Origin: Phenylobacterium sp.
Lineage (GTDB): Bacteria > Pseudomonadota > Alphaproteobacteria > Caulobacterales > Caulobacteraceae
Assembly (NCBI RefSeq): GCF_025351295.1
Contig: NZ_JANXWD010000115.1
Coordinates: 51,666-115,665, forward strand
Reading direction: 5' to 3'
DNA: 64,000 bases
A model generated the notes under the pieces. The model saw nothing but the letters and a program-made list of their open reading frames with translations. It made no database searches and was not told the origin of the DNA. The number at the start of each line of letters is the position of its first letter. Within the stretch, counting starts at the first letter, position 1. Shown here one piece after another: positions 1 through 64,000 of the stretch. The position numbers and the translations under genes are program-made.

Positions 1-647
1 CGGAACAGGTCGAGGACCGCCTCGCCCGAGGCGCCGAAACGGGCCTGGAGCATAACCGGGTGGATCTCCAGCAGCACGTGCGGCTTGTCGCGGTCGAGGA
101 TAGCCAGCGCGCCCATCAGCGCCTTCAGCTCGGCGCCCTCGATGTCCATGCGGATGAAGTCGACGTGATCGAGGCCCTGCTCGGCGCAGAAGGCGTCCAG
201 GGTGATCACAGGCGTCGGCTGGACCTCCATGCCGGCGTCTTCCAGGTCCGGGCGGGCCTGGCCGTTGGGCCTCGTCTCGGCGACATAGGCGTAGGCGCGA
301 CCCATGCGGCCGGAGGTCTTCTTGGGCGTCACCAGCAGCAGTTCGCCGGGCTTGTCGGCGACGGCGGCGTGGATGGCGGTGACCTGCTTGCCCATGCGGT
401 GCCAGGCGATGCCGACCTTCAGCACCGCGAAGGCGAAGGCGGACGGCTCGAAGGCGTAGATCCGCGCCTTGGGGGCCACCTGGGTCATGACGTAGGAGTG
501 GCGGCCGTCGCTGGCGCCCACGTGCAGGCACACCGGCGCGCCCGACAGCAGGTCGGCGAGGTAGGGGGTCTCAGGCTCGTGCTTGGCCCAGCTCTTGTTC
601 CGCCGCCAGGCGCGGAAGGCGTGCCCCAGCACGCGTAGGGATGGCAT
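1..647 (-). CDS. FkbM family methyltransferase (3' end outside window)
   Basis: Not in the ORF track because it runs off the left edge. The minus-strand reading from ATG at 647 gives MPSLRVLGHAFRAWRRNKSW and continues open to base 1. A SAM-binding stretch VCLHVGASDGRHSYVM lies near residue 40, followed by IYAFEPSAFAF; the segment VDFIRMDIEGAELKALMGA near residue 170 is the family hallmark (D-x-EG-x-E). FkbM proteins are SAM-dependent O-methyltransferases, often acting on sugars or secondary metabolites; the substrate here is not predictable. The gene starts 33 bases after the ubiG stop on the same strand, so co-transcription is likely. The C-terminus is missing because of the window edge, not from damage. 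Confidence 0.85.
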   Translation of the reverse strand, partial: MPSLRVLGHAFRAWRRNKSWAKHEPETPYLADLLSGAPVCLHVGASDGRHSYVMTQVAPKARIYAFEPSAFAFAVLKVGIAWHRMGKQVTAIHAAVADKPGELLLVTPKKTSGRMGRAYAYVAETRPNGQARPDLEDAGMEVQPTPVITLDAFCAEQGLDHVDFIRMDIEGAELKALMGALAILDRDKPHVLLEIHPVMLQARFGASGEAVLDLF

Positions 648-680
648 CCAGACTCCGATCTACCCCGCCCCGTCCGCCGC

Positions 681-1433
681 TTACGCCGCGTCGCGGACCA
701 CCGTCATCATGTAGTTCACGTCCGTGTCAGTGGATTCCGTCCATCGGCCGGTGAGCGGGTTGAATACGACGCCGAAGGGGCCATCCACTACGACCGGCGC
801 TTGTGCCAGGAAGTCGCGGACCTCGTCGGGCTTGAGGAACCGGTTCCAATCGTGGGTGCCGATCGGCAGCCAGCGCATGACATATTCGGCGCCGACCTTG
901 GCCAGGGCCAGGGCTTTGAGCGTACGGTTGAGGGTGGCGACGATCATCAGGCCGCCGGGCTTCAGCAGCTGGGCGCAGGCGCGCAGGTAGTCGCCGGGGT
1001 CGGCCACGTGCTCGATCACCTCCATGTTGAGGATCACGTCGAACGGCGGCTCGCCGGCCGCGACCAGGGCCTCGGCGGTGGAGGCGCGGTAGTCGATGAT
1101 GAGGCCCTGTTCGGCAGCGTGGACGCTGGCCGTGCCGACGTTGCGTTCCGAGGCGTCGACGCCGGTGACCTCGAAGCCCAGACGGGTCATCGGCTCGGAC
1201 AGCAGGCCGCCGCCGCAGCCGATGTCCATTAGCCGCAGGCCTTCGAACGGCCGGCGCGCCGTGGGATCACGCTGGAAGTGGTAGAGGGCCTGGTCCCGGA
1301 TGAAGCCCAGTCTTACCGGATTGAACCTGTGCAGCGGCGCGAACTTGCCGCGCGGGTCCCACCACTCGGCGGCGATGCGGGAAAACCGTTCGACCTCGGC
1401 GGGATCGATGGAGGATTTGGCGGTGGCGCTCAT
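681..1433 (-). CDS. ubiG: UbiG, ubiquinone biosynthesis O-methyltransferase
   Basis: 250 residues, the normal length for UbiG, which carries out both O-methylations of the ubiquinone ring (the 2-polyprenyl-6-hydroxyphenol step and the 3-demethylubiquinol step) at the inner membrane. The N-terminal signature [20 protein letters not shown] and the following FNP-x-R are typical of UbiG. The SAM-binding motif [14 protein letters not shown] is at about residues 68-80, and [13 protein letters not shown] follows near 130. The start lies only 2 bases after the stop of the upstream PIN-toxin gene, so the toxin-antitoxin pair and ubiG could share a transcript. Identification is secure. Confidence 0.95.
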
Positions 1434-1435
1434 GC

Positions 1436-1819
1436 TCAGCGTATCAGCACGACTTCCACGCCCAGGTCCAGTTCGGCCCAGGCGCGATCGGCGGTGTAGA
1501 CCGGCAGGCCGAGCCGCTTGCCCAGCGCCAGGCAGGCGCGGTCGCCGAGGGAGAGGCCACGCGAGCGCGTCGCGCGGCGCCAGAGGCCGGCCTGCAAGGC
1601 GTCATCGCCATCAAAGGGCTCGATCACCGCGGCCAGGCGACCAATCATACGCCCGATCGTCGCGTCATCGACGGGCTTATCGCCCAGCTTTTGCGCCACC
1701 TCCGCGAGGTTGACCGCAGAGATGTGAGCTTCGTCCAGGACGTCATGTAGTCGATCGCCACCGGGTTCGTTCCAGAACCAGGTCAGGATCGCTGATGTAT
1801 CGAGCACCGCCCTAGTCAC
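1436..1819 (-). CDS. vapC: PIN-domain toxin, VapC family
   Basis: 127 residues, the usual size for a VapC ribonuclease. The four acidic residues expected of a PIN active site are visible: D7 in VLDTSAIL, E40 in NLAEV, D93 in [12 protein letters not shown] and D111 in YTADRAW. VapC toxins cleave tRNA or rRNA and are held inactive by a cognate antitoxin. The GTG start overlaps the last 8 bases of the upstream antitoxin gene, the standard translational coupling of type II pairs. All catalytic residues are present, so the toxin looks intact. The target RNA cannot be read from sequence. Confidence 0.88.
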
Positions 1820-2279
1820 CCCACATCTCTCCGGAGTGCCGCTCCGCGATCAGTTCATCTACGATGGACCGCGTCGGGTCGGCATACGGCGCAAGGGCGA
1901 CCTGTATTTTCTTCCATGCAGCTCTGCCGCTCAGGATGATCAGCCGATCCTCCTCGATTTCTGCGATCAGCACACCGCCCGGTCGAGCGCCCAACAAGGC
2001 TTGAACCTCATGCGGCAATCGGACTGACCCATCCGGCTCGACCACAAGTCGACAAATATCCGCAAATGGCGTCGAGGCCTCTGCGACCCCGGCGGGCAAT
2101 TGCGTCGGCGATGGCCCTCGCAGTTTGTCGCCCTCCAGCACATTGCGGACGTGCTGGTAACGCTTCCCAAGAGCTCGGGCGATCTCAGCGCGGGGATATC
2201 CGGCGATGCTAAGCGCCCTGATCTTGTCAGACACCGTCATAGCCGAGGCGATGACGCGTGCACCTTCGACTCGATCCAT
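1812..2279 (-). CDS. AbrB/MazE-type antitoxin with N-terminal HTH
   Basis: The track ORF opens at 2330, but ATG at 2279 is preferred because AAAGGGGCAGG precedes it; this gives 155 residues. Residues about 15-50 (SDKIRALSIAGYPRAEIARA followed by LGKRYQHVRNVL) form a Hin/resolvase-like helix-turn-helix, and residues about 76-115 (LVVEPDGSVRLPHEVQALLG) form a SpoVT/AbrB beta-strand fold. The C-terminal tail should wrap the PIN toxin encoded immediately downstream. As for other antitoxins, autoregulation is expected, and a tandem GATAGGTA repeat lies just upstream. The two-domain HTH plus AbrB layout is longer than a minimal VapB (about 80 residues). Confidence 0.82.
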   Translation of the reverse strand: MDRVEGARVIASAMTVSDKIRALSIAGYPRAEIARALGKRYQHVRNVLEGDKLRGPSPTQLPAGVAEASTPFADICRLVVEPDGSVRLPHEVQALLGARPGGVLIAEIEEDRLIILSGRAAWKKIQVALAPYADPTRSIVDELIAERHSGEMWGD

Positions 2280-2292
2280 GACCTGCCCCTTT

Positions 2293-2315
2293 GATAGGTA
2301 GATAGGTAGGTACCT
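2293..2315. promoter_or_regulatory. Tandem GATAGGTA repeat and AGGTACCT palindrome, possible antitoxin operator
   Basis: GATAGGTA occurs twice back to back and runs into the 8-bp palindrome AGGTACCT. The site lies 14 bases upstream of the antitoxin ATG and about 80 bases upstream of lysC on the other strand. Repeats of this sort in front of a toxin-antitoxin operon are commonly the autorepressor site. This is inference from position and symmetry. Confidence 0.4.
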
Positions 2316-2396
2316 GTCGCGCTCCGTCAATACCGTTGTGCGGCACGGGCGCCGCCGCTAGAACGGCCCGCTTTTGGGCGGAGGGGTCGGCGCGGC

Positions 2397-3644
2397 GTGG
2401 CTCGGCTGGTGATGAAATTCGGCGGCACGTCGGTGGCCGACCTGGAGCGCATCCGGCGGGTGGCGCGGCTCGTGAACGCCGAGGTCCAGGCGGGGCATCA
2501 GGTGGCTGTCGTGGTCTCGGCCATGGCGGGCAAGACCAATGAGCTGGTGGCCTGGACTGACGGGTCGGGCGCGGCGGCGCAGGGGCTGGCGGCCTCCGAC
2601 GACGAATACGACGTGGTGGTGGCGTCGGGCGAGCAGGTGAGCGCCGGGCTGCTGGCCATGACGCTGCGCAATATGGGGACGCCGGCAAGGTCCTGGATGG
2701 GCTGGCAGATCCCGATCATCGCCGACGACAGCCACGGCCGCGCGCGGATCGACGAGATCCAGCCCGAGAAGCTGGGCGCGGCCATGGACGCCGGCGAGGT
2801 CGCGGTGATCGCGGGCTTCCAGGGGGTGACCCGCGACGGGCGCATCGCCACTCTGGGCCGGGGCGGATCGGACACCAGCGCCGTCGCCATCGCCGCCGCG
2901 CTCGGGTGCGGCTGTGACATCTACACCGACGTGGACGGGGTCTACACCACCGACCCGCGGATCGAATCCAAGGCCCGCAAGCTGGCCAAGATCTCCTACG
3001 AGGAGATGCTGGAGATGGCGTCGCTGGGCGCCAAGGTGCTGCAGACCCGCTCGGTCGAGCTCGCCATGGCCTATGGTGTGCCCGTGCGGGTGCTATCGAG
3101 TTTCGTAGAGCCGGGCGAGGCGCCGGGCCAAGGTACGATAGTGTGTGACGAGGAGGAGATCGTGGAGAAGCGCATCGTGAGCGGCGTGGCCTACAGCCGC
3201 GACGAGGCGAAGATCAGCCTCTTCGGTCTGCCGGACCATCCCGGGGTGTCGTCCACCATCTTCGGCGCCCTGGCCGACGCCAACGTCAACGTGGACATGA
3301 TCGTCCAGTCCAAGGCCCGCACCGCCGACACCGCCAACATGGAATTCACGGTCGGCAAGCGTGACGCCCAGCGCGCCGTCGACATCGTGCGATCCGTCCA
3401 ACCCAGCGTCGGCTTCGAGGACGTTCAGGTGAACGACGACGTGGCCAAGGTCTCGGTGATCGGCGTCGGCATGCGCAGCCACACCGGGGTGGCCAAGTCA
3501 ATGTTCCAGGCGCTGGCCGACAAGGGCGTGAACATCCAGGTGATCTCGACCTCGGAGATCAAGATCAGCGTGCTGATCGACGCGGCCTATACGGAACTCG
3601 CGGTGCGGGCGCTGCACGCGGCCTATGGCCTGGACCAACTCTAG
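2397..3644 (+). CDS. lysC: Aspartate kinase (lysine/threonine/methionine and DAP pathway)
   Basis: 415 residues, the class of monofunctional aspartokinase with two C-terminal ACT domains. It phosphorylates aspartate, the first step to lysine, threonine, methionine and meso-diaminopimelate. The kinase start LVMKFGGTSVADLERI holds the nucleotide/aspartate-binding KFGGTS at residues 7-12; RGGSDTSAVAIAAAL follows near 160. ACT domains are seen at GLPDHPGVSSTIFGALADAN (about 278) and VIGVGMRSHTGVAKSMFQAL (about 355), predicting feedback control by lysine and threonine. A GTG start at 2397 is chosen because MARLVMKFGGTS is the usual N-terminus and GGAGGGG lies upstream. The last four bases overlap the convergent darcynin gene. 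Confidence 0.96.
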   Translation: MARLVMKFGGTSVADLERIRRVARLVNAEVQAGHQVAVVVSAMAGKTNELVAWTDGSGAAAQGLAASDDEYDVVVASGEQVSAGLLAMTLRNMGTPARSWMGWQIPIIADDSHGRARIDEIQPEKLGAAMDAGEVAVIAGFQGVTRDGRIATLGRGGSDTSAVAIAAALGCGCDIYTDVDGVYTTDPRIESKARKLAKISYEEMLEMASLGAKVLQTRSVELAMAYGVPVRVLSSFVEPGEAPGQGTIVCDEEEIVEKRIVSGVAYSRDEAKISLFGLPDHPGVSSTIFGALADANVNVDMIVQSKARTADTANMEFTVGKRDAQRAVDIVRSVQPSVGFEDVQVNDDVAKVSVIGVGMRSHTGVAKSMFQALADKGVNIQVISTSEIKISVLIDAAYTELAVRALHAAYGLDQL

Positions 3645-3988
3645 GCGGCCAGGCCCTCCGCCTCGGTGTACTCCAGATACCCGTCCTCGACGGCCGGGAT
3701 GATTTCCAGCACCTCGAAATAGGGCAGGCCCAGGAACGGCGTGTCGCGCAGGGCGTCGATCAGGAAGTAATAGGCGCGCAGGTCGCGGGTCTCGAACACC
3801 GCCACATCCGTCGCCCGGCCGCTGAACGCCTCGGCGTCGTAGAACCGCAGGGCCACCTGCGGGTAGCGCGCGAAGATCGGCTTGATGGTCGCTTCGATGA
3901 AGGCGAAGCGCGCCTCGCGGGTCAGCGCGAGCCAGGCGGGCGAGCTGCGCAGCAGCATGAAGAAGGTGATCTTGGGGGCGTCCGTCAT
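3641..3988 (-). CDS. Darcynin family protein
   Basis: 115 residues matching the small darcynin family by its N-terminus TFFMLLRSSPAWLALTRE and its distinctive YYFLIDALRDTPFLGLPYFE segment. Members are single-domain, cytosolic, of unknown biochemical role, with a ferredoxin-like alpha/beta pattern. The gene is divergent from a TetR regulator with only 66 bases between the start codons; a perfect 12-bp palindrome lies in that gap, so it is very likely the target of that TetR. Its 3' end overlaps lysC by four bases on the opposite strand. The family name is from recognition of the sequence pattern; the function is unknown. Confidence 0.75.
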   Translation of the reverse strand: MTDAPKITFFMLLRSSPAWLALTREARFAFIEATIKPIFARYPQVALRFYDAEAFSGRATDVAVFETRDLRAYYFLIDALRDTPFLGLPYFEVLEIIPAVEDGYLEYTEAEGLAA

Positions 3989-4022
3989 GGCTTTGCTCCA
4001 GGGTTGATATGGCGCAGTATGT

Positions 4023-4034
4023 GAGTAATTACTC
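4023..4034. promoter_or_regulatory. Perfect palindrome GAGTAATTACTC, probable TetR operator
   Basis: A 12-bp perfect inverted repeat in the 66-bp gap between the divergent darcynin and TetR genes, unusually AT-rich for this region. Position and symmetry suit the operator of the adjacent TetR protein acting on both genes. Confidence 0.6.
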
Positions 4035-4054
4035 GCTTTGGATGCTCGCGTTCC

Positions 4055-4651
4055 ATGGACGTCCTCGACCTGCGCAAACGCCCGTCACAGCAGCGGTCTG
4101 CCCGGACCATGGACGTGGTGCTGGAGGCGGCGGCTCAGGTTCTGGAGGCCGGCGGACTCGGCGCGTTCAACACCAATGCGGTGGCGGCACGGGCCGGGGT
4201 GAGCATCGGATCGATCTACCAGTACTTCCCGGGCAAGGACGCGGTGATGGCGGCGCTGATCCGCCTTGAGGCCGCCCGGTTCGAGGCCGAACTCGCCAGG
4301 GCGCTGGAGGCCGCGGCCGACCTGCCCTTGGCTCAGGCGGTGGAGCGGCTGGTCGCCCTGGCCGTGGCCAGCCAGACGGCGCGGCCCAATCTGGCGCGGA
4401 TCCTGGACCTGGAGGAGCGGCGGCTGGGGCTGGAGGCCGAGGTGACCATTCGGTCGCAGACCACCATCGGGCAACTGACGCAGTTCCTGGCGCGGCACGA
4501 CGTGCCGGATCCACAGGTCGCGGCGGGAGATCTGCAGAATCTGGTGCGCGGCATGGTCGACGGCGCGCTCCACGCGGACCCGCATGACCTGACCCGGCGG
4601 ATCGCCCGCGCGGCCATGGGCTATCTGTCAGGACAGGCGGGGGATCCCTGA
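4055..4651 (+). CDS. TetR family transcriptional regulator
   Basis: 198 residues. The N-terminal DNA-binding domain holds the typical TetR helix-turn-helix, with NTNAVAARAGVSIGSIYQYF at about residues 38-57 followed by PGKDAVMAALI. The remainder is the helical ligand-binding and dimerisation domain, too variable to predict a ligand. Start ATG at 4055 gives MDVLDLRKRPSQQRSARTMD, a normal length of arm before the HTH. It is transcribed away from the darcynin gene, and the palindrome at 4023-4034 is the likely binding site, so it probably represses itself and darcynin. Confidence 0.88.
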   Translation: MDVLDLRKRPSQQRSARTMDVVLEAAAQVLEAGGLGAFNTNAVAARAGVSIGSIYQYFPGKDAVMAALIRLEAARFEAELARALEAAADLPLAQAVERLVALAVASQTARPNLARILDLEERRLGLEAEVTIRSQTTIGQLTQFLARHDVPDPQVAAGDLQNLVRGMVDGALHADPHDLTRRIARAAMGYLSGQAGDP

Positions 4652-4732
4652 GGCCCCGAGATTACCTGAGACGTCATTGCCTCGCCGCGATCCGCCGAGC
4701 CACCGTCGGCCACCATCAACCGGAGCGCCGCG

Positions 4733-5152
4733 ATGTCCCACCAATTCCACAAGTTCTGGCTGAAGGTCACGGCCATCGTCGTCGGGTCATTCGGGCCGAT
4801 CTTCTTCCTGGGAACGATGGCCCCGACGCTGGAGCCCGCGCGGCTGACCCTTGATATCCTGAGCTGGCCGATCGACGGCGCGACCACCTATGCGTCCCCT
4901 GACACGCGGTTCCTGTCGGCGTTGACCGGCGGTTTTCTCATGGGCTGGGGGGTCATGATCTGGTGCCTGTCGATGTGGGTCTATGACGCCGCGCCGGAGG
5001 GCGTGCGCCGCTCGGTGCTGACGGGCACGATCGCCTGGTTCCTGCTGGACAGCGCGGGGTCGATCGCGTCCGGCACCCCGTCGAACGCTGCCTTCAATGC
5101 CGTGGTTCTGCTGGTGGCCGTCGGACCGCTGTGGCGACCGGCGAGGACCTGA
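4733..5152 (+). CDS. Hypothetical four-helix membrane protein
   Basis: 139 residues with about four hydrophobic helices: VTAIVVGSFGPIFFLGTM near the N-terminus, LTGGFLMGWGVMIWCLSMWV in the middle, TGTIAWFLLDSAGSIASG and NAAFNAVVLLVAVGPLW near the end. I do not recognise a characterised family; the pattern suggests a small inner-membrane protein. It follows the TetR gene by 81 bases on the same strand but no close coupling is visible. The convergent MFS gene ends 8 bases downstream. GC content and codon use look like the neighbours. Confidence 0.7.
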   Translation: MSHQFHKFWLKVTAIVVGSFGPIFFLGTMAPTLEPARLTLDILSWPIDGATTYASPDTRFLSALTGGFLMGWGVMIWCLSMWVYDAAPEGVRRSVLTGTIAWFLLDSAGSIASGTPSNAAFNAVVLLVAVGPLWRPART

Positions 5153-5160
5153 CGACCCCG

Positions 5161-6549
5161 CTAGGCCCGTTCGGCTGAGCCGGTGAGGCGGAAGGCGGCC
5201 CAGGCGCCGGCGAGGGCAAGCGGGATCACGGCGACGAAGACCCAGATCGTGGCGGCGCGGGCGCTGGCGTCGGTCAGACCCTGCGAGAAGCCGACCACAT
5301 TGGCGGCGACGCCGGAGATCGCCGCGCCGGCCGCCGCGCCGCACTGGCGCACGGCGGTGATGCCCGAGGAGCCGATGGCCTTGTCGTCGTCACGCAGCGC
5401 CATCAGCACGCGCCGGCTCATGAAGGCCCAGGCGAACCCGAACGCCGCGCCCATAAGGCCACCGGCCACCAGCATCCAGACCAGCGGCCCGTCGGCCAGG
5501 GTGAAGGGCAGCATGACCAGGCTGGAAATCAGCAGCAGGGCCCCGATGCGAACCCAGCGGGCGTCCCAGACCGCGCCGGCGCCGGCGACCGCCATGGCGG
5601 TGATTGTCCAAGCCATCGATTCCGCGCCCACCGCGTAGCCGGCCCACAGTGGGGTGAAGCCGCGAGTCTGCTGCAGGATCGCCGGGCCATAGATGGAAAA
5701 GCCCATCGAGGCGGCGGTGAGCGCGAACATCGCCGCATAGCCGGCGCCGACCACCGTCCTGACATCGCCCGCGCGATGGGGCAGCAGGCGCACCCGCAGC
5801 CGATCGTCGAGGCGTACGACCAGGACCAGGATCACCAGGCCGCCGACGACCAGGGCCACGGCGACGGGCAGGTTGGTCACCACATTGGCGACGGCGATGG
5901 CGCCGACGCCCAACCCCAGCACGCCCAGTTGCGCCCAGGGAATGCCCGGACCGCCGCTGGCCCGGCCCGCGCCGCCCAGCAGGAAGGGCGCGGCGAGGCT
6001 GAACAGTCCGGCCTGGGCCGCGAACAGCCAGAACACGTCGCGCCAATGGCCGCCCTCCAGGACCAGGCCGCCGAACAGCGGGCCCAGCACCGTGGCGATG
6101 CCCCACACGAAGGTGACGGCGGCGAACACCCGAGCCAGGTGGCGCTCGGGGAACAGCAGCGCGATGGCGACCATGGCAAAGCCGGAGATCCACCCGGAGC
6201 CCAGGCCCTGGATCAGGCGGCCGGCCAGGAACAGGCCCACATTGGGGGCCATCGCGCTGATGAGACAGCCCGCCACCATCACCAGCCCCGCCACCGCGGT
6301 GGCCGATCGGAGGCCGAACCTTTCCGACAGCCGCCCGGAGCTGGCCCCGGCCAGGATCGCGCCGACGAAATAACCGGCGGTGGCCCAGCTGAAGTAGGCA
6401 TAGCCGCCGAGGTCGGCGCCGACGCTGGGCATGATGGTGGCGGTGACCAGGCTGTCGGCGGCGTTCAACCAGACGCCCAGGCAGATCAGGGCGAAGCGCG
6501 GCAGCCGCCCCTCCGCCAGCAGGTCCGCCCAGCCGGTGGCTTCGTTCAT
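5161..6549 (-). CDS. MFS transporter, DHA2-like (14 predicted helices)
   Basis: About 462 residues of multi-helix membrane protein. Helix 1 has CLGVWLNAADSLVTATIMPS, followed by the motif-A-like loop GRLSERFGLRSATAVAGL and the motif-C-like VWGIATVLGPLFGGLVLEGG, as in drug:H+ antiporters. The number of hydrophobic segments suggests the 14-helix class. It is divergent from a COG2345-type HTH regulator, an arrangement typical for regulated efflux. The ATG at 6549 is preferred over 6567 because the inverted repeat TTGACA-N10-TGTCAA (6551-6572) would otherwise be inside the coding region; the longer start cannot be excluded. The substrate is unknown. Confidence 0.85.
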   Translation of the reverse strand: MNEATGWADLLAEGRLPRFALICLGVWLNAADSLVTATIMPSVGADLGGYAYFSWATAGYFVGAILAGASSGRLSERFGLRSATAVAGLVMVAGCLISAMAPNVGLFLAGRLIQGLGSGWISGFAMVAIALLFPERHLARVFAAVTFVWGIATVLGPLFGGLVLEGGHWRDVFWLFAAQAGLFSLAAPFLLGGAGRASGGPGIPWAQLGVLGLGVGAIAVANVVTNLPVAVALVVGGLVILVLVVRLDDRLRVRLLPHRAGDVRTVVGAGYAAMFALTAASMGFSIYGPAILQQTRGFTPLWAGYAVGAESMAWTITAMAVAGAGAVWDARWVRIGALLLISSLVMLPFTLADGPLVWMLVAGGLMGAAFGFAWAFMSRRVLMALRDDDKAIGSSGITAVRQCGAAAGAAISGVAANVVGFSQGLTDASARAATIWVFVAVIPLALAGAWAAFRLTGSAERA

Positions 6550-6550
6550 T

Positions 6551-6572
6551 TTGACAACTTCAGCCATGTCAA
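6551..6572. promoter_or_regulatory. Inverted repeat TTGACA-N10-TGTCAA between MFS and HTH regulator
   Basis: Perfect 6-bp arms separated by 10 bases, directly upstream of the MFS start. A second symmetric site, ACAATGATTGT (6607-6617), sits 3 bases before the regulator ATG at 6621, and TTGTCAA recurs there. The shared TGTCAA half-site suggests one regulator binds both and controls the divergent pair. Confidence 0.5.
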
Positions 6573-6606
6573 ATTGGCGATAGACCGCGCCTCCGGATTT
6601 TGCAAT

Positions 6607-6617
6607 ACAATGATTGT
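6607..6617. promoter_or_regulatory. ACAATGATTGT symmetric site before the HTH regulator
   Basis: An 11-bp odd-length palindrome (ACAAT-G-ATTGT) immediately before the ATG at 6621. Its downstream edge extends to TTGTCAA, matching the half-site of the 6551-6572 repeat. It probably acts in autoregulation of the downstream gene. Confidence 0.4.
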
Positions 6618-6620
6618 CAA

Positions 6621-7247
6621 ATGCATGCGCCGGCCGACCGCATCCTGTTCCAGCTCAAGACCCGCGGACCGGCGGAGACCCTCGCCCTGGCAGCGGTCCT
6701 GGGGGTCAGCCGGCAGGCCACCCTGCAACATCTGGAGCGCCTCGTCGCCGACGGGCTGGTGGCCCACACCGACGAACGCCGCGGCGTGGGCCGGCCGCGG
6801 CGCACCTGGTCGCTGACCGACATGGCCCAGGTCCGGTTCCCCGACACCCACGCCCAACTGACCCTGGAGATGCTGGACGCCGTCCGCGCCGAGTTCGGGG
6901 AGGACGGGGTCGAACGCCTGGTCGCCCGGCGCGAGCAGGCGACGGTGCGGGCCTATACGACGGCGCTGGCCGGGGCGAAGCGGCTGGAAGCCCGCGTCGC
7001 CCGGCTGGCCGAACTTCGGACGACGGAAGGCTACATGGCCGACTGGACGCCCGACCCTGGCGGCGGCTTCCTTCTCGTGGAAAACCACTGCCCCATCTGC
7101 GCGGCGGCGGCCGCCTGCCAGGGATTCTGCCGCGCCGAACTGCAGGTCTTCCGCGAGGCGCTGGGGCCGGACGTCAGCGTCGAGCGCACCGACCACATCC
7201 TGGCCGGCGCGCGGCGGTGCGCCTATCGGATCAGGCTGGCGGGCTGA
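6621..7247 (+). CDS. HTH transcriptional regulator with C-terminal cysteine cluster (COG2345/SufR-like)
   Basis: 208 residues from ATG 6621; the track TTG at 6600 would read through the palindrome. The N-terminal winged HTH (RILFQLKTRGPAETLALAAV, then SRQATLQHLERLVADGLV) is of the ArsR/DeoR-like kind. The C-terminal region carries C157, C160, C166, C170 and C200 in NHCPICAAAAACQGFCRAEL and ILAGARRCAYRI, the arrangement seen in SufR-type predicted Fe-S sensing regulators. It is divergent from the MFS transporter and likely controls it. Iron-sulfur or metal sensing is inferred from the cysteines; the real ligand is unknown. Confidence 0.82.
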   Translation: MHAPADRILFQLKTRGPAETLALAAVLGVSRQATLQHLERLVADGLVAHTDERRGVGRPRRTWSLTDMAQVRFPDTHAQLTLEMLDAVRAEFGEDGVERLVARREQATVRAYTTALAGAKRLEARVARLAELRTTEGYMADWTPDPGGGFLLVENHCPICAAAAACQGFCRAELQVFREALGPDVSVERTDHILAGARRCAYRIRLAG

Positions 7248-7249
7248 CG

Positions 7250-7789
7250 TCAGGGCGTCTCGGACGCCCGGTCCCGCCCCGGCGTCGCCAGGATCTCCAG
7301 CGCGCCGCGGTAGCCCAGATCGCGCAGGCGCTTCGCGAGGCCGCGCACAGTCTCCACCGGCGGCGCCGTCTCGCGCGTGAAGACGTAGACGTGCTCGATG
7401 CCGGGTTCGGCCGAGATGTACCAGGCGCCGTCCGGATCGATGGCGATGATGCGCATCTCGCGGGTGGGCCGCAGCGGCCCGAGCCGGTAGCGGAAGAGGA
7501 CCGTGGCGTTAAGGCCGGGGTCGCGGACTTCGCCCGACCCTTCGATCGCGCGCTCGGCCGCATCCTGGCGGCCCGGGTGGCAGGATTCGTGGACCGTGAT
7601 CCGGCCCTTGTCGTCGCGGCCATACGCCGTGACCGCCCATTCGCAACCCTTGGTCAGCCCCGCGGGGGTACGCGCCTGCTCGTGCCAGGCGCCGCTGTAG
7701 ACGACGTCCGGCGCGATCGGGCCGACGGCCGGCGGGCCCGGGGTCGCCGCCGCGAGCAGCAGGGCTGCGCCGATCGCCAGTGACGTCAA
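7250..7789 (-). CDS. Secreted lipocalin-like protein
   Basis: 179 residues. The start is TTG at 7789 with a strong AAGGAGG five bases upstream. The N-terminus MTSLAIGAALLLAAATPG is a signal peptide. The mature protein opens with a lipocalin G-x-W element (YSGAWHEQARTP), then GCEWAVTAYGRDDKGRITVH and a partner cysteine in ESCHPG, the layout of bacterial apolipoprotein-D-like lipocalins, whose two cysteines form a disulfide. Lipocalins bind small lipophilic molecules in a beta-barrel. The C-terminal TRETAPPVETVRGLAKRLRD segment fits the family's terminal helix. It converges with the HTH regulator, 2 bases apart. Periplasmic location is inferred. Confidence 0.75.
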   Translation of the reverse strand: MTSLAIGAALLLAAATPGPPAVGPIAPDVVYSGAWHEQARTPAGLTKGCEWAVTAYGRDDKGRITVHESCHPGRQDAAERAIEGSGEVRDPGLNATVLFRYRLGPLRPTREMRIIAIDPDGAWYISAEPGIEHVYVFTRETAPPVETVRGLAKRLRDLGYRGALEILATPGRDRASETP

Positions 7790-7873
7790 GGAGGCCTCCT
7801 TCAGGGTTGCGCGTCCACCATCCGGAGGCGGGGCGTCGCCGTCAACGCCTCCGCCGCCTCGCGGTCGCTACCC

Positions 7874-9598
7874 CTACTTGCGCGCGCTCGCCCCCGGCAG
7901 CTGCGGCGCGAAGCCGGGCGCCCAGTGGTTGGCGGTGCCGGAGGTGACGTACCAGCTGATCAGCAGGGCGCAGATCAGGGCGCCAGGGACATAGGAGTTG
8001 GTGCGCCGGTAGGTGAAGGCCCCGATGATCCCGATGATCGCCAGCAGCGGCACGAACTGGATCGCCACGATGACGTTCAGCGGCTCGGTGGGGGTGCCCA
8101 GGAAGCCGGTCGTGAACAGGGTGGCGTATTCCCAGATCACCAGCACGCCGAAGCCCGCGGCCATGGCGATCTTGGCCCAGGCGAGCGCGGCGAAGGCCCC
8201 CTCCCCGCGCACCGCGATCGTGGCCGCCAGCGACCGCATGGCGACCAGGAAGAACAACGTCCAGAGCACCAGATAGGCGGGGAGTTCGAGCGCCCGGGCG
8301 GGGCTGAGCGGCTTCAGGCCCAGCACCCAGAAGCGGTAGTCGACCTTGAACGCCGCATCGACAATCACCAGCGAGACATAAGCCACGGCCATGGTCGCCA
8401 GGGCCGCCGCCGCCGAGAGCCCCCAGCGGTTGCTGAACGCCGGCTTCGAGCGCAGCACCAGGCCGATCAACAGGGTCAGAAGCGCGGTCCCCAGCGCCCA
8501 GACCAGCAGCTGATTCTGGATCCACTGCGGGAACGCGGCCATGGGAAAGAACCGCTGGCCGACTTTCATCAGCGGGAAGTAGGTCAGGGCCGGCAGGCCC
8601 GCGGTGATCGCCAGCGACAGCCACCAGCGGCCATTGCGCCGCTCGACCACCGGCCGGGCGGTTTCGTTCAGGCCCGCGAACGCCGGCAGTGTCAGCAGGA
8701 GGTCGAAGGTCGCCAGGATCAGCCCGACCATGCCGACGAAGGCGATCAGGGTGCCGATGTCCTTCCAGAGCCAGACCTGGTTGGCCACCGGCTTGGCGGC
8801 GGGGGCCGGCAGGGTGCGCTGGAACCAGTCGACCGCGTCCCCGACCCCGGCGCTGGAGAAGTGCTCCCAGGGGTGGGTGACCGGCGGGTTGGCCAGGACG
8901 CGGGCGGTGCCGGCGGCGATATCGCCATAGACGCGGTCCTCCTGGATCGGCCCGGTGACGCCGAAAATCGCCTGCAGCCGTTTGGAGGTGTTGACCAGCG
9001 AGCCCTTGGGCACCTGCCACATCAGCGGCGCGAACTCGTCGAACTGGCCGAACACCACCGCCAGGTTCCGCGGGTTGGCCGGCGCGGCGGCGCCCAGCAG
9101 GCCCGGCGTCGAGCCGGCCAGCACGATCGAGCGGTAGCCGTCCGGGTCGGAGACGGCCGCGGCCATCACCGGCCCGCCGCCCATGGAATGGCCCTCCATG
9201 CCGACGTGGGCCTTGTCCACCACCGGCAGGCTCTTGAGGTACTTCAGCGCCGCCGGGCCGCCGAACCCGGCCGTACCGACGATGCCGCCGGAGTAGCCGT
9301 GGCCGGTCATGTCCATGGCCAGCACCACGTAGCCGCGCCGGGCCAGCTCGATGGCGAACGGGCTCTGCATCTCGCGGGTGTTGATGTAGCCGTGACTGAC
9401 CAGGATGGCGGGCGCCGGCGTCGCGGCGGTGGCGGTCCTGGGCGTGTAGAGCAGGCCCGAGATGGTGACCTTGGCCTCCGCCGGGAAGCTCACCTCGGCG
9501 ACGCTGACGTTCCCACGGTCGGTCTGGATCGTATGCGCCAGGAACGCGCCGCCCAGGATCAAGGCCCAGGCCAGCCCAAAGGCCACCCATTTCCGCAT
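7874..9598 (-). CDS. Membrane-anchored alpha/beta hydrolase
   Basis: 574 residues from ATG 9598, which has GGGGGA six bases upstream; the longer track ORF (9748) is not supported. Residues 1-25 (KWVAFGLAWALILGGAFLAH) are a membrane anchor. The hydrolase domain shows ILVSHGYINTREMQ, MDMTGHGYSGG and the nucleophile elbow EGHSMGGGP. After about residue 300 there are around seven further hydrophobic helices, so the enzyme domain is fused to a polytopic membrane region. Such fusions occur in uncharacterised acyl hydrolases. The opposite frame ORF 7842-9590 is a shadow. Divergent from the TMEM175-like gene. Confidence 0.82.
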   Translation of the reverse strand: MRKWVAFGLAWALILGGAFLAHTIQTDRGNVSVAEVSFPAEAKVTISGLLYTPRTATAATPAPAILVSHGYINTREMQSPFAIELARRGYVVLAMDMTGHGYSGGIVGTAGFGGPAALKYLKSLPVVDKAHVGMEGHSMGGGPVMAAAVSDPDGYRSIVLAGSTPGLLGAAAPANPRNLAVVFGQFDEFAPLMWQVPKGSLVNTSKRLQAIFGVTGPIQEDRVYGDIAAGTARVLANPPVTHPWEHFSSAGVGDAVDWFQRTLPAPAAKPVANQVWLWKDIGTLIAFVGMVGLILATFDLLLTLPAFAGLNETARPVVERRNGRWWLSLAITAGLPALTYFPLMKVGQRFFPMAAFPQWIQNQLLVWALGTALLTLLIGLVLRSKPAFSNRWGLSAAAALATMAVAYVSLVIVDAAFKVDYRFWVLGLKPLSPARALELPAYLVLWTLFFLVAMRSLAATIAVRGEGAFAALAWAKIAMAAGFGVLVIWEYATLFTTGFLGTPTEPLNVIVAIQFVPLLAIIGIIGAFTYRRTNSYVPGALICALLISWYVTSGTANHWAPGFAPQLPGASARK

Positions 9599-9698
9599 AT
9601 GTTCCCCCGAGACCCCTTGTCGCTGCCCCGGACGATGCCCCCGACGACGCGGAAGCTCAAGCATATCCCCTTGGCGCGGCTCCGGAACCCGCCGCAGT

Positions 9699-10303
9699 AT
9701 GGCGGCCATGTACTCACGGCGCCGACTCGATGGCCTGGCGGACTCCATTTACGGCGTAGCCATGACCCTGCTCGTGCTCGAGATCCGCCTGCCCGAGGGG
9801 TTCGAGCCGCACTCCAGCCAGGACCTGCTCGACGCGCTTGGCGCGCTGGCCCCGAAGTTCTGGCCCTATGTGCTGAGCTTCGCGGTGCTGGGCGGCCGCT
9901 GGCGATCGGTCGTGAAGGATCGCACGGGGCACGAGCCGGTGGGGCAGCAGTATGTGAACTGGTGGCTGATCCACCTGCTGATGGTCACCTTCATCCCGTT
10001 TTCCAGCATGGTGATGGGCCGCTACGCCAGCCTACCGCCCGCGGTGTGGGTCTATGCGGCCAATCTCGCCGGCCTGTCGGTCGCCGGCTGGGGGCTGGCG
10101 GTCTCGGCGCCGGAGGCGGAGCGGGCGAAGGTGGGCGAGAACCGCGGCGGCGTGGTTATGCTGCTGATCTCGGCGGCCCTGGCGGTGGCCATCAGCTCTA
10201 CGCGCCGCACTACGCGTCCCTGGCCTTCATCCTGAACGCCTTCAGCAAGCCGATGTCGCGCTGGCTGGATGGTCCGAATGCCGCCGCGCCCGGCGCGCAT
10301 TAG
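9699..10303 (+). pseudogene. TMEM175-like (DUF1211) K+ channel subunit, frameshifted
   Basis: The N-terminus RRRLDGLADSIYGVAMTLLV is the hallmark first helix of bacterial TMEM175 potassium channels (F/L-S-D-x-I-x-A-V-A-M pattern). The frame starting at ATG 9699 reads well to about base 10195 (LLISAALAVAIS) and then goes out of frame. The +1-related frame continues sensibly with LYAPHYASLAFILNAFSKPM to TAG 10301-10303. One missing C at about 10196 (atcagctctac for expected atcagcctctac) explains this; repaired, the protein is about 201 residues, the normal family length. Either a real recent frameshift or a sequencing error. The stop codon belongs to the adjacent MITE-like repeat. Confidence 0.72.
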
Positions 10304-10499
10304 GGTCCGTACTCAATACCGCTCATCCCGGCGAAGGCCGGGACCCAGACGGAAGGGCTCAGACGTGGGCTCCGGGCGCGCTGAGCCCGTCCAGCCCGCG
10401 TCTCAGCTATCGGTTCTGGGTCCTGGCCTTCGCCGAGATCAGCGGGTGTCGCTGGCTATGGTATTAAAATTGCGAAGGCCTATTTGAGTCTGGACCCTA
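10301..10499. repeat. MITE-like palindromic element, 199 bp, TA-bounded
   Basis: The ends are inverted repeats: left TAGGGTCCGTACTCAATA, right (reversed) TAGGGTCCAGACTCAAATAG. Inside are two further arms, TCATCCCGGCGAAGGCCGGG near 10325 and its near-complement in TGGCCTTCGCCGAGATCAG near 10423. The element begins and ends with TA, as expected for a TA-target (IS630/mariner-type) non-autonomous element, and has no coding capacity. It starts exactly at the stop codon of the TMEM175-like gene and occupies most of the gap to the enoyl-CoA hydratase gene. The transposon class is inference. Confidence 0.65.
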
Positions 10500-10585
10500 G
10501 TGCGGGGGCGCCGCGATTTCGGCGCCCTTGCGCAACGGCAAGGGGGTAGGCTGGCGACAAGCAACATCTGAAGGAGGATATTCCC

Positions 10586-11431
10586 ATGGCTCCTGCCGAC
10601 AGCGGCGCGCCCGTCTCCCAGTCCCTGGCCGAAGCGTCCCAGTCCGGGGACGAGGTGCTCTACGAGGTCAGCGACCACGTCGCCACGCTGACCCTCAACC
10701 GGCCGGACCGGATGAACACCATCTCCGGGCCGATGCTTCAGCAGCTCACCGAGCTGCTGCTGAAGGCGGACCGCGACCGGGACGTGCGTTGCATCATCCT
10801 CACCGGCACGGGCCGCGCGTTCTGCGCCGGGCTGGACCTGCGCGGCGCGACCGGCGGCAGCACGGGGCTTGAGGGCGCATCCACCTCCACCGACATCGAC
10901 CTGCGCGCGACGCCGCCCACGGTGCTGTTCAACCTGGGCACGCCGACCATCTGCGCCATGAACGGCTCGGCGGCGGGCTATGGCATGGACACCGCGCTGG
11001 GCTGCGACATCCGGATCATGGCGCAGGGCGCGAAGATGGCCGCCGCCTTCACCAAGCGCGGGATCGTGCCCGAGAGCGGTGGCACCTGGATCCTGCCGCG
11101 CCTGCTGGGCTGGTCGAAGGCCGCGGAGATCATCTTCACCGGCCGCACCCTGACGGCCGCCGATTGCGTGGAGATGGGCCTGGCCTCCCGCGCCGTGCCC
11201 GAGGCCGAGGTGGCGGGCGCCGCCCGCGCCATGGCGCTGGAGATCGCCGCCAACGCGCCGCTGGCGGTGCAGGCATCCAAGCGGCTGATGCGCATGGGCC
11301 TGTCGGAAGGCTTCGACGAGCACGTGCACCACGTGTTCCTGCAACTCCTGCCGCTGCTGCGCACGGCCGACGCCATGGAGGGCATGAAAGCCTTCATGGA
11401 GAAGCGGCCGGCGGAGTTCACGGGGCGGTGA
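10586..11431 (+). CDS. Enoyl-CoA hydratase/isomerase family protein
   Basis: 281 residues with a strong AAGGAGG and 8-base spacing before ATG. The crotonase fold motifs are clear: VATLTLNRPDRMNTI, the first oxyanion segment GRAFCAGLDLRG, and AMNGSAAGYGMDTALGCDIR followed by FTKRGIVPESGGTWILPRLL. The second-position catalytic acid (E in VPESGG) is present, while the first Glu position appears as Asp/Met in GYGMDTALG, so either hydratase or isomerase activity is possible. It would act on an acyl-CoA thioester in beta-oxidation or a degradation pathway. An N-terminal extension of about 25 residues precedes the domain. Convergent with a P450 gene. Confidence 0.9.
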   Translation: MAPADSGAPVSQSLAEASQSGDEVLYEVSDHVATLTLNRPDRMNTISGPMLQQLTELLLKADRDRDVRCIILTGTGRAFCAGLDLRGATGGSTGLEGASTSTDIDLRATPPTVLFNLGTPTICAMNGSAAGYGMDTALGCDIRIMAQGAKMAAAFTKRGIVPESGGTWILPRLLGWSKAAEIIFTGRTLTAADCVEMGLASRAVPEAEVAGAARAMALEIAANAPLAVQASKRLMRMGLSEGFDEHVHHVFLQLLPLLRTADAMEGMKAFMEKRPAEFTGR

Positions 11432-11500
11432 GGCGTTTGCGTTCAATGGGCCGCTGACAAAGCGTCCGTCATCCCGGCCGCAGCCACCGCATTCGCCTGC

Positions 11501-12868
11501 TCATGACCGCAACACTACGTCCATGGGCAACCCGCCTTCGGGCAAGATGGTCAGGTTGGCCCGGGGCCACACGCGGTGTCCGGGCGCGACGGTGAAGGTC
11601 GCCCCGCGCATCAGAGTCGCCAGCATCACCACTAGCTCCGTCATGGCGAAGGCCGCGCCCAGGCAGATGCGCGGGCCCGCGCCAAAGGGCATGTAGAGGT
11701 GCCGGTCCGGCATGGGCTGGCCCGGGCCGAAGCGGTCCGGGTCGAAGGCGTCCGGGTCGCGCCACCAGCGGCGGTGACGGTGCAGGGCATAGATCGGGAT
11801 CAGGATTCGCTGACCCGCCCGGACGGCGATCCCACCGACCTCGGTCGTTCGAGTGCAGATTCGGTAGAGCTGGAAGGCCGGCGGATAGAGACGCATGGCC
11901 TCCTGGATTACCTGGCGGGTGAAGACCAGGTTCTCGACGTGGTCAGGGCCGATGGGCTGGTCGCCCGCGACCGCGGCGACCTCGGCGCGCAGCCGTCGGG
12001 CCGTCGGCTCGTGCGCCGAGGCCAGGTAGAGCGACCAGGTCAGGGCCACCGAGCTGGTTTGGTGGCCGGCCATGATGAAGCCGAGGATGTTGTCGCGCAG
12101 GATTTCGTCGTCCATCGCCTGGCCCGTCTCGGGGTCGCGGGCGGCGAGCAGCAGGTCCAAGAGGTCGCCTCGCGGCGGCGCGGCCCGGCGGCGGCGCACC
12201 ATGGCGGCGATGTCGCCCCGCAACGCCTCACCCGCGGCAGTCGGTGGATTCAGTCGGTCTTCGTGGTGGGCGTCGGGCGCGAAGAAATAGCTGAGCTTCA
12301 TCTTCCCGACCTGGGCGGTGAAGGCCTCGATTCGGGCGCTCGCCGTATCGCGGTCGAAGTCGTCGCCACCGGACAGCATGGTGTCCAAGATGACGTCGAA
12401 GGTGATGCGCGCAGCCTCGGTAGGGAGGTCGATCCGCGGGCTCGAGCGCCACCGCACTAGCGCCGCCTCCGCGACACCGCTCATGGACGGCGCCAGGGCG
12501 TGCATCTGCGCCGGACGGAAGGCGGGCGCGCCGGCATGCCGTTGCCAGCGCCACTTCGCGCCTTCCGAGGTGAGTATCCCTTCGCCCCAGACTGGCCGCA
12601 TCATCCGGCGGAACATGGCGCCCTGGGTGAAGGCCGAGGCCTGTTCGACGAACAGGACCTTCAGCGCGTCCGGGTCCATGATGAACGTCACCGCGCCAGG
12701 GAATGGCGGACGCCAGGCGGCCTGCTCGAACACCTGCCGCGGCCAGCCGTCGATCGATCGCGTGATCGCCTTGGCCATCATCAGTGGAAGGAACGGATCG
12801 CGCTCGCCCGGGAACGGCGCGGGCGGGGTTAAGGTGGAGCTGGGAATGTCATCGAGGGCCACGGCCAC
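11501..12868 (-). CDS. Cytochrome P450 (first copy)
   Basis: 455 residues, full length. The heme-binding loop FGAGPRICLG places the axial cysteine at C402; the K-helix ExxR is EAMRLYPP; the I-helix is FIMAGHQTSSVALTWSLY, with Thr-Ser in the oxygen-activation position. The C-helix WRWQRHAGAPAFRP carries the usual W-x-x-x-R heme-propionate contact. The style (long B-C region, IPIYALHRHRRWW) resembles CYP102/CYP4-like fatty-acid or terpene hydroxylases rather than the CYP107 type. Start is GTG 12868 with only a weak Shine-Dalgarno, so a slightly different start is possible. No ferredoxin partner is adjacent. It is divergent from ptsP. Confidence 0.93.
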   Translation of the reverse strand: MAVALDDIPSSTLTPPAPFPGERDPFLPLMMAKAITRSIDGWPRQVFEQAAWRPPFPGAVTFIMDPDALKVLFVEQASAFTQGAMFRRMMRPVWGEGILTSEGAKWRWQRHAGAPAFRPAQMHALAPSMSGVAEAALVRWRSSPRIDLPTEAARITFDVILDTMLSGGDDFDRDTASARIEAFTAQVGKMKLSYFFAPDAHHEDRLNPPTAAGEALRGDIAAMVRRRRAAPPRGDLLDLLLAARDPETGQAMDDEILRDNILGFIMAGHQTSSVALTWSLYLASAHEPTARRLRAEVAAVAGDQPIGPDHVENLVFTRQVIQEAMRLYPPAFQLYRICTRTTEVGGIAVRAGQRILIPIYALHRHRRWWRDPDAFDPDRFGPGQPMPDRHLYMPFGAGPRICLGAAFAMTELVVMLATLMRGATFTVAPGHRVWPRANLTILPEGGLPMDVVLRS

Positions 12869-12985
12869 AACCTAGTCCGATCCCGCCTGCGGGCGAAGCC
12901 GGTTCGGCGACACCCCTGGTGCTGCCCGCTGCCTAGGCATTCCGCAGCGGAAGGGGCACGTCCAAGCTTTGAGTCTCCATTCTGA

Positions 12986-12997
12986 CAGGAATTCCTG
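12986..12997. promoter_or_regulatory. Perfect palindrome CAGGAATTCCTG upstream of ptsP
   Basis: A 12-bp perfect inverted repeat 42 bases before the ptsP start, in the gap shared with the divergent P450. It may be an operator for either gene. The rest of 12869-13038 shows no gene. Confidence 0.35.
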
Positions 12998-13038
12998 CTA
13001 GTCAGCGCCGAAAGAACAGGGAGGACGTTTCGTTCAGG

Positions 13039-15300
13039 ATGGTCGCGTCTGTCGCCATACGTGGACCCCGCAGCCTGCTGCGGCAAATCCGGGAGGCGCT
13101 CGCCGGAGGCGGGCCCGCCCAGGTGCGCCTGGACATGGTGGTGCGCATCATCGCGCTCTCCATGGTGGCCGACGTCTGCTCGATCTACCTGCGGCGCGCG
13201 ACCGGCGAGATGGAGCTGTTCGCCACCGAGGGCCTGGACACCACCGCCGTTCACGTGACGCGGATGAAGCCCGGCGAGGGCCTGGTGGGCGAGATCATCC
13301 GGCTGGGGTCGCCGCTGAACCTGGCCGACGCGCCGGAGCACCAGGCGTTCTCGTTCCGGCCGGAGACCGGCGAAAGCCCCCTCCACGGCTTCCTCGGCGT
13401 GCCGCTGCTGCGCGGCGGCCGGGCGATCGGCGTGCTGGTGGTGCAGAACCGCGCGGCGCGCACCTACACCGAGGACGAGGTCGACGACCTGCAGATCGTG
13501 GCCATGGTCCTGGCCGAGATGGTGGCCTCGGGCGAGCTGATCACCGTCGAGGAGCTGGAGGGCGTGGAAATCGCCCCGCGCCGGCCGGAGCGGCTCATCG
13601 GCTCCAAGTTCGCCGAGGGCCTGGCCTATGGGGTGGTGGTGCTGCACGAGCCGCCGGTGGCCTCCTCGCAGCTGCTGTCCGACGACGTGGCGGCCGAGCA
13701 GCGGCGGCTGACCGGGGCGCTGGCCGGGCTGAAGGCGCAGATCGACAAGATGCTAGAGGGCCAGAGCGGCCTGGTCGACGCCTCCTACGAGGTGCTCGAG
13801 AGCTACCGGATGTTCGCCCACTCCACGAGCTGGAACCGCAGCCTCGAGGACGCGGTGAAGAACGGCCTGACCGCCGAGGCCGCGGTGGAGCGGGTGCGCT
13901 CCGAGCATCGCGCCCGCCTGGGCCAGGCCCGCGACCCCTATCTGCGCGAGCGGCTGCACGACCTGGAAGACCTCAACGACCGGTTGCTGCGCCACCTGTC
14001 CGGCGACGGCAGCGTGGCCCGCGAGCTGCCGGACAACGCCATCCTGATCGCCCGCAACCTGGGCCCCGCCGACCTGCTGGAATACGACCGCACCAAATTG
14101 CGGGGATTGCTGCTGGAAGAGGGGTCCTCGGCCTCCCACGCCGCCATCGTGGCGCGTGCCCTGGACATCCCCTGCGTCGGCCGCCTGTCGGGCCTGCGGG
14201 ACCGGGTGTCGGAGGGCGATCCGGTGATCGTCGACGCCGAGACCGGCGAAGCCTATCTGCGCCCGCGCCCCGACGTCGTGAACGCCATCAAGGCTCGCAT
14301 CGACGTGCGCCGCCAGCGGCAGGCCGAGTTCGCCAAGCTCAAGGACACCCCGGCCTTCACCCGCGATGGGGTGAAGATCTCGCTGCTGATGAACGCCGGC
14401 CTGGATGTGGACCTGGAGAGCCTGGCGGAGACCGGGGCGGAGGGCATCGGCCTGTTCCGCACCGAGTTCCAGTTCATGGTCTCCGAGGAGATGCCGCGGT
14501 TCAACGCCCAGACCCAGCTCTACTCGCGGGTGATGGATGCGGCGGGCGACCTGCCGGTGACCTTCCGCACCCTCGACCTCGGCGGCGACAAGGTGCTGCC
14601 GTACATGGAGGCCGAGCGGGAGGACAATCCGGCGCTGGGTTGGCGGGCGATCCGCATGGGCCTGGATCGCCCGGCCCTGCTGCGGCTGCAGCTACGCGCA
14701 CTGATCGCGGCGGCGCGGGGGCGGCCGCTCCGGATCATGTTCCCGTTGGTGGCCAATGTGGACGAATTCCGCGCCGCCCGCGGCTGGGTGGACACCGAGG
14801 TGGCCTGGGCCCAGCGGCGCGGCCGCCCGGCGCCGTCGCGCCTGGACGTGGGGGCGATGATCGAGGCGCCGTCGCTGATCTGGCACCTGGACGCGCTGCT
14901 GCCGATGACCGACTTCGTCAGCGTCGGCACCAATGACCTGATGCAGTATCTGTTCGCCGCCGACCGGGGCAACCCGCGGATGGCCGACCGCTACGACCCG
15001 CTGTCGCCGCCGGCGCTGCGGGCCCTGGAGACCATCCAGCGGGCCTGCGCGGAGACCGGCACCTCGGTCAGCGTCTGCGGCGAGATGGCCGGCCGGCCGT
15101 TGGAGGCCTTCGCCCTGGTGGCGCTGGGCTTCGAGCGGCTTTCGATGCCGCCGGCCGGCATCGGGCCGGTGAAGCAGATGGTGCTGGGCTGCGACCGCGA
15201 GGCGGCGCGGCGCGGGGTCTCGGCCCTGCTGAAGTCCAGCGCCGGCTCGGTGCGCAACGAGATTGAAACCCTGGCGCGCAAACTCTACCTCGCCGTCTGA
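13039..15300 (+). CDS. ptsP: PtsP, phosphoenolpyruvate-protein phosphotransferase (EI-Ntr)
   Basis: 753 residues, the usual length for the nitrogen-PTS enzyme I. An N-terminal GAF domain spans about 20-160 (RLDMVVRIIALSMVADVCSI; GEGLVGEIIRLGSPLNLADA). The enzyme I part has the phosphorylated histidine H367 in GSSASHAAIVARALDIP, the PEP-binding TGAEGIGLFRTEFQFM, and the catalytic C680 in SVCGEMAGRPLEAFALVALG. It transfers phosphate from PEP to NPr and on to EIIA-Ntr, a regulatory cascade acting on nitrogen, potassium and stringent-response outputs; the GAF domain senses glutamine in relatives. GGGAGG precedes the ATG. Lys/aspartate pathway gene lysC is a common near neighbour in this group. 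Confidence 0.96.
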   Translation: MVASVAIRGPRSLLRQIREALAGGGPAQVRLDMVVRIIALSMVADVCSIYLRRATGEMELFATEGLDTTAVHVTRMKPGEGLVGEIIRLGSPLNLADAPEHQAFSFRPETGESPLHGFLGVPLLRGGRAIGVLVVQNRAARTYTEDEVDDLQIVAMVLAEMVASGELITVEELEGVEIAPRRPERLIGSKFAEGLAYGVVVLHEPPVASSQLLSDDVAAEQRRLTGALAGLKAQIDKMLEGQSGLVDASYEVLESYRMFAHSTSWNRSLEDAVKNGLTAEAAVERVRSEHRARLGQARDPYLRERLHDLEDLNDRLLRHLSGDGSVARELPDNAILIARNLGPADLLEYDRTKLRGLLLEEGSSASHAAIVARALDIPCVGRLSGLRDRVSEGDPVIVDAETGEAYLRPRPDVVNAIKARIDVRRQRQAEFAKLKDTPAFTRDGVKISLLMNAGLDVDLESLAETGAEGIGLFRTEFQFMVSEEMPRFNAQTQLYSRVMDAAGDLPVTFRTLDLGGDKVLPYMEAEREDNPALGWRAIRMGLDRPALLRLQLRALIAAARGRPLRIMFPLVANVDEFRAARGWVDTEVAWAQRRGRPAPSRLDVGAMIEAPSLIWHLDALLPMTDFVSVGTNDLMQYLFAADRGNPRMADRYDPLSPPALRALETIQRACAETGTSVSVCGEMAGRPLEAFALVALGFERLSMPPAGIGPVKQMVLGCDREAARRGVSALLKSSAGSVRNEIETLARKLYLAV

Positions 15301-15353
15301 CCGCGACGCAGCCTAAGGGTCGGCGGTCGTCCTACGGAAACTGCAGGCCCCAG

Positions 15354-16385
15354 GTGTTACGCAAGCGTCTCTCCAGGAAGCAGGCCGATCGGGCCGCCTT
15401 GCGGGAGCGCGCCCTGGGCGTCGCCAGCGCGGACGCGCCGCCGCCGGGCCCGCCGCCCCCGGTGGATCCGCTGCTGGCCTTCGAGAGCCTGGGCGAGGCC
15501 CTGAAGGCGATCCGCGAGACGCGGAAGCTGACCGTGCAGCAGGTGGCCGACCAGACCCGGGTGCGCCGCGCCTATCTGGAGGCGATCGAGGCGACGCAAC
15601 TGGACCTGCTGCCCTCGCGGCCGTTCACCGTCGGCTACATCCGCGCCTACGCGACCGCGCTGGGGGTCGACCCGGACGTCGCGGTCGAGCGCTTCAAGAC
15701 CGACGAGCCGGTGCTGGAAGAGACGCTGCGCGCGCCAGTCGGCATGCCGGAGGAGCGCGACCCGCGGGTCGCCGCCTTCCTGATCGGCGCCCTGGTGATC
15801 GTGGCCGCCATCGTGCTGTGGAACGTCGCCCAGCGCGCCATGATGGCCAATGTCCCGCCGCCGCCGCTGGCCCCCGAGGCGTTCGCGAACCAGGCGCTGC
15901 GCAACATGAAGCCCGGCGTCATGCGGCTGGGCTCGCCCCTGCCGGCGCCGGTGGAAAGCACCACCCCGCCGCCCTACGAGACCCCCGGGCTCGCGGAGGC
16001 CATGGGGCTGAAGGCCGATCCCGCCGCCGCCAGCAAGCCCAAGCCGGCCAACGAGGCGCCCAAGGTGGACCTGGCCTCGCTGCCGCCGCTCTTCCAGATC
16101 AAGGGCAAGGTCTATGACGCCGGCAACCCGCGAATCGCCTCGACGGTCACGGTCCAGGCGCTGAAGAACGCCTCGCTGATCGTGCGCGGCGCCGATGGCT
16201 CGGTCTATTTCGCCCGCCAACTCACCGCGGGCGAGGCCTATCGCGTCCCCTCGCTGGCCGGCCTGACCCTGGACGTCTCGGTGCCCCAGGACTTCCAGGT
16301 GTTCGTCGGCGGCGCCTCGCGCGGCATCCTGCCCGCCCAACAGGTGCTGGCCTCGAAGCTGGCGGCCGGCCCGACGGCGCCATAG
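15354..16385 (+). CDS. RodZ-like membrane protein (HTH_25 plus DUF4115)
   Basis: 343 residues. An N-terminal cytoplasmic Cro/CI-like HTH runs from about 43 to 112 ([40 protein letters not shown]). A single membrane helix [18 protein letters not shown] is at about 141-158. A proline-rich linker leads to a DUF4115 C-terminal domain ([38 protein letters not shown]). RodZ anchors MreB in cell-shape control; this shorter protein next to ispG is widespread in alphaproteobacteria and may have a related but distinct role. Start is GTG 15354 ([10 protein letters not shown]); it follows ptsP by 53 bases and leads into ispG. Confidence 0.87.
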
Positions 16386-16432
16386 AGAGCGCGCTTGGGA
16401 AACCGGGCCGAAGGGCTTATTTTGCCGACGCG

Positions 16433-17584
16433 ATGAGCGATCACGATCACCAAGACCACACGTCCGTGCGCCCCTGGCGCGCGATCCAGCGGCGGCCCAG
16501 CCGCAAGATCCGCGTCGGCAATGTGGAGGTGGGCGGCGACGCGCCGATCACCGTCCAGTCGATGACCAACACCTTGACCGCGGACGCCAACGCGACCATC
16601 GGCCAGATCCGCCAGCTGGAGGAGGCCGGCGCCGATATCGTCCGCGTCTCCTGTCCCGACGAGGACTCTACGGCGGCGTTCCGGACCATCGCCAGGGCGG
16701 CCAAGGTCCCGCTCGTGGCCGACATCCACTTCCACTACAAGCGCGGCATCGAGGCGGCCGAGGCTGGCGCAGCCTGCCTGCGGATCAACCCCGGCAACAT
16801 CGGCAATGCGCATCGGGTGCGCGACGTGATCCAGGCGGCCCGCGACCACGGCTGCTCCATGCGCATCGGCGTCAACGCCGGCTCGCTGGAGCGCGACCTG
16901 CTGGAGAAGTACGGCGAGCCCTGCCCGCAGGCGATGGTGGACTCAGCTCTGCGCCATGCCCGCATCCTGCAGGACCACGACTTCCACGAGTTCAAGATCA
17001 GCGTGAAGGCCTCGGACATCTTCATGACCGTGGCCGCCTACCAGCAGTTGGCCGAGCTCATCGACTGCCCGCTGCACCTGGGGATCACCGAAGCCGGGGC
17101 GCTGCGCACCGGCACGGTGAAGTCGTCGATCGGCATGGGCGCGATGCTGTGGGCCGGGATCGGCGACACCATCCGCGTCAGCCTGGCGGCCGACCCGGTG
17201 GAGGAGATCAAGGTCGGCTTCGACCTGCTGAAGTCGCTGGGCCTGCGCCACCGCGGGGTGAACATCATCGCCTGCCCGTCCTGCGCGCGGCAGGGCTTCA
17301 ACGTGATCAAGACGGTGGAGGCGCTGGAGGCGCGGCTGGCGCACATCTCCACCCCGCTCAGCCTGTCGATCATCGGCTGCGTGGTGAACGGGCCCGGCGA
17401 GGCGCTGATGACCGACCTGGGCTTCACAGGTGGCGGCAAAGGTGCAGGCATGGTCTATGTGGCCGGCCGCCAGGACCACAAGGTCGACAACGACAGCATG
17501 GTCGACCACATCGTGGACCTGGTCGAGGCCAAGGCGGCCGAGCTGCAAGCGGCCGAAAAAGCCGCGCTGCAGGCGGCGGAGTAA
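16433..17584 (+). CDS. ispG: IspG, 4-hydroxy-3-methylbut-2-enyl diphosphate synthase
   Basis: 383 residues, standard for bacterial IspG, the [4Fe-4S] enzyme of the MEP isoprenoid pathway that converts MEcPP to HMBPP. Motifs are clear: [20 protein letters not shown] near 40, [10 protein letters not shown] near 118, and the cluster-ligand region [20 protein letters not shown], with a third ligand in [12 protein letters not shown]. The C-terminal [20 protein letters not shown] is typical. It directly follows the RodZ-like gene (47 bases). The tail has an alanine/glutamate-rich extension of about 20 residues ([11 protein letters not shown]) which looks dispensable. Confidence 0.97.
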
Positions 17585-17600
17585 CAGCCTTTTCACAAAA

Positions 17601-17616
17601 GTGACGCCCGCGTCAC
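17601..17616. promoter_or_regulatory. Palindrome GTGACGC-CC-GCGTCAC
   Basis: Perfect 7-bp arms around 2 bases, just after the ispG stop and 57 bases before the next start. A nearly identical site (TGACGC-GG-GCGTCA) lies upstream of the second P450 at 34980. It may be an operator of the small downstream gene; a terminator is unlikely because no T-run follows. Confidence 0.4.
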
Positions 17617-17672
17617 TCTTGCGCGGTCCCGGCATCCGCGCTTAGGTGCCGCTCACAACGAGGGAGACCATC

Positions 17673-17969
17673 ATGTCCGCAGCAGACGGCGCCTGGAAGA
17701 TCACCATCAACACGCCGATGGGCGCGCAGGTGGTGACGGCGACCATCACCACCAACGGCGACACCTTCAGCGGCACGACCGTGGGCCAGATGGGCACCGC
17801 GGACGTCAGCGGCAAGGTGAACGGCGACGAACTCACCTGGAGCACCGACATCACCAACCCGATGCCGATGAAGCTCGAATTCACCGCCAAGGTGGACGGC
17901 GACAAGATGACCGGCAACGTCAAGCTGGGCATGTTCGGCAACGCCGCCCTGTCCGGCGAACGCGCCTAA
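17673..17969 (+). CDS. Small conserved beta-rich protein
   Basis: 98 residues from ATG 17673, which has AGGGAGA six bases upstream; the longer track start (17646) lacks support. The sequence is a run of short amphipathic strands with T-x-T alternation (VVTATITTNGDTFSGTTVGQ; DELTWSTDITNPMPMKLEFT), and no cysteine or membrane segment. It looks like a small beta-barrel; similar proteins of about 100 residues with W-K-I-x-x-x-T-P-M-G starts are common in Caulobacterales and sphingomonads and are unnamed. It is followed at once by a strong terminator, so it is likely a separate, well expressed transcript. Function unknown. Confidence 0.8.
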   Translation: MSAADGAWKITINTPMGAQVVTATITTNGDTFSGTTVGQMGTADVSGKVNGDELTWSTDITNPMPMKLEFTAKVDGDKMTGNVKLGMFGNAALSGERA

Positions 17970-17997
17970 GCGATCCGCGCATCCGCGCATCGAAGAG

Positions 17998-18027
17998 GCC
18001 CCTGCCGGCGACGGCGGGGGCTTTTTT
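17998..18027 (+). terminator. Rho-independent terminator
   Basis: A 10-bp GC stem (GCCCCTGCCG / CGGCGGGGGC, one G-U pair) with a 4-base loop, followed by TTTTTT. It lies 28 bases after the stop of the small protein gene. Confidence 0.85.
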
Positions 18028-18097
18028 GCTTCGCCTTTCCTTTCCGCTGCAGGCAGGAGAGGCAGGGGGCGCGATGGCTACCTGGGCGTCACCGGGT

Positions 18098-18682
18098 CTA
18101 GGCGCGGCGGGGCGGGACGACGTCGGCGAAGTCGGGGAAGGCCTTCCACTTCGGCTCCAGCGGCGCCGCATCGGCGGCCGGGGCGTAGGGCGAGGCCGCT
18201 TCCAGGATCATCCGCGGGATGTAGCGCGGGCAGTTGGGGAAGATGTCCGTCGGCGTGACCTTCACCATCAGCTGGGCGCCCGGCATGCCGGCCATGGCGG
18301 GATCGGCGGCCACCACCTCGGCGCGGCCGTTCACTCGCAGGCGGCCTGGCTTGTCGCCCATGGCGATGAACAGCAGGCCGACGTGCGGATTGGCCGCCAG
18401 GTTGCCCAGGCTCTTGAACATGCCGTTGCCGTCATAGTCCGGGAACAGCAGCAGGTCCGGGGCCGCCACTCGCGCGAACCCCGGCGGGCCGCCCTTGAAC
18501 GAGCAGTCGGGCCGCCCCTGCGCATCGGCGGTGGCCAGGAAGAAGAAGCTCTGGGCGGCGATGAACGCCGCATCGCCTTCGGTGAACCGCTCGCGCCAAA
18601 GCTTCTCTTCCAGCCGGTCGGCCAGGGCGCGGCTGCCGAAGGCGTCCTGCAGGTTCCGGTTGCCGTCGTGGTACATCGACAT
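18098..18682 (-). CDS. Pyridoxamine 5'-phosphate oxidase-like FMN-binding protein
   Basis: 194 residues from the ATG at 18682 ([18 protein letters not shown]), which has GGAGGGA upstream; the track start at 18757 would overlap the prfA promoter. The split-barrel core is seen in [40 protein letters not shown] and [19 protein letters not shown], the layout of PNPOx-like general stress flavoproteins. The C-terminal [11 protein letters not shown] is the family's usual end (C-x-R-Y-I/P). Members bind FMN or F420 and reduce unknown substrates. It is divergent from prfA with 86 bases between starts. Confidence 0.85.
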
Positions 18683-18768
18683 GGCGGGTCCCTCCGCGCG
18701 GCGATCATACATCAATTGGCGGAAGCCGTCGTCTCGGCTACAGACAGCGCCCGCCAAAGGACCCTTAC

Positions 18769-19845
18769 GTGCGACTCCCCCAGGCCAGGCTCGACCAGGT
18801 GCTCGACCGCTTCCGCGAGATCGAGGCGCGCATGGGTGCGGCCACCGGCGGCCCCGAGATCGTGCGGCTGGGCAAGGAGCACGCCGAGCTGAAGCCGGTG
18901 GCCGACGCGGTCATGGCCCTGGAGCGGGTCAAGGCCGAGGGGCCGGAGCTGGAGGAGATGGCCGCGTCCGGCGACGCCGAGATGGCCGGCCTGGCCCGCG
19001 ACGAGCTGGAGGCGCTGAAGGACAAGCTGCCGGCCCTCGAGCATGAGGTCGCCCTGCTGCTGGCCCCCAAAGATCGCGACGAGAACGCGTCCGCCATCCT
19101 GGAAGTCCGCGCCGGCACGGGGGGCGACGAGGCGGCGCTGTTCGCCGGCGACCTGTTCCGCATGTACCAGCGCTACGCCCAGACCCGCGGCTGGCGGGTG
19201 GAGATCGACAGCCTGTCCGAGGGCGAGATGGGCGGCTTCAAGGAGGTCGTGGCCTCGGTCACCGGCGACGGCGTGTTCGGTCGGCTGAAGTTCGAGAGCG
19301 GCGTCCACCGGGTGCAGCGGGTGCCGGCCACCGAGGCCCAGGGGCGCATACACACCTCGGCCGCCACCGTCGCCGTCCTGCCCGAGCCTGAGGACGTGGA
19401 GATCGACATCCGCGACCAGGACCTGCGCATCGACACCTACCGCTCGTCCGGGGCCGGCGGCCAGCACGTCAACAAGACCGACTCGGCCGTGCGCATCACC
19501 CATCTGCCGACCGGCATCGTGGTGACCAGCTCGGAGAAGTCGCAGCACCAGAACCGCGCCCGAGCCATGAAGGCGCTGAAGGTCAAGCTGTACGACCAGC
19601 AGCGCGAGGCCCTGGACAGCGCCCGTTCCGAGGCCCGCAAGAGCCAGGTGGGCTCCGGCGACCGCTCCGAGCGGATCCGCACCTACAACTTCCCGCAGGG
19701 CCGGGTCACCGACCACCGCATCAACCTGACCCTCTACAACCTGCCCAAGGTGATGGAGGGCGAGGCCCTGGACGACGTCATCAACCCCCTGATCGCCGAG
19801 GACCAGGCGGCCCGCCTGGCGGCGCTGGAGGACGAGTTCGGGTAG
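18769..19845 (+). CDS. prfA: Peptide chain release factor 1
   Basis: 358 residues, normal for RF1. The catalytic GGQ is at residues 230-232 in [20 protein letters not shown], and the UAA/UAG stop-codon recognition region with the P-A/V-T tripeptide is at [22 protein letters not shown]1 decodes UAG and UAA in the ribosomal A site and triggers peptide release; PrmC, encoded 4.5 kb downstream here, methylates the GGQ glutamine. In related genomes prfA and prmC are adjacent; here the gap holds the 19.87-22.19 kb island, a YihY gene and a MOSC gene. GTG start at 18769. Confidence 0.97.
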
Positions 19846-19852
19846 GGCGAAT

Positions 19853-19889
19853 TCCTCCCCTGTCGGGCGAGGTGGCGCGAATGACGGGA
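19853..19889. repeat. Left half-arm of a REP palindrome, split by the island
   Basis: TCCTCCCCTGTCGGGCGAGG followed by the 18-bp direct repeat. Joined to bases 22189-22195 it forms one arm whose complement is found at 22260-22302. The two arms share GGACCCCCTC at the inner end and CCGAT/CGACAGGGGAG at the outer end. The arm is interrupted exactly at the island boundary. Confidence 0.55.
19872..19889 (+). repeat. attL-like 18-bp direct repeat
   Basis: GTGGCGCGAATGACGGGA, identical to 22171-22188. It lies 26 bases after the prfA stop. Confidence 0.75.
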
Positions 19890-20102
19890 CTTTTACCATC
19901 ATCAACAAAATCAATCACTTAGGTAATGTCGTGTGCTACCTAGGTGAGGGGCCTGTGTAGCAGAAACGGCAGGCTTGGGAAGGGCCGCCCGTTCAACCCG
20001 ACGAGCCTTCGTCTCCGACACTGACCTGCTATGGTGACGCTCTGAGCCGCCTACTGGCGGTAACGCCCTGGTTCCGAACTCTCACCGCCGAGGAGCGACA
20101 CG

Positions 20103-20606
20103 ATGAAGCTGTTTGGATTTGGGAAGAGTAGGGAGGAGCGTGCGTCCCAGCTTGACGCGAAGAAGGCCCATGACGCGGCGAACGCCGAAGCCCTTGAGAT
20201 GGGCCGCAATGCCGGAAACGCTATGACCGGCGCGGTCGATCATTTCATCACCTTCCGAGCAAGGCCGGTCGCGGAGAACGTTTATGGGGTCTTCCTTGAA
20301 CAAATCGCGTCCATAAGAAGTAATGAAGAACACTCACCCATCGATCTTGTGCGCATCGAAGCGAAAATCTTTGTAGAAAAGCTTGGCGAATATAAAGACA
20401 GAATGAATGTTGAGTGCCTGGATCATATAAGAGAATGGCTAGACATTGCTGATCAAATGGAAGTTAGAGATACGATTGAGCTCTATATATCAAATAAGCT
20501 GTCTGACATATTCATGGAGCTGTTCGAGAGAAGCGTGAACCGCGCCGCTGAGGTCATAGAAGCCTACCGGGCTCTCGGGTTCAAAGCTGTCCTGACAGCC
20601 GACTGA
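20103..20606 (+). CDS. Island cargo gene A, unknown 167-residue protein
   Basis: I do not recognise a family. ATG 20103 is preceded by GAGGAGCGACACG, a good Shine-Dalgarno. The N-terminus MKLFGFGKSREERASQLDAK is basic, without a signal peptide or membrane helix. The rest is rich in charged helices (KIFVEKLGEYKDRMNVECLD; LYISNKLSDIFMELFERSVN) and is probably an all-helical cytosolic protein. Codon use and AT content differ from the core genome, with several ATA/AGA codons between 20300 and 20530, a sign of transfer. It is followed after 22 bases by gene B, so the two probably work together. Hydrophobic heptads suggest a possible coiled-coil or bundle. Confidence 0.72.
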   Translation: MKLFGFGKSREERASQLDAKKAHDAANAEALEMGRNAGNAMTGAVDHFITFRARPVAENVYGVFLEQIASIRSNEEHSPIDLVRIEAKIFVEKLGEYKDRMNVECLDHIREWLDIADQMEVRDTIELYISNKLSDIFMELFERSVNRAAEVIEAYRALGFKAVLTAD

Positions 20607-20628
20607 CGTGTTAGAATAGTTGCCCACA

Positions 20629-21570
20629 ATGCTAGAGGTATATCGGCTCAAGTATACGAAGGCCCAGCTAGATGTCGTCCCGGACGATGAGCGGATGTTC
20701 ATCCTGAAAATGGGACAACTCGGGAACGAGATAAATCTCCTCAGGTTCCAAATGCTGGTTGCGATGAGGTCGGGTGGGAGTGAGATCCATAACGAGGCAA
20801 GCAACGCCCTCACTCTTATTAACGCGCGTTTCCTAGCTGGCCGCCTCTATGAGGGCTGGGTCTTATGCGGAGCGAACGTGGCGATGCTTAGGAAGTATAA
20901 ACGCGTTGCAGAGGCCAAGGCTGCGTGGCGTGAGATCAGCCGATATTTTTCGGGCGCGGGCGCGCCTATGGGCCAAAAAGCCGACAACAAGCGGCAGAGG
21001 CTCCTTACGTTGGCGCGGTTGGTGCAACTTGAGAGCGTTGACCTGCCGCCAGGAAGCGCGGGACTGGAGATGGCGCGTCGCGAGCTTAAGTCGGCCCCCG
21101 ACCTTTCCGCGAAGGATGCCATCAGGGCCCTACGCGCCGAGGCCGGAAAACTATCGACAGGCTACCAAAGCGTCATTGAGCGGCTGCGGCACAAGGTTGC
21201 GTTCCACAATGACGACGAGGCGGCAGGCGTCGCCTATGACGCCATGACCGCAGACGATGACCTATCCGATTTTCACACCTGCCACCGGGGCGCGGTGCTC
21301 TACGGCAGCGCCCAAACCCTCAATACGCTCATGATGATTTCGGTGACCGGAAACAAGGATCGGGCCGAGGCCGTGGATCGCATCATGGGCGAGATTCACC
21401 AAGTCGCCTCTCATTTCTACGATTACGTAGAGGCGGTCATGCAGAGCTTCTTTGAAAATTACATGCAAGAAGGGTTGGATGCGCTGGAAGACGGAAAGGT
21501 TGTCGTGGATGATGCGATCAAACTTAGCGATATAAAGCTCCAGTATTTTTGCCTTCCAGTGCGAGAGTAA
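20629..21570 (+). CDS. Island cargo gene B, unknown helical protein with HEPN-like R-x5-H
   Basis: 313 residues from ATG 20629; the TTG at 20620 in the track is less likely. It is mostly helical with no membrane segment or signal. The segment VIERLRHKVAFHNDDE (R187-x5-H193) resembles the R-x4-6-H active-site motif of HEPN ribonucleases, and the earlier LTLINARFLAGRLYEGWVL could be the partner helix. HEPN proteins are common in toxin-antitoxin and antiphage systems. Other than this motif there is no assignment, and the resemblance could be coincidence. Same operon as gene A, inside the att-like repeats. The gene ends 64 bases before the start of the integrase remnant's degraded 3' side. Confidence 0.7.
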   Translation: MLEVYRLKYTKAQLDVVPDDERMFILKMGQLGNEINLLRFQMLVAMRSGGSEIHNEASNALTLINARFLAGRLYEGWVLCGANVAMLRKYKRVAEAKAAWREISRYFSGAGAPMGQKADNKRQRLLTLARLVQLESVDLPPGSAGLEMARRELKSAPDLSAKDAIRALRAEAGKLSTGYQSVIERLRHKVAFHNDDEAAGVAYDAMTADDDLSDFHTCHRGAVLYGSAQTLNTLMMISVTGNKDRAEAVDRIMGEIHQVASHFYDYVEAVMQSFFENYMQEGLDALEDGKVVVDDAIKLSDIKLQYFCLPVRE

Positions 21571-21633
21571 ACTGAAAGCATATTTTTGATGTCCTGTCGC
21601 GAGGGGGTCCCTCTGATCGAAACAGCGCGGGTT

Positions 21634-22146
21634 ACCCCGTATTGCGCCCTTGGCAACCTTCTCAGCGTCCGCCTCTCGCTTGCGGGAAGCCTGCTCCTGT
21701 CGCGCCTCAGCCTCCCAGCGTTCGCGGTCCTCAGCCCGTGCCTGCGCTGCAAGTTTACGTGCCGGGTCGAACTCCTCCGCTAGGCTCTCCCGCTCCCAGA
21801 ACTCGATGCTCTCGATGTCATGTTCGGTCATGGTGTGCGGGATGCGGAGAGGGCGGGGCGGGGCCTCTGCCATGGCCTTCCGGGCGGCCTCGAACTCTTA
21901 ATCTAGCTGCACCCACATTAAGGCGTGCAGCCTTCGCGCCTCTGTGGGGTTGTTCGTGCCAAGCGCCCGAACTTCCTCAGCTTTACCCTTGTAGTGGGGC
22001 ACCAGGGCGAGGGGTATCCGGCGACGGGTGGAGTACATCCCGCCAGCACGGCGGATCAGTCCAGTTGGCATGTCGTTATCCGCATCATGTGTTACAGACA
22101 CAGGCGGCTTCGACATTTCTAACTGACTGATTTTGTTACTTTCCAT
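21634..22146 (-). pseudogene. Tyrosine integrase remnant (N-terminal domain only, nonsense codon)
   Basis: Reading from ATG 22146, RAGGMYSTRRRIPLALVPHY and VRALGTNNPTEARRLHALMW match the DUF6538-type N-terminal domain of phage integrases. An in-frame TAA at 21898-21900 interrupts it; beyond the stop the same frame continues with EFEAARKA and then MAEAPPRPLRIPH, ending in a charged linker helix (ARAEDRERWEAEARQEQASR). After about 21634 the similarity ends, so the SAM-like and catalytic (R-H-R-Y) domains are absent. The track ORF 21262-21873 is this remnant running on into antisense of gene B. The gap 21571-21633 shows nothing else. Confidence 0.72.
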
Positions 22147-22170
22147 TGGGTATCAAGGGCTTGTAACGCA

Positions 22171-22188
22171 GTGGCGCGAATGACGGGA
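22171..22188 (+). repeat. attR-like 18-bp direct repeat
   Basis: GTGGCGCGAATGACGGGA, identical to 19872-19889, 24 bases upstream of the integrase remnant start. Confidence 0.75.
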
Positions 22189-22302
22189 GGGGGTCCTTCA
22201 CGATGGCGCCGCCGAGGCCCTGTCGGCATCTCCGAGGCGCCCAGTCGATCCTTCTGAGCGGACCCCCTCACCCGCTTCGCGGGAGCTCCCCCGATGGGGA
22301 GC
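22189..22302. repeat. Right part of the split REP palindrome
   Basis: GGGGGTCC at 22189 completes the left arm; the facing arm starts with GGACCCCCTC at 22260 and runs to GATGGGGAGC at about 22302, with CGCTTCGCGG in between. The about 64 bases between the arms hold no gene. The same CCCCCTC-x-CCCGCTTCGCGG element occurs inside the 5-oxoprolinase at 53576. Confidence 0.55.
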
Positions 22303-22309
22303 AACTGGG

Positions 22310-23455
22310 CTAGCGCGACTTGCTTCGCCGCTTGAGCAGGCCCTGCACCTGCTTCCGCGCGGCGCCGAGCAGCTTGCGCAGGCCCCCGAACCGTACCCCC
22401 ACCGTGTCCGCCATGGCCGCCCCGCGCTTTCCCATCGGCTCGGGCTTGCCGGTGGTCGAGTCGAGGGCGGTCTGGTGTTCGATCTCGGCGTTCAGTTCGG
22501 CGCCCACCAGGACCACCAGGACCGAGAACCAGACCCACAGCATGAAGCCGATCACCGCGCCCAGGGAGCCGTAGGTGGCGTCCAGGCTGGCCACATGGTT
22601 CAGGTACCAGGAGAAGCCGGCCGAGCCGGCCATCCACAGGGCCGCCGCCGCTGTCCCCCCGGGAACCACCCAGCGCCAGCGGGCCGGCTGGCGGGAGGGA
22701 CCGAACCGGTAGGTGGCGGAGACGGCGGCCGCGGCGACCGCGAACACCAGCGGCCAGCGCACGGCGATCAGCCAGTCGGTCCGCAGCCCCGCCGCCTCCA
22801 GCACGATCGGCGCCGCCACCAGGATCGCGCTGACCAGCATCAGGAAGACGATCAGCGCCGCCGTGAAGCCATAGGTCAGGGCGCTCAGCCGCACGAAACC
22901 GCGCTTCTCGGTCTCGTCATAGGCGATGTTCAGGCCGTCGAAGAGCGAGCGCATCCCGGCCGCCGCGCTCCACAGCGAGAGCAGCAGGCTGACCACGAAG
23001 GCCAGGGAGAGGCCGCCGGGCTTGCCGGTCGCCAGCCGCAGCATCTGCTCGCCGATCAGCTTGACCGCCTCGGGCGGAAACACCGCGGAGAGGTCCTTCA
23101 GCTGTTCCTCGACCGCCTTGACGTCGGCGATCAGGCCGTAGAGCGAGACGAACACCCCCAGGGCCGGAAACACCGCCAGCAGGGTGAAGTAGGTGACGCT
23201 GCCGGCCACCACGGTCAGGCGGTCCTGGTTCACCTCCTGCCAGGTGCGCCAGGCGATGTCGCGCCAGCCGCGCCAGGGGATGGCCCCCGGCCAGGCGGCG
23301 ACCCGGCCGCGGCCCGGCTCCTGGGCCTCGAAGGTCGCCGGCGCGGCCACGGTCTGGCGGCTCTGCCCTGGCTGCGGCTTGGGATCGACGCGCACGGGCT
23401 GGGGCGCGGGCGCCTTGGCCGGCCGCCGTCCCGGCGGATTTTTCGCGCGCGCCAA
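22310..23455 (-). CDS. YihY/virulence factor BrkB family membrane protein
   Basis: About 381 residues. TTG at 23455 is preferred, since GGGAGG lies seven bases upstream; the track start is another TTG 15 bases earlier. A proline-rich cytoplasmic N-terminus (about 60 residues) leads to the YihY domain with six helices: VVAGSVTYFTLLAVFPALGV, GLSLAFVVSLLLSLWSAAAG, ALTYGFTAALIVFLMLVSAI and YGSLGAVIGFMLWVWFSVLV. The GAELNAEIEHQTALDSTTGK near the end is a family signature. Function is unsettled; early claims of RNase BN activity for this family were withdrawn in favour of another protein. A basic tail (KQVQGLLKRRSKSR) follows. Confidence 0.88.
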   Translation of the reverse strand: MARAKNPPGRRPAKAPAPQPVRVDPKPQPGQSRQTVAAPATFEAQEPGRGRVAAWPGAIPWRGWRDIAWRTWQEVNQDRLTVVAGSVTYFTLLAVFPALGVFVSLYGLIADVKAVEEQLKDLSAVFPPEAVKLIGEQMLRLATGKPGGLSLAFVVSLLLSLWSAAAGMRSLFDGLNIAYDETEKRGFVRLSALTYGFTAALIVFLMLVSAILVAAPIVLEAAGLRTDWLIAVRWPLVFAVAAAAVSATYRFGPSRQPARWRWVVPGGTAAAALWMAGSAGFSWYLNHVASLDATYGSLGAVIGFMLWVWFSVLVVLVGAELNAEIEHQTALDSTTGKPEPMGKRGAAMADTVGVRFGGLRKLLGAARKQVQGLLKRRSKSR

Positions 23456-23553
23456 GCCAGAACCTCCCAAAGCCGCGCTTGGCGAAACCCCCCGCGCGGG
23501 CTCGCGTTCCGCCGCGCTTGTGAAGCGGCGCGGTTTGCGCCTAAAGCCCGACC

Positions 23554-24321
23554 ATGAACGGCCATGTCGCGGCGATCTTCCGCCATCCGGTGAAGGGCTT
23601 CACACCCGAGAGCCTGACCCATGTGGACCTCGCCCTCGGCGAGGGGTTCCCGCACGACCGCGCCTATGCGGTCGAGAACGGGCCGTCGGGCTACGACCCA
23701 GAGGCTCCGGCCTTCACGCCGAAGCACAAATTCACCGTGCTGGCCGCGATCCCCAGGGTGGCCGCCGCGCGCACGCGGCTGGACGACGCCTCCGGTGTGC
23801 TGACCGCGCAGGCCCCCGGCGCGCCCACCTTCGCCGGGCGGCTGGCGGAGCCCGAGGGGCGGGCGGGATTCGAGGCGTGGCTGACCGACCTGCTGGGCGA
23901 CGCGGCGCGCGGGCCGCTGAAGGTGGTCGACGCCCGCGGCGCCTTCCGCTTCACCGACCACCCGCTGGGCCAGGTGTCGATCGTCAACCTGGCCAGCGTC
24001 CGCGACCTGTCGCAGCGGATGGGCGTCGAGCTGGACCCGCTGCGGTTCCGCGCCAACCTCTATGTCGAGGGCTGGCCGGCCTGGGCCGAGAACGACTGGG
24101 CCGAGCTAGAGCTGATGGTGGGCTGGGCGCGCGCCAAGGTGTTCAAGCCCATCGTCCGCTGCGCCGCGACCGAGGTGGACCCCACCACGGCGGAGCGCGA
24201 CCTGGAGGTCGTCAAGGCCCTCTACGACAACTACGGCCACGTGTTCTGCGGGATCTACATCCGGATGACCACGGCCGGCCGGGTGGGCCTGGGCGACGCC
24301 GCGACCGAGCCGCAGCCGTGA
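23554..24321 (+). CDS. MOSC domain-containing protein
   Basis: 255 residues. The N-terminal MOSC_N beta-barrel is seen in VAAIFRHPVKGFTPESLTHV and GEGFPHDRAYAVENG; the MOSC domain follows with DHPLGQVSIVNLASVRDLSQ, RFRANLYVEGWPAWAENDWA and the conserved cysteine in FKPIVRCAATEVDP, which in relatives coordinates the molybdenum cofactor or carries persulfide sulfur. It is related to mARC/YcbX-type N-reductive proteins. The stop codon overlaps the GTG start of prmC (GTGA), so the two are translationally coupled. A role with molybdenum cofactor is from family knowledge. Confidence 0.85.
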   Translation: MNGHVAAIFRHPVKGFTPESLTHVDLALGEGFPHDRAYAVENGPSGYDPEAPAFTPKHKFTVLAAIPRVAAARTRLDDASGVLTAQAPGAPTFAGRLAEPEGRAGFEAWLTDLLGDAARGPLKVVDARGAFRFTDHPLGQVSIVNLASVRDLSQRMGVELDPLRFRANLYVEGWPAWAENDWAELELMVGWARAKVFKPIVRCAATEVDPTTAERDLEVVKALYDNYGHVFCGIYIRMTTAGRVGLGDAATEPQP

Positions 24322-25187
24322 GCCTGACCCTGGTCCAGGCCTGGAAGACCGCCAAGGCGCGGCTGGAGGCGGCCGGCATCGCCGGGCCGGTGATCGACGC
24401 GCGCCTGCTGGTCGAGGCCGCCGCCGAGGCCAGCCGCGCCGACATCATCACCGATTCCCAGCGCCTGCTGACCGAGGCGCAGGCCGCGACCCTGGAGGAC
24501 TATCTGGCGCGGCGCGAGCACCGCGAGCCGGTGAGCCACATCCTGGGCCGCAAGGGCTTCTGGAAGATCATGCTGAACGTCACGCCGGACGTGCTGACGC
24601 CGCGACCCGACACCGAGACGGTGGTGGAGTACGTGCTGCGCGACTTCCCGGAGCACGCGCCGTGGTCGATCCTGGACCTGGGCGTGGGGTCAGGGGCGAT
24701 CATCCTGGCGATCCTGGCCGAGCGGCCGGCGGCCAGGGGGCTGGGCATCGACATCTCCGAGGAGGCCCTGGCGGTGGCGCGCGACAACGCCGCGTCCCTG
24801 GGCCTGGCGGGACGGCTGGCGCTGATGCGCAGCGACTGGACGGCGCTGCTGGACGGCGACGCCTTCGACCTGGTGGTGTCCAATCCGCCCTACATCGCCA
24901 CTCATGTGATCGAGACCCTGGAGCCGGAAGTGCGGGTGCATGAACCGCGGCTGGCGCTGGAGGGCGGCGCCGACGGCCTGGACCACTATCGCACCCTGGC
25001 GCCGGAGATCCTGCGGGTGCTGAAACCCGGCGGGCAGTTCGCCGTGGAGATCGGCTACGACCAGAAGGACGCGGTCGAGGCGCTGTTCCGCGAGGCCGGG
25101 GCGTCGGGGGTGCATACCATGCGCGACCTCAGCGACCGGGACCGGGTTGTCGCAGGAATGAAAAAGCCCTTGGAAACCGCAGGCTGA
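24318..25187 (+). CDS. prmC: PrmC, release-factor glutamine methyltransferase
   Basis: 289 residues starting with GTG 24318 (MSLTLVQAWKTAKARLEAAG); the track's 664-residue ORF is a read-in from upstream. The catalytic motif NPPY is in VVSNPPYIATHV, the SAM-binding motif in SILDLGVGSGAIILAILAER, and the helical N-terminal domain has ILGRKGFWKIMLNVTPDVLT and PRPDTETVVE, typical of HemK/PrmC. It N5-methylates the GGQ glutamine of RF1 and RF2, linking it functionally to prfA at 18769. Overlap of 4 bases with the MOSC gene implies co-translation. Confidence 0.95.
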   Translation: MSLTLVQAWKTAKARLEAAGIAGPVIDARLLVEAAAEASRADIITDSQRLLTEAQAATLEDYLARREHREPVSHILGRKGFWKIMLNVTPDVLTPRPDTETVVEYVLRDFPEHAPWSILDLGVGSGAIILAILAERPAARGLGIDISEEALAVARDNAASLGLAGRLALMRSDWTALLDGDAFDLVVSNPPYIATHVIETLEPEVRVHEPRLALEGGADGLDHYRTLAPEILRVLKPGGQFAVEIGYDQKDAVEALFREAGASGVHTMRDLSDRDRVVAGMKKPLETAG

Positions 25188-25438
25188 CTCGCTACATCAG
25201 GTGACGTCTCCACCCAAATTCGTCGGTGTTGCAGGTAGATGCGTCTCCCCTCGGGGACGCCCGCCCGGCCCGACAGGCGCGACGCTTTCCTTCAAGCAGG
25301 CCTCGCGCTGATGAGCTTCCGGGCAGAAGACGGGGAACACTTACGCCTTCGCAGGAATGACCGGGCCCGACGCCCGAACCAGTTGAAGGCCAAGCCGCCG
25401 ATAGGGGCGCTCAGGAAAGACCGAACGGTTTCCAGAAT
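25188..25438. other. Gap between prmC and DUF4167 gene
   Basis: No gene is supported. A weak hairpin (GCGTCTCCCC with GGGGACGC, 25239-25258) lacks a T-run, and the promoter of the DUF4167 gene must lie here, but no convincing box is seen. Confidence 0.4.
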
Positions 25439-26551
25439 ATGAGAGATTTCAAGGGTATGAAACGCCAGCGCGGTCGCAATCGCGGCGGCGGCAGCGGGGG
25501 CGGCGGCGGCGGTGGGGGCAACACCAAGCCCACGCAGAACGCCAACCGGGCCTTCGATTCCAACGGCCCCGAAGGGGTCAAGGTGCGGGGCAACGCGCAG
25601 CACGTCTTCGAGAAGTACCAACAGCTGGCGCGGGACGCGAACGCCGCCGGCGACCGGGTCCTGGGCGAGAACTACCTGCAGCACGCCGAGCACTATTTCC
25701 GGCTGCTGCGGGCCATTCAGCCCAACCGCCCGGCCAGCGAGATCCTGGGGCGCGACCAGTTCGCCTCGGGCTACGACATCGATTTCGAGGACGAGAGCGG
25801 CCAGCCGCAGGGCGAGCCCTACGATCCGAACGCCATCGAGAACGGCGGCGACGGTCGCCAGGATGGCGGCGACCGCGGCCAGTGGCAGCGCGACGACCGG
25901 CCCCGGGACGAGCGGCAACGTGATGATCGTCCCCGCGATGATCGTCCCCGCGACGAGCGGCCTCGCGATGAGCGGCCTCGCGATGAGCGGCCGCGTGACG
26001 ATCGTCCGCGCGACGACCGGCCTCGCAACAACAACACCAGCAACAATAGCAACAACACGAGCAGCAACGACCGCTGGCGCGAGCGCGACAACCGCGACCG
26101 CAACCGCAATGACCGGCCGCGCGACGACCGGCCCCGTGACGACCGGCCCCGTGACGATCAGCCTCGCGCCGAACAGGCCCGTGCCGACCAGCCCCGGGCC
26201 GACCAGCTCCGCGCCGAGCAGCCCCGCGCGGAGAGCGCGGAGCCCCGCCGCGAGCGCTATGACCGCCAGGACCGCGGCGACCGCCCCGATCGGGCCGAAC
26301 GCCAGGACCGCGACCCGCTGGCCGTGGTGCAGCCGCAGGGCGATCCGCCGTCGCTGGAGCGCGGCCCGATGTTGCGCGACTCCGAGGGCGGCGCCAGCCA
26401 CGCACCGGCCTTCCTGCAGGCCCGTCCGGCCCCGGCCGCGCCGCCTGCCGCCGACGCCGGCGAGGAGAAGCCCAAGCCCCGCCGCCGGCGCGCCCCGCGC
26501 ACCTTCGAGGCCGGTGAAGGGGCCCCGCCGGCGGAATCCGAGGACGCCTGA
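25439..26551 (+). CDS. DUF4167 protein with low-complexity RPRD repeats
   Basis: 370 residues. The N-terminal DUF4167 domain includes the basic glycine-rich KRQRGRNRGGG and the conserved VRGNAQHVFEKYQQLARDAN and GENYLQHAEHYFRLLRAIQ. From about residue 140 to 270 the sequence is arginine/aspartate/proline repeats (RPRDD, RPRDE, later RPRAE/RPRAD), encoded by near-perfect 12-bp DNA repeats at about 25890-26030 and 26110-26230. A proline-alanine tail ends in KPKPRRRRAPRTF. The domain is found next to prmC across alphaproteobacteria. The basic ends suggest RNA binding, but its role is unknown; the repeat number probably varies between strains. Confidence 0.88.
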   Translation: MRDFKGMKRQRGRNRGGGSGGGGGGGGNTKPTQNANRAFDSNGPEGVKVRGNAQHVFEKYQQLARDANAAGDRVLGENYLQHAEHYFRLLRAIQPNRPASEILGRDQFASGYDIDFEDESGQPQGEPYDPNAIENGGDGRQDGGDRGQWQRDDRPRDERQRDDRPRDDRPRDERPRDERPRDERPRDDRPRDDRPRNNNTSNNSNNTSSNDRWRERDNRDRNRNDRPRDDRPRDDRPRDDQPRAEQARADQPRADQLRAEQPRAESAEPRRERYDRQDRGDRPDRAERQDRDPLAVVQPQGDPPSLERGPMLRDSEGGASHAPAFLQARPAPAAPPAADAGEEKPKPRRRRAPRTFEAGEGAPPAESEDA

Positions 26552-26692
26552 TCGGCTGGCGGTCGGGTCGGGCTTCGACCCTTCCGATCGCCATCGACCC
26601 CCATCGTGGGGTTGCGGACCCGGACGCGGCGCACGACCTGCGGATCGGCGACGTCGGTTGCCGCATAGCCGGGATCGGAGTTAGCTGGGGCC

Positions 26693-27175
26693 ATGGAAGA
26701 CGTCTGCGACCACCATGCGCACCACGTGCACCACGGCCTGAAGGGCGGCGCCCTGGGCCGCGCGCTGGCTGACGCAGAGGCACGCTGCGCCCAGACCGAC
26801 GAACGGCTGACCGCGCCGCGCCGCCGCGTGCTGGAACTGCTGCTGGGGGCCAACGCCCCGCTCAAGGCCTATGACATCATCGCCGCCTTTGGCGACCGCG
26901 GCGAGCCGGCCAAGCCGCCGACCGTCTATCGTGCGCTGGAGTTCCTGGAGCGCCTGGGCTTCGCCCACCGCATCGAGAGCCTGAATGCCTTCGTGCCGTG
27001 CCGTATCGCCGGCGGGCACGCGGCGGCTTTCCTGATCTGCGACTGCTGCGGCGAGGCCGCCGAGTTCGAACCCGACCTGGGCGCCCAGTTCGCCGCCGCC
27101 CAGGCTACCGGCTACGTCGTCCGCGCGATCACCCTGGAAGCGCGCGGACTCTGCGCGGCCTGCCGGGCGGGGTGA
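26693..27175 (+). CDS. zur: Fur family regulator, probable zinc sensor Zur
   Basis: 160 residues. A histidine-rich N-terminus (CDHHAHHVHHGLK) precedes the Fur winged helix (LTAPRRRVLELLLGANAPLK; KPPTVYRALEFLERLGFAHR). The structural zinc site is formed by two C-x2-C pairs, C116/C119 in LICDCCGEA and C154/C157 in LCAACRAG. Regulatory-metal residues such as ESLNAFVPC fit Zur better than Fur (no typical Fur HHH-x-H). Zur represses zinc uptake genes when zinc is ample. No znuABC is in the window. Converges with rcnB-like gene across a repeat element. Confidence 0.82.
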   Translation: MEDVCDHHAHHVHHGLKGGALGRALADAEARCAQTDERLTAPRRRVLELLLGANAPLKAYDIIAAFGDRGEPAKPPTVYRALEFLERLGFAHRIESLNAFVPCRIAGGHAAAFLICDCCGEAAEFEPDLGAQFAAAQATGYVVRAITLEARGLCAACRAG

Positions 27176-27180
27176 TTGCC

Positions 27181-27322
27181 ATCCCTCCTCTTTAGGGGAG
27201 GCTGGATCGCGCCGCAGGCGCGAGACGGGTGGGCGTCACGCGATCAGGCTCCGAGCTTGAACCCGAGACCCCCACCCCGCTCGACGTCGTCGAGTCGGCC
27301 CTCCCCTGAAGAGGAGGGATAT
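27181..27322. repeat. Palindromic repeat family R142, copy A
   Basis: Ends are inverted: ATCCCTCCTCTTTAGGGGAG at the left and CCCTCCCCTGAAGAGGAGGG at the right. The interior shares GGCTCCGAGCTTGAACCCG with copy B (33120-33261). The element sits between the convergent zur and RcnB-family genes and fills almost the whole gap. Confidence 0.75.
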
Positions 27323-27325
27323 TCT

Positions 27326-28312
27326 TCACCAGAACACGTCGCGGACCACCTGGACGATCCGGCCGGAGTACTGGTCGATCAGCAGGGCGTCCTCTCCGAC
27401 CCGGACCCAATCGAAGCCGGGGGGCGCGTAGGGCAGGCCGAAGGTCCAGGGGTCGCCGAGGAAATACTCCGGGCCATACCAGCCGCGCGGCAGGAACTCG
27501 CCGAAACTCCAGGTGCGGGCATAGAAGCCGACCGGCGGCCGCCAGGCGTAGCGGTAGCGCTGCGAGCTGAAATAGACCGAGGGATAGCGGCCCCGCTCCC
27601 AGCGTTCGTGATCGCCCCGGCGGTCAAAATCGCGATGACCGTCGTCATGACGCCACTCGTTACGGCGGTCGTCGCCGCGCCGGTCCCCATCGCGCCGATC
27701 CCAGTCGCGCCGGTCGCCGTCATGCCGATCGCCGTCATGCCGATCGCCGTCGCGGCGGTCGAAATCGTGGCGATCCCAAGTCTGGCGATCACCGGCCTGG
27801 CGGGGGTCGTCGCGCCGGCCATCGCCGTGGTGGTCGTTGTCGCCGGTGTGGTCGCGGCGACCGTCGCCGCGGCGCGGATCTCCGCCGACCACCGGGGGCG
27901 TGTCGCGGCGCGCATCGCGGCCGCGGTCAGTCAGGGTCTGGCCGCCGGCGTTGGGCGTCCAGGGGCCCGGGCGGCCGACCGAGTCGCCGGGGCCGCGTCC
28001 AAGCGGGCCGCCGTCGCCGGCCTGGGCCCGCGGATCCACGGCGCGTGGATCGACCGCGCGGGGCTCCACTGCGCGGGGGGGCACAACGCGGGGGGCCTCG
28101 GGCGCACGGGCCGCGGCCGGGGCGACCGGCGCCTCGCGGACCCGCTGGCGACCGCCTTCGCCGTCGCGGTGCGCGCGGTCGTGGTCGTCCGCCCGGGAAG
28201 GCTGGTCGTCGCGCTGCGGCCGGTCCGGATCGCCGGGCTCGGCCAGCGCGGGGGCGGCCGAGGCCAGGAACACGACGGCCAGGGCCGTCATCGCCATCTT
28301 CATCTTCGTCAT
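27326..28312 (-). CDS. RcnB family secreted protein with Asp-Arg repeats
   Basis: 328 residues. The signal peptide is MKMAMTALAVVFLASAAPALA. A long low-complexity middle alternates Arg, Asp and His (DRRDGDRHDGDRHDGDRRDW) and is encoded by tandem DNA repeats at about 27640-27790. The C-terminal RcnB domain contains RYAWRPPVGFYARTWSFGEF, PRGWYG and the terminal GEDALLIDQYSGRIVQVV. RcnB of Escherichia coli is a periplasmic nickel/cobalt homeostasis protein; the His/Asp-rich part could bind metal, but that is inference. It is convergent with zur, which may be no coincidence. Confidence 0.85.
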   Translation of the reverse strand: MTKMKMAMTALAVVFLASAAPALAEPGDPDRPQRDDQPSRADDHDRAHRDGEGGRQRVREAPVAPAAARAPEAPRVVPPRAVEPRAVDPRAVDPRAQAGDGGPLGRGPGDSVGRPGPWTPNAGGQTLTDRGRDARRDTPPVVGGDPRRGDGRRDHTGDNDHHGDGRRDDPRQAGDRQTWDRHDFDRRDGDRHDGDRHDGDRRDWDRRDGDRRGDDRRNEWRHDDGHRDFDRRGDHERWERGRYPSVYFSSQRYRYAWRPPVGFYARTWSFGEFLPRGWYGPEYFLGDPWTFGLPYAPPGFDWVRVGEDALLIDQYSGRIVQVVRDVFW

Positions 28313-28468
28313 CCGTGTTGGACCGCACGCCGGCCCGGTGGTCCCTCAATGTGAACGTGCGCAGGTCGCGGGTGAACCGAGCTTGAACGACGCAGCCGTT
28401 TCGACCAAGTCAGGCGAAGCGCCCAGCTTCGGCGAAGCGCCCGATCCGGCGAAAGGGGAGGCCATGGC

Positions 28469-29011
28469 ATGACGGCGACGCCCTTCGACATCCTGGGGTT
28501 CTGGACCAACGCCGGGCCCCGCCAGTGGTATGCCAAGAACGCACGCTTCGACGAGGCCATCCGCCTGAAGTTCGAACCCGTCCACCACCGCGCTGCGCAG
28601 GGGAATTACGACGCGTGGGCGGGGACGCCGGAGGGGACGCTGGCGCTGCTGATCCTGCTGGACCAGTTCCCGCGCAACCTGTTCCGCAATTCCGCCCACG
28701 CCTTCGCCACCGATCCCAAGGCCCGCGCCATCGCGCGCCCGGCCGCCGAGCGCGGCTGGCACCTGCAGGTGGAGCCGCCGATGCGGCAGTTCATGCTGAT
28801 GCCGTTCGAACACTCCGAGGACCTGGCCGACCAGGATTTCGGCCTGGCGCTGGCCGCCGACCTCGACGATCCCGAGGTGCTGAAGTGGATGAAGATCCAC
28901 CGCGACATCGTCGTGCGCTTCGGCCGCTTCCCGCACCGCAACGCCGCCCTGGCGCGGGTGACCACGCCGGAGGAGCGGGAATTCCTGGATGAGGGCGGGT
29001 TCGGCGGCTAG
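28469..29011 (+). CDS. DUF924 family protein
   Basis: 180 residues, the normal size for this TPR-like helical family. Signatures are ILGFWTNAGPRQWYAKNARF, LALLILLDQFPRNLFRNSAH and FMLMPFEHSEDLADQD, followed by HRDIVVRFGRFPHRNAALAR. GGGGAGG precedes the ATG by eight bases. The role is unknown. Its stop codon TAG (29009-29011) is the first triplet of a palindromic repeat, meaning the C-terminus is defined by that element. Confidence 0.87.
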   Translation: MTATPFDILGFWTNAGPRQWYAKNARFDEAIRLKFEPVHHRAAQGNYDAWAGTPEGTLALLILLDQFPRNLFRNSAHAFATDPKARAIARPAAERGWHLQVEPPMRQFMLMPFEHSEDLADQDFGLALAADLDDPEVLKWMKIHRDIVVRFGRFPHRNAALARVTTPEEREFLDEGGFGG

Positions 29012-29060
29012 AGCCTTTCCGGTTCATATGGAATCATTTGAACCGGACAAAAAGGCTCTA
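29009..29060. repeat. Intergenic palindrome 1 (TAGAGCC...GGCTCTA)
   Basis: Arms TAGAGCCTTT and AAAGGCTCTA, with inner arms CCGGTTCA and TGAACCGG. This is of the kind of small palindrome common between genes in alphaproteobacteria. It overlaps the stop codon of the DUF924 gene. Confidence 0.7.
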
Positions 29061-29071
29061 AATCAAAAGCT

Positions 29072-29123
29072 TAGAGCACGACGGGCGCTTGAACCGGTAT
29101 CCACTTCAAGCTGTCGTGCTCTA
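29072..29123. repeat. Intergenic palindrome 2 (TAGAGCACGAC...GTCGTGCTCTA)
   Basis: Perfect 11-bp outer arms; the inner GCTTGAACCGG is shared with palindrome 1. Its right end supplies the stop codon (TAG on the minus strand, 29121-29123) of the small secreted protein gene. Confidence 0.7.
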
Positions 29124-29378
29124 GCAGCCCGGCCCTTGACAGTTGCGCAGCAGCTTCTCCGCGGCCTCGTGCTCGGCTGCGGCCTGCTCGGGCGTCCGGC
29201 AGACGCGCCTGGGGATAATCGAATCCGTCTGCGTCTCTTCCCGGCAGATCAGCTTGGGCTTCTTCGGCTTGTCCGGGGCCGGGGCCGGAGCCGTGACCGG
29301 CGCGACCGTGGCGGTGGTCGCCGGCGGCGCGGCGGCCTGCGCGAGCATAAGCCCCGCGGCGGCGATTGCGATCAGCAT
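29121..29378 (-). CDS. Small secreted protein with C-x7-S-x2-P-x3-C motif (copy 1)
   Basis: 85 residues. MLIAIAAAGLMLAQAAA is a signal peptide, followed by an Ala/Pro/Thr-rich stretch (TATVAPVTAPAPAPDKPKKP). The mature domain has LICREETQTDSIIPRRVCRT, two cysteines spaced C-x7-S-x2-P-x3-C that probably form a disulfide, then a helix (PEQAAAEHEAAEKLL) and a terminal CQGPGC. The next minus-strand gene (29442) has the same two-cysteine pattern, so they are likely paralogs. This motif is common in small unnamed secreted proteins of Caulobacterales; the function is unknown. Confidence 0.68.
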   Translation of the reverse strand: MLIAIAAAGLMLAQAAAPPATTATVAPVTAPAPAPDKPKKPKLICREETQTDSIIPRRVCRTPEQAAAEHEAAEKLLRNCQGPGC

Positions 29379-29441
29379 GCGAAGCCCCTCCCGATCCCAC
29401 AGCGCGCCAAGCGTGGCCCGGCGCGCGGATCAGGGCAAGCC

Positions 29442-29705
29442 TCAGGCGCCCGGCTTGGCCGGCGCGGGGGTGGTCGCGGCTTCCTTGTCGTCGCCGGTTT
29501 TCGGCGCGGCTTTGACCGGCACGGTGTGGCACTTCTTCTTCGGCAGGTTCGAGCCGCTCACTTCGATCGTCTCGCAGACCTTGCGCATCTCCGGCGGGGC
29601 GGCGGCGGCCGGCTTGGCGTCGACGGTCAGGGGCGCGCCGGACTGGGTGGCTTCAGGGGCGGCGAACAGGGCAAGCGCGGCGACAACAGAAATCAACATC
29701 GACAT
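29442..29705 (-). CDS. Small secreted protein with C-x7-S-x2-P-x3-C motif (copy 2)
   Basis: 87 residues from ATG 29705 (a second ATG six bases on is also possible); the track's 244-residue ORF is an over-extension. MSMLISVVAALALFAAPEA is a signal peptide. The core KVCETIEVSGSNLPKKKCHT has the same cysteine spacing as the 29121-29378 product, and a Pro/Ala-rich tail follows. Unlike copy 1 it lacks the helix and terminal CQGPGC. The pair of short genes in tandem suggests duplication and divergence. It is divergent from thyA. Confidence 0.65.
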   Translation of the reverse strand: MSMLISVVAALALFAAPEATQSGAPLTVDAKPAAAAPPEMRKVCETIEVSGSNLPKKKCHTVPVKAAPKTGDDKEAATTPAPAKPGA

Positions 29706-29969
29706 CTCTCGAAGGGGATGGGCAAGCCGCAGTCGATAGGGACGCGGGGTTGAGGCGCAAAGCTTCAATCGCCAAATATGGCTGTGCGCCGCATATTCCG
29801 CCCGCAATCGAGGCGAATCCGGCGACGAAAGGCTGTCGAGGCCCCGATCTGGGCGAACATCGATCTCGGTGATAACACGTTCGATGAGTCCACAGGCCGG
29901 CGCCAAACTGTGGACGATCACGACGACGTTCACCCAATTGAGGGACGAATCAGGCAGCTTCCGATTCGC

Positions 29970-30815
29970 ATGAACGCGCCCCTCTCCATCGCCAACCGCT
30001 ACCAGGCCGCGCCGGACCATCCGGAGCGCCAGTACCTGGATCTGCTGGCCGACATCCTGGCGAACGGCGTGCGGCGCGGGGATCGCACCGGCACCGGCAC
30101 CCTGGGCGTGTTCGGCCGCCAGATGCGGTTCGACCTGGCCAAGGGCTTCCCGCTGCTGACCACCAAGAAGCTGCACCGCAAGTCGATCATCCTTGAGCTG
30201 CTGTGGTTCCTGCGCGGCGACACCAACGTGCGCTGGCTGCAGGAGCGCGGGGTCTCGATCTGGAACGAATGGGCCGACGAGGCCGGCGAACTGGGCCCGG
30301 TCTACGGCAAGCAGTGGCGCTCATGGTCGGCGCCGGACGGCCGGGTGATCGACCAGATCGCCGCGGTGGTGAAGAGCCTGCAGACCAACCCGGAGAGCCG
30401 CCGCCATATCGTCTCGGCCTGGAACCCGGCCGAGGTGGAAGACATGGCCCTGCCGCCCTGCCACTGCCTGTTCCAGTTCTTCGTGGCCGACGGGAAACTG
30501 AGCTGCCAGCTCTACCAGCGCTCGGCCGACGTGTTCCTGGGCGTGCCGTTCAACATCGCCAGCTATGCGTTGCTGACGCTGATGGTGGCCAAGGTCACCG
30601 GCTATGAGCCCGGCGAGTTCGTCCACACCCTGGGCGACGCCCACCTGTACCTGAACCACCTGGAGCAGGCGGAGCTTCAACTCGGCCGCGAGCCGCTGCC
30701 GCTGCCGGTGATGCGGGTGGCCGACAAGACCGACCTGTTCGGCTTCGAGTTCGAGGACTTCAAGCTGGAGGGCTACAGCGCCCACCCGTCGATCGCGGCG
30801 CCGATCGCGGTCTAG
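29970..30815 (+). CDS. thyA: Thymidylate synthase
   Basis: 281 residues from ATG 29970; the track ORF begins 64 codons too early. ThyA methylates dUMP using methylenetetrahydrofolate. The catalytic cysteine is in [13 protein letters not shown], with [20 protein letters not shown] near 36 and [20 protein letters not shown] downstream. Compared with the 264-residue E. coli enzyme there is a short N-terminal extension. The gene is followed after 2 bases by a MazG-like gene and then folA, so thyA-folA are in one unit, which makes metabolic sense because ThyA produces the dihydrofolate that FolA reduces. The upstream gap (29706-29969) holds only promoter sequence and no ORF. Confidence 0.96.
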
Positions 30816-30817
30816 GG

Positions 30818-31129
30818 ATGCCGGCGCCGCTCACCCTGACGGAAGTGTCCGTGGCGGCGGCCGAGATCTCCGACATCTATGCCGCCAAATACGCCATCGC
30901 CCGCGACGACGACTGGTTCCTGCTGAAGCTGCAGGAGGAGCTGGGCGAGCTTTCCCAGGCCCACCTGCGCCTCTCCAGCCGCGGCCGCGGCGCGGCCACC
31001 GAGCACGACCGCGCCGACGAGGCCGCCGACGTCCTGTGCATGCTGCTGCTCTACTGCCGCCGCTTCGGCATCGACCCCGACGCCGCCGTGCGGCGCAAGT
31101 GGCTGACATGGCTGGAGCCCGCGGTCTGA
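30818..31129 (+). CDS. MazG-like nucleotide pyrophosphohydrolase
   Basis: 103 residues. The MazG fold is suggested by LLKLQEELGELSQAHLRLSS (E-x-x-E near residue 40, the metal site) and DRADEAADVLCMLLLYCRRF with the matching E-x-x-D. Members hydrolyse non-canonical NTPs or dCTP/dUTP to the monophosphate and so cleanse the nucleotide pool; dUMP output would feed ThyA upstream. It lies between thyA and folA with very short gaps (2 and 17 bases). Substrate is inferred from context only. Confidence 0.78.
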   Translation: MPAPLTLTEVSVAAAEISDIYAAKYAIARDDDWFLLKLQEELGELSQAHLRLSSRGRGAATEHDRADEAADVLCMLLLYCRRFGIDPDAAVRRKWLTWLEPAV

Positions 31130-31146
31130 TCTGCTAAGCCGGGGAA

Positions 31147-31665
<519 letters not shown>

Positions 31666-31705
31666 TCCCCTGCATGGGGCGTCAGGCCGCATCCGCTGGA
31701 CCTTA

Positions 31706-32143
31706 CTATCCGTCGTCGCGCGGCAGGTCGGCTTCCAGAACCTCGCGCCAGCCGAAGGGTATCGCCTCCGGAAATGCGCTGGCGGGCAGCCGCGTCTCGC
31801 GTTCGGCGCGTAGGATTGCCGTCTCATAGGCTTCAGCTAGGATCGTCTCGAGTTCGGGCCTGAGGCTGGGGTTCTGCCGCAGAACCCGCTCGGCTTCCTT
31901 GCGCTGCTCGCGGATGGTTAGCTCCCAACTCCGTCCTCGCCGTGCCGGCTGAGCGCGCCACTTCAGGAGATGGACCAGCAGGATGATCAGATGGCTGCGC
32001 AACTCACCCCGCTGTTGGTTGCCCAAGCCCTCGACCTCCTCCAGCAGGTTTTCCCAGTCGAGTTCGTTGATGCTGCGGCGCCGAAGTGCGTCGGCCTGGT
32101 CCTGCGTCCAGGCGAAATAGTCCTGCTCATAGAGCTTGGTCAT
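31706..32143 (-). CDS. DUF29 family protein
   Basis: 145 residues of a small all-helical family of unknown function. The N-terminus YEQDYFAWTQDQADALRRRS, then LDWENLLEEVEGLGNQQRGE and SHLIILLVHLLKWRAQPARR are classic for DUF29. The C-terminal segment ends LPASAFPEAIPFGWREVLEA. It is on the opposite strand to its neighbours and convergent with folA. DUF29 genes often occur in accessory regions, and no partner is visible here. Confidence 0.85.
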   Translation of the reverse strand: MTKLYEQDYFAWTQDQADALRRRSINELDWENLLEEVEGLGNQQRGELRSHLIILLVHLLKWRAQPARRGRSWELTIREQRKEAERVLRQNPSLRPELETILAEAYETAILRAERETRLPASAFPEAIPFGWREVLEADLPRDDG

Positions 32144-32206
32144 GGGCTGGCCTTACGCGGCGACAGGGACCGATAACATCACAAACCCCCCAGCGAGACC
32201 ACCGCC

Positions 32207-33118
32207 ATGGAATTCGAACTTGTCACCGAAGGCCTGGAATTCCCCGAGGGGCCGATCGCCATGGACGACGGCTCGGTGATCCTCACCGAGATCAAGGGAC
32301 AGCGGCTGACCCGAGTGAAACCGGACGGGACCAAGGAACTCGTGGTCGACACCGGCGGCGGCCCGAATGGGGCGGCGGTGGGACCGGACAACGCAATCTA
32401 CATCACCAACAACGGCGGCGCGTTCGAGTGGCTGGACACCGGCGGCCTGACCATCCCCGGCCCGACGCCGCCGTCGCACACGGGCGGCTACATCCAGCGC
32501 TTCGACCTGAAGACCCACGCGCTGACCACGGTCTACGACGCCTGCGACGGCCGCCGGCTGATCGGGCCCAACGACATCGTCTTCGACAAGGCCGGCGGCA
32601 TGTGGTTCTCCGACCATGGCTGCTCGACACCCGAGGGCCGCAAGTTCGGCGCGGTCTACTATGCCAAGACCGACGGCAGCCATATCAGCCGCCAGCGCGA
32701 CCACCTGATCTCCCCCAACGGCATCGGCCTGTCGCCGGACGAGACGACCGTCTACCTGGCCGACACCCAGCTGGCGCGGCTGTGGGCGTTCGACGTGGCG
32801 GGCGTGGGCGTGCTGGCCCCGCCGGCCGGGTTTGCACCGGGCCGCATCGTGGCCAACCTGCCGGACTTTTGCTTCCTCGACAGCCTGGCGGTGGAGGCCG
32901 GCGGCAAGGTCTGTGTCGCCACCATCATCAACGGCGGCATCACCGCCTTCGACCCCTCGGGAACCACCGAGCACTTCGCGGTGCCGGACCTGGTTGTGAC
33001 CAACATCGTGTTCGGCGGCGCGGACATGCGGACGGCCTGGATCACCGCCTCGGCTACGGGCAAGCTCTACAAGTGCCGGTGGCCGAGGCCGGGGCTGAAG
33101 CTGAACTTCAACGCGTGA
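32207..33118 (+). CDS. SMP-30/gluconolactonase family hydrolase
   Basis: 303 residues forming a six-bladed beta-propeller. Repeating strand motifs are EFPEGPIAMDDGSVILTEIK, GGPNGAAVGPDNAIYITNNG, GPNDIVFDKAGGMWFSDHG and SPNGIGLSPDETTVYLADTQ; acidic residues at the centre (E, N, D) bind calcium or zinc. Relatives hydrolyse sugar lactones or other lactones. No sugar-catabolism genes are adjacent, so the substrate is open. The gene is followed directly by the R142 repeat copy B and faces an old-yellow-enzyme gene. Confidence 0.88.
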   Translation: MEFELVTEGLEFPEGPIAMDDGSVILTEIKGQRLTRVKPDGTKELVVDTGGGPNGAAVGPDNAIYITNNGGAFEWLDTGGLTIPGPTPPSHTGGYIQRFDLKTHALTTVYDACDGRRLIGPNDIVFDKAGGMWFSDHGCSTPEGRKFGAVYYAKTDGSHISRQRDHLISPNGIGLSPDETTVYLADTQLARLWAFDVAGVGVLAPPAGFAPGRIVANLPDFCFLDSLAVEAGGKVCVATIINGGITAFDPSGTTEHFAVPDLVVTNIVFGGADMRTAWITASATGKLYKCRWPRPGLKLNFNA

Positions 33119-33119
33119 G

Positions 33120-33261
33120 CCTTTCCCTCCCCTTCATGGGAGGGACAGACTGCGAAGCAGTCCGGGTGGGGAAGTCACGACCGGGCTCCGAGCTTGAACC
33201 CGGGCTCCCCACCCTGCTTGCCTCCGGCAAGCTGGCCCTCCCCATGAAGGGGAGGGAAAGG
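33120..33261. repeat. Palindromic repeat family R142, copy B
   Basis: Outer arms CCTTTCCCTCCCCTTCATGG and (complement) CCATGAAGGGGAGGGAAAGG are close to perfect. The interior has GGGCTCCGAGCTTGAACCCG, shared with copy A. It fills the gap between two convergent genes, a possible bidirectional terminator role. Confidence 0.8.
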
Positions 33262-33264
33262 AAA

Positions 33265-34365
<1,101 letters not shown>

Positions 34366-34444
34366 GCGCAGTTCCCGTGTTGCTGATAGCGCAACATCGG
34401 GGCGTCCGGCCCGGCTCGCCAGCTCAGAAATTCTGATCGGTCCG

Positions 34445-34912
34445 TCAGCCGCCCAGCAGCGCCCCGAGCCGCGCCAGGCTCTCCGCCGGCCAGAGCCGAT
34501 CCATGTCGTAGTAGACCTCCACCGCCGGCACGCCCTCTGGAAGAACAACCCATGGTAGTTTCGTGCGCGTGAAGATGTGCACATCGGGCGGCAGGGCGTT
34601 GCGGTCGTCCAGGGTGGCGGCGCGCAGGAAACTCAGCACCCGGCGCCGTCCGTAGTCGGACCACAGCGCCGTGCCACAGGCCGTGCAGCGGTAGACGTCA
34701 TGCGGCCGGCCGCTGTCGGTGGGCGTCGCCGAGACTGCGGTCTCGCCGGACAGCACCTCGATGCGATCCGTCTCGATGATCGCATTGATCGCGAAGGCGC
34801 TGCCGACCTGCCGCTGGCAGTCCTGGCAGTGGCAGCAGTTGACGAACATCGGACCGGAGCTGAGGCGATAGCGCACCGCCCCGCACGCACAGCCGCCTTC
34901 GAGGTTCTTCAT
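34445..34912 (-). CDS. GFA-like (glutathione-dependent formaldehyde-activating) zinc protein
   Basis: 155 residues with the GFA/CENP-V fold. Zinc ligands are seen in GGCACGAVRYRL (C-x-C), NCCHCQDCQRQVGSAF (C-x-x-C) and YRCTACGTALWSDYG (C-x-x-C). Most GFA-family proteins have no proven formaldehyde role, and the family name is historical. Divergent from the second P450 across a 168-bp gap containing the palindrome at 34980, which may regulate both. Confidence 0.85.
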   Translation of the reverse strand: MKNLEGGCACGAVRYRLSSGPMFVNCCHCQDCQRQVGSAFAINAIIETDRIEVLSGETAVSATPTDSGRPHDVYRCTACGTALWSDYGRRRVLSFLRAATLDDRNALPPDVHIFTRTKLPWVVLPEGVPAVEVYYDMDRLWPAESLARLGALLGG

Positions 34913-34979
34913 GCCGTCCTCCCTAAGAAGACACTAGACAAACCGTGAACAGACACACCCGTCAAGCGAGTAGAGAAGT

Positions 34980-34993
34980 TGACGCGGGCGTCA
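34980..34993. promoter_or_regulatory. Palindrome TGACGC-GG-GCGTCA upstream of P450
   Basis: Perfect 6-bp arms with a 2-base centre, in the gap between the GFA-like and P450 genes and about 90 bases before the P450 start. The same palindrome (on the other strand, extended by one pair) is at 17601-17616. Confidence 0.45.
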
Positions 34994-35080
34994 TCTTTGT
35001 TGACAGACCTCCCGTGCCGGGGCATCGTCCGCGATGGAGACGTGCGGGCGCTGACGACCCGCTGTCCAGGAGGATCAGCC

Positions 35081-36358
35081 ATGGACGATGGCGCCATCGA
35101 CCTGAAGCGCGCGGCCCGCGACGCGGCCTATGCCATGCCGCTGGCGGACATCGATCCGGCCAGCGCCGAACTGTTCCGCACCGACACCATGTGGCCCTAC
35201 TTCGAGCGCCTGCGGAAGGAAGACCCGGTGCACTGGTCATTCTCGCCGGAGAAGGACGTCGGCGGCTACTGGTCGGTCACCAAGTACAACGACATCATGG
35301 CGGTCGACACCGACCACCTGCGCTTTTCCTCCGAGCCGACCATCGTCCTGCCCGACCCGGCCGAAGACTTCACGTTGCCGATGTTCATCGCCATGGACCA
35401 GCCCAAGCACGACGTGCAGCGCAAGACCGTCAGCCCGGTGGTCTCGCCGGCCAGCCTGATGCGCATGGAGCCGATCATCCGCGAGCGGGCCGGGGCGATC
35501 CTCGACAGCCTGCCGATCGGCGAACCGTTCGACTGGGTGGACAAGGTCTCCATCGAACTGACCACCATGACCCTGGCGACCCTGTTCGACTTCCCCTGGG
35601 AGGATCGCCGCAAACTGACCCGCTGGTCGGACGTGGCCACGGCGGCGCCCGACAGCGGCATCTTCGAGTCCACCGATCCGGACCTCGCCGAACAGCAGCG
35701 GCGCCAGGAACTGTTCGAGTGCGTCGACTATTTCATGCGGCTCTGGAACGAGCGGGTGAACGCCCCGCCGCAGCCCGACCTGATCTCGATGCTGGCGCAT
35801 GGCGAGTCCACGCGGAACATGGACCGCATGGAGTACCTGGGGAACCTGATCCTGCTGATCGTCGGCGGCAATGACACGACGCGCAACAGCATCACGGGGT
35901 CGATCCTGGCGCTCAGCCAGAACCCCGACCAGGAGAAGCTCCTGCGCGCCGACCACAGCCTGATCCCGGCCATGGTGTCGGAGACCATCCGCTGGCAGAC
36001 GCCGCTGGCCTACATGCGCCGCACGGCGCTGGTTGACGTGGAGCTGGGCGGCAAGACCATCAAGGCCGGCGACAAGGTGGCCATGTGGTACGTCTCGGGC
36101 AACCGCGACGAGGAGGTCATCGAGCGGCCGAACGACTATTGGATCCAGCGCCCGCGGGTGCGCCAGCACCTGTCGTTCGGGTTCGGCATCCACCGCTGCG
36201 TTGGCAACCGCCTGGCCGAGCTGCAGCTGAAGATCATCTGGGAGGAAATCCTCGCGCGCTTCCCGAAGATCGATGTCATGGGGCCGCCGCGCCGCGTGCC
36301 GTCGCCGTTCGTGAAGGGCTATGAGTACCTGCCGGTGATCATCCCCACCCGAAGCTGA
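35081..36358 (+). CDS. Cytochrome P450 (second copy)
   Basis: 425 residues from ATG 35081 (CAGGAGGATCAGCC precedes it); the track start at 34979 is not supported. The heme loop FGFGIHRCVG puts the ligand at C373, the K-helix has ETIRWQ, and the I-helix GGNDTTRNSITGSILALSQN contains N-D-T-T rather than the usual A-G-x-D/E-T. The N-terminus (PYFERLRKEDPVHWSFSPEK) resembles CYP107/CYP125-type bacterial soluble P450s of steroid or terpene metabolism. No ferredoxin is next to it. It is divergent from the GFA-like gene. It is clearly different from the P450 at 11501. Confidence 0.93.
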   Translation: MDDGAIDLKRAARDAAYAMPLADIDPASAELFRTDTMWPYFERLRKEDPVHWSFSPEKDVGGYWSVTKYNDIMAVDTDHLRFSSEPTIVLPDPAEDFTLPMFIAMDQPKHDVQRKTVSPVVSPASLMRMEPIIRERAGAILDSLPIGEPFDWVDKVSIELTTMTLATLFDFPWEDRRKLTRWSDVATAAPDSGIFESTDPDLAEQQRRQELFECVDYFMRLWNERVNAPPQPDLISMLAHGESTRNMDRMEYLGNLILLIVGGNDTTRNSITGSILALSQNPDQEKLLRADHSLIPAMVSETIRWQTPLAYMRRTALVDVELGGKTIKAGDKVAMWYVSGNRDEEVIERPNDYWIQRPRVRQHLSFGFGIHRCVGNRLAELQLKIIWEEILARFPKIDVMGPPRRVPSPFVKGYEYLPVIIPTRS

Positions 36359-36434
36359 GCCGCGGGGGCCGATTGACGCTGAGCGCGGGCTGCGCTTCCC
36401 TCCGAGCGCCCAGCCTGGGCGCAAGGAGACGCCT

Positions 36435-36866
36435 ATGACCCACGCAATGCTTCGGCTTGTCCCGCTCGCTCTCGCCGCCTTCGGTTTCTGCGCCGGCCCG
36501 GCCGCCGCCCAGGAGGTGAAGCTCTCGGCCCACCTGACCGGCGCCGCCGAGAAGCCGGCCGGCGATCCCAAGGGCATGGGCCACGCCACCGTGCGGGTCG
36601 ACGCCGCCAAGTCGCAGGTCTGCTACGACCTGATGGTCGAGGGCCTGACCGGCACCATGGCCCACATCCACAAGGCCGCGCCCGACGCATCCGGCCCGGT
36701 CGCCGTGCCGCTGGCCGCCCCGGACGCCGCCGGCAAGAGTTCGGGATGCGCGACGGTCGACCCCGCCGTGGCCAAGGACATCGCCACCAATCCGGGCGGC
36801 TATTACGTCAACGTCCACAGCGCCGACTTCAAGGCCGGCGCCATCCGCGGCCAACTCGGCAAGTAG
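36435..36866 (+). CDS. CHRD domain-containing secreted protein
   Basis: 143 residues. Signal peptide MLRLVPLALAAFGFCAGPAAA, followed by a single CHRD domain (VKLSAHLTGAAEKPAGDPKG, MGHATVRVDAAKSQVCYDLM, GTMAHIHKAAPDASGPVAVP and FKAGAIRGQLGK). CHRD was defined in chordin but in bacteria it occurs in short secreted proteins of unknown role. It is convergent with an adhesin-E-like gene only 9 bases away. Confidence 0.88.
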   Translation: MTHAMLRLVPLALAAFGFCAGPAAAQEVKLSAHLTGAAEKPAGDPKGMGHATVRVDAAKSQVCYDLMVEGLTGTMAHIHKAAPDASGPVAVPLAAPDAAGKSSGCATVDPAVAKDIATNPGGYYVNVHSADFKAGAIRGQLGK

Positions 36867-36875
36867 CCAGAGAAC

Positions 36876-37475
36876 CTAGGGCGTCTTCGCCTTCGCGGGC
36901 GCGGGCGCTCTGGGCGTGGGTTTGGTGACAGGTCTGGCCGCCGTCGATGGGGCCTTGGGCGGCGGCAGGGCCGCGGGGGGCGCCGCAAGCGGCGGCGGAT
37001 CCCAGGACGCCATCAGGCCGATGACCACCTTGGCGACGGTGTCGGCGGCCACGACCGAGCCGCCGCCCACCCCTTCGCACACCACCCTGTAGGCGGCGTA
37101 GGTGTCGCCGGCCTCCTCGGCCGGGCCCCATTCGGGATTGGGGTTCACCTTGCTGACCAGGGTGGCGCCGGAGCGCGAGAAGGCGGTGAACTCGCGCCAG
37201 CGGGTGCGGGTCTGCTGGCAATCGTATTCGGTGAGAGTGCGGACATAGCCGGGCTGCGGCGGGTTCCCGCTGAGGATGTTGCGCTGGACGCGGACCGCCC
37301 AGGCCTTGCGGAAGGCCGTGTCGGGGATCGCCTCGATGCCCTGGGCGTCCATCACCGTCCAGGAGTCGGCGCCGGACTGCACGACATAGAAGGTGCGCGC
37401 CAGCGCCGGCGCGGCCGCCAGCGCCAGTCCGGCCGCCACCGCCGCGATCCTGCCTGCTTGAGAGCGCCTGTCCAC
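36876..37475 (-). CDS. Secreted surface-adhesin-E-like protein
   Basis: 199 residues. The signal peptide is RIAAVAAGLALAAAPALA. The mature domain TFYVVQSGADSWTVMDAQGI, then the cysteine in TEYDCQQTRTRWREFTAFSR and its partner in YRVVCEG resembles the bacterial surface-adhesin E fold, in which a Cys pair closes a beta-sandwich. The C-terminal 55 residues are proline/alanine/lysine-rich (PRAPAPAKAKTP), probably a disordered tail. The family assignment is moderate; in this group such proteins are mostly hypothetical. Confidence 0.62.
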   Translation of the reverse strand: MDRRSQAGRIAAVAAGLALAAAPALARTFYVVQSGADSWTVMDAQGIEAIPDTAFRKAWAVRVQRNILSGNPPQPGYVRTLTEYDCQQTRTRWREFTAFSRSGATLVSKVNPNPEWGPAEEAGDTYAAYRVVCEGVGGGSVVAADTVAKVVIGLMASWDPPPLAAPPAALPPPKAPSTAARPVTKPTPRAPAPAKAKTP

Positions 37476-37612
37476 GCCGCAAGCTTAGACCGCAACCAAG
37501 ATGAATACATAGTGACCCGACGCCAAACGCCGCCGCCGGACCGGCGCGGTCGTCTCGAAGGTCCGGCTTCATGAAACGGTCCGCGACGTTTCCGCCGAAG
37601 AGGACGCCAGCG

Positions 37613-38518
37613 TCAAAGCCCGGCGTTCGCCGGTCCGGACTTCAGGTATCCCTCCAGCAATCCGGCGAGCAGCTGATTGGGGAATTTTCGGTTCTGGACG
37701 ATGGCGAAGAAGCTTTCTGTGAGCTCGGCGATGCGGCAATGCTCAACCAGCACCCCGGAATCCAACTCGTCGCGTACGACGATCTGCGGCACCAGCGTGA
37801 CGCCCGCACGCTCCCGCGCGAACAGGCGCAGCATGGCCATGTCGTCGACCTCGGCCAGGATGATCGGCCGAACGCCCGCAAGATCCAGCAAGCGATCGAA
37901 CGCAACCCGGATGTCGCTGTCCAAGCTCGGCAGCAGCACGGGCTCGACGCGCAGATCCTCTGGAAAACAAAACGCAGGTCTTTCGGGCCTGGGTCGACCG
38001 ACGAGGCTCACGGGTTGCTGGTTGAGCAGGTGATTGCGGAACGGCGCGCGGGCGTCGCGTTGGGCGGCGCTGTTGGCGAGCACCACATCGATGGCGTGGG
38101 CCTCAAGTTGAGCGAGCAGGTCGCGCATCGTGCCGGAGCGTACGATCAGTTCCACATCGGTGCGAACGACAAGAGGCCGCAGGAATTCAAGCTGGAAATT
38201 GCGTGACAGGGTCGTCAGCGCCCCGACCCGCAGCACTTGGCGGCTCGCTACAGGCCGGCCTTCCAGCGTGCTCATCAACTCATCGCCGGCCTTGAAGACC
38301 GTATCCGCGTAGTCCAGTGAGATCCGGCCGGCCTCGGTCAGGACCAGCCGCCTGCCGACCCGGTCGAACAGCGGATGGCCCATCTGGTGTTCGAGCTTCT
38401 GGATCTGCACCGACAGCGCCGACTGCGAGAGATTCAACCGCTCAGCCGCGCGGGTGAGACTGCCCTCATGCGCGACCGCCCAGAAATAGCGAAGGTGGTT
38501 GAAGTTCAGGCTCTTCAT
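37613..38518 (-). CDS. LysR family regulator (NhaR-like), probable regulator of dabBA
   Basis: 301 residues. The N-terminal HTH LNFNHLRYFWAVAHEGSLTR, AAERLNLSQSALSVQIQKLE and then FDRVGRRLVLTEAGRISLDY is typical of the NhaR/CbbR-like LysR branch. The remainder is the two-lobed co-inducer domain. It is divergent from the DUF3422 pseudogene and lies upstream of dabB-dabA. Two near-identical LysR-type sites (GTTCT-N7-AGAAC) at 38522 and 39511 support control of both itself and the dab operon. LysR regulators next to dab genes are known in other bacteria. CO2 or bicarbonate status as the signal is inference. Confidence 0.87.
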   Translation of the reverse strand: MKSLNFNHLRYFWAVAHEGSLTRAAERLNLSQSALSVQIQKLEHQMGHPLFDRVGRRLVLTEAGRISLDYADTVFKAGDELMSTLEGRPVASRQVLRVGALTTLSRNFQLEFLRPLVVRTDVELIVRSGTMRDLLAQLEAHAIDVVLANSAAQRDARAPFRNHLLNQQPVSLVGRPRPERPAFCFPEDLRVEPVLLPSLDSDIRVAFDRLLDLAGVRPIILAEVDDMAMLRLFARERAGVTLVPQIVVRDELDSGVLVEHCRIAELTESFFAIVQNRKFPNQLLAGLLEGYLKSGPANAGL

Positions 38519-38521
38519 GTC

Positions 38522-38538
38522 GTTCTATAAAACAGAAC
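38522..38538. promoter_or_regulatory. LysR-type box 1, GTTCT-N7-AGAAC
   Basis: GTTCTATAAAACAGAAC, an inverted repeat with a T-N11-A core, starting 4 bases before the lysR ATG on the other strand. Followed by GAA...CTAACAATGAATG as at box 2. It probably mediates autoregulation. Confidence 0.65.
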
Positions 38539-38623
38539 GAAATCGCTCTAACAATGAATGTTCTCAAGCCGACCGCGGCGGATATCTTTGCTAAAGACCT
38601 GCGCGCTGATTTGAAGGGAGCCT

Positions 38624-39383
38624 ATGCCAACCACTCCCTTGCCTGCCGGTGCGCCCCTACCCTCAAACCATCCTGATCGCCCCGCTCTGGCGGACGAGGT
38701 TCATGCCCGGCCGCCGGAAGCGATCCAGACCCCGGCGTGGGTGACCTATGTCGCGCTGACGGTTTCGCCGGATCGGCGACCCGATGAGTTGGCCCGCATA
38801 TCCGACCTGTGTCGGAGATTTGGCGCCATCGCGCCGACCCGCCAGCTCCGCCTCAACCTCCGCCGCCAGGGTCGTCAGCTGCTGCAGCAGCGCCTCCTCG
38901 GTGAAGCTCTGCCCCGTGATGTCGTTGGTCGAGCTTCGGGAACAGAGTATTTCGGGGGTGCAGACGATCGAGGAATTCATGGACCGCCGGTTCACCCCCG
39001 CGGTCTCGACCTGCGCCAGTGTCTCACAGCGACTGCGGGAGATATCGGAGCGCGTGTCACAGGCCAGCTCGCTGCTGTCAACGCGGGTGGGTATCGCAAG
39101 CGAAAAACAGAATCAGTTATTGCTGGCCTCCATGGAGCGTCGAGCTGGACTGCAACTAAGACTCCAGCAGATCGTGGAGCTGGTCTCGATTGTCCCGGTC
39201 ATCTATTACATGACCGGTATTGTTGGGTATCTGGTCCGAGCTCTGAATAGTATCGGATCCTCTATCAGCGTTGAGCTTGCGGAGGGCGTGGCTTTGCCGA
39301 TTATTGCCAGTCTCGGTATCGTGCTGGCCCGTCTGGCGCATCGCCGGGCCTTAAGCGATATGGCCGCAAGCAAGGCCAAGTAG
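38624..39383 (+). pseudogene. DUF3422 family protein, internally rearranged (inverted segment and deletion)
   Basis: The N-terminal part (NHPDRPALADEVHARPPEAI to about 38836) and C-terminal part (ELREQSISGVQTIEEFMDRR from 38931, then LLSTRVGIASEKQNQLLLAS, RAGLQLRLQQIVELVSIVPV) are both DUF3422-like but in different frames. Between them, the minus strand at about 38837-38930 reads DITGQSFTEEALLQQLTTLA and AEVEAELAGR, which is what DUF3422 proteins carry just before the ELRE segment. So this piece seems inverted and about 150-200 residues are missing. A normal member has about 430 residues with two C-terminal helices. The gene sits directly between lysR and dabB. Confidence 0.6.
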
Positions 39384-39510
39384 TCCGCCAACCGCAAATC
39401 TTGTGACGGCTCGCTTCGGCCGTCGCCTGGCCGTCGGACCGCGCTGCGGCGTGCCGCACGCGTGAGCCCGCGGACTTCGCGAAGATGTGCAAGCTCACGC
39501 CGTTCGCATG

Positions 39511-39527
39511 GTTCTATGAAAAAGAAC
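39511..39527. promoter_or_regulatory. LysR-type box 2, GTTCT-N7-AGAAC, upstream of dabB
   Basis: GTTCTATGAAAAAGAAC matches box 1 at 14 of 17 positions, and the flanking GAA and AACAATGAAT also match. It lies about 88 bases before the TTG start of dabB, a normal place for a LysR activator site. Confidence 0.65.
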
Positions 39528-39614
39528 GAATTCTCCGAAACAATGAATTTTCCGCGACCATCGCCTGCGGCTAGGTCGTGTCCCGAACCGCATGGCGGGT
39601 TGAGGAGACCAGTC

Positions 39615-41174
39615 TTGTCCATCGATCTATTGCCGCTCCTGGCGCCGATCGCGCTTGTGCTCAGCGCGATCGTCGGCTTCGCAGGCCGCGGGCGCCGCCC
39701 CCGGATCGCACTGCGCGTGGCCGAAGGCGCGGCGCTGGCCGTCATGGCGATCGCCATCACCTCGGCGCTGTTGCTCATCCTGCACGGACCGGCGGACAGC
39801 CGCCTGGCCGGACTGAGCGGCGTGGGGTTTTCCGTCCGGCTCGACGCGCTCAGCGTCGCGATGAACCTCCTGGTCTCGTTCATCGGCTGGGTCGTGGTCC
39901 GCTATGCCGGGACCTATCTGGACGGTGAGGCACGGCAGGGCGCGTTCACCGGCTGGCTCTGCATGACCCTGGCGTCGGTGCTTCTCATGGTGGTTGCGGG
40001 CAACCTGGCGCAGCTCGTTCTGGCGTGGATCGCCACCAGCCTTTGCCTGCACAGGCTCCTGCTGTTCTATCCGGACCGCGTGGCTGCGCAACGCGCCGCG
40101 CGCAAGAAATTCATCACCGCGCGGCTGGCCGACGTCGCGCTGATCGTCGCCGCCGTGATGCTGACGGTCGCCTATGGCAGCACGGATATCGCGGCGATCC
40201 TGAGCGCCGCCCGCCACGGAACCGGCGGCGGCCTGGCCATGGTGGCCGCCGGCCTGCTTGGGCTGGCGGCGCTTCTAAAGTCTGCGCAGTTTCCGACGCA
40301 CGGCTGGCTGACCGAGGTGATGGAAGCGCCCACGCCGGTCTCGGCGCTGCTGCATGCCGGTGTCATCAACGCCGGTGGCTTCCTGCTGATCCGCTTTGCG
40401 GACGTCATGCTGCTGGCCCCGGGGGTCCTGGCGGTCCTCGTGCTGACCGGCGGCTTGACCGCCCTGTTTGGCGGGTTGGTCATGCTGACCCAGCCGGCGG
40501 TGAAGACCTCGCTGGCCTGGTCCACCGTCGCCCAGATGGGCTTCATGATCCTGGAGTGCGGACTGGGACTGTTCCCGTTGGCGCTGCTCCATATCGTCGC
40601 CCATTCGCTCTACAAGGCGCATGCGTTCCTGGCCTCCGGGTCCGCGGTCGAGACCATCGCCGCGAACCGCCGCCCCGGCCCGGTGGCCATCCCCAAGGCG
40701 GGCGCCGTCATGCGCGCCTTCCTGCTGGCGCTGGCGATCTATGCGGTTGTCGGGCTCGGTTTCGGTTTCCAGCACAAGTCGCCCCAGGCCATCGCGCTGG
40801 GCGCCATCCTGATCTTCGGCGTCGCCTATATGCTGGCGCAAGGCCTGGCGGATGCGGCGCCCAGGGCCCTGACCCGGCGCACCGTCGTCTACGCGGTCGC
40901 GACGTCGCTCGGCTACTTCGCCCTGCAGGCGCTCGCCGTGTGGCTGACCGCCGGGCTGCTGCCGCCGGCGCCGCCGCCAGGTCCGTTGCAATGGGCGCTG
41001 ATCGTGCTGGCGGTCACGAGCTTCGGCCTCGTGGCCGTGGTCCAGGCCATGTTCCCGCTGTGGGCCTATCACCCGGCCGCCGCGGGGCTACGGGTGCATC
41101 TCTCCAACGGCTTCTACGCCAATGCGGTGTTCGACCGGCTGCTCGGCGGCTGGCGCCTGCGCAACCCAGCCTGA
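39615..41174 (+). CDS. dabB: DabB, proton-channel subunit of an inorganic carbon transporter (NDH subunit 5-like)
   Basis: 519 residues from TTG 39615, with GAGGAGA six bases upstream; the ATG starts of the track (39462) would run through LysR box 2. The protein is a NuoL/MrpA-like integral membrane protein: [40 protein letters not shown] and [20 protein letters not shown] are the classic proton-transport motifs. It is linked to a DUF2309 gene in one operon, which defines the DabB subunit of the DAB system that couples ion flow to bicarbonate accumulation. This is not part of complex I; no other nuo gene is present. Confidence 0.88.
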
Positions 41175-41193
41175 CCGGCCCGGAGAACGGATC

Positions 41194-43662
41194 ATGACCA
41201 CCCCAAAGGCTCCGTGCGCGGGCGCCACCGTGCATCTTGAGGTCGCCGCCGATCGCGCCGCCAGGTCGGTCCCTCCGGCCTGGCCGCTGGCGTCCAGCGT
41301 CGCGGTCAACCCGTTCCTGGGCCAAGCCCATGAAGGCCTGGCGCAGGTCGCCGCGCGCCTGGAACGGGTGGCGGGCGTGTCCGTCACCATGCCGCGAGCC
41401 TGGCGCCAGGCGCGGATCGACAGCGGCGCGATCACCGACGACGACCTGTCGGAGGCCTTGGCCTGCGCCCCGATCGCCCTTCGCCCGGCGGATGTGGCCG
41501 CGCTGAAGTCCGCGGCGCTGGTCGCGCGGCCTGACGCCAAGGCGACGCCGACCGTCGCCGACCTTGCCGCGGAGGCCTCCGGAATCGACTGGCCGGGCCT
41601 GATCGCCGAGCGCTTCGGGGGCTGGGCGGCGGGCTACTTCGACGAGGGACAGGCGCTCTGGGTCCCGCCGCGCGGCGCGAGCGCCTATGGCGCCTGGCGC
41701 GCTGTCTCGACGCATGATCTGACGCCCGAGATCGCAGGCCTCGCCGGCTTCGCGACCTTCGTTTCGGAGGCGCCGGAGGCTGCGCGCGACGCGCTCGCGA
41801 GCGCGGTGTCGCGCCTGTCGCTCCCGCCGGAGACGCTTGAAACCTATTTCCACCAGCTCCTGATGACGCTCGGCGGCTGGGCGCAATTCGCCCGCTATCG
41901 GCTCTGGCAAGCCGACCTGTCGGGAGGCGCGGACGCGACCCTCACCGACTTCCTGGCGATCCGGCTGATTTGGGAAGCAGCCCTGTTCGAAAGGTATGCG
42001 GACCGGATCGGGGCCCGGTGGCGGACGGTGGTGGCCCTGCATGCCTCGCCGGTCGCGCCGAGCGCCGATCACGCGGTGGACGCCATCCTGCAGGAGGCGG
42101 CGGAGCGCGCCGCGCAACGGGCGCTGGCCGAAACCCTCGCGGCGCCACAGACGATCGCGACGCGCACCCGCCCGGCGCTGCAGGCCGCCTTCTGTATCGA
42201 CGTGCGCTCGGAAGTGTTCCGGCGGGCGCTGGAGTCCGTGCATCCGGATATCCGGACGCTCGGATTCGCGGGCTTCTTCGGGCTGGGGACGTCGCACAAG
42301 CGATTTGCCTCCGACCTGCCTGAACATCGGCTGCCCGTGCTCCTGAACCCAGGCCTGGCCACCTGCTCGGGCGGGCCGGCCGTCGCCGCGGCGGATCGGT
42401 CGGCGCGCGTCAAGGCGCGCGCCAAGCGCGCCTGGGGCCGCTTCAAGGTGGCCGCCGTGTCGTCCTTCGCCTTCGTCGAGGCAACGGGACCGGTACATGC
42501 GGTGAGTCTGTTGCGCTCGGCCTTGGGCCTCGATGGCGTAGCGCCGCCCAACGATCCCGCGCCCCGCCTGGATCCCGCACTCGACCTCGACACGCGGACC
42601 CGGGCGGCCGAAACCGTCTTGCGGGCCATGTCCCTGACCTGCGACTTCGCGCGGCTCGTGCTCCTGGTCGGGCACGGGGCAAATGTGGTCAACAATCCCC
42701 ATGCCAGCGCGCTGCATTGCGGCGCGTGCGGCGGCTATTCCGGCGAGGTCAATGCGCGGCTGCTGGCCGGGCTGCTGAACGATCGGGAGGTGCGCGACGG
42801 CCTGGTTTCCCGCGGCCTGGCAATTCCGGACGACACCCTGTTCCTCGCTGCGTTGCACGACACGACCACGGACGCGGTGACGCTCTACGCGGCCGATCGC
42901 TTGTCTCCTGCGCATGACCCGGATGTGCGCCAGGCGAAGGTGTGGGCTGAAGCCGCGGGCGCCATCGCAAGGGCGGAACGGGCCTTGCGGCTGCCCGGCG
43001 CCGCGGGCGAACGGAGCCTCGCTCGGCGCAGCCGGGACTGGTCCGAGATCCGGCCGGAATGGGGGCTTGCGGGCTGCCAGGCGTTCATCGCGGCGCCCCG
43101 GCGCCGCACGGCCGGCAAATCCCTCGAAGGCCGCGCCTTCCTGCATGACTACGACTGGACGCTCGACCGGGACTTCAGCGTGCTGGAGTTGATCCTGACC
43201 GCGCCGGTGGTCGTGGCGAGCTGGATCAGCCTGCAGTACTACGGGTCCACCGTCGCCCCGCAGGTGTTCGGCGGCGGCAACAAGCTGCTGCACAACGTCA
43301 CCGGCGGGATCGGCGTCGTCGAAGGCAACGGCGGCCCGATACGCGCGGGCCTTCCCTGGCAGTCGGTCCATGACGGCGAGCGCTACGTCCACGACCCGCT
43401 TCGGCTGTCAGTCTGCATCGAGGCGCCGCGCGAAGCGATGACCGAGGTGCTGCGGCGGCATCGGGACGTTCGCGCGCTGTTCGAGAAGCGCTGGCTGCAC
43501 CTGTTGGCGCTCGATGAGAGCGGTCGGATGGCCTGGCGCTACGCCGGCGACCTTCAATGGACCGCGATGAGGACCGTCAGCGGCCCGCCTGGCGATCCCT
43601 GCGCAGGCTCCGAGGTGGGGACCGCCGACACCGAACCGTCGGCCGAGGGCGGCGGCCACTGA
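41194..43662 (+). CDS. dabA: DabA, carbonic-anhydrase-like subunit of the inorganic carbon transporter (DUF2309)
   Basis: 822 residues from ATG 41194 (CGGAGAACGG precedes). The likely zinc/carbonic-anhydrase site matches characterised DabA: C334 and D336 in [21 protein letters not shown]494 in [19 protein letters not shown] and C509 in the same stretch before [15 protein letters not shown]. The H-to-C spacing of 15 and C-x-D pair agree with the Halothiobacillus protein. The C-terminal [20 protein letters not shown] is also a family mark. The DabAB complex at the inner membrane hydrates CO2 to bicarbonate, driven by an ion gradient, to support carboxylases. In a heterotroph this would serve anaplerosis or fatty acid synthesis at low CO2. 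Confidence 0.92.
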
Positions 43663-43703
43663 CTCGGTGAGGTCGAAGCCGGGCCCCGTCTGGCCCTCAG
43701 GCG

Positions 43704-44777
43704 CTACATTTTCAGGGGCGTGAGGTAGCCGGTGAGTTCCAGGTAGCCGCGCCCGTCCGGCGCGCTGACCGCCCCTTCCCAGTAGACGGGGCCGCCGGCG
43801 CGGCGGCTGTCGAGCTCCTGGTCGTCGAACATCGGCGTGAGACGCCACCGGCGCGGGCCGCTCTTGAGCGTCAGGGTCAGCGTGCGGGCGACGGGGTAGT
43901 CAGCCCCCGTCCGGGGCGAACGCCAGCGGCGATCGGTCGCGAAGGTGACGGCCGCGCGGCCGAGGGGTTCCGGGACGCCGCCAGCGGGACGGTACGAGCC
44001 GCCGGACCAGATGGCGCGGCCGCCGGCGTCGCGGATCTGGAAGGCGGTCAGCGCCGCGCCGTCCTGCAGGTTCAGGCCAACCCAGTCCCAGCCCACGGCG
44101 GTTGGATCGAGCAAGGTCGAGGACCATTCGCGGTCAAGCCAGGCCTCGCCGGTGACCGGCGCGCGGTGGCCGTTTCGCAGGACCGTGCCGGTCACCATCA
44201 GGTGCGGGACCGAATAGTAGTAGCTCGCCTGCTGCGGCTTCGGCCCCTTCTGGCTGTAGCCCGCCAGCCCCTGCGGGAGCGGCGGCTGGGTGGGGGCGAG
44301 CGTCAGGTCGAGGGCGAAGTCGTGGCCGGCGACGTGGGTTCGGTAGCGGCCGTCCGGGCCACGCTGCAGCGTCCAGTCCTGCAGGGTCAGGTCGGTATCG
44401 CCCACGGCGGCTTGCGCCAGGCCGAAGCCGGCTCGGGCGATGCGCTGGTCATGCAACAGATGCTTGACGGTCGGATCCGATAGGGCGGCATGCGCGAACA
44501 GGATCTGCCTGGGCGCGAAGGCGCTGGGATTGGCGGGATCGACCGCGGGACGGGTGCGGAAGAAGGTGACCTGGAAGCCGAGCTCCTGGCGGTCGGCGCC
44601 GCGCAGCCATCCGGTGACATACCACCACTCGGTGCGGAATTGCGGGTGCGCGCCGTGATCGACGGGGAAGCTGAGCGCCGGCCCGGGGCGCACGGGCGGA
44701 TAGGGCGGGACGGCCGGCGTGGCGGCGGTCGTGAGGATGGCGGCGAGGGCGAGGAGCCGCTGGACGGCAGGGCGCAT
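43704..44777 (-). CDS. AttH/CrtC-like lipocalin-domain protein
   Basis: 357 residues. ATG 44777 overlaps the permease stop (TGATG), so translation is coupled; the track TTG at 44783 is less likely. The signal peptide is VQRLLALAAILTTAATPA. The mature protein begins with QFRTEWWYVTGWLRGADRQE and has KGPKPQQASYYYSVPHLMVT, GEAWLDREWSSTLL and DWVGLNLQDGAALTAFQIRD, the motifs of the AttH and carotenoid 1,2-hydratase family, two lipocalin-like barrels. Last gene of an AttEFGH-like ABC operon with ATPase and permease. AttH is tied to surface attachment in Agrobacterium; the substrate is unknown and no carotenoid genes are present. Confidence 0.85.
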   Translation of the reverse strand: MRPAVQRLLALAAILTTAATPAVPPYPPVRPGPALSFPVDHGAHPQFRTEWWYVTGWLRGADRQELGFQVTFFRTRPAVDPANPSAFAPRQILFAHAALSDPTVKHLLHDQRIARAGFGLAQAAVGDTDLTLQDWTLQRGPDGRYRTHVAGHDFALDLTLAPTQPPLPQGLAGYSQKGPKPQQASYYYSVPHLMVTGTVLRNGHRAPVTGEAWLDREWSSTLLDPTAVGWDWVGLNLQDGAALTAFQIRDAGGRAIWSGGSYRPAGGVPEPLGRAAVTFATDRRWRSPRTGADYPVARTLTLTLKSGPRRWRLTPMFDDQELDSRRAGGPVYWEGAVSAPDGRGYLELTGYLTPLKM

Positions 44778-47329
44778 CACCAATCCTCGCGGACGGCGTT
44801 GACGGCGCTGGCGGCCGTCGCGCTGCGGCCCGACAGGACCGCGGTGCCGGCGGCGGCGGCGATCAGGGCCATGGCGAGGCTCCCCAGGAGCAGCCAGGGC
44901 AGGCGCGTCTCCATCGTCCAGTTGAAGGACTGCGGGTTGATCACATGGATGAGCACCTGGCTCATGGTGACGCCGAGGCTCAGACCCGCGGCGACGCCGA
45001 CGGCGCCCAGCAGGGCCCCCTCGATGGCCAGCATCGTCAGGAGTTGCCCACGCCGGACCCCGATGTGCCGCAACATCCCGAACTCCTTGGCGCGCGCCAG
45101 CGTCTGGGCCGAGAACGTCGCCGCCACCCCGCTCAGGCCGATGCCGATCGCGATGGCCTCCAGAGCGTAGGTGGCCGCGAAGCTGCGGTCGAAGAGCCGC
45201 AGGGCGATGGCGCGGATCTGTCGGGGCTGGGCGAAGCTGACCTCGGTCGCGAGGCCTGGGGGCAAGGTCTCGCGCAGCGCGCGCATCACGGCGGCGGGCG
45301 CCGCGCCGGGCTTGAGGTCGATGGCGGCTTCGCCACGGCCGGCGTCGCCGGTGAGCCGGGTGTAGTCAGTGTCGGTGATGGCGATCGCCCCGAACTGGCG
45401 GGCGTAGTCGCGCCAGATTCCGGCGACAAACACCGGCCGCGCCACGCCGCCCAGCGCCAGGGGGAAGGTGTCGCCGACGCGGCGGTCGTAGAGCCGCGCC
45501 ATGGGCTCGGAAAGCCAGACCGGGACCGCACCGGCGGGCGCGGCGCGGGTCCGGCCGAGGATCGGCAAGGTCCGCTCGGGATGCGCTGCGTCGATGGCGG
45601 TGGCGGTCAGTGCGACCGGCGGTCGGTCGGCGCGCAGTCGCAGCAAGGTCGTGCGGCGAAAACTGATGTGCGCCACGCCCGGCGCCGCGGCCAGGGCGCG
45701 CTGGGCGGCCCGGTCCAGCCCGGCGTCGGCGCTGTCGAGGCGAAGGTAGACGTCGGACGGCAGTATCTGGGTCAGCCAGCTCTCCACCGATCCGCGGAAG
45801 CTGGAGACCATGGTGGCCATGGCGACCATCAGGCTGACGCTGGCGACGATGCCGCAGAGCGCGACGGCGGCCTGCCCGGGCGCGCCCCAGAGACGCGCGA
45901 TGGCCAGCGCCAGCGGTGGCGCGGGCCTGGACAGATGCCGCAGCGGCGCGAGCAGCCTCCGCGCGAGCCAGGGCGTGGCGGCCACGCCGCCCGCCAACAT
46001 CAGCGCCATGGCGGCGTAGCCGGCCAGGGGCAGGCCCAGGATCGGCGGCGCCAGCGCCGCCGCGGCGCCCGCGCCCAACAGGCCGGCGCCGAGCGCGGGC
46101 GAAGGTCGGCGCTCGGGATCGATGACGTCGCCCGCCGTTTTCAGAGCGATGGCGGGCTGTGCGCGGCCGGCCTCCAAGGCCGGCAGAAGACTGCCGGCCA
46201 GGGCGACGGCGACGCCCAGGCCCATGAACACGGCGGCGGCGATCGGGGCGAAGGCGAGATGGGGATGCGATCCGGCGAAGACACCGCCACCGAGGTCGCC
46301 GCCGAGCAGTCGAAGGGCGAGGCCCGCCAAGCCGAAGCCGAGCGCGATTCCCAGGGCGGCGCCGCCAACGCCCACAGTGGCGCCTTCGATGAACAGCTGG
46401 GTCAGCAGGCCGCGCCGCGCGACGCCCAGGACCCGAACCAGCGCGAACTGCGGCCGCCGCAAAGTCACCGAAAGGGATTGGGCGGAGTAGACCAGGAAGC
46501 CTCCGGTCAGCAGGGCGACCATCGACAGCATCTCCAGGTTGACGCGGTAGGCGCGCGAGAGGCTATCGCTGCGCTGGGCGGCGTTGTGGGCGGTGACCAG
46601 CTCAGCGTCGGCGGGCAGGACCCAGCTCACCGCCGCCTCCACCGCCTCGCGGTTGGCCGCCGGGGCGAGCTTGAGATCGATGCGCTGCAGACGGCCAAGC
46701 TGGCCGAACCGCCATTGGGCGGCGGCAATATCGACGACCCCTAGCCCCTGGCCCTCGCCGGCGCCGGCCAGGGGCCCGGCGATGCGGAAGGTGGCGGTTC
46801 GCCCGGCGGCGGTCAGTGTCACGCTCTCTCCGGCGCGACGGCCAAGCGCGGCCAGCGCCGCGCGGGAGAGCGAGATCGTGTCCGCGTCGAACGGTGACGC
46901 CTGGCTACCGAAGGCCGCGCCGCTCACCGGGCTGGCGATGAGGCTGGGCGTGGCCTGCGCGGCGCGCAGGATGTCGACGCCCAGCAGCGTGATGTCGCGC
47001 GCGGCGCCATCGGCGCCTCGCGCGTCCAGCTCGACGACCGGGCTAGCGACGGCGACGCCGTCCAGCCGCGCGAGGATCGGGTAGAGCCCTTCGGCGAAGC
47101 CGGCGGCGGACACGCTGTGGACCTGCAGGTCGGCGTCCCCATTCACCGCTTGGAGGGCGCGCCCGAACTCGTCGAGCGCCGAGCGGTTGACCAGATGCAC
47201 CGCGAAGCCCAGCGCGACGCCGACCGCGATCGCCAGGATCGCCAGGACCACCCGGCCCGGCCGGGCGCGCCATTCGCCGGCGATCATCCAGCGCAGGACA
47301 AGGCCGCTCGGGCGCCCGTCAGCGCGCAT
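44777..47329 (-). CDS. FtsX/MacB-type ABC transporter permease (AttFG-like)
   Basis: 850 residues, a double FtsX permease: N-terminal helix VLAILAIAVGVALGFAVHLV, a large periplasmic MacB-core domain, three helices after about 250 (GGFLVYSAQSLSVTLRRPQF; LFIEGATVGVGGAALGIALG), a second periplasmic domain and a second set (LARAKEFGMLRHIGVRRGQL; LTMLAIEGALLGAVGVAAGL). This corresponds to a fusion of AttF and AttG. It overlaps the ATPase gene by 11 bases upstream and the AttH-like gene downstream. LolCDE- or MacB-like mechanotransmission of a lipid or lipoprotein cargo is inferred from the family. Confidence 0.87.
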   Translation of the reverse strand: MRADGRPSGLVLRWMIAGEWRARPGRVVLAILAIAVGVALGFAVHLVNRSALDEFGRALQAVNGDADLQVHSVSAAGFAEGLYPILARLDGVAVASPVVELDARGADGAARDITLLGVDILRAAQATPSLIASPVSGAAFGSQASPFDADTISLSRAALAALGRRAGESVTLTAAGRTATFRIAGPLAGAGEGQGLGVVDIAAAQWRFGQLGRLQRIDLKLAPAANREAVEAAVSWVLPADAELVTAHNAAQRSDSLSRAYRVNLEMLSMVALLTGGFLVYSAQSLSVTLRRPQFALVRVLGVARRGLLTQLFIEGATVGVGGAALGIALGFGLAGLALRLLGGDLGGGVFAGSHPHLAFAPIAAAVFMGLGVAVALAGSLLPALEAGRAQPAIALKTAGDVIDPERRPSPALGAGLLGAGAAAALAPPILGLPLAGYAAMALMLAGGVAATPWLARRLLAPLRHLSRPAPPLALAIARLWGAPGQAAVALCGIVASVSLMVAMATMVSSFRGSVESWLTQILPSDVYLRLDSADAGLDRAAQRALAAAPGVAHISFRRTTLLRLRADRPPVALTATAIDAAHPERTLPILGRTRAAPAGAVPVWLSEPMARLYDRRVGDTFPLALGGVARPVFVAGIWRDYARQFGAIAITDTDYTRLTGDAGRGEAAIDLKPGAAPAAVMRALRETLPPGLATEVSFAQPRQIRAIALRLFDRSFAATYALEAIAIGIGLSGVAATFSAQTLARAKEFGMLRHIGVRRGQLLTMLAIEGALLGAVGVAAGLSLGVTMSQVLIHVINPQSFNWTMETRLPWLLLGSLAMALIAAAAGTAVLSGRSATAASAVNAVREDW

Positions 47330-48014
47330 GGCGGGCCGTCAAGCCCAGGGCCGACAGCACGAGGGTGCGATCGGCGATGGCGGCGGCGCGCTCGGAATGG
47401 GTCACGATCACCGCCGCCGCGCCGAGGTCGCGGACCTGGGCCTGGAAAAGGTCGAGGATCCGGTCTCCGGTCTCAAGGTCGAGGTTTCCGGTCGGCTCAT
47501 CGGCAAGGATCAGGGCCGGACGGTGGACGAGCGCCCGCGCGATGGCGATGCGCTGGAGTTCGCCGCCCGAGAGTTGTGCCGGAAAGGCCCCGCCTCGGCC
47601 GGCCAGGCCGACCTGGGCAAGCAGGCCCTTGGCGCGCGCGACCGCGTCGGCGCCGCGCGCGTGGGCGAGCACCAGGGGCAGCGCGATGTTCTGCGCCAGC
47701 GTCAGGTGCGGCAGAACGTTAAAGGCCTGGAACACGAAGCCGATGTTGTCGCGCCGCAGGCGTGTCCGGGCGTCGTCGTCCAGGCCGGTCAGACCGAGAC
47801 CGCAGACCGCGATCTCGCCGGCGTCGGCCGTGTCGAGGCCCGCGATCAGATTGAGCAGGGTCGATTTGCCGACGCCGGATTCGCCCATGATGGCGACCAC
47901 CTCGCCGGGAGACACCGTCAGGTCGAGGTCAGCAAACAGCCGACGCCCGCCCGGCACGGACTTCTTCAGGGCGGTGACCGCAAGGGCCGGAGGTTTCAGG
48001 GCGGAAGACACCAC
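47319..48014 (-). CDS. ABC transporter ATP-binding protein (AttE-like)
   Basis: 231 residues. Walker A is GESGVGKST (residues 44-52), the Q-loop FVFQAFNVLPHLTL, the signature LSGGELQRIAIARAL, Walker B ALILADEPTGNLDLETGDRI and the H-loop VIVTHSE. These fit the LolD/MacB class of ATPases that drive FtsX-type permeases. GTG start with a weak Shine-Dalgarno. It heads the operon with the 850-residue permease and the AttH-like protein; the promoter is probably in 48015-48222, where an inverted repeat is seen. Confidence 0.93.
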   Translation of the reverse strand: MVSSALKPPALAVTALKKSVPGGRRLFADLDLTVSPGEVVAIMGESGVGKSTLLNLIAGLDTADAGEIAVCGLGLTGLDDDARTRLRRDNIGFVFQAFNVLPHLTLAQNIALPLVLAHARGADAVARAKGLLAQVGLAGRGGAFPAQLSGGELQRIAIARALVHRPALILADEPTGNLDLETGDRILDLFQAQVRDLGAAAVIVTHSERAAAIADRTLVLSALGLTARHAR

Positions 48015-48170
48015 GCTTCATAACGCAGCTTTGCACGCGAGCGTGATGCTCTGAGCCCGTACCCGACCCTTGTCTCGGCGCCGGGCCGCGATGGCGCGGC
48101 GCCAGGTCACAAACAGGTCGCAGAATTCGGCAAATCGACGCCAATTCCCGAACGCCTCTAACAAGTTTAT

Positions 48171-48199
48171 TTCGTTGAACATCAAATTGTTGAAACGAA
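48171..48199. promoter_or_regulatory. Inverted repeat TTCGTT-N17-AACGAA upstream of the att-like operon
   Basis: Six-base arms around an AT-rich centre containing CAAATTG, in an otherwise gene-free stretch (48015-48222) between the acyl-CoA dehydrogenase 3' end and the ABC ATPase start. Candidate operator; it is the only low-GC patch here. Confidence 0.35.
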
Positions 48200-48222
48200 C
48201 TGACCTGAACTGAAACAGTAAA

Positions 48223-49446
48223 TCAGAGACCTAAGACCATCTTCGCCATGATGTTATGCTGGATTTCGTTCGAGCCCGCATAGATCGAGGTCTTGCGGTA
48301 GTTGAAGTAGTTGGGCGCGATGGTCGCGGCATAGTCCGGCCCGGCGCGGAAGGTGTTGCCGCCGGGCTGCAGCATCTCCCAGGTGTCGCGCACGAAAGGC
48401 TGGGCGTAGATGCCGGCCGCCTCCAGCGCCAGTTCGGTGATCGCCTGCTGCATCTGGCTGCCCTCCAGCTTCAGCATGGAGGAGACCGCGCCCATCGCGT
48501 CGCCGTTGGCGCGGCCGGCGAAGATCCGCAGTTCGGTGGCGTTCAGAGCCTCGACCTTGATCTCGACCTCGCAGAGCTTCCGGCGAAAGTCGGGGTCGTC
48601 GATCATCGCCCCGCCCCGGTCCGCGCGTTCCAGGTTGGCGATCGTCTTCACCTTGCTCATCTGGGCCGACAGCCCCGGCGCGTAAGCGTTGCCGCGTTCG
48701 AACTGCAGCAGGTACTTGGCGTAGGTCCAGCCCACGCCCTCCTCGCCGATCCGGTTGCTCATCGGCACGCGGACGTTGTCGAAGAAGGTCTCGTTGATCT
48801 CCTGCTCGCCCTCGGCCGGGCCATCCAGCGTCGGGATCGGCCGGATGGTGATGCCCGGCGTGCGCATGTCGATCAGCAGGAAGGAGATACCCTTCTGGCG
48901 GATGTCCTCGTTGGAGGTCCGCACCAGGCAGAACATCCAGTCGGCCCATTGCGCCAGGGTCGTCCAGGTCTTCGAGCCGTTAAGGACATAGTGGTCCCCG
49001 TCCCGCTCGGCCTTCAGGGCCAGGGAGGCGAGGTCCGAGCCGGAGCCCGGTTCGGAATAGCCCTGGCACCACCAGACGTCGGTGCTGAGGATCCTGGGCA
49101 GGTGCTGCGCCTTCTGTTCCGGCGTGCCGAAGGCCATCACCACCGGCGCACACATCCGCAGGCCCATGTTCGAGGTCGAGGGCGCGCCGGCCAGGGCCAT
49201 CTCCATGTCGAAGGCATACTTCTGGCCCAGACTCCAGCCGGTACCGCCGTATTCGGCCGGCCAGTCGGGCGCGATCCAGCCCTTCGCGCCCAGGCGCTTC
49301 AGCCAGCGGACCTGGGCGGCCTTGTCGAGGTGGTTATTCTTGGACTGGGCCAGCTTGGCCCGCATGTCGTCGTCGAACGCCTCGGCGATGAAGCCGCGCA
49401 CCTCCGCACGGAAGGCCAGGTCCTCAGGGGCGAAGTCCAGGTCCAT
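48223..49446 (-). CDS. Acyl-CoA dehydrogenase
   Basis: 407 residues. Motifs include MDLDFAPEDLAFRAEVRGFI, CQGYSEPGSGSDLASLALKA (FAD/substrate-binding), YVLNGSKTWTTLAQWADWMF and the C-terminal RKTSIYAGSNEIQHNIMAKM. It oxidises an acyl-CoA at C2-C3 with electron transfer to ETF; the absence of a clear medium-chain profile and the style suggest a FadE-like member for branched, cyclic or steroid-side-chain acyl groups. Follows the ABM-domain gene by 6 bases. The P450s and OYE in the window fit a lipid/terpenoid catabolic background. Confidence 0.92.
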   Translation of the reverse strand: MDLDFAPEDLAFRAEVRGFIAEAFDDDMRAKLAQSKNNHLDKAAQVRWLKRLGAKGWIAPDWPAEYGGTGWSLGQKYAFDMEMALAGAPSTSNMGLRMCAPVVMAFGTPEQKAQHLPRILSTDVWWCQGYSEPGSGSDLASLALKAERDGDHYVLNGSKTWTTLAQWADWMFCLVRTSNEDIRQKGISFLLIDMRTPGITIRPIPTLDGPAEGEQEINETFFDNVRVPMSNRIGEEGVGWTYAKYLLQFERGNAYAPGLSAQMSKVKTIANLERADRGGAMIDDPDFRRKLCEVEIKVEALNATELRIFAGRANGDAMGAVSSMLKLEGSQMQQAITELALEAAGIYAQPFVRDTWEMLQPGGNTFRAGPDYAATIAPNYFNYRKTSIYAGSNEIQHNIMAKMVLGL

Positions 49447-49452
49447 GGCGAG

Positions 49453-49746
49453 TCAGCCGACGCCGTCGAGGTATTCGACGTCCGGGCGGCCGGCCAGCAC
49501 GGCGGCGAACTTCGGCCCGGCGGCCTTGAAATACGCCGTGCCGCCGTGGTGGGTGACCGCGTCCTGGTCCGTGTAGAGTTCGAGCACCTTGTAGGTGTTG
49601 GGCTCGGCCCGGCTCTTGGTCAGCTGATAGGCCAGGTTGCCCGGCTCATTGGCGCGCACCTGCATGGCCAGTTCGGTGAAGAAGGTCTCGAACTCGTCGG
49701 CCTTGCCGTCCTGGATCTTGATCGTCGCAACGATGCCAATGGTCAT
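49453..49746 (-). CDS. Antibiotic biosynthesis monooxygenase (ABM) domain protein
   Basis: 97 residues from ATG 49746 with GGGAGAACGGG upstream; the longer track ORF is not needed. The single ABM ferredoxin-like fold is seen in MTIGIVATIKIQDGKADEFE, PGNLAYQLTKS and YKVLELYTDQDAVTHHGGTA. Members act as small cofactor-independent monooxygenases on quinols, or as heme-degrading or reactive-species scavenging proteins. Its stop is 6 bases before the acyl-CoA dehydrogenase start, so they form an operon. Confidence 0.87.
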   Translation of the reverse strand: MTIGIVATIKIQDGKADEFETFFTELAMQVRANEPGNLAYQLTKSRAEPNTYKVLELYTDQDAVTHHGGTAYFKAAGPKFAAVLAGRPDVEYLDGVG

Positions 49747-49823
49747 CCCGTTCTCCCAACGCTTGTTTGAACGGACGGTAGAGGCGCGCGCGAAGGCGGG
49801 CAACCCCACGCCTCTACAACGGA

Positions 49824-49955
49824 TGTCATCCCGGTTTCGCGGCACGCGAAAACCGGGACCCACGAGCGCCAGGGCCGGCGCCGCGGCGATCGGGACCGGC
49901 AAGCGGAGCTTATGGGTGGATCCCAGTCTTTGGCTGCGCTAAAACCGGGATGACA
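49824..49955. repeat. REP-type palindromic element (TGTCATCCCGGTTT family)
   Basis: Outer arms TGTCATCCCGGTTT and AAACCGGGATGACA are perfect. Each side also folds on its own, e.g. CCCGGTTTCGCGGCACGCGA. The TCATCCCGG...CGGGACCCA motif recurs inside the MITE-like element at 10323. The rest of the gap (49747-49974) shows no gene. Confidence 0.7.
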
Positions 49956-49974
49956 CGGTGTTTTGGAGTGGGCG

Positions 49975-50265
49975 CTAGCGGCGCTCGTTCCAGCCGGTGG
50001 CGACCCAGTGGTGGCCGCCCAGGTGGCGGGCTTCGATGACGTCGCTGTCGCGGCGCCGCGCGCGGACCGTGCGGCGGGCGCGGAGCGCCAGGGCGGCGAA
50101 GCCCAGCAGGGCGGAGGTCATCAGGGCGATGACGGCGACGGTGGCGGCGGCGAACACCGCCAGGATCGCACCCACGATGACCGCGGCGATGGTGGCGAGG
50201 CCGGCGGCCAGGGCGGCCAGACTGCTCAGGGTCGAACCCTGGTTCGCGGCGAAGTCCTTGACCAT
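49975..50265 (-). CDS. Small membrane protein, unknown
   Basis: 96 residues. Two hydrophobic helices are seen: LSSLAALAAGLATIAAVIVG and AVFAAATVAVIALMTSALLG, then an arginine-rich cytoplasmic tail (RARRTVRARRRDSDVIEARH) ending GWNERR. TAGGAG lies upstream of the ATG. No family is recognised. It is on the same strand as the DnaJ-like gene upstream, 94 bases away. Confidence 0.65.
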   Translation of the reverse strand: MVKDFAANQGSTLSSLAALAAGLATIAAVIVGAILAVFAAATVAVIALMTSALLGFAALALRARRTVRARRRDSDVIEARHLGGHHWVATGWNERR

Positions 50266-50359
50266 GGAGGCTCCTAGAGGGCGTCCCGTGAAGTGCTTAT
50301 CTCAGCACGCCGGTTCCCGGCGTCAACCACAACTGCGGCAAAGGGCGATTTTGCGGCGC

Positions 50360-51055
50360 TCATGCCGCCCCTTCCAGCCGCATTGCCTTGCGGTCGCGCA
50401 CGATCTCGTCATAGGCGGCGTTGATCGAGGCGGCCTTGGCCTCGGCGACCTCGACGAATTCCTGCGGCAGGCCGCGCGCGCGGGCCCGGTCGGGGTGGGA
50501 TTCGGAGAGGTGAGCGCGCCAGGCGGCGCGCACCGCCTCGTCCGGCGCGTCTGGCGCTACGCCCAGGATCACGTAGGGGTCGTCGTTGGCCGCGCCAAGG
50601 TAGGTGGCCTTCAGCCGGCGGAAGGTGAGCGGCGACTGGCCGAACAACTCGCTGACCCGCGCCAGGTAGCTGAGCTCGTCGCCGGTCACCACGCCATCCG
50701 CGGCGGCGATATAGAACAGGCCGTCGAGCACGTCCTCCAGCAGCCGCGGGCAGCCGCCATAGCGCTTCTTCAGCCGGCGCGCATAGCCCTCGAAGCCGCG
50801 AGTGGTCTGGCGGGCCAGCTGGTACAGGCGGCGGATCGCGCCCTCGCTGCCGGCGTCGGCCCGGAAGATCACCGAGAACACGTCGTATTCCTCGGACTGG
50901 GCTTGGCCATCGGCCTTCGCCAGCTTGGCGCCCAGGGCGGTCACGGCGGTGGAAAAGGCGGGATCCGCGCCAGGCAGCCCCGGCGGGCATTCCTCGCACT
51001 CGGCCTCATCGACCCCACGCACGGCCAAGCCGGCTATTTTGCGCCAAAAGCTCAT
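50360..51055 (-). CDS. DnaJ/TerB domain protein (DjlA-like)
   Basis: 231 residues from the ATG at 51055 (MSFWRKIAGLAVRGVDEAEC); the track start is 14 codons earlier. A TerB-like helical domain spans about 40-150 (ALGAKLAKADGQAQSEEYDV; DGLFYIAAADGVVTGDELSY), followed by a C-terminal J domain with PYVILGVAPDAPDEAVRAAW and the HPD triad in SESHPDRARARG. Unlike E. coli DjlA there is no clear N-terminal membrane anchor. It would stimulate DnaK ATPase toward particular clients. Divergent from the 5-oxoprolinase gene. Confidence 0.88.
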   Translation of the reverse strand: MSFWRKIAGLAVRGVDEAECEECPPGLPGADPAFSTAVTALGAKLAKADGQAQSEEYDVFSVIFRADAGSEGAIRRLYQLARQTTRGFEGYARRLKKRYGGCPRLLEDVLDGLFYIAAADGVVTGDELSYLARVSELFGQSPLTFRRLKATYLGAANDDPYVILGVAPDAPDEAVRAAWRAHLSESHPDRARARGLPQEFVEVAEAKAASINAAYDEIVRDRKAMRLEGAA

Positions 51056-51117
51056 TTCGCTGTGGCAAGCCTTACGTCCGCCGCGACCGCATGACAATCA
51101 CACCCAGAGGTTAAGTT

Positions 51118-54831
<3,714 letters not shown>

Positions 54832-54858
54832 ACAAGATCAACGGCTTCAAGGACCTGA

Positions 54859-55509
54859 ATGACCCCCTTCGCGATCGCCCTGGCCCTGTTCGCCCAGGCT
54901 CCAGACCCCCCCCAGGCCGCGCCCGCTGGCGCGCCGCCGGCCGCCGAGGCCCCGGCCGCGCCGGAGGACCGCCTGCCGCGCGGCGCGCCCAAGGACGACT
55001 ACCCGTTCGTAGCCTGGTGCTATGGCGCGCTGCGCGGCTACCTCGACCTGCATGACGAGATGATGCCCGAGGTCACCCGCATCGAGAGCCAGTTCCGCAA
55101 GCCGGGCACCCGGCTGGAGGACGACCTGAAGGTCTATGCCGACCTGCAGAAGGAGAGCCGCCTGCGGCTGAAGGTGTTCCAGGCGGCGCTGACCGCGGCC
55201 GAGAAGGCCTCGGTGCGGCCGATCAACACGCTCGGCGGCGCGGCCGTGCGCCAGGGCGGCACGATCTGGAACACCGGCCCCGAGGTCACCAAGGCCCGCA
55301 AGGCCCAGGAGTGGATGAGCTGGGCGCTGCCCGCCCGCTGCGACACCGTAGCCGCCAGCCTGGAGACCCGCGCCAAGCTGCTGGGCGCGACGTTCCGGGT
55401 GAACGCGGAGCCGGCGACGCCGGCCGCTGAAACCGAAGCGAAACCCACTGACGCGCCGGCAGCCGAGACCACCGCCAAGCCGGAACCGCCGAACGCCGCC
55501 CAACCCTAG
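54859..55509 (+). CDS. Secreted protein of unknown function
   Basis: 216 residues. A signal-like N-terminus (MTPFAIALALFAQAPD) leads into an Ala/Pro-rich stretch, then a helical domain DDYPFVAWCYGALRGYLDLH, KVYADLQKESRLRLKVFQAA and ARKAQEWMSWALPARCDTVA with two cysteines (in WCYGALRG and PARCDT). The C-terminus is another low-complexity Ala/Glu/Pro tail. It follows the 5-oxoprolinase by 27 bases on the same strand. No named family is recognised; similar proteins seem restricted to Caulobacterales. Confidence 0.7.
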   Translation: MTPFAIALALFAQAPDPPQAAPAGAPPAAEAPAAPEDRLPRGAPKDDYPFVAWCYGALRGYLDLHDEMMPEVTRIESQFRKPGTRLEDDLKVYADLQKESRLRLKVFQAALTAAEKASVRPINTLGGAAVRQGGTIWNTGPEVTKARKAQEWMSWALPARCDTVAASLETRAKLLGATFRVNAEPATPAAETEAKPTDAPAAETTAKPEPPNAAQP

Positions 55510-55572
55510 ACTAGGATCGTCGTCCCACGGTCAGCCGAAGGCTCATCCGTGGAATGACGGCGGTTGTGGGGG

Positions 55573-56745
55573 TTAGCGCGCCAGAAACCCCGCCAGCCGC
55601 GCCAGGCCGGCCGCGTTCTTCTCCGGCCGGGCGGCGAAGCACCAGCGCAGCCAGCCCTCGCCCTCCGGGCCGAAGGCGGCGCCGGGGGCCAGGCCCAGGC
55701 CGACGTCGCGGATCAGCTCCTTGCAGAGCGCCACGGAGTCTGTGCAGCCCGCGACCCGGAATAAGGCGTAGAAGCCGCCGTCAGGCTGCGGCGCCTCGAT
55801 CCCCGGGATGGCGCGCAGGCCGGCCAGCACCTGTTCGCGCGCGGCGATCAGCTCGGCGCGGACGCTGGCCACATAGGGTTCGCCGTGGTCCAGGGCGGCC
55901 TTGGCGCCCTCCTGGATGAAGTCCGGCGCGCAGGAGGTGTTGTACTCGATCAGCACCCCCAGGCCGTCGATCAGGGCCGGCGGCACGACCATCCAGCCCA
56001 GCCGCCAGCCGGTCATCCGCCAGGCCTTGGAGAAGCTGTTGGTCCCGATGATGCGGTCCTCGAGCGTGGCCAGCGGCAGGAACGAGGGCGCCGAGGGCCG
56101 GTCGAAGGTCAGCCGCTCATAGACGTCGTCGCAGACCAGCCAGATGCCGTACTGGCGGCACCGCGCCAGGATCGCGGCGCGGTCGGCCTCCGGCAGCATC
56201 CAGCCGGTGGGATTGTTGGGCGAATTGAGGATCAGCATCCGGGTGTCCGGCGTCAGGGCGTCCATCAGCCGGTCAAGGTCCAGGCGCCAGCGGCCCTGGG
56301 CGGGCTCCAGCGTGACCATCTCCACCCGCGCCGAGAGGATCTTCGGAATCTCCGGCACATTGGGCCAGCTCGGCCCCAGGACCACCGCGCGATCGCCCGG
56401 CGAGATGACCAGCTGCGACGCCAGCATGACCGCATTGACGCCCGAGCTGACGATGGCCAGCCGGTCCACGCCGATGGCGGTCCCGTGCAGCCCTGTGAGG
56501 TAGGTCGACAGCGACTCGCGCACGTCCGCCCGGCCGAGATTGTGGGTGTAGTAGGTGCGGCCGTCCAGCAGCGCCCTGGCGGCCGGCTCGCGGATGAAGT
56601 CCGGCGTCGACTGGTCGGATTCGCCGAACCAGAATGCCAGGATATCGTCCCGCCCGAGGCCGGCGTTCGCCACCTCCCGGATCTTGGACATGCGGAGCGT
56701 CTGCACCTCGGGGCGCGGAATCGGCGGGAACATGGCGTCAGACAT
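55573..56745 (-). CDS. PLP-dependent aminotransferase, class I/II
   Basis: 390 residues from ATG 56745; the 663-residue track ORF is an over-extension. Fold-type I motifs are seen: NSPNNPTGWMLPEADRAAIL, VCDDVYERLTF (PLP ring-stacking Tyr and Asp) and the Schiff-base lysine in TNSFSKAWRMTGWRLGWMV. The C-terminal LRWCFA carries the substrate-carboxylate arginine. The closest style is aspartate/aromatic-type aminotransferases of the AspC family. No biosynthetic partner is adjacent; the physiological substrate is open. Confidence 0.9.
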   Translation of the reverse strand: MSDAMFPPIPRPEVQTLRMSKIREVANAGLGRDDILAFWFGESDQSTPDFIREPAARALLDGRTYYTHNLGRADVRESLSTYLTGLHGTAIGVDRLAIVSSGVNAVMLASQLVISPGDRAVVLGPSWPNVPEIPKILSARVEMVTLEPAQGRWRLDLDRLMDALTPDTRMLILNSPNNPTGWMLPEADRAAILARCRQYGIWLVCDDVYERLTFDRPSAPSFLPLATLEDRIIGTNSFSKAWRMTGWRLGWMVVPPALIDGLGVLIEYNTSCAPDFIQEGAKAALDHGEPYVASVRAELIAAREQVLAGLRAIPGIEAPQPDGGFYALFRVAGCTDSVALCKELIRDVGLGLAPGAAFGPEGEGWLRWCFAARPEKNAAGLARLAGFLAR

Positions 56746-56792
56746 AGGCGAGGCGGCGGCCGCGCGAAACGGCCGCCTGCGGCAAACCGGAC

Positions 56793-58190
56793 CTAGTTGG
56801 CCGGCCCGGTGATCGGCCGGGCGTCCTGCCAGCGATAGGGCAGCGTGTCGGGCGTCACCTGCACCTCGGTGGTGAACTTGAACGGGTACTTGCCGCCGCT
56901 CGGGTAGGTGACCTCGACGAACCACGCGGTGTAGCCGGCCGGGGGCGCCTCGACCCGGGCGACGAAGGTCTTGTCGCCGCGCGCCGGAACGAGGCTCGAG
57001 GTGAACGTCCGGCCGATGGTCTGGACGCGGAAGTCGCGGGCCTTGGGGTTCGTCGCCTGCCAGAGGCGGACCTCCACGCCCTCCGCGCCCCGGACCGTGA
57101 TCGCGCCGTCCTTGCCCACCTGCCAGGTAAAGTCCGGGATCGGCCGGCCGCTGATCAGGGCGTCGTACCAGGCGGTGATGCTGTCGGTGACGTCGGTCCC
57201 AGCCAGGGAATGGTTGGCGTTGGGGATCATGCGCAACCGCTTCTGCTGTGGCAGCAGATGATAGGAATAGCGCGTGTTGTCCGGCGGAAAGTATTCGTCG
57301 CCAACCGCGTTGACCACATACTTCGGGATCTTCATCCGCGGCCGGTCGCGATAGTTCAGCGGGTCCTCGATCCGGTTCACCTCGACCATCGGCGACTTGC
57401 CGATCCGGCCCGGGATCAGGCCGTGGTCGACGTAATCCTGCAGGGCCGGCGAGAAATAGCCCATGGCTTCCCAGTGGTGGCGGGTGGTGGCGTCCACATC
57501 CAGGACGTTGATCACCAGGGGGGCCATCCCGATGACACGCCGGTCCAGCAGTCCGACCAGCCACGTCGTCCAGCCGCGCTTCGAGGCGCCCGCGACCACG
57601 AAGCCGTCCACCTTGATGTGCTCCGTGGCCAGATATTGCTGCACGGCGGTCATCGCGGCGGTCCCGCTCTTCACCATCGGCAGGCGCAGCAGCGCCTCGG
57701 GGTCGGCGCCCCTGGTGTAGCGGGCCTGGAGGTAGGCGATGATGTCGTCCTCGACGCGGGCGCGGTCGGGACTGTCGGGGAAGCGCATGGGCTGGTTCGG
57801 AACCTGCCCCAGTTCCGCGACCACCGAGTTCGTGTCGGTGGCGATCTTGGCCAGGTAGCTGGTCGGGCCGGACGGGGCAGGGTCGGTGTTGGCGCCGCCG
57901 TCGATGAACAGCATGGCCTTGTCATGGGCGACCTTGTCGGGGACGGTCACCCGCAGCCAGTGTTTCCAGACCGAGCGGTCGGTCTGCCCGGCCGACAGCC
58001 AGGTCTGCGAGGTCAGGGCCAGCACCGCGCCGTGGTAGCCGGGACCGGTGAAGGTCTTCTCGACCCGCCAGGCGAAGCTGGGATCGGGTCGCGCCACATA
58101 GGCGTCGAGCACATTCGGCGGGTTCGCCGCCGCCGGCCCGCCAGCCAGCGCAAGGGCGGCGATCGTACCGGCCAGCAGCTTGAGCATCAT
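56793..58190 (-). CDS. PhoPQ-activated pathogenicity-related (PqaA-like) alpha/beta hydrolase
   Basis: 465 residues. The signal peptide is LKLLAGTIAALALAGGPAAA. The family pattern is visible in NVLDAYVARPDPSFAWRVEK, WKHWLRVTVPDKVAHDKAML, the nucleophile region FVVAGASKRGWTTWLVG (G-x-S-x-x-G) and YVVNAVGDEYFPPDNTRYSY near the Asp, with NANHSLAGTD holding the His. PqaA-like proteins are secreted serine hydrolases of undefined substrate that are widely distributed and not restricted to pathogens. Same strand as the thioesterase and symporter upstream. Confidence 0.86.
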   Translation of the reverse strand: MMLKLLAGTIAALALAGGPAAANPPNVLDAYVARPDPSFAWRVEKTFTGPGYHGAVLALTSQTWLSAGQTDRSVWKHWLRVTVPDKVAHDKAMLFIDGGANTDPAPSGPTSYLAKIATDTNSVVAELGQVPNQPMRFPDSPDRARVEDDIIAYLQARYTRGADPEALLRLPMVKSGTAAMTAVQQYLATEHIKVDGFVVAGASKRGWTTWLVGLLDRRVIGMAPLVINVLDVDATTRHHWEAMGYFSPALQDYVDHGLIPGRIGKSPMVEVNRIEDPLNYRDRPRMKIPKYVVNAVGDEYFPPDNTRYSYHLLPQQKRLRMIPNANHSLAGTDVTDSITAWYDALISGRPIPDFTWQVGKDGAITVRGAEGVEVRLWQATNPKARDFRVQTIGRTFTSSLVPARGDKTFVARVEAPPAGYTAWFVEVTYPSGGKYPFKFTTEVQVTPDTLPYRWQDARPITGPAN

Positions 58191-58244
58191 CTGTCCCTCC
58201 CCAGGGCGGGCGCAGCTTGCTGGAGGCCGGCCGGATTGGAAAGG

Positions 58245-59015
58245 TCAGAGCTTCCGCTTCTGGGCCAAAGCCGTACAGCTGGCCGAGCCGATGTGGCCCT
58301 GTTCGTCGTGCAGCAGGCAGTCGGCGACCGCGACGCCGTCGGTGGCGCCATGAGTCAGGGTCTCGAACCCGATCCATTCGCTGACCGGCTCGCGGTGGAG
58401 ATAGACCGTCACGTCGGTGTTGATGTAGCCCAGCCCCTGGTCGCCGCCGTTGGCGAACGGGCTGGCGAAGTCGGCGGCCACGGCGACGCGGGCGAAGGGG
58501 GTCAGCGGCACGCCATCGACCAGCTCGCGCAACTCGGCCATCCAGGTGCGGCGCGGGCCCTTGCCGCGGAATTCGCCCAGGAAGGGCCGCATGTCCCACA
58601 TGCCGCCCAGCGGCCGTTCCGGCGGTGGCGGGACGTCAGCCGGGGCCGGCGCGTCCCAGGGCTCGCGCATCCAGACGCTGCCGGGGGGGTTCTCGGTCCA
58701 GCGCAGCAGCTGGCAGGTGGCGCGCCCGGCGCTGACCCCGCCGGAGATGAACTCCGCGTCGATCACCTTGATCCGGTAGCCGTCCTTCACGACGCGGGTC
58801 ACGACTTCGACCGGCGACAGGTCGGGCAGCTTGTACATGTCCACCGTTAGCCGGGCCGGCATGTACTCGGGTGCGCGGTGGCGGCGCTCGATCTCGGCGC
58901 CCAGCAGGCCCACGATCACCCGGCCGTGCAGGGAGTTCGGGTCCCACGGGCCGACCCCGGCGCGGGTGGGGACGAACAGGTCGCCGTCTTTTCGAAAGAA
59001 GGGTTCGTTGGCCAT
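58245..59015 (-). CDS. Acyl-CoA thioesterase-like protein
   Basis: 256 residues from ATG 59015; the TTG at 59045 in the track overlaps the symporter gene. The sequence suggests a double hot-dog: SLHGRVIVGLLGAEIERRHR, RLTVDMYKLPDLSPVEVVTR, then FADFASPFANGGDQGLGYIN-like VAADFASPFANGGDQGLGYI and TVYLHREPVSEWIGFETLTH at the second domain, matching the TesB-like family. It hydrolyses acyl-CoA to free acid and CoA. The gene starts 27 bases after the symporter stop on the same strand, implying co-transcription. Confidence 0.8.
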   Translation of the reverse strand: MANEPFFRKDGDLFVPTRAGVGPWDPNSLHGRVIVGLLGAEIERRHRAPEYMPARLTVDMYKLPDLSPVEVVTRVVKDGYRIKVIDAEFISGGVSAGRATCQLLRWTENPPGSVWMREPWDAPAPADVPPPPERPLGGMWDMRPFLGEFRGKGPRRTWMAELRELVDGVPLTPFARVAVAADFASPFANGGDQGLGYINTDVTVYLHREPVSEWIGFETLTHGATDGVAVADCLLHDEQGHIGSASCTALAQKRKL

Positions 59016-59041
59016 GACGGGCGCGAACCTGCCGGAGTCGG

Positions 59042-60319
59042 TCAAGCTTGGCTAGGCGCCGCCGCCAACGGGGCCTCGGGCGGGGCCTTGCGCGCCACGA
59101 TCGTCGTCACCGCCATGTCGCCGGTGACATTGCCCAAGGTGCGGAAGATGTCGGGGACCACCTCCACCGCCAGCAGGATCGGCAGCAGGTCGATGGGCAG
59201 GCCCAGCGCCAGGCAGATCGGCGCCACGCTGACGATGAACGACACCTGCCCCGGCAGGCCCACCGAGCCGATGCTGACCGCCAGGGCCACCAGCACCCCG
59301 CCGACGTACTGCAGGGTCGAGGGATGCAGGCCATAGACCTTGGCCACGAAGATGCAGACCGACAGGTTGACGGCCGGGCTGGTCATCCGGAACACCGCCA
59401 CCGCCAGGGGCAACACCAGGTTGGCCACCCGCGGCGGCGCGCCCAGGTCGTCGCGGGAGCGCTCGATCATCGCCGGCAGGCAGGCCAGGGACGACTGGGT
59501 GGCGAAGGCGGCCACCAGCACCGGCGAGGTCGCCCGCGCCCAGCGCCCGACCGGCACGCGCCCGACGGCGATCGCCAGGCCATAGGCGATGATCGCCACC
59601 GCCAGCCCGCTCAGCGACGCGGTGACCACATAGTGGCCAAGCACGCCGGCCGCCCCGACCCCGGCGCGCAGCCCGACGCCCAGGCCGAGCGCGAAGACCC
59701 CGATCGGCGCGGCCTGCAGCACCCAGCGGACGATGACGATCATCGCCTCGCCCAGGCCATTGAACACCTCCAGCAGCGCCCGGCCGCGTCCGTCCGGCAG
59801 GCGGGTGAGCGCAAAGCCGGTGAACACCGCGAACACCACCACCGGCAGGACGGCGTCCTCGGCGGCGGCCTTGATCGGGTTGGCGGGGGCCAGGCTCTTC
59901 ACCCAGGTGACGAAGTCGGGCGCGATGGGCGTGCCGACAGGGGGCGCCTGGGCCCCGGCCCGGAGCGCCGCCGAGGATGCCTCGCTGACCGGCCAGACGG
60001 TGAGCAGGCCGTTGACGAACAGCACCGCGAACACTGCCGACAGCAGCAGCAGGACCAGGAACCAGGCCACAGCCCGCATGGCGAGCCGGCCGGTGGCCGC
60101 GGCGTCCGACACCTGGGCGATGCCGGTCACCAGCACCGCGAAGATCAGCGGCACCACGGTCATCCTCAGCGCATTGAGCCAGAGCCCGCCCAGCGCCTCG
60201 ACGCCGGCGATGACCTTGGCCGCGCCCGGCCCGCCGTAGACGGCCGCCACGGCGCCGACGCCCAGGCCGACGACCAGGGCGATCAACACCTGCACGCTCA
60301 GGGATCGAAGGAATTTCAA
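59042..60319 (-). CDS. Dicarboxylate/amino acid:cation symporter (DAACS family)
   Basis: 425 residues, around eight helices and two hairpins as in GltPh. NALRMTVVPLIFAVLVTGIA is the first signature; the serine-rich hairpin is replaced in part by ATSPVLVAAFATQSSLACLP (HP1), with LVLPLAVAVFRMTSPAVNLS (TM7, in place of N-M-D-G-T) and GSVGLPGQVSFIVSVAPI (HP2) following. The altered TM7 motif suggests a substrate other than glutamate. The gene lies at the 5' end of a symporter-thioesterase-PqaA stretch on the minus strand. Confidence 0.87.
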   Translation of the reverse strand: MKFLRSLSVQVLIALVVGLGVGAVAAVYGGPGAAKVIAGVEALGGLWLNALRMTVVPLIFAVLVTGIAQVSDAAATGRLAMRAVAWFLVLLLLSAVFAVLFVNGLLTVWPVSEASSAALRAGAQAPPVGTPIAPDFVTWVKSLAPANPIKAAAEDAVLPVVVFAVFTGFALTRLPDGRGRALLEVFNGLGEAMIVIVRWVLQAAPIGVFALGLGVGLRAGVGAAGVLGHYVVTASLSGLAVAIIAYGLAIAVGRVPVGRWARATSPVLVAAFATQSSLACLPAMIERSRDDLGAPPRVANLVLPLAVAVFRMTSPAVNLSVCIFVAKVYGLHPSTLQYVGGVLVALAVSIGSVGLPGQVSFIVSVAPICLALGLPIDLLPILLAVEVVPDIFRTLGNVTGDMAVTTIVARKAPPEAPLAAAPSQA

Positions 60320-60385
60320 AAGCCGCCGCCTCTACTGCCCGGCGGCGATCTGGCCTGCGGCGCGTCCGCACCGCAAGCTAAGTTG

Positions 60386-60562
60386 TCAGGCCATCCGGCT
60401 CCGATAGCGGACCGACAGCGCCGCGGGCATCGAGGGGTCGCCGTCGCGCAGCCGCGCGGCGACATCCTGCAGGGCGGTGTCCTGGTCGCCGAAGCGCGCC
60501 AGCTCGCAGCCCTCGCTGCGGACGATCCACCCGTCCTGGTCCTCGACGACTTCGTAACGCAT
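60386..60562 (-). CDS. Small DUF2188-like protein
   Basis: 58 residues from ATG 60562 (MRYEVVEDQDGWIVRSEGCE), shorter than the track ORF. The pattern of an aromatic beta-strand, W, then a short helix (DTALQDVAARLRDG) resembles DUF2188-type small proteins, as does the product of 62948-63157. No signal peptide. It is in the gap between the symporter and the cyclophilin gene, same strand as both. Function is unknown and the family assignment is weak. Confidence 0.55.
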   Translation of the reverse strand: MRYEVVEDQDGWIVRSEGCELARFGDQDTALQDVAARLRDGDPSMPAALSVRYRSRMA

Positions 60563-60637
60563 GACAGTCCCGGTTGCTTGCGACCGGGCGTACGGCACCG
60601 GGCGCCTGCAACAATTGCGCCCATCGTCGCAGGAATT

Positions 60638-61447
60638 TCAGCGGGTTCGGGCCGGAACCTCGACGTCGCAGACCGAGAAGGCCGCGCCCCTGGCCCGCCT
60701 CAGCGCCGACACCCGCCTGGCGAACGCCGGACCCCGTTCGTCCATCACCTCGATCCGCGGCTGCTCGGCTTTCGGCAGGTCGGCGGCCACCCGCACCTTG
60801 AGCATGCGGTCGGGGCTGCTGGGCGGCTCGCCGATCGCCACCGCCCGCACCACGTCCAGGCCCACCACCGCCCGGCCGACGACGGTGTAGTCGTGATCCA
60901 GCCTCCGCGCCGGGGCGCGCATGAAGAAGATCTCGCTGTTGGCGCTGCCCGGATCGGCCTGGCGGCCCATGCCCATCACGCCGGAGCAATAGGCGCCCCA
61001 GGCGCGCAGGCGACGATCGGTCCCCAGCGCCTGTTCCGCGGCTGAGACGCCCTGGAACGGCGTAGCCCCCACGAACCCCTCCTGGGCGTCGCCGCGCGAC
61101 ACCACCACGCGCGCCGCAGACGCCGGCAGGCGGAAGCTGAACTCCGGCGGCAGGTCCGGGTGGCTCGAGACCCCGCCATCCTTGTTGTTGGGATTGCCGG
61201 TCTGGTCGACGAAGCCGTCGATCACCCGATGGAACAGCAGGCCGTCGTAGACGCCTTCGCGGGCCAGCAGCTTGATCCGCGCGACGCCCTGCGGCGCGAG
61301 GTCGGGGCGCAATTCCACCACGATCCGGCCCTTGCTGGTCTCGATGACCAGGGTGTTGTCGCGGTCGAGCGGGCGCCAGTCGCGCGGCGCGGGCGCTGCG
61401 CCCAGGAGCGCCACCGCCGCCAGTCCGATCGCCACTATCCGAAGCAT
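60638..61447 (-). CDS. Secreted peptidyl-prolyl isomerase, cyclophilin type
   Basis: 269 residues from ATG 61447. MLRIVAIGLAAVALLGAAPA is a signal peptide. The cyclophilin domain follows: TLVIETSKGRIVVELRPDLA, LLFHRVIDGFVDQTGNPNNK (with the catalytic Arg in FHRV), and SGVMGMGRQADPGSANSEIF, with DYTVVGRAVVGLDVVRAVAI near the end. It would assist protein folding in the periplasm. A C-terminal extension of about 50 residues (EQPRIEVMDERGPAFARRVS) is not part of the core fold. It is divergent from pirin. Confidence 0.9.
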   Translation of the reverse strand: MLRIVAIGLAAVALLGAAPAPRDWRPLDRDNTLVIETSKGRIVVELRPDLAPQGVARIKLLAREGVYDGLLFHRVIDGFVDQTGNPNNKDGGVSSHPDLPPEFSFRLPASAARVVVSRGDAQEGFVGATPFQGVSAAEQALGTDRRLRAWGAYCSGVMGMGRQADPGSANSEIFFMRAPARRLDHDYTVVGRAVVGLDVVRAVAIGEPPSSPDRMLKVRVAADLPKAEQPRIEVMDERGPAFARRVSALRRARGAAFSVCDVEVPARTR

Positions 61448-61578
61448 GTCCGTCGCGCCCACTCATTCCGATCTGGCGATGATCTTTCCCGTTTTCGGGT
61501 CTTTGTCTCCGAAATGGAAGGCCTATCTTGCCTCTCGAAAGCGGCGCGGCAGGGTTCGCGCCCGAAGGGAGTAACATC

Positions 61579-62277
61579 ATGATCGAGCGCAGACCGTTCG
61601 ACGGGCTCGGTGGGGCCGACCACGGCTGGCTGAAGGCCCGCCATCACTTCTCGTTCGCCAACTATCATGACCCGCAGAAGATGGGCTGGGGCCCGATCCG
61701 GGTGTGGAACGACGACGAGATCGCCCCCAACTCCGGCTTCCCGCCGCACCCGCATGCCGACATGGAGATCGTCACCTACGTCCGTCAGGGCGCGATCACC
61801 CACAAGGACAGCCTGGGGAACGAAGGCCGCACCGAGGCCGGCGACGTCCAGGTGATGAGCGCCGGATCGGGCATCCGCCATGCAGAGTACAACATGGAGG
61901 CCGGCCCCACGACGCTGTTCCAGATCTGGATCGAGCCCAAGTCGCGCGGCGGCGCGCCCAGTTGGGGTGCGCGGCCGTTCCCGAAGGGCGCCCGGGCCGG
62001 CAGGTTCGTCACCCTGGCCAGCGGCCTGCCCGGCGACGCCGACGCCCTGCAGATCCGCACCGATGCGCGGGTGGCCGGGGCCACGCTGAAGGCCGGCGAG
62101 ACCACCGAATATGTGCTGGGCAAGGACCGGCACGCCTATCTGGTGCCGGCGGTCGGGTCGGTGGAGGTCAATGGGGTCTGGCTCGGGACCCGGGACGGCG
62201 CGGCCGTCAGCGACGAGGCGGTCCTGCGGGTCACGGCCCTGGAGGACGCCGAAGTCGTCCTTGTCGACGCAGCCTAG
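61579..62277 (+). CDS. Pirin family protein
   Basis: 232 residues from ATG 61579 (GAAGGGAG upstream); the track start is 17 codons longer. The bicupin motifs are clear: WGPIRVWNDDEIAPNSGFPP, HPHADMEIVTYVRQGAITHK (metal-binding H-x-H) and SGIRHAEYNMEAG, followed by TLFQIWIEPKSRGGAPSWGA. Pirins bind Fe and some act as quercetin 2,3-dioxygenases; this matches YhhW-type. Function in this organism is unknown. It is divergent from the cyclophilin gene (131-bp gap, no clear operator). Confidence 0.92.
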   Translation: MIERRPFDGLGGADHGWLKARHHFSFANYHDPQKMGWGPIRVWNDDEIAPNSGFPPHPHADMEIVTYVRQGAITHKDSLGNEGRTEAGDVQVMSAGSGIRHAEYNMEAGPTTLFQIWIEPKSRGGAPSWGARPFPKGARAGRFVTLASGLPGDADALQIRTDARVAGATLKAGETTEYVLGKDRHAYLVPAVGSVEVNGVWLGTRDGAAVSDEAVLRVTALEDAEVVLVDAA

Positions 62278-62367
62278 GAGGACAAACTGGGACGGGGGGT
62301 TTCAAGCCCTCCGTCTCGGCGTCGCCCCCGTCTCGCGCTGTGCGCTGGGGGAGGATCGGGTGCGATT

Positions 62368-62396
62368 GGGCCCGCGGCGGGGGCGGCCGCGGGCCC
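62368..62396. terminator. Bidirectional GC hairpin between pirin and UrcA genes
   Basis: GGGCCCGCGGC and its perfect 11-bp complement GCCGCGGGCCC around a 7-base loop. No T-run follows on either strand, so it is at best an intrinsic terminator of atypical form or a Rho/stability element, placed between two convergent genes. Confidence 0.5.
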
Positions 62397-62425
62397 GTTC
62401 GCACGTCCGCTGATCGAAGGGAGAG

Positions 62426-62740
62426 CTAGCGGGCGGCGAAGGTGGTGGAGGCTTGCTCGAGCCGGGCGCTGCGGATCGCCGCCAGCTTTTCGTTGAGCTC
62501 GACCTTCACCCCGACGAGGCAGTTGGCGTGGGCGCCGACGGCCCGTTCGGAGAGGCAGAACTTGCGGCCGGCGACATCGGCGCGCTGGTTGTAGGCGGCG
62601 ACGCCTTCAGGGGTCAGGAGGTTGATGTCGGCCACCTTGACCACAGTCTGGGCGTGGGAGGCGGTGGCCAGGGCGGCGATGGGCAGGGCGGCCAGGGCCA
62701 GCATGGCGAAGCCGGAGATCTTAGAAGCGAAGTCGGTCAT
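62426..62740 (-). CDS. UrcA family protein
   Basis: 104 residues. The signal peptide ISGFAMLALAALPIAALATA is followed by the UrcA pattern: TVVKVADINLLTPEGVAAYN, RKFCLSERAVGAHANCLVGV with the characteristic cysteine pair, and a terminal helix (LNEKLAAIRSARLEQASTTF). UrcA proteins are short secreted proteins typical of Caulobacterales and Sphingomonadales, of unknown role. Upstream lies an AT-rich 207-bp gap. Confidence 0.88.
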   Translation of the reverse strand: MTDFASKISGFAMLALAALPIAALATASHAQTVVKVADINLLTPEGVAAYNQRADVAGRKFCLSERAVGAHANCLVGVKVELNEKLAAIRSARLEQASTTFAAR

Positions 62741-62947
62741 TGTCGTGTCCCTCGAAGCGGTTTGTGCGTCCGACGGTGTTGTCCGCCGGCGAGGAAACGA
62801 ATACTTCGAGACGTCGATTAATTCTCGTGAATACGAGGTAATGACGGGGATTTAAGATAATTACAGACGTTTAATACTTTAACGCGATGTAATCTTCCAT
62901 CCCGACCCAGGCCCAGGCCCGCGGCAGCGGGCGTCCGAGCCGGAACC
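62741..62947. promoter_or_regulatory. AT-rich gap with IR CTCGT-N4-ACGAG and TTAA-type motifs
   Basis: No gene. At 62824-62837 there is CTCGTGAATACGAG; TTAA recurs at 62818, 62852, 62871 and 62879. Spaced TTAA pairs are reminiscent of CtrA half-sites (TTAA-N7-TTAA), but the spacing here (TTAATACTTTAA) does not fit. The sequence is the only strongly AT-rich patch in the last 10 kb and is likely the UrcA promoter. Confidence 0.35.
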
Positions 62948-63157
62948 TCAGTGGAGCGCCATCGGCGTGACGACGGTCTCGTGCCACTCGCCCTCCGCGT
63001 CGCAGACCAGCACCGGCCAAGGGGTCTCGATCAGCCGCACCCAGTCGCTGGCGGCGGCCAGGGCTTCGTCGCGCGTGCCATAGGCGCCGAGATCGCCGCA
63101 TTCCACGTCCTGCAGGACCCAGAAGCCGCTGCGCGCCCGTACGGTGAAATCGAACAT
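62948..63157 (-). CDS. Small protein, DUF2188-like
   Basis: 69 residues from ATG 63157 (MFDFTVRARSGFWVLQDVEC); the track ORF starts 16 codons earlier. The layout, an aromatic strand, an acidic turn and a helix (TRDEALAAASDWVRLIE) followed by VLVCDAEGEWHETVVTPMAL, resembles small DUF2188-type proteins and the product of 60386-60562. No membrane segment. It is at the 3' side of the AT-rich gap and divergent from the response regulator gene. Function is unknown. Confidence 0.6.
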   Translation of the reverse strand: MFDFTVRARSGFWVLQDVECGDLGAYGTRDEALAAASDWVRLIETPWPVLVCDAEGEWHETVVTPMALH

Positions 63158-63385
63158 GCACTGGTCCTCAACCCATGGGCATTGTCGCGGAACGGGGTTT
63201 CCCAATCACGAAGACCAGGGGCCGCACGGGCTGCGACCAGAGCGCGCAGGGTGGGCCGCCGGGAACCAAGGCCAAGGTTGGCGCATTGACCGCGTAGGAT
63301 TGCGATCGGGGAAGTCCGCCAGATGACGCGCAACGTACCCGCGACATTCAGCCGATGTTCAACTAGACCTTGGTGAGATGAGCGG

Positions 63386-63805
63386 ATGCCCGACGACTTT
63401 TCCTCTCCCGGCGCTGGAGGCCTCGCGATGACCATACCCGCGAGCCTCGCCGGCCTGCGCGTCCTCGTCGTCGAGGACGAGATGATGGTCTCGATGCTGA
63501 TCGAGGACATGTTGAGCGACCTCGGCTGTGTCGTCGTCGGCCCCGCCTCGCGCCTCGACGAGGCGATCGAACTGGCCGGGCGCGCCGAGATCGACTGCGC
63601 GGTGCTGGACGTGAACCTGGGCGGTCAGCCGATCTTCCCGCTGGCCGACCTGCTGCGGGCCAAGGGCGCGCCGTTCGCCTTCGCCACCGGCTATGGTGAC
63701 GCGGGCCTGCGGGAGGTGGATCGGGGCTCGCCGGTATTGCAGAAGCCCTTCCGGGAGGGCGACTTGGCGCGCGTCCTGGCCGAGCTGCGCGACCGGTCCG
63801 CCTAG
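63386..63805 (+). CDS. Single-domain response regulator (receiver domain)
   Basis: 139 residues, a lone CheY-like receiver. LRVLVVEDEMMVSMLIEDML holds the acidic metal-binding pocket, the phosphoacceptor Asp is in CAVLDVNLGGQPIFP, the conserved Thr in FAFATGYGD, and the Lys in VLQKPFREGDLARV. There is no output domain, so it acts by protein contact, as for phosphate shuttles or the general stress (PhyR-like) network in this group. A shorter ATG at 63428 (MTIPASLAGLRVL) is also possible. No histidine kinase is in the window. Confidence 0.9.
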   Translation: MPDDFSSPGAGGLAMTIPASLAGLRVLVVEDEMMVSMLIEDMLSDLGCVVVGPASRLDEAIELAGRAEIDCAVLDVNLGGQPIFPLADLLRAKGAPFAFATGYGDAGLREVDRGSPVLQKPFREGDLARVLAELRDRSA

Positions 63806-63808
63806 AGG

Positions 63809-63898
63809 CTAGAGATAGGCCAGCGCGTGTCCTGCGACGCCGCTGAACAGCAGGCCCAGCGAGCCCGCCAACGCCGCCACTGAGAGCAGGATCTTCAC
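63809..63898 (-). CDS. Possible 29-residue membrane peptide
   Basis: Too short for the track. Minus-strand GTG 63898 reads MKILLSVAALAGSLGLLFSG then VAGHALAYL and stops at 63809. GAGGAG is eight bases upstream of the GTG, which is the main support. A single hydrophobic helix fits a small inner-membrane peptide. Confidence is low; base-composition chance cannot be ruled out. It is convergent with the response regulator, 3 bases apart. Confidence 0.35.
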   Translation of the reverse strand: MKILLSVAALAGSLGLLFSGVAGHALAYL

Positions 63899-64000
63899 GG
63901 CTTTGGTCTCCTCGTCCCCGGCAATATCGCCGTTAGGTGAGGAGATACCGTTAAGCGCCAGCGGCCGCCATGACCGTTTGCGCATAGCTGTTCTGCGGGT

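Follow-up and report, generated by a model that had tools for sequence, protein, structure and literature searches.

A small islet between prfA and yihY in the 64-kb stretch of Phenylobacterium DNA analysed here (the window) is real, precisely bounded, immobilised and of a known kind. We read it as a decayed tRNA-type integrative islet that would have integrated at a secondary site and that carries a candidate HEPN-type cargo protein encoded by gene B, and we give this account as a whole a probability of roughly 0.6.

Boundaries and att core of the islet

The features of the islet and its flanks, with the evidence for each, are as follows.

18769-19845, plus strand: prfA (peptide chain release factor 1), left flank; ORF list, 3' end matched in 100 of 101 genus genomes
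19850-19889, plus strand: left half of the disrupted repeat (ATTCCTCCCC...GGTGGCGCGAA); alignment with 14 other genomic copies
19872-19889, plus strand: left att repeat GTGGCGCGAATGACGGGA, reverse complement of the tRNA-Asp 3' end; repeat search, genome and genus comparison
19907-19922, plus strand: inward terminal motif AAAATCAATCACTTAG, which may be an arm-type site of the integrase; motif search
20103-20606, plus strand: gene A, 167 aa, orphan, predicted all-helical; ORF list, database searches, structure prediction
20629-21570, plus strand: gene B, 313 aa, HEPN-like family with invariant N33, E75, R187 and H193 (RHKVAFH); ORF list, homologue alignment
21630-22116, minus strand: integrase pseudogene, DUF6538 N-terminal part; ORF list, domain match, comparison with relatives
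22119-22134, minus strand: inward terminal motif AAAATCAGTCAGTTAG, immediately upstream of where the integrase begins; motif search, same place in the tRNA-Ser(GGA) islands of G080 and G157
22171-22188, plus strand: right att repeat, identical 18-mer; repeat search
22171-22225, plus strand: right half of the disrupted repeat (GGAGGGGGTCCTTCACGATGGCGCCGCCG...); alignment with repeat copies
22310-23470, minus strand: yihY-like gene, right flank; ORF list, conserved beside prfA in 14 of 29 fetched relatives

The preliminary description of this DNA had proposed an att-bounded islet with perfect 18-bp direct repeats, and the two repeats are indeed exact. They enclose 2.3 kb with a GC content of 0.56, compared with 0.69 for the window. 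The AT-richness that had been described for the interior is concentrated mainly in gene A and the A-B junction (~47% GC), whereas most of gene B is near 60% GC. Allowing up to three mismatches, the 64 kb contain only these two copies of the 18-mer, at a chance expectation of 0.15. The 4.6-Mb genome, where the preliminary description had allowed that the 18-mer might recur many times, holds two exact copies, both bounding the islet.

Within two mismatches the genome has one further copy: contig C78 carries a tRNA-Asp(GTC) whose 3' end matches the 18-mer in reverse complement with one mismatch. The islet itself is away from any tRNA gene, and none was found within the window. Across the genus, the 18-mer or its G variant is present in 40 of 101 genomes, and all eight of the loci scanned are tRNA-Asp 3' ends, six of them with the exact A form seen here. 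Based on this agreement, the repeat is a tRNA-Asp att core, consisting of 17 tRNA bases plus one. On contig C6 of G085 (1484 and 1624) the tRNA-Asp 18-mer occurs twice at a distance of 140 bp, which may reflect tandem tRNA genes or an island site that has been emptied.

Gene B and its rare family with four invariant residues

Genes A and B, which lie on the same strand 22 bp apart, are the sole intact genes of the islet. Consistent with the earlier statement that the cargo has no recognisable family, neither gene matched Pfam, NCBIfam or PADLOC, and PHROGs returned only marginal matches to families of unknown function. The cargo might have been conserved at this locus in all relatives, but gene A has no homologue in any of 148 other genomes and gene B has one, a distant homologue at another place in G044 (40% over 88 aa, E 1e-11). 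An alternative TTG start of gene B is possible at 20620.

Seven further homologues of B were retrieved in class, phylum, genome-contig and plasmid searches. The family, which has no entry in Pfam, NCBIfam or PADLOC, is sparse, occurring in three of 385 class genomes besides this one and in two of 399 in the phylum, and plasmid and phage tblastn and viral contigs returned nothing for gene B. The neighbourhoods include an AbiU2 HEPN gene directly upstream of the homologue on contig C254 of G792 (L092 631-2262). On Bradyrhizobium plasmids (L094 7998-8567 and L095), a truncated-looking homologue follows a DUF2235 gene beside a Qat anti-phage operon. This genome also encodes an AbiU2-type HEPN gene elsewhere (L100, G000:C35:22790-23329).

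The members of the nine-member family are 14-29% identical to B, and over ~250 aligned positions only N33, E75, R187 and H193 are invariant. An R-x5-H motif is present in all nine (RHKVAFH, RNKIAAH, RNSYSSH, RNNFAFH, RSNLAYH, RDSFGFH, RNEFAFH, RNKTAFH and RNNYAFH), with H, N (six of nine), S or D after the arginine. E75 is likewise invariant in nine of nine, whereas the x3[KR] part of Ex3[KR], the pattern in which the upstream acidic residue of HEPN proteins typically sits, holds in only a few members.

In HEPN proteins the catalytic signature takes the form Rx4-6H, in which a polar residue, in most cases N, D or H, follows the arginine and an acidic residue lies upstream (PMC3710099). The order in B, with E followed by R-x5-H, its all-helical prediction and a large insert before the motif fit this pattern. 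B resembles AbiU2 (PF18734) and the HEPN superfamily in the Rx5H spacing, the polar residue after R, the conserved upstream acidic residue and the all-helical prediction, and an AbiU2 gene adjoins one member of the family. It differs from them in that there is no detectable profile match, in its own invariant N33 and in about 60 additional residues inserted ahead of the motif. None of the nine members scanned matched the Pfam HEPN models, and hhalign of the B profile against a small AbiU2 alignment placed the motif in register at a probability of 4.6%. The AlphaFold model of B is mostly helical and poor (pLDDT 57); its fold comparison returned no HEPN structure, only generic helical bundles and no match with E <0.001, and a sequence search of the PDB with the B profile gave nothing meaningful.

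Based on the residue pattern, gene B probably encodes a HEPN-type nuclease, for which metal-independent RNase chemistry would be expected. The absence of a HEPN profile match, the weak profile comparison and the poor model would also suit a different helical protein, for example a structural or regulatory factor of a phage or island, in which R-x5-H is retained and the residues are structural. We regard this as possible but doubtful, given that the nine members, although highly divergent, all keep N, E, R and H and no other residue, as is typical of an active site and not of a fold core. A HEPN-type defence nuclease is therefore offered as the best reading of gene B, with the defence role the weaker part: two of the nine relatives have a defence-type neighbour (AbiU2 or qat) and the others do not.

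Gene A is an orphan

The codon-position GC of gene A (0.59, 0.35 and 0.58) is compatible with a real gene. Plasmid and phage tblastn and viral contigs contained no homologue, and the all-helical single-sequence model (pLDDT 84) matched only generic helical bundles, with no fold match at E <0.001. Kinship with the MGLFGSK protein of the G002 island was considered, and comparison showed no relation. Gene A runs in the same direction as gene B and is probably co-transcribed with it, and our guess, resting on adjacency, is that it is an accessory or inhibitor of B.

The preliminary description had gone further and suggested that A and B form a two-component system; this would be an undescribed defence or toxin-antitoxin system in which B acts as the RNase and A inhibits it or serves as its sensor. 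The shared strand, the close spacing and the lack of other intact genes in the islet agree with such a pairing, and HEPN toxins commonly adjoin an antitoxin (PMC3710099). Against it, the searches of 148 relatives, plasmids, phages and viral contigs gave no A homologue, and every examined relative of B, in varied contexts and beside unrelated neighbours, is without an A homologue nearby. The recommended search for other A-B neighbour pairs, in which phmmer compared A with the open frames in every locus fetched, gave none. Because A is without a detectable relative and relatives of B occur without A, the two-component system is unsupported, and we consider it unlikely.

Integrase remnant, terminal motifs and related islands

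The integrase remnant noted earlier beside the right repeat matches DUF6538 (E 2.4e-14). Its frame, which starts at 22116 on the minus strand, is interrupted by an in-frame premature TAA at 21898-21900, and the homology fades near codon 155, with the core-binding and catalytic domains missing. As only the first ~155 codons remain and a premature stop interrupts them, the islet is unable to move on its own.

Near each end there is a 16-bp motif (AAAATCARTCASTTAG), 17 bp in from the left repeat and 36 bp in from the right one. Both copies face inward, and a consensus search found no further copies in the window (chance expectation 0.00). The same motif is present at the integrase end of related DUF6538 islands. 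In the intact 7-kb island of G002, the only one in which the second end was seen, an inverted copy also marks the distal end (L072 13953-13968). Both termini of the islet are thus genuine, since the inward motif occurs at each and is common to the ends of related islands. We regard the motif as a putative arm-type site of the integrase.

The related integrases of the genus adjoin tRNA-Ser(GGA) (G080, G157 and G020) or the 3' end of ilvC (G002). Their N-termini are 57-68% identical to that of the islet, and the islands share with it the terminal motif, the att-integrase layout and, beside att, an integrase with an N-terminal DUF6538 domain. They differ in target genes and cargo, and the integrases of G157, G020 and G002 are full-length whereas that of the islet is truncated. 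The sequence between att and integrase is common to the islet and the tRNA-Ser islet of G080 (TGCGTTACAA.CCCTTGAT, also given as GCCACTGCGTTACAA.CCCTTGAT). A tRNA-Ser origin, as in the closest integrase relatives, was considered and rejected because the att core is tRNA-Asp and only this integrase-side stretch is shared with G080.

Two of these islands have further features. In the G080 islet (L069 1-1745, contig C121), which adjoins tRNA-Ser(GGA), the integrase breaks off near the same codon as here, and an HNH-like ORF (896-1438) comes after it. In G002 (contig C111, L072 6925-14000) the DUF6538 integrase of the intact ~7-kb island occupies the 3' end of ilvC, and the opposite end of the island is formed by a duplicate of the ilvC tail; the island also carries a resolvase and an ORF resembling a restriction-type N-terminal domain (no PADLOC match).

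Since the att repeats and terminal motifs are intact on either side, and G080 has a comparable islet whose integrase remnant ends near the same codon, the islet might still be mobile if a full-length DUF6538 integrase located elsewhere excised it and moved it in trans. Against this, no second match to the DUF6538 remnant was found in this genome, and such mobility appears improbable.

Landing site in a copy of a dispersed repeat

In the 14 relatives noted above, yihY directly follows prfA within about 200 bp, and other genes are found there in the remainder of the 29. Joined without the island, the flanks read ATTCCTCCCCTGTCGGGCGAGGTGGCGCGAATGACGGGAGGGGGTCCTTCACGATGGCGCCGCCG and match a dispersed intergenic repeat over about 75 bp. 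This repeat (GTTCCTCCCC...GGGGGAGGTGGCGCGAAGCGCCGGAGGGGGTCCTCCACGATGGCGCCGCCG) is ~75 bp long and partly palindromic, and has at least 16 copies in this genome (L074-L089 and the window). Because the joined flanks rebuild one copy of it, the insertion point is clear: judged by sequence, it lies in one dispersed-repeat copy between prfA and yihY.

The repeat contains a segment, GTGGCGCGAA, that is the 10 bp common to the tRNA-Asp end. The only block of the joined flanks that departs from the repeat consensus, AATGACGG (repeat: AAGCGCCG), is tRNA-Asp sequence, which indicates that the island entered a repeat copy sharing GTGGCGCGAA with the tRNA-Asp end. Four of the 18 positions of the 18-mer differ from the repeat consensus at both junctions and match tRNA-Asp, and we thus discarded the idea that the 18-mer is wholly part of the intergenic repeat. 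These four positions further require an original attB that either was a variant or underwent conversion: the repeat copy may already have been a variant, or a heteroduplex may have been fixed towards the element, leaving the core version of the element at both junctions. The fetched loci included no empty site of the same species; an empty prfA-yihY site would read ...TCGGGCGAGGTGGCGCGAA[repeat]GGAGGGGGTCC... with one 18-mer-like core.

That the 18-bp repeats are not att sites but part of the dispersed repeat, the segment having arisen by recombination between two repeat copies, is very improbable even though the genome contains no fewer than 16 repeat copies and the repeat shares GTGGCGCGAA with the 18-mer, as each junction holds only half a repeat so that the two together make one copy, the 18-mer differs from every other listed repeat copy in an 8-bp block matching tRNA-Asp, and the integrase remnant and terminal motifs lie at the segment ends.

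The islet resembles the Islander-type tRNA-targeted islands of tyrosine integrases (PMC4383910) in that its direct repeat is a tRNA 3' end, with an integrase at one end, foreign composition and small cargo. Unlike these, it now lies in an intergenic repeat instead of a tRNA gene, and its integrase is truncated. As a primary gene-end element in an intergenic secondary site it is comparable to SGI1 at the sodB-purR secondary attachment site (PMC2297512), although here the secondary site is a dispersed repeat resembling a tRNA end and the comparison is drawn from sequence only.

Proposed history and significance

We propose that a tyrosine integrase with an N-terminal DUF6538 domain may once have carried the element into and out of a tRNA-Asp gene by recombination at the 3' end of that gene, with the last 17 tRNA-Asp bases plus one as att core. 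The element would then have integrated at a secondary site, the dispersed-repeat copy with GTGGCGCGAA between prfA and yihY, and later loss of the catalytic part of the integrase would have fixed the islet in place. Its cargo B, most likely a metal-independent RNase of the HEPN superfamily, would cut RNA during phage infection or stress. A broader proposal, in which A and B are an undescribed defence system (a HEPN-type RNase effector with a helical partner) on islands whose tRNA-Asp att core permits landing in tRNA-end-mimicking repeats, the repeats being a reservoir of extra landing sites, seems to us a long shot.

As a mobile element the islet is otherwise ordinary. With gene B, an unnamed and sparse protein family with HEPN-like invariant residues joins the candidate antiviral RNases, and its four invariant residues make it directly testable. 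A tRNA-type island in a tRNA-end-like intergenic repeat would explain how such islands escape from their usual sites.

Follow-up and report, generated by a model that had tools for sequence, protein, structure and literature searches.

Among described proteins, the closest to the locus reported here belong to the HEPN superfamily. In its domains, helix 3 ends with the R-x4-6-H motif, helix 2 bears a conserved acidic residue, the inserts that separate these two helices are variable, and the R of the motif is followed by a polar residue, mostly N, D or H (Anantharaman et al. 2013, PMC3710099). Members of the superfamily occur in defence systems and on mobile elements, as some relatives of the gene reported here do. 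Specifically, Tha-1, a HEPN anti-phage RNase of 301 aa encoded by a prophage of S. aureus, offers an experimental precedent, with an active site of the R-N-x3-H form (R-x4-H, RNSIMH) located in a C-terminal HEPN domain that follows a separate N-terminal part (PMC11087260). In C. difficile, the mobile-element-borne protein AbiF carries an R(N/H/D)xxxH-type HEPN motif and is neutralised by an RNA encoded next to it that has two repeated motifs, an example of a HEPN protein without a protein antitoxin (PMC12373285). Further, HEPN toxins are often paired with an adjacent antitoxin, and in HEPN/MNT (HepT/MntA) modules a predicted HEPN RNase lies beside another gene (PMC7641770).

Our results, from a window of 64,000 nucleotides of Phenylobacterium sp., point to a small island whose second gene, gene B, probably represents a new family of the HEPN superfamily rather than a member of a named one; it is filed as such because most sequence-level hallmarks of HEPN domains are present while no named HEPN family matched. 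Compared by description, gene B and Tha-1 resemble each other in length (313 versus 301 aa), in the R-x4-6-H form of the active site and as HEPN effectors borne on mobile elements (predicted for gene B), but the Tha-1 motif is C-terminal and of the R-x4-H form, whereas that of gene B is central and of the R-x5-H form. Tha is the nearest experimental precedent in design. AbiF, which gene B resembles in its HEPN-type motif and its residence on a mobile element, is the nearest precedent for control by RNA, a mode of control of which no sign was found on the island.

The island spans 2.3 kb of low-GC DNA and consists of gene A, gene B and a broken integrase between two copies of an 18-bp repeat, GTGGCGCGAATGACGGGA (Table 1). 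GC content is 0.50-0.56 in genes A and B (0.56 in gene B) versus 0.70 in the window. In many relatives, the two flanking genes are adjacent and the island is absent. In relatives, tRNA-Asp(GTC) genes end with a 17-mer contained in GTGGCGCGAATGACGGGA, and the genome's own tRNA-Asp, which lies on another contig, differs from the repeat by one base. Thus, an integrative element of the tRNA-Asp type seems to occupy a site other than a tRNA gene, which suggests that it is foreign and has used a secondary site, because the repeat matches the tRNA-Asp end of relatives, no tRNA is present here and the host tRNA-Asp is one base off. A REP-like repeat was also considered as the integration site and was rejected, as it has no other copy in the window. 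No catalytic domain was recognised in the integrase remnant by profile search, and the element is probably no longer self-mobile.

Table 1. Features of the gene B island and its flanks (window coordinates).
Feature	Position	Strand	Basis or remark
prfA, left flank of the island	18769..19845	+	yihY-like gene adjacent in most relatives
Left 18-bp direct repeat, att-like	19872..19889	+
Gene A, 167 aa, orphan, no assigned function	20103..20606	+	ends 22 bp before gene B
Gene B (313 aa), probably a HEPN-type ribonuclease of a new family	20629..21570	+	ORF; homologs with conserved R-x5-H; AF2 helical model
Codon of N33, invariant, helix 1 (AF2 helix 19-46)	20725..20727	+
Codon of E75, invariant acidic residue, helix 2 (AF2 helix 52-82)	20851..20853	+
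Stretch between the codons of helix 52-82 and helix 182-190	20956..21153	+
Predicted RNase active site, codons R187 to H193 (RHKVAFH)	21187..21207	+	R and H invariant in alignment A4; R187 in AF2 helix
Integrase remnant	21898..22146 (region 21650-22146)	-	N-terminal DUF6538 domain (E 2.4e-14), then stop
Right 18-bp direct repeat	22171..22188	+
yihY-like gene, right flank of the island	22310..23470	-

The preliminary description of this DNA had pointed to a HEPN-like R-x5-H motif in gene B, and the motif is indeed there: within VIERLRHKVAFHNDDE of the translation, R is residue 187 and H is residue 193. The bare pattern is not beyond chance, because an R-x(4-6)-H arises in 80% of sequences obtained by shuffling the protein (R-x5-H in 42%, R[NDH]x(3-5)H in 17%) and because gene B itself has two further R-x4-6-H matches, at residues 47 and 251; it was accordingly rejected as evidence in its own right. 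What raises the motif above this background is its conservation among distant relatives. In alignment A4, which comprises gene B and nine homologs that are 12-27% identical to it, only 4 of the 205 gap-free columns are invariant, namely N33, E75, R187 and H193, and the matches at 47 and 251 are not conserved. Were four invariant columns placed at random among the 205, both R187 and H193 would be hit with p ~3e-4, in a calculation that ignores shared ancestry. At the level of the alignment, then, conservation of R187 and H193 lifts the motif above chance. The ten motifs (RHKVAFH, RDNAVAH, RHAAASH, RNKIAAH, RNSYSSH, RNNFAFH twice, RNAYSFH, RNNYGFH and RNKLAFH) have H, D, H and then seven times N after the R, the residues expected of HEPN domains. 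Beyond A4, the C-terminally short homologs on Bradyrhizobium plasmids carry RNNYAFH, and a more distant homolog on a Sphingomonas plasmid reads CKKIRFH, with C replacing the R. The invariance of R187 and H193, proposed in the preliminary description as a test of its reading, thus extends to all ten rows of A4 but not to this one distant plasmid homolog. Between the orthologs of two genomes of a single clade (G957 and G1048), dN is 0.043-0.049 and dS 0.31-0.44 (dN/dS about 0.10-0.16), and purifying selection is acting on them.

The predicted structures are compatible with this assignment. The AlphaFold2 model of gene B, of modest confidence (pLDDT 69, pTM 0.63), is helical, with helices at 19-46 and 52-82, a long low-confidence insert that is about 60 aa longer than in homologs, a helix at 182-190 and a long helix at 245-278. 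Read for secondary structure only, R187 falls inside helix 182-190 and H193 immediately past it. The model of a homolog from a metagenome-assembled genome (L014), which does not have the long insert, scores higher (pLDDT 80, pTM 0.78) and has the same order of elements, with R127 in helix 122-131, followed by H133. In both models, this order fits the HEPN layout, in which helix 2 has a conserved acidic residue and a variable insert precedes helix 3, near whose end the motif lies. Two aspects deviate from that layout. First, the invariant E75 is followed by GWVL and therefore lies outside the Ex3[KR] typical of many HEPN families. Second, helix 1 contains an additional invariant residue, N33.

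Recognition by comparison with known families was negative throughout. Gene B had no significant match among Pfam, NCBIfam, PADLOC and PHROGs profiles, hmmscan with the majority consensus of its family returned nothing, none of the PADLOC-DB defence-system models was matched by the family, and sequence and profile searches with the family reached no HEPN family and no solved HEPN structure. Scans of viral contigs with the A2, P0001, P0002, L014 and L018 proteins found no relatives, and two matches at E about 8e-4, to a valyl-tRNA synthetase-like protein (L003) and a flagellar rod protein-like one (L004), were dismissed on inspection as chance. Because HEPN families are very divergent, the missing profile match speaks against membership of a known HEPN family more than against membership of the superfamily. 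Foldseek searches of the gene B and L014 models against the PDB and viral models recovered nothing at E < 0.1, HEPN structures included. On the fold comparison put forward in the preliminary description, the order of secondary structure elements is HEPN-compatible but no HEPN structure was recovered; the absent match, from Foldseek run without a positive control, is a non-confirmation of the HEPN fold rather than a refutation.

These negative searches, together with the loss of the R in the Sphingomonas plasmid homolog, are what favors the strongest competing explanation, that gene B is a helical protein, for example with a binding or regulatory function, whose R-x5-H resembles that of HEPN domains by convergence and whose four invariant residues have a structural or other non-nuclease role. 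We consider this rather unlikely, given that R and H stay constant in proteins that differ at almost every other position and are accompanied by the polar residue specific to HEPN domains, and given that the motif occupies the place specific to these domains, at a helix end and after a variable insert.

The distribution of the family bears on its possible role. Within the Caulobacteraceae, homologs were found in a contig of Caulobacter sp. BK020 (G091), in G213, in the metagenome-assembled genome L014, as a truncated copy (G098) and as a deleted pseudogene (G041). Two other alphaproteobacterial families contributed G865 as well as G957, G1048, G1038, G990 and the more distant G1036, with partial copies in G1007 and G1053, and tblastn with the homologs as queries added plasmids of Sphingomonas and Bradyrhizobium. 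Homologs were counted in 5 of the 249 genomes from its own family, in 3 of 385 from the class and in 7 of 75 from one other family; of 239 genomes from the phylum, only that of the window had the gene. Homologs are thus sporadic and lie at unrelated sites, as a mobile accessory gene would, and some association with defence is apparent. In G865, G957 and G213, the homolog stands alone amid housekeeping-type genes; in L014 it is flanked by what inspection indicated to be serine recombinases. The truncated copy in G098 (L013, 7377-8904) is inserted in comM, which it interrupts.

Defence genes accompany some of the homologs. That of G1038 (L087, 8518-13284) adjoins an NgoFVII-type PLD restriction nuclease and prophage-like genes of phage-structural appearance, and the short homolog on plasmid pBoOM27 of Bradyrhizobium ottawaense (L080, 1-6561) comes directly after Tle1-like (DUF2235) genes and also adjoins a KAP NTPase and QatB/QatC anti-phage genes; several other genomes with homologs have no defence neighbours. 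Because several homologs adjoin defence genes or sit in prophage-like or plasmid DNA, an RNA-targeting defence role for gene B is plausible.

Whether gene B would act with a partner is a separate matter. The preliminary description had suggested gene A as its partner or antitoxin, and a toxin-antitoxin pair, with B as the HEPN RNase and A as the protein antitoxin, would agree with the frequent pairing of HEPN toxins elsewhere with an adjacent antitoxin (PMC7641770) and with the arrangement of the two genes, which share the island, a strand and a lower GC and are separated by 22 bp. Gene A, however, has no relatives in 199 genomes of the family, in phages, plasmids or viral contigs, or beside other gene B homologs, which in the genomes inspected have no conserved partner. 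Nor does it match Pfam or NCBIfam or contain a nucleotidyltransferase or antitoxin domain, so that the likeness to HEPN/MNT (PMC7641770) ends at the side-by-side arrangement of two genes, gene A being neither a recognisable nucleotidyltransferase nor conserved with gene B. With zero co-occurrence, the antitoxin assignment was rejected: a gene found nowhere else is unlikely to be the antitoxin, and gene A may have come to lie next to gene B on the island by chance. We therefore regard the paired toxin-antitoxin system as improbable. Least probable of all, to a degree that makes it very doubtful, is a HEPN toxin held back by an antitoxin RNA in the style of AbiF-RCd22, for which the existence of such an arrangement in C. 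difficile (PMC12373285) speaks. Against it, scans of the island revealed neither tandem repeats nor any Rfam match, and nothing resembling a terminator was seen in the interval from A to B, although an RNA of a new type is conceivable.

With regard to expression, a promoter-like match (9/12) in the region 20592-20628 of the window ends 8 bases before the ATG start codon of gene B, ahead of which no obvious Shine-Dalgarno is present. From these sequence features, gene B may have a leaderless transcript of its own. Across the island, promoter-like matches occur at a frequency near the chance level.

The explanation that we favor is that gene B belongs to an uncatalogued family of HEPN-type RNases and is the island's cargo, an abortive-infection effector. 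Directly supported for this family are the conserved residues, the helix order, the horizontal mobility, the purifying selection in one clade and the defence neighbours of some homologs. Specifically, gene B would be a metal-independent HEPN-type endoribonuclease that arrived as cargo of a small integrative element, with R187 and H193 in its active site, probably together with E75 and perhaps N33, the site likely being formed where the two subunits of a dimer meet, as it is in known HEPN RNases. It would act as a solitary effector, normally silent and switched on by phage or another stress, whereupon it would cut host or phage RNA and growth would stop, the outcome known as abortive infection. 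We consider this whole statement, in which we infer the fold, the RNase activity, the dimerisation, the trigger and the defence role, on balance likely, and our confidence in the active-site prediction by itself is higher. More tentatively, and with the odds rather against it, the family could constitute an unrecognised and mostly single-gene anti-phage system, that is, a mobile family of HEPN RNases in which the N-E-R-H quartet is invariant and a sensor of its own resides in the variable insert or the C-terminal part, distributed through Alphaproteobacteria and missing from today's family and defence libraries.

If the favored explanation is right, the HEPN ribonucleases would gain a sequence family that current annotation misses, carried in Alphaproteobacteria on islands, plasmids and prophage-like DNA. 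It is the distant homologs that turn an R-x4-6-H, insignificant by itself, into a real prediction.
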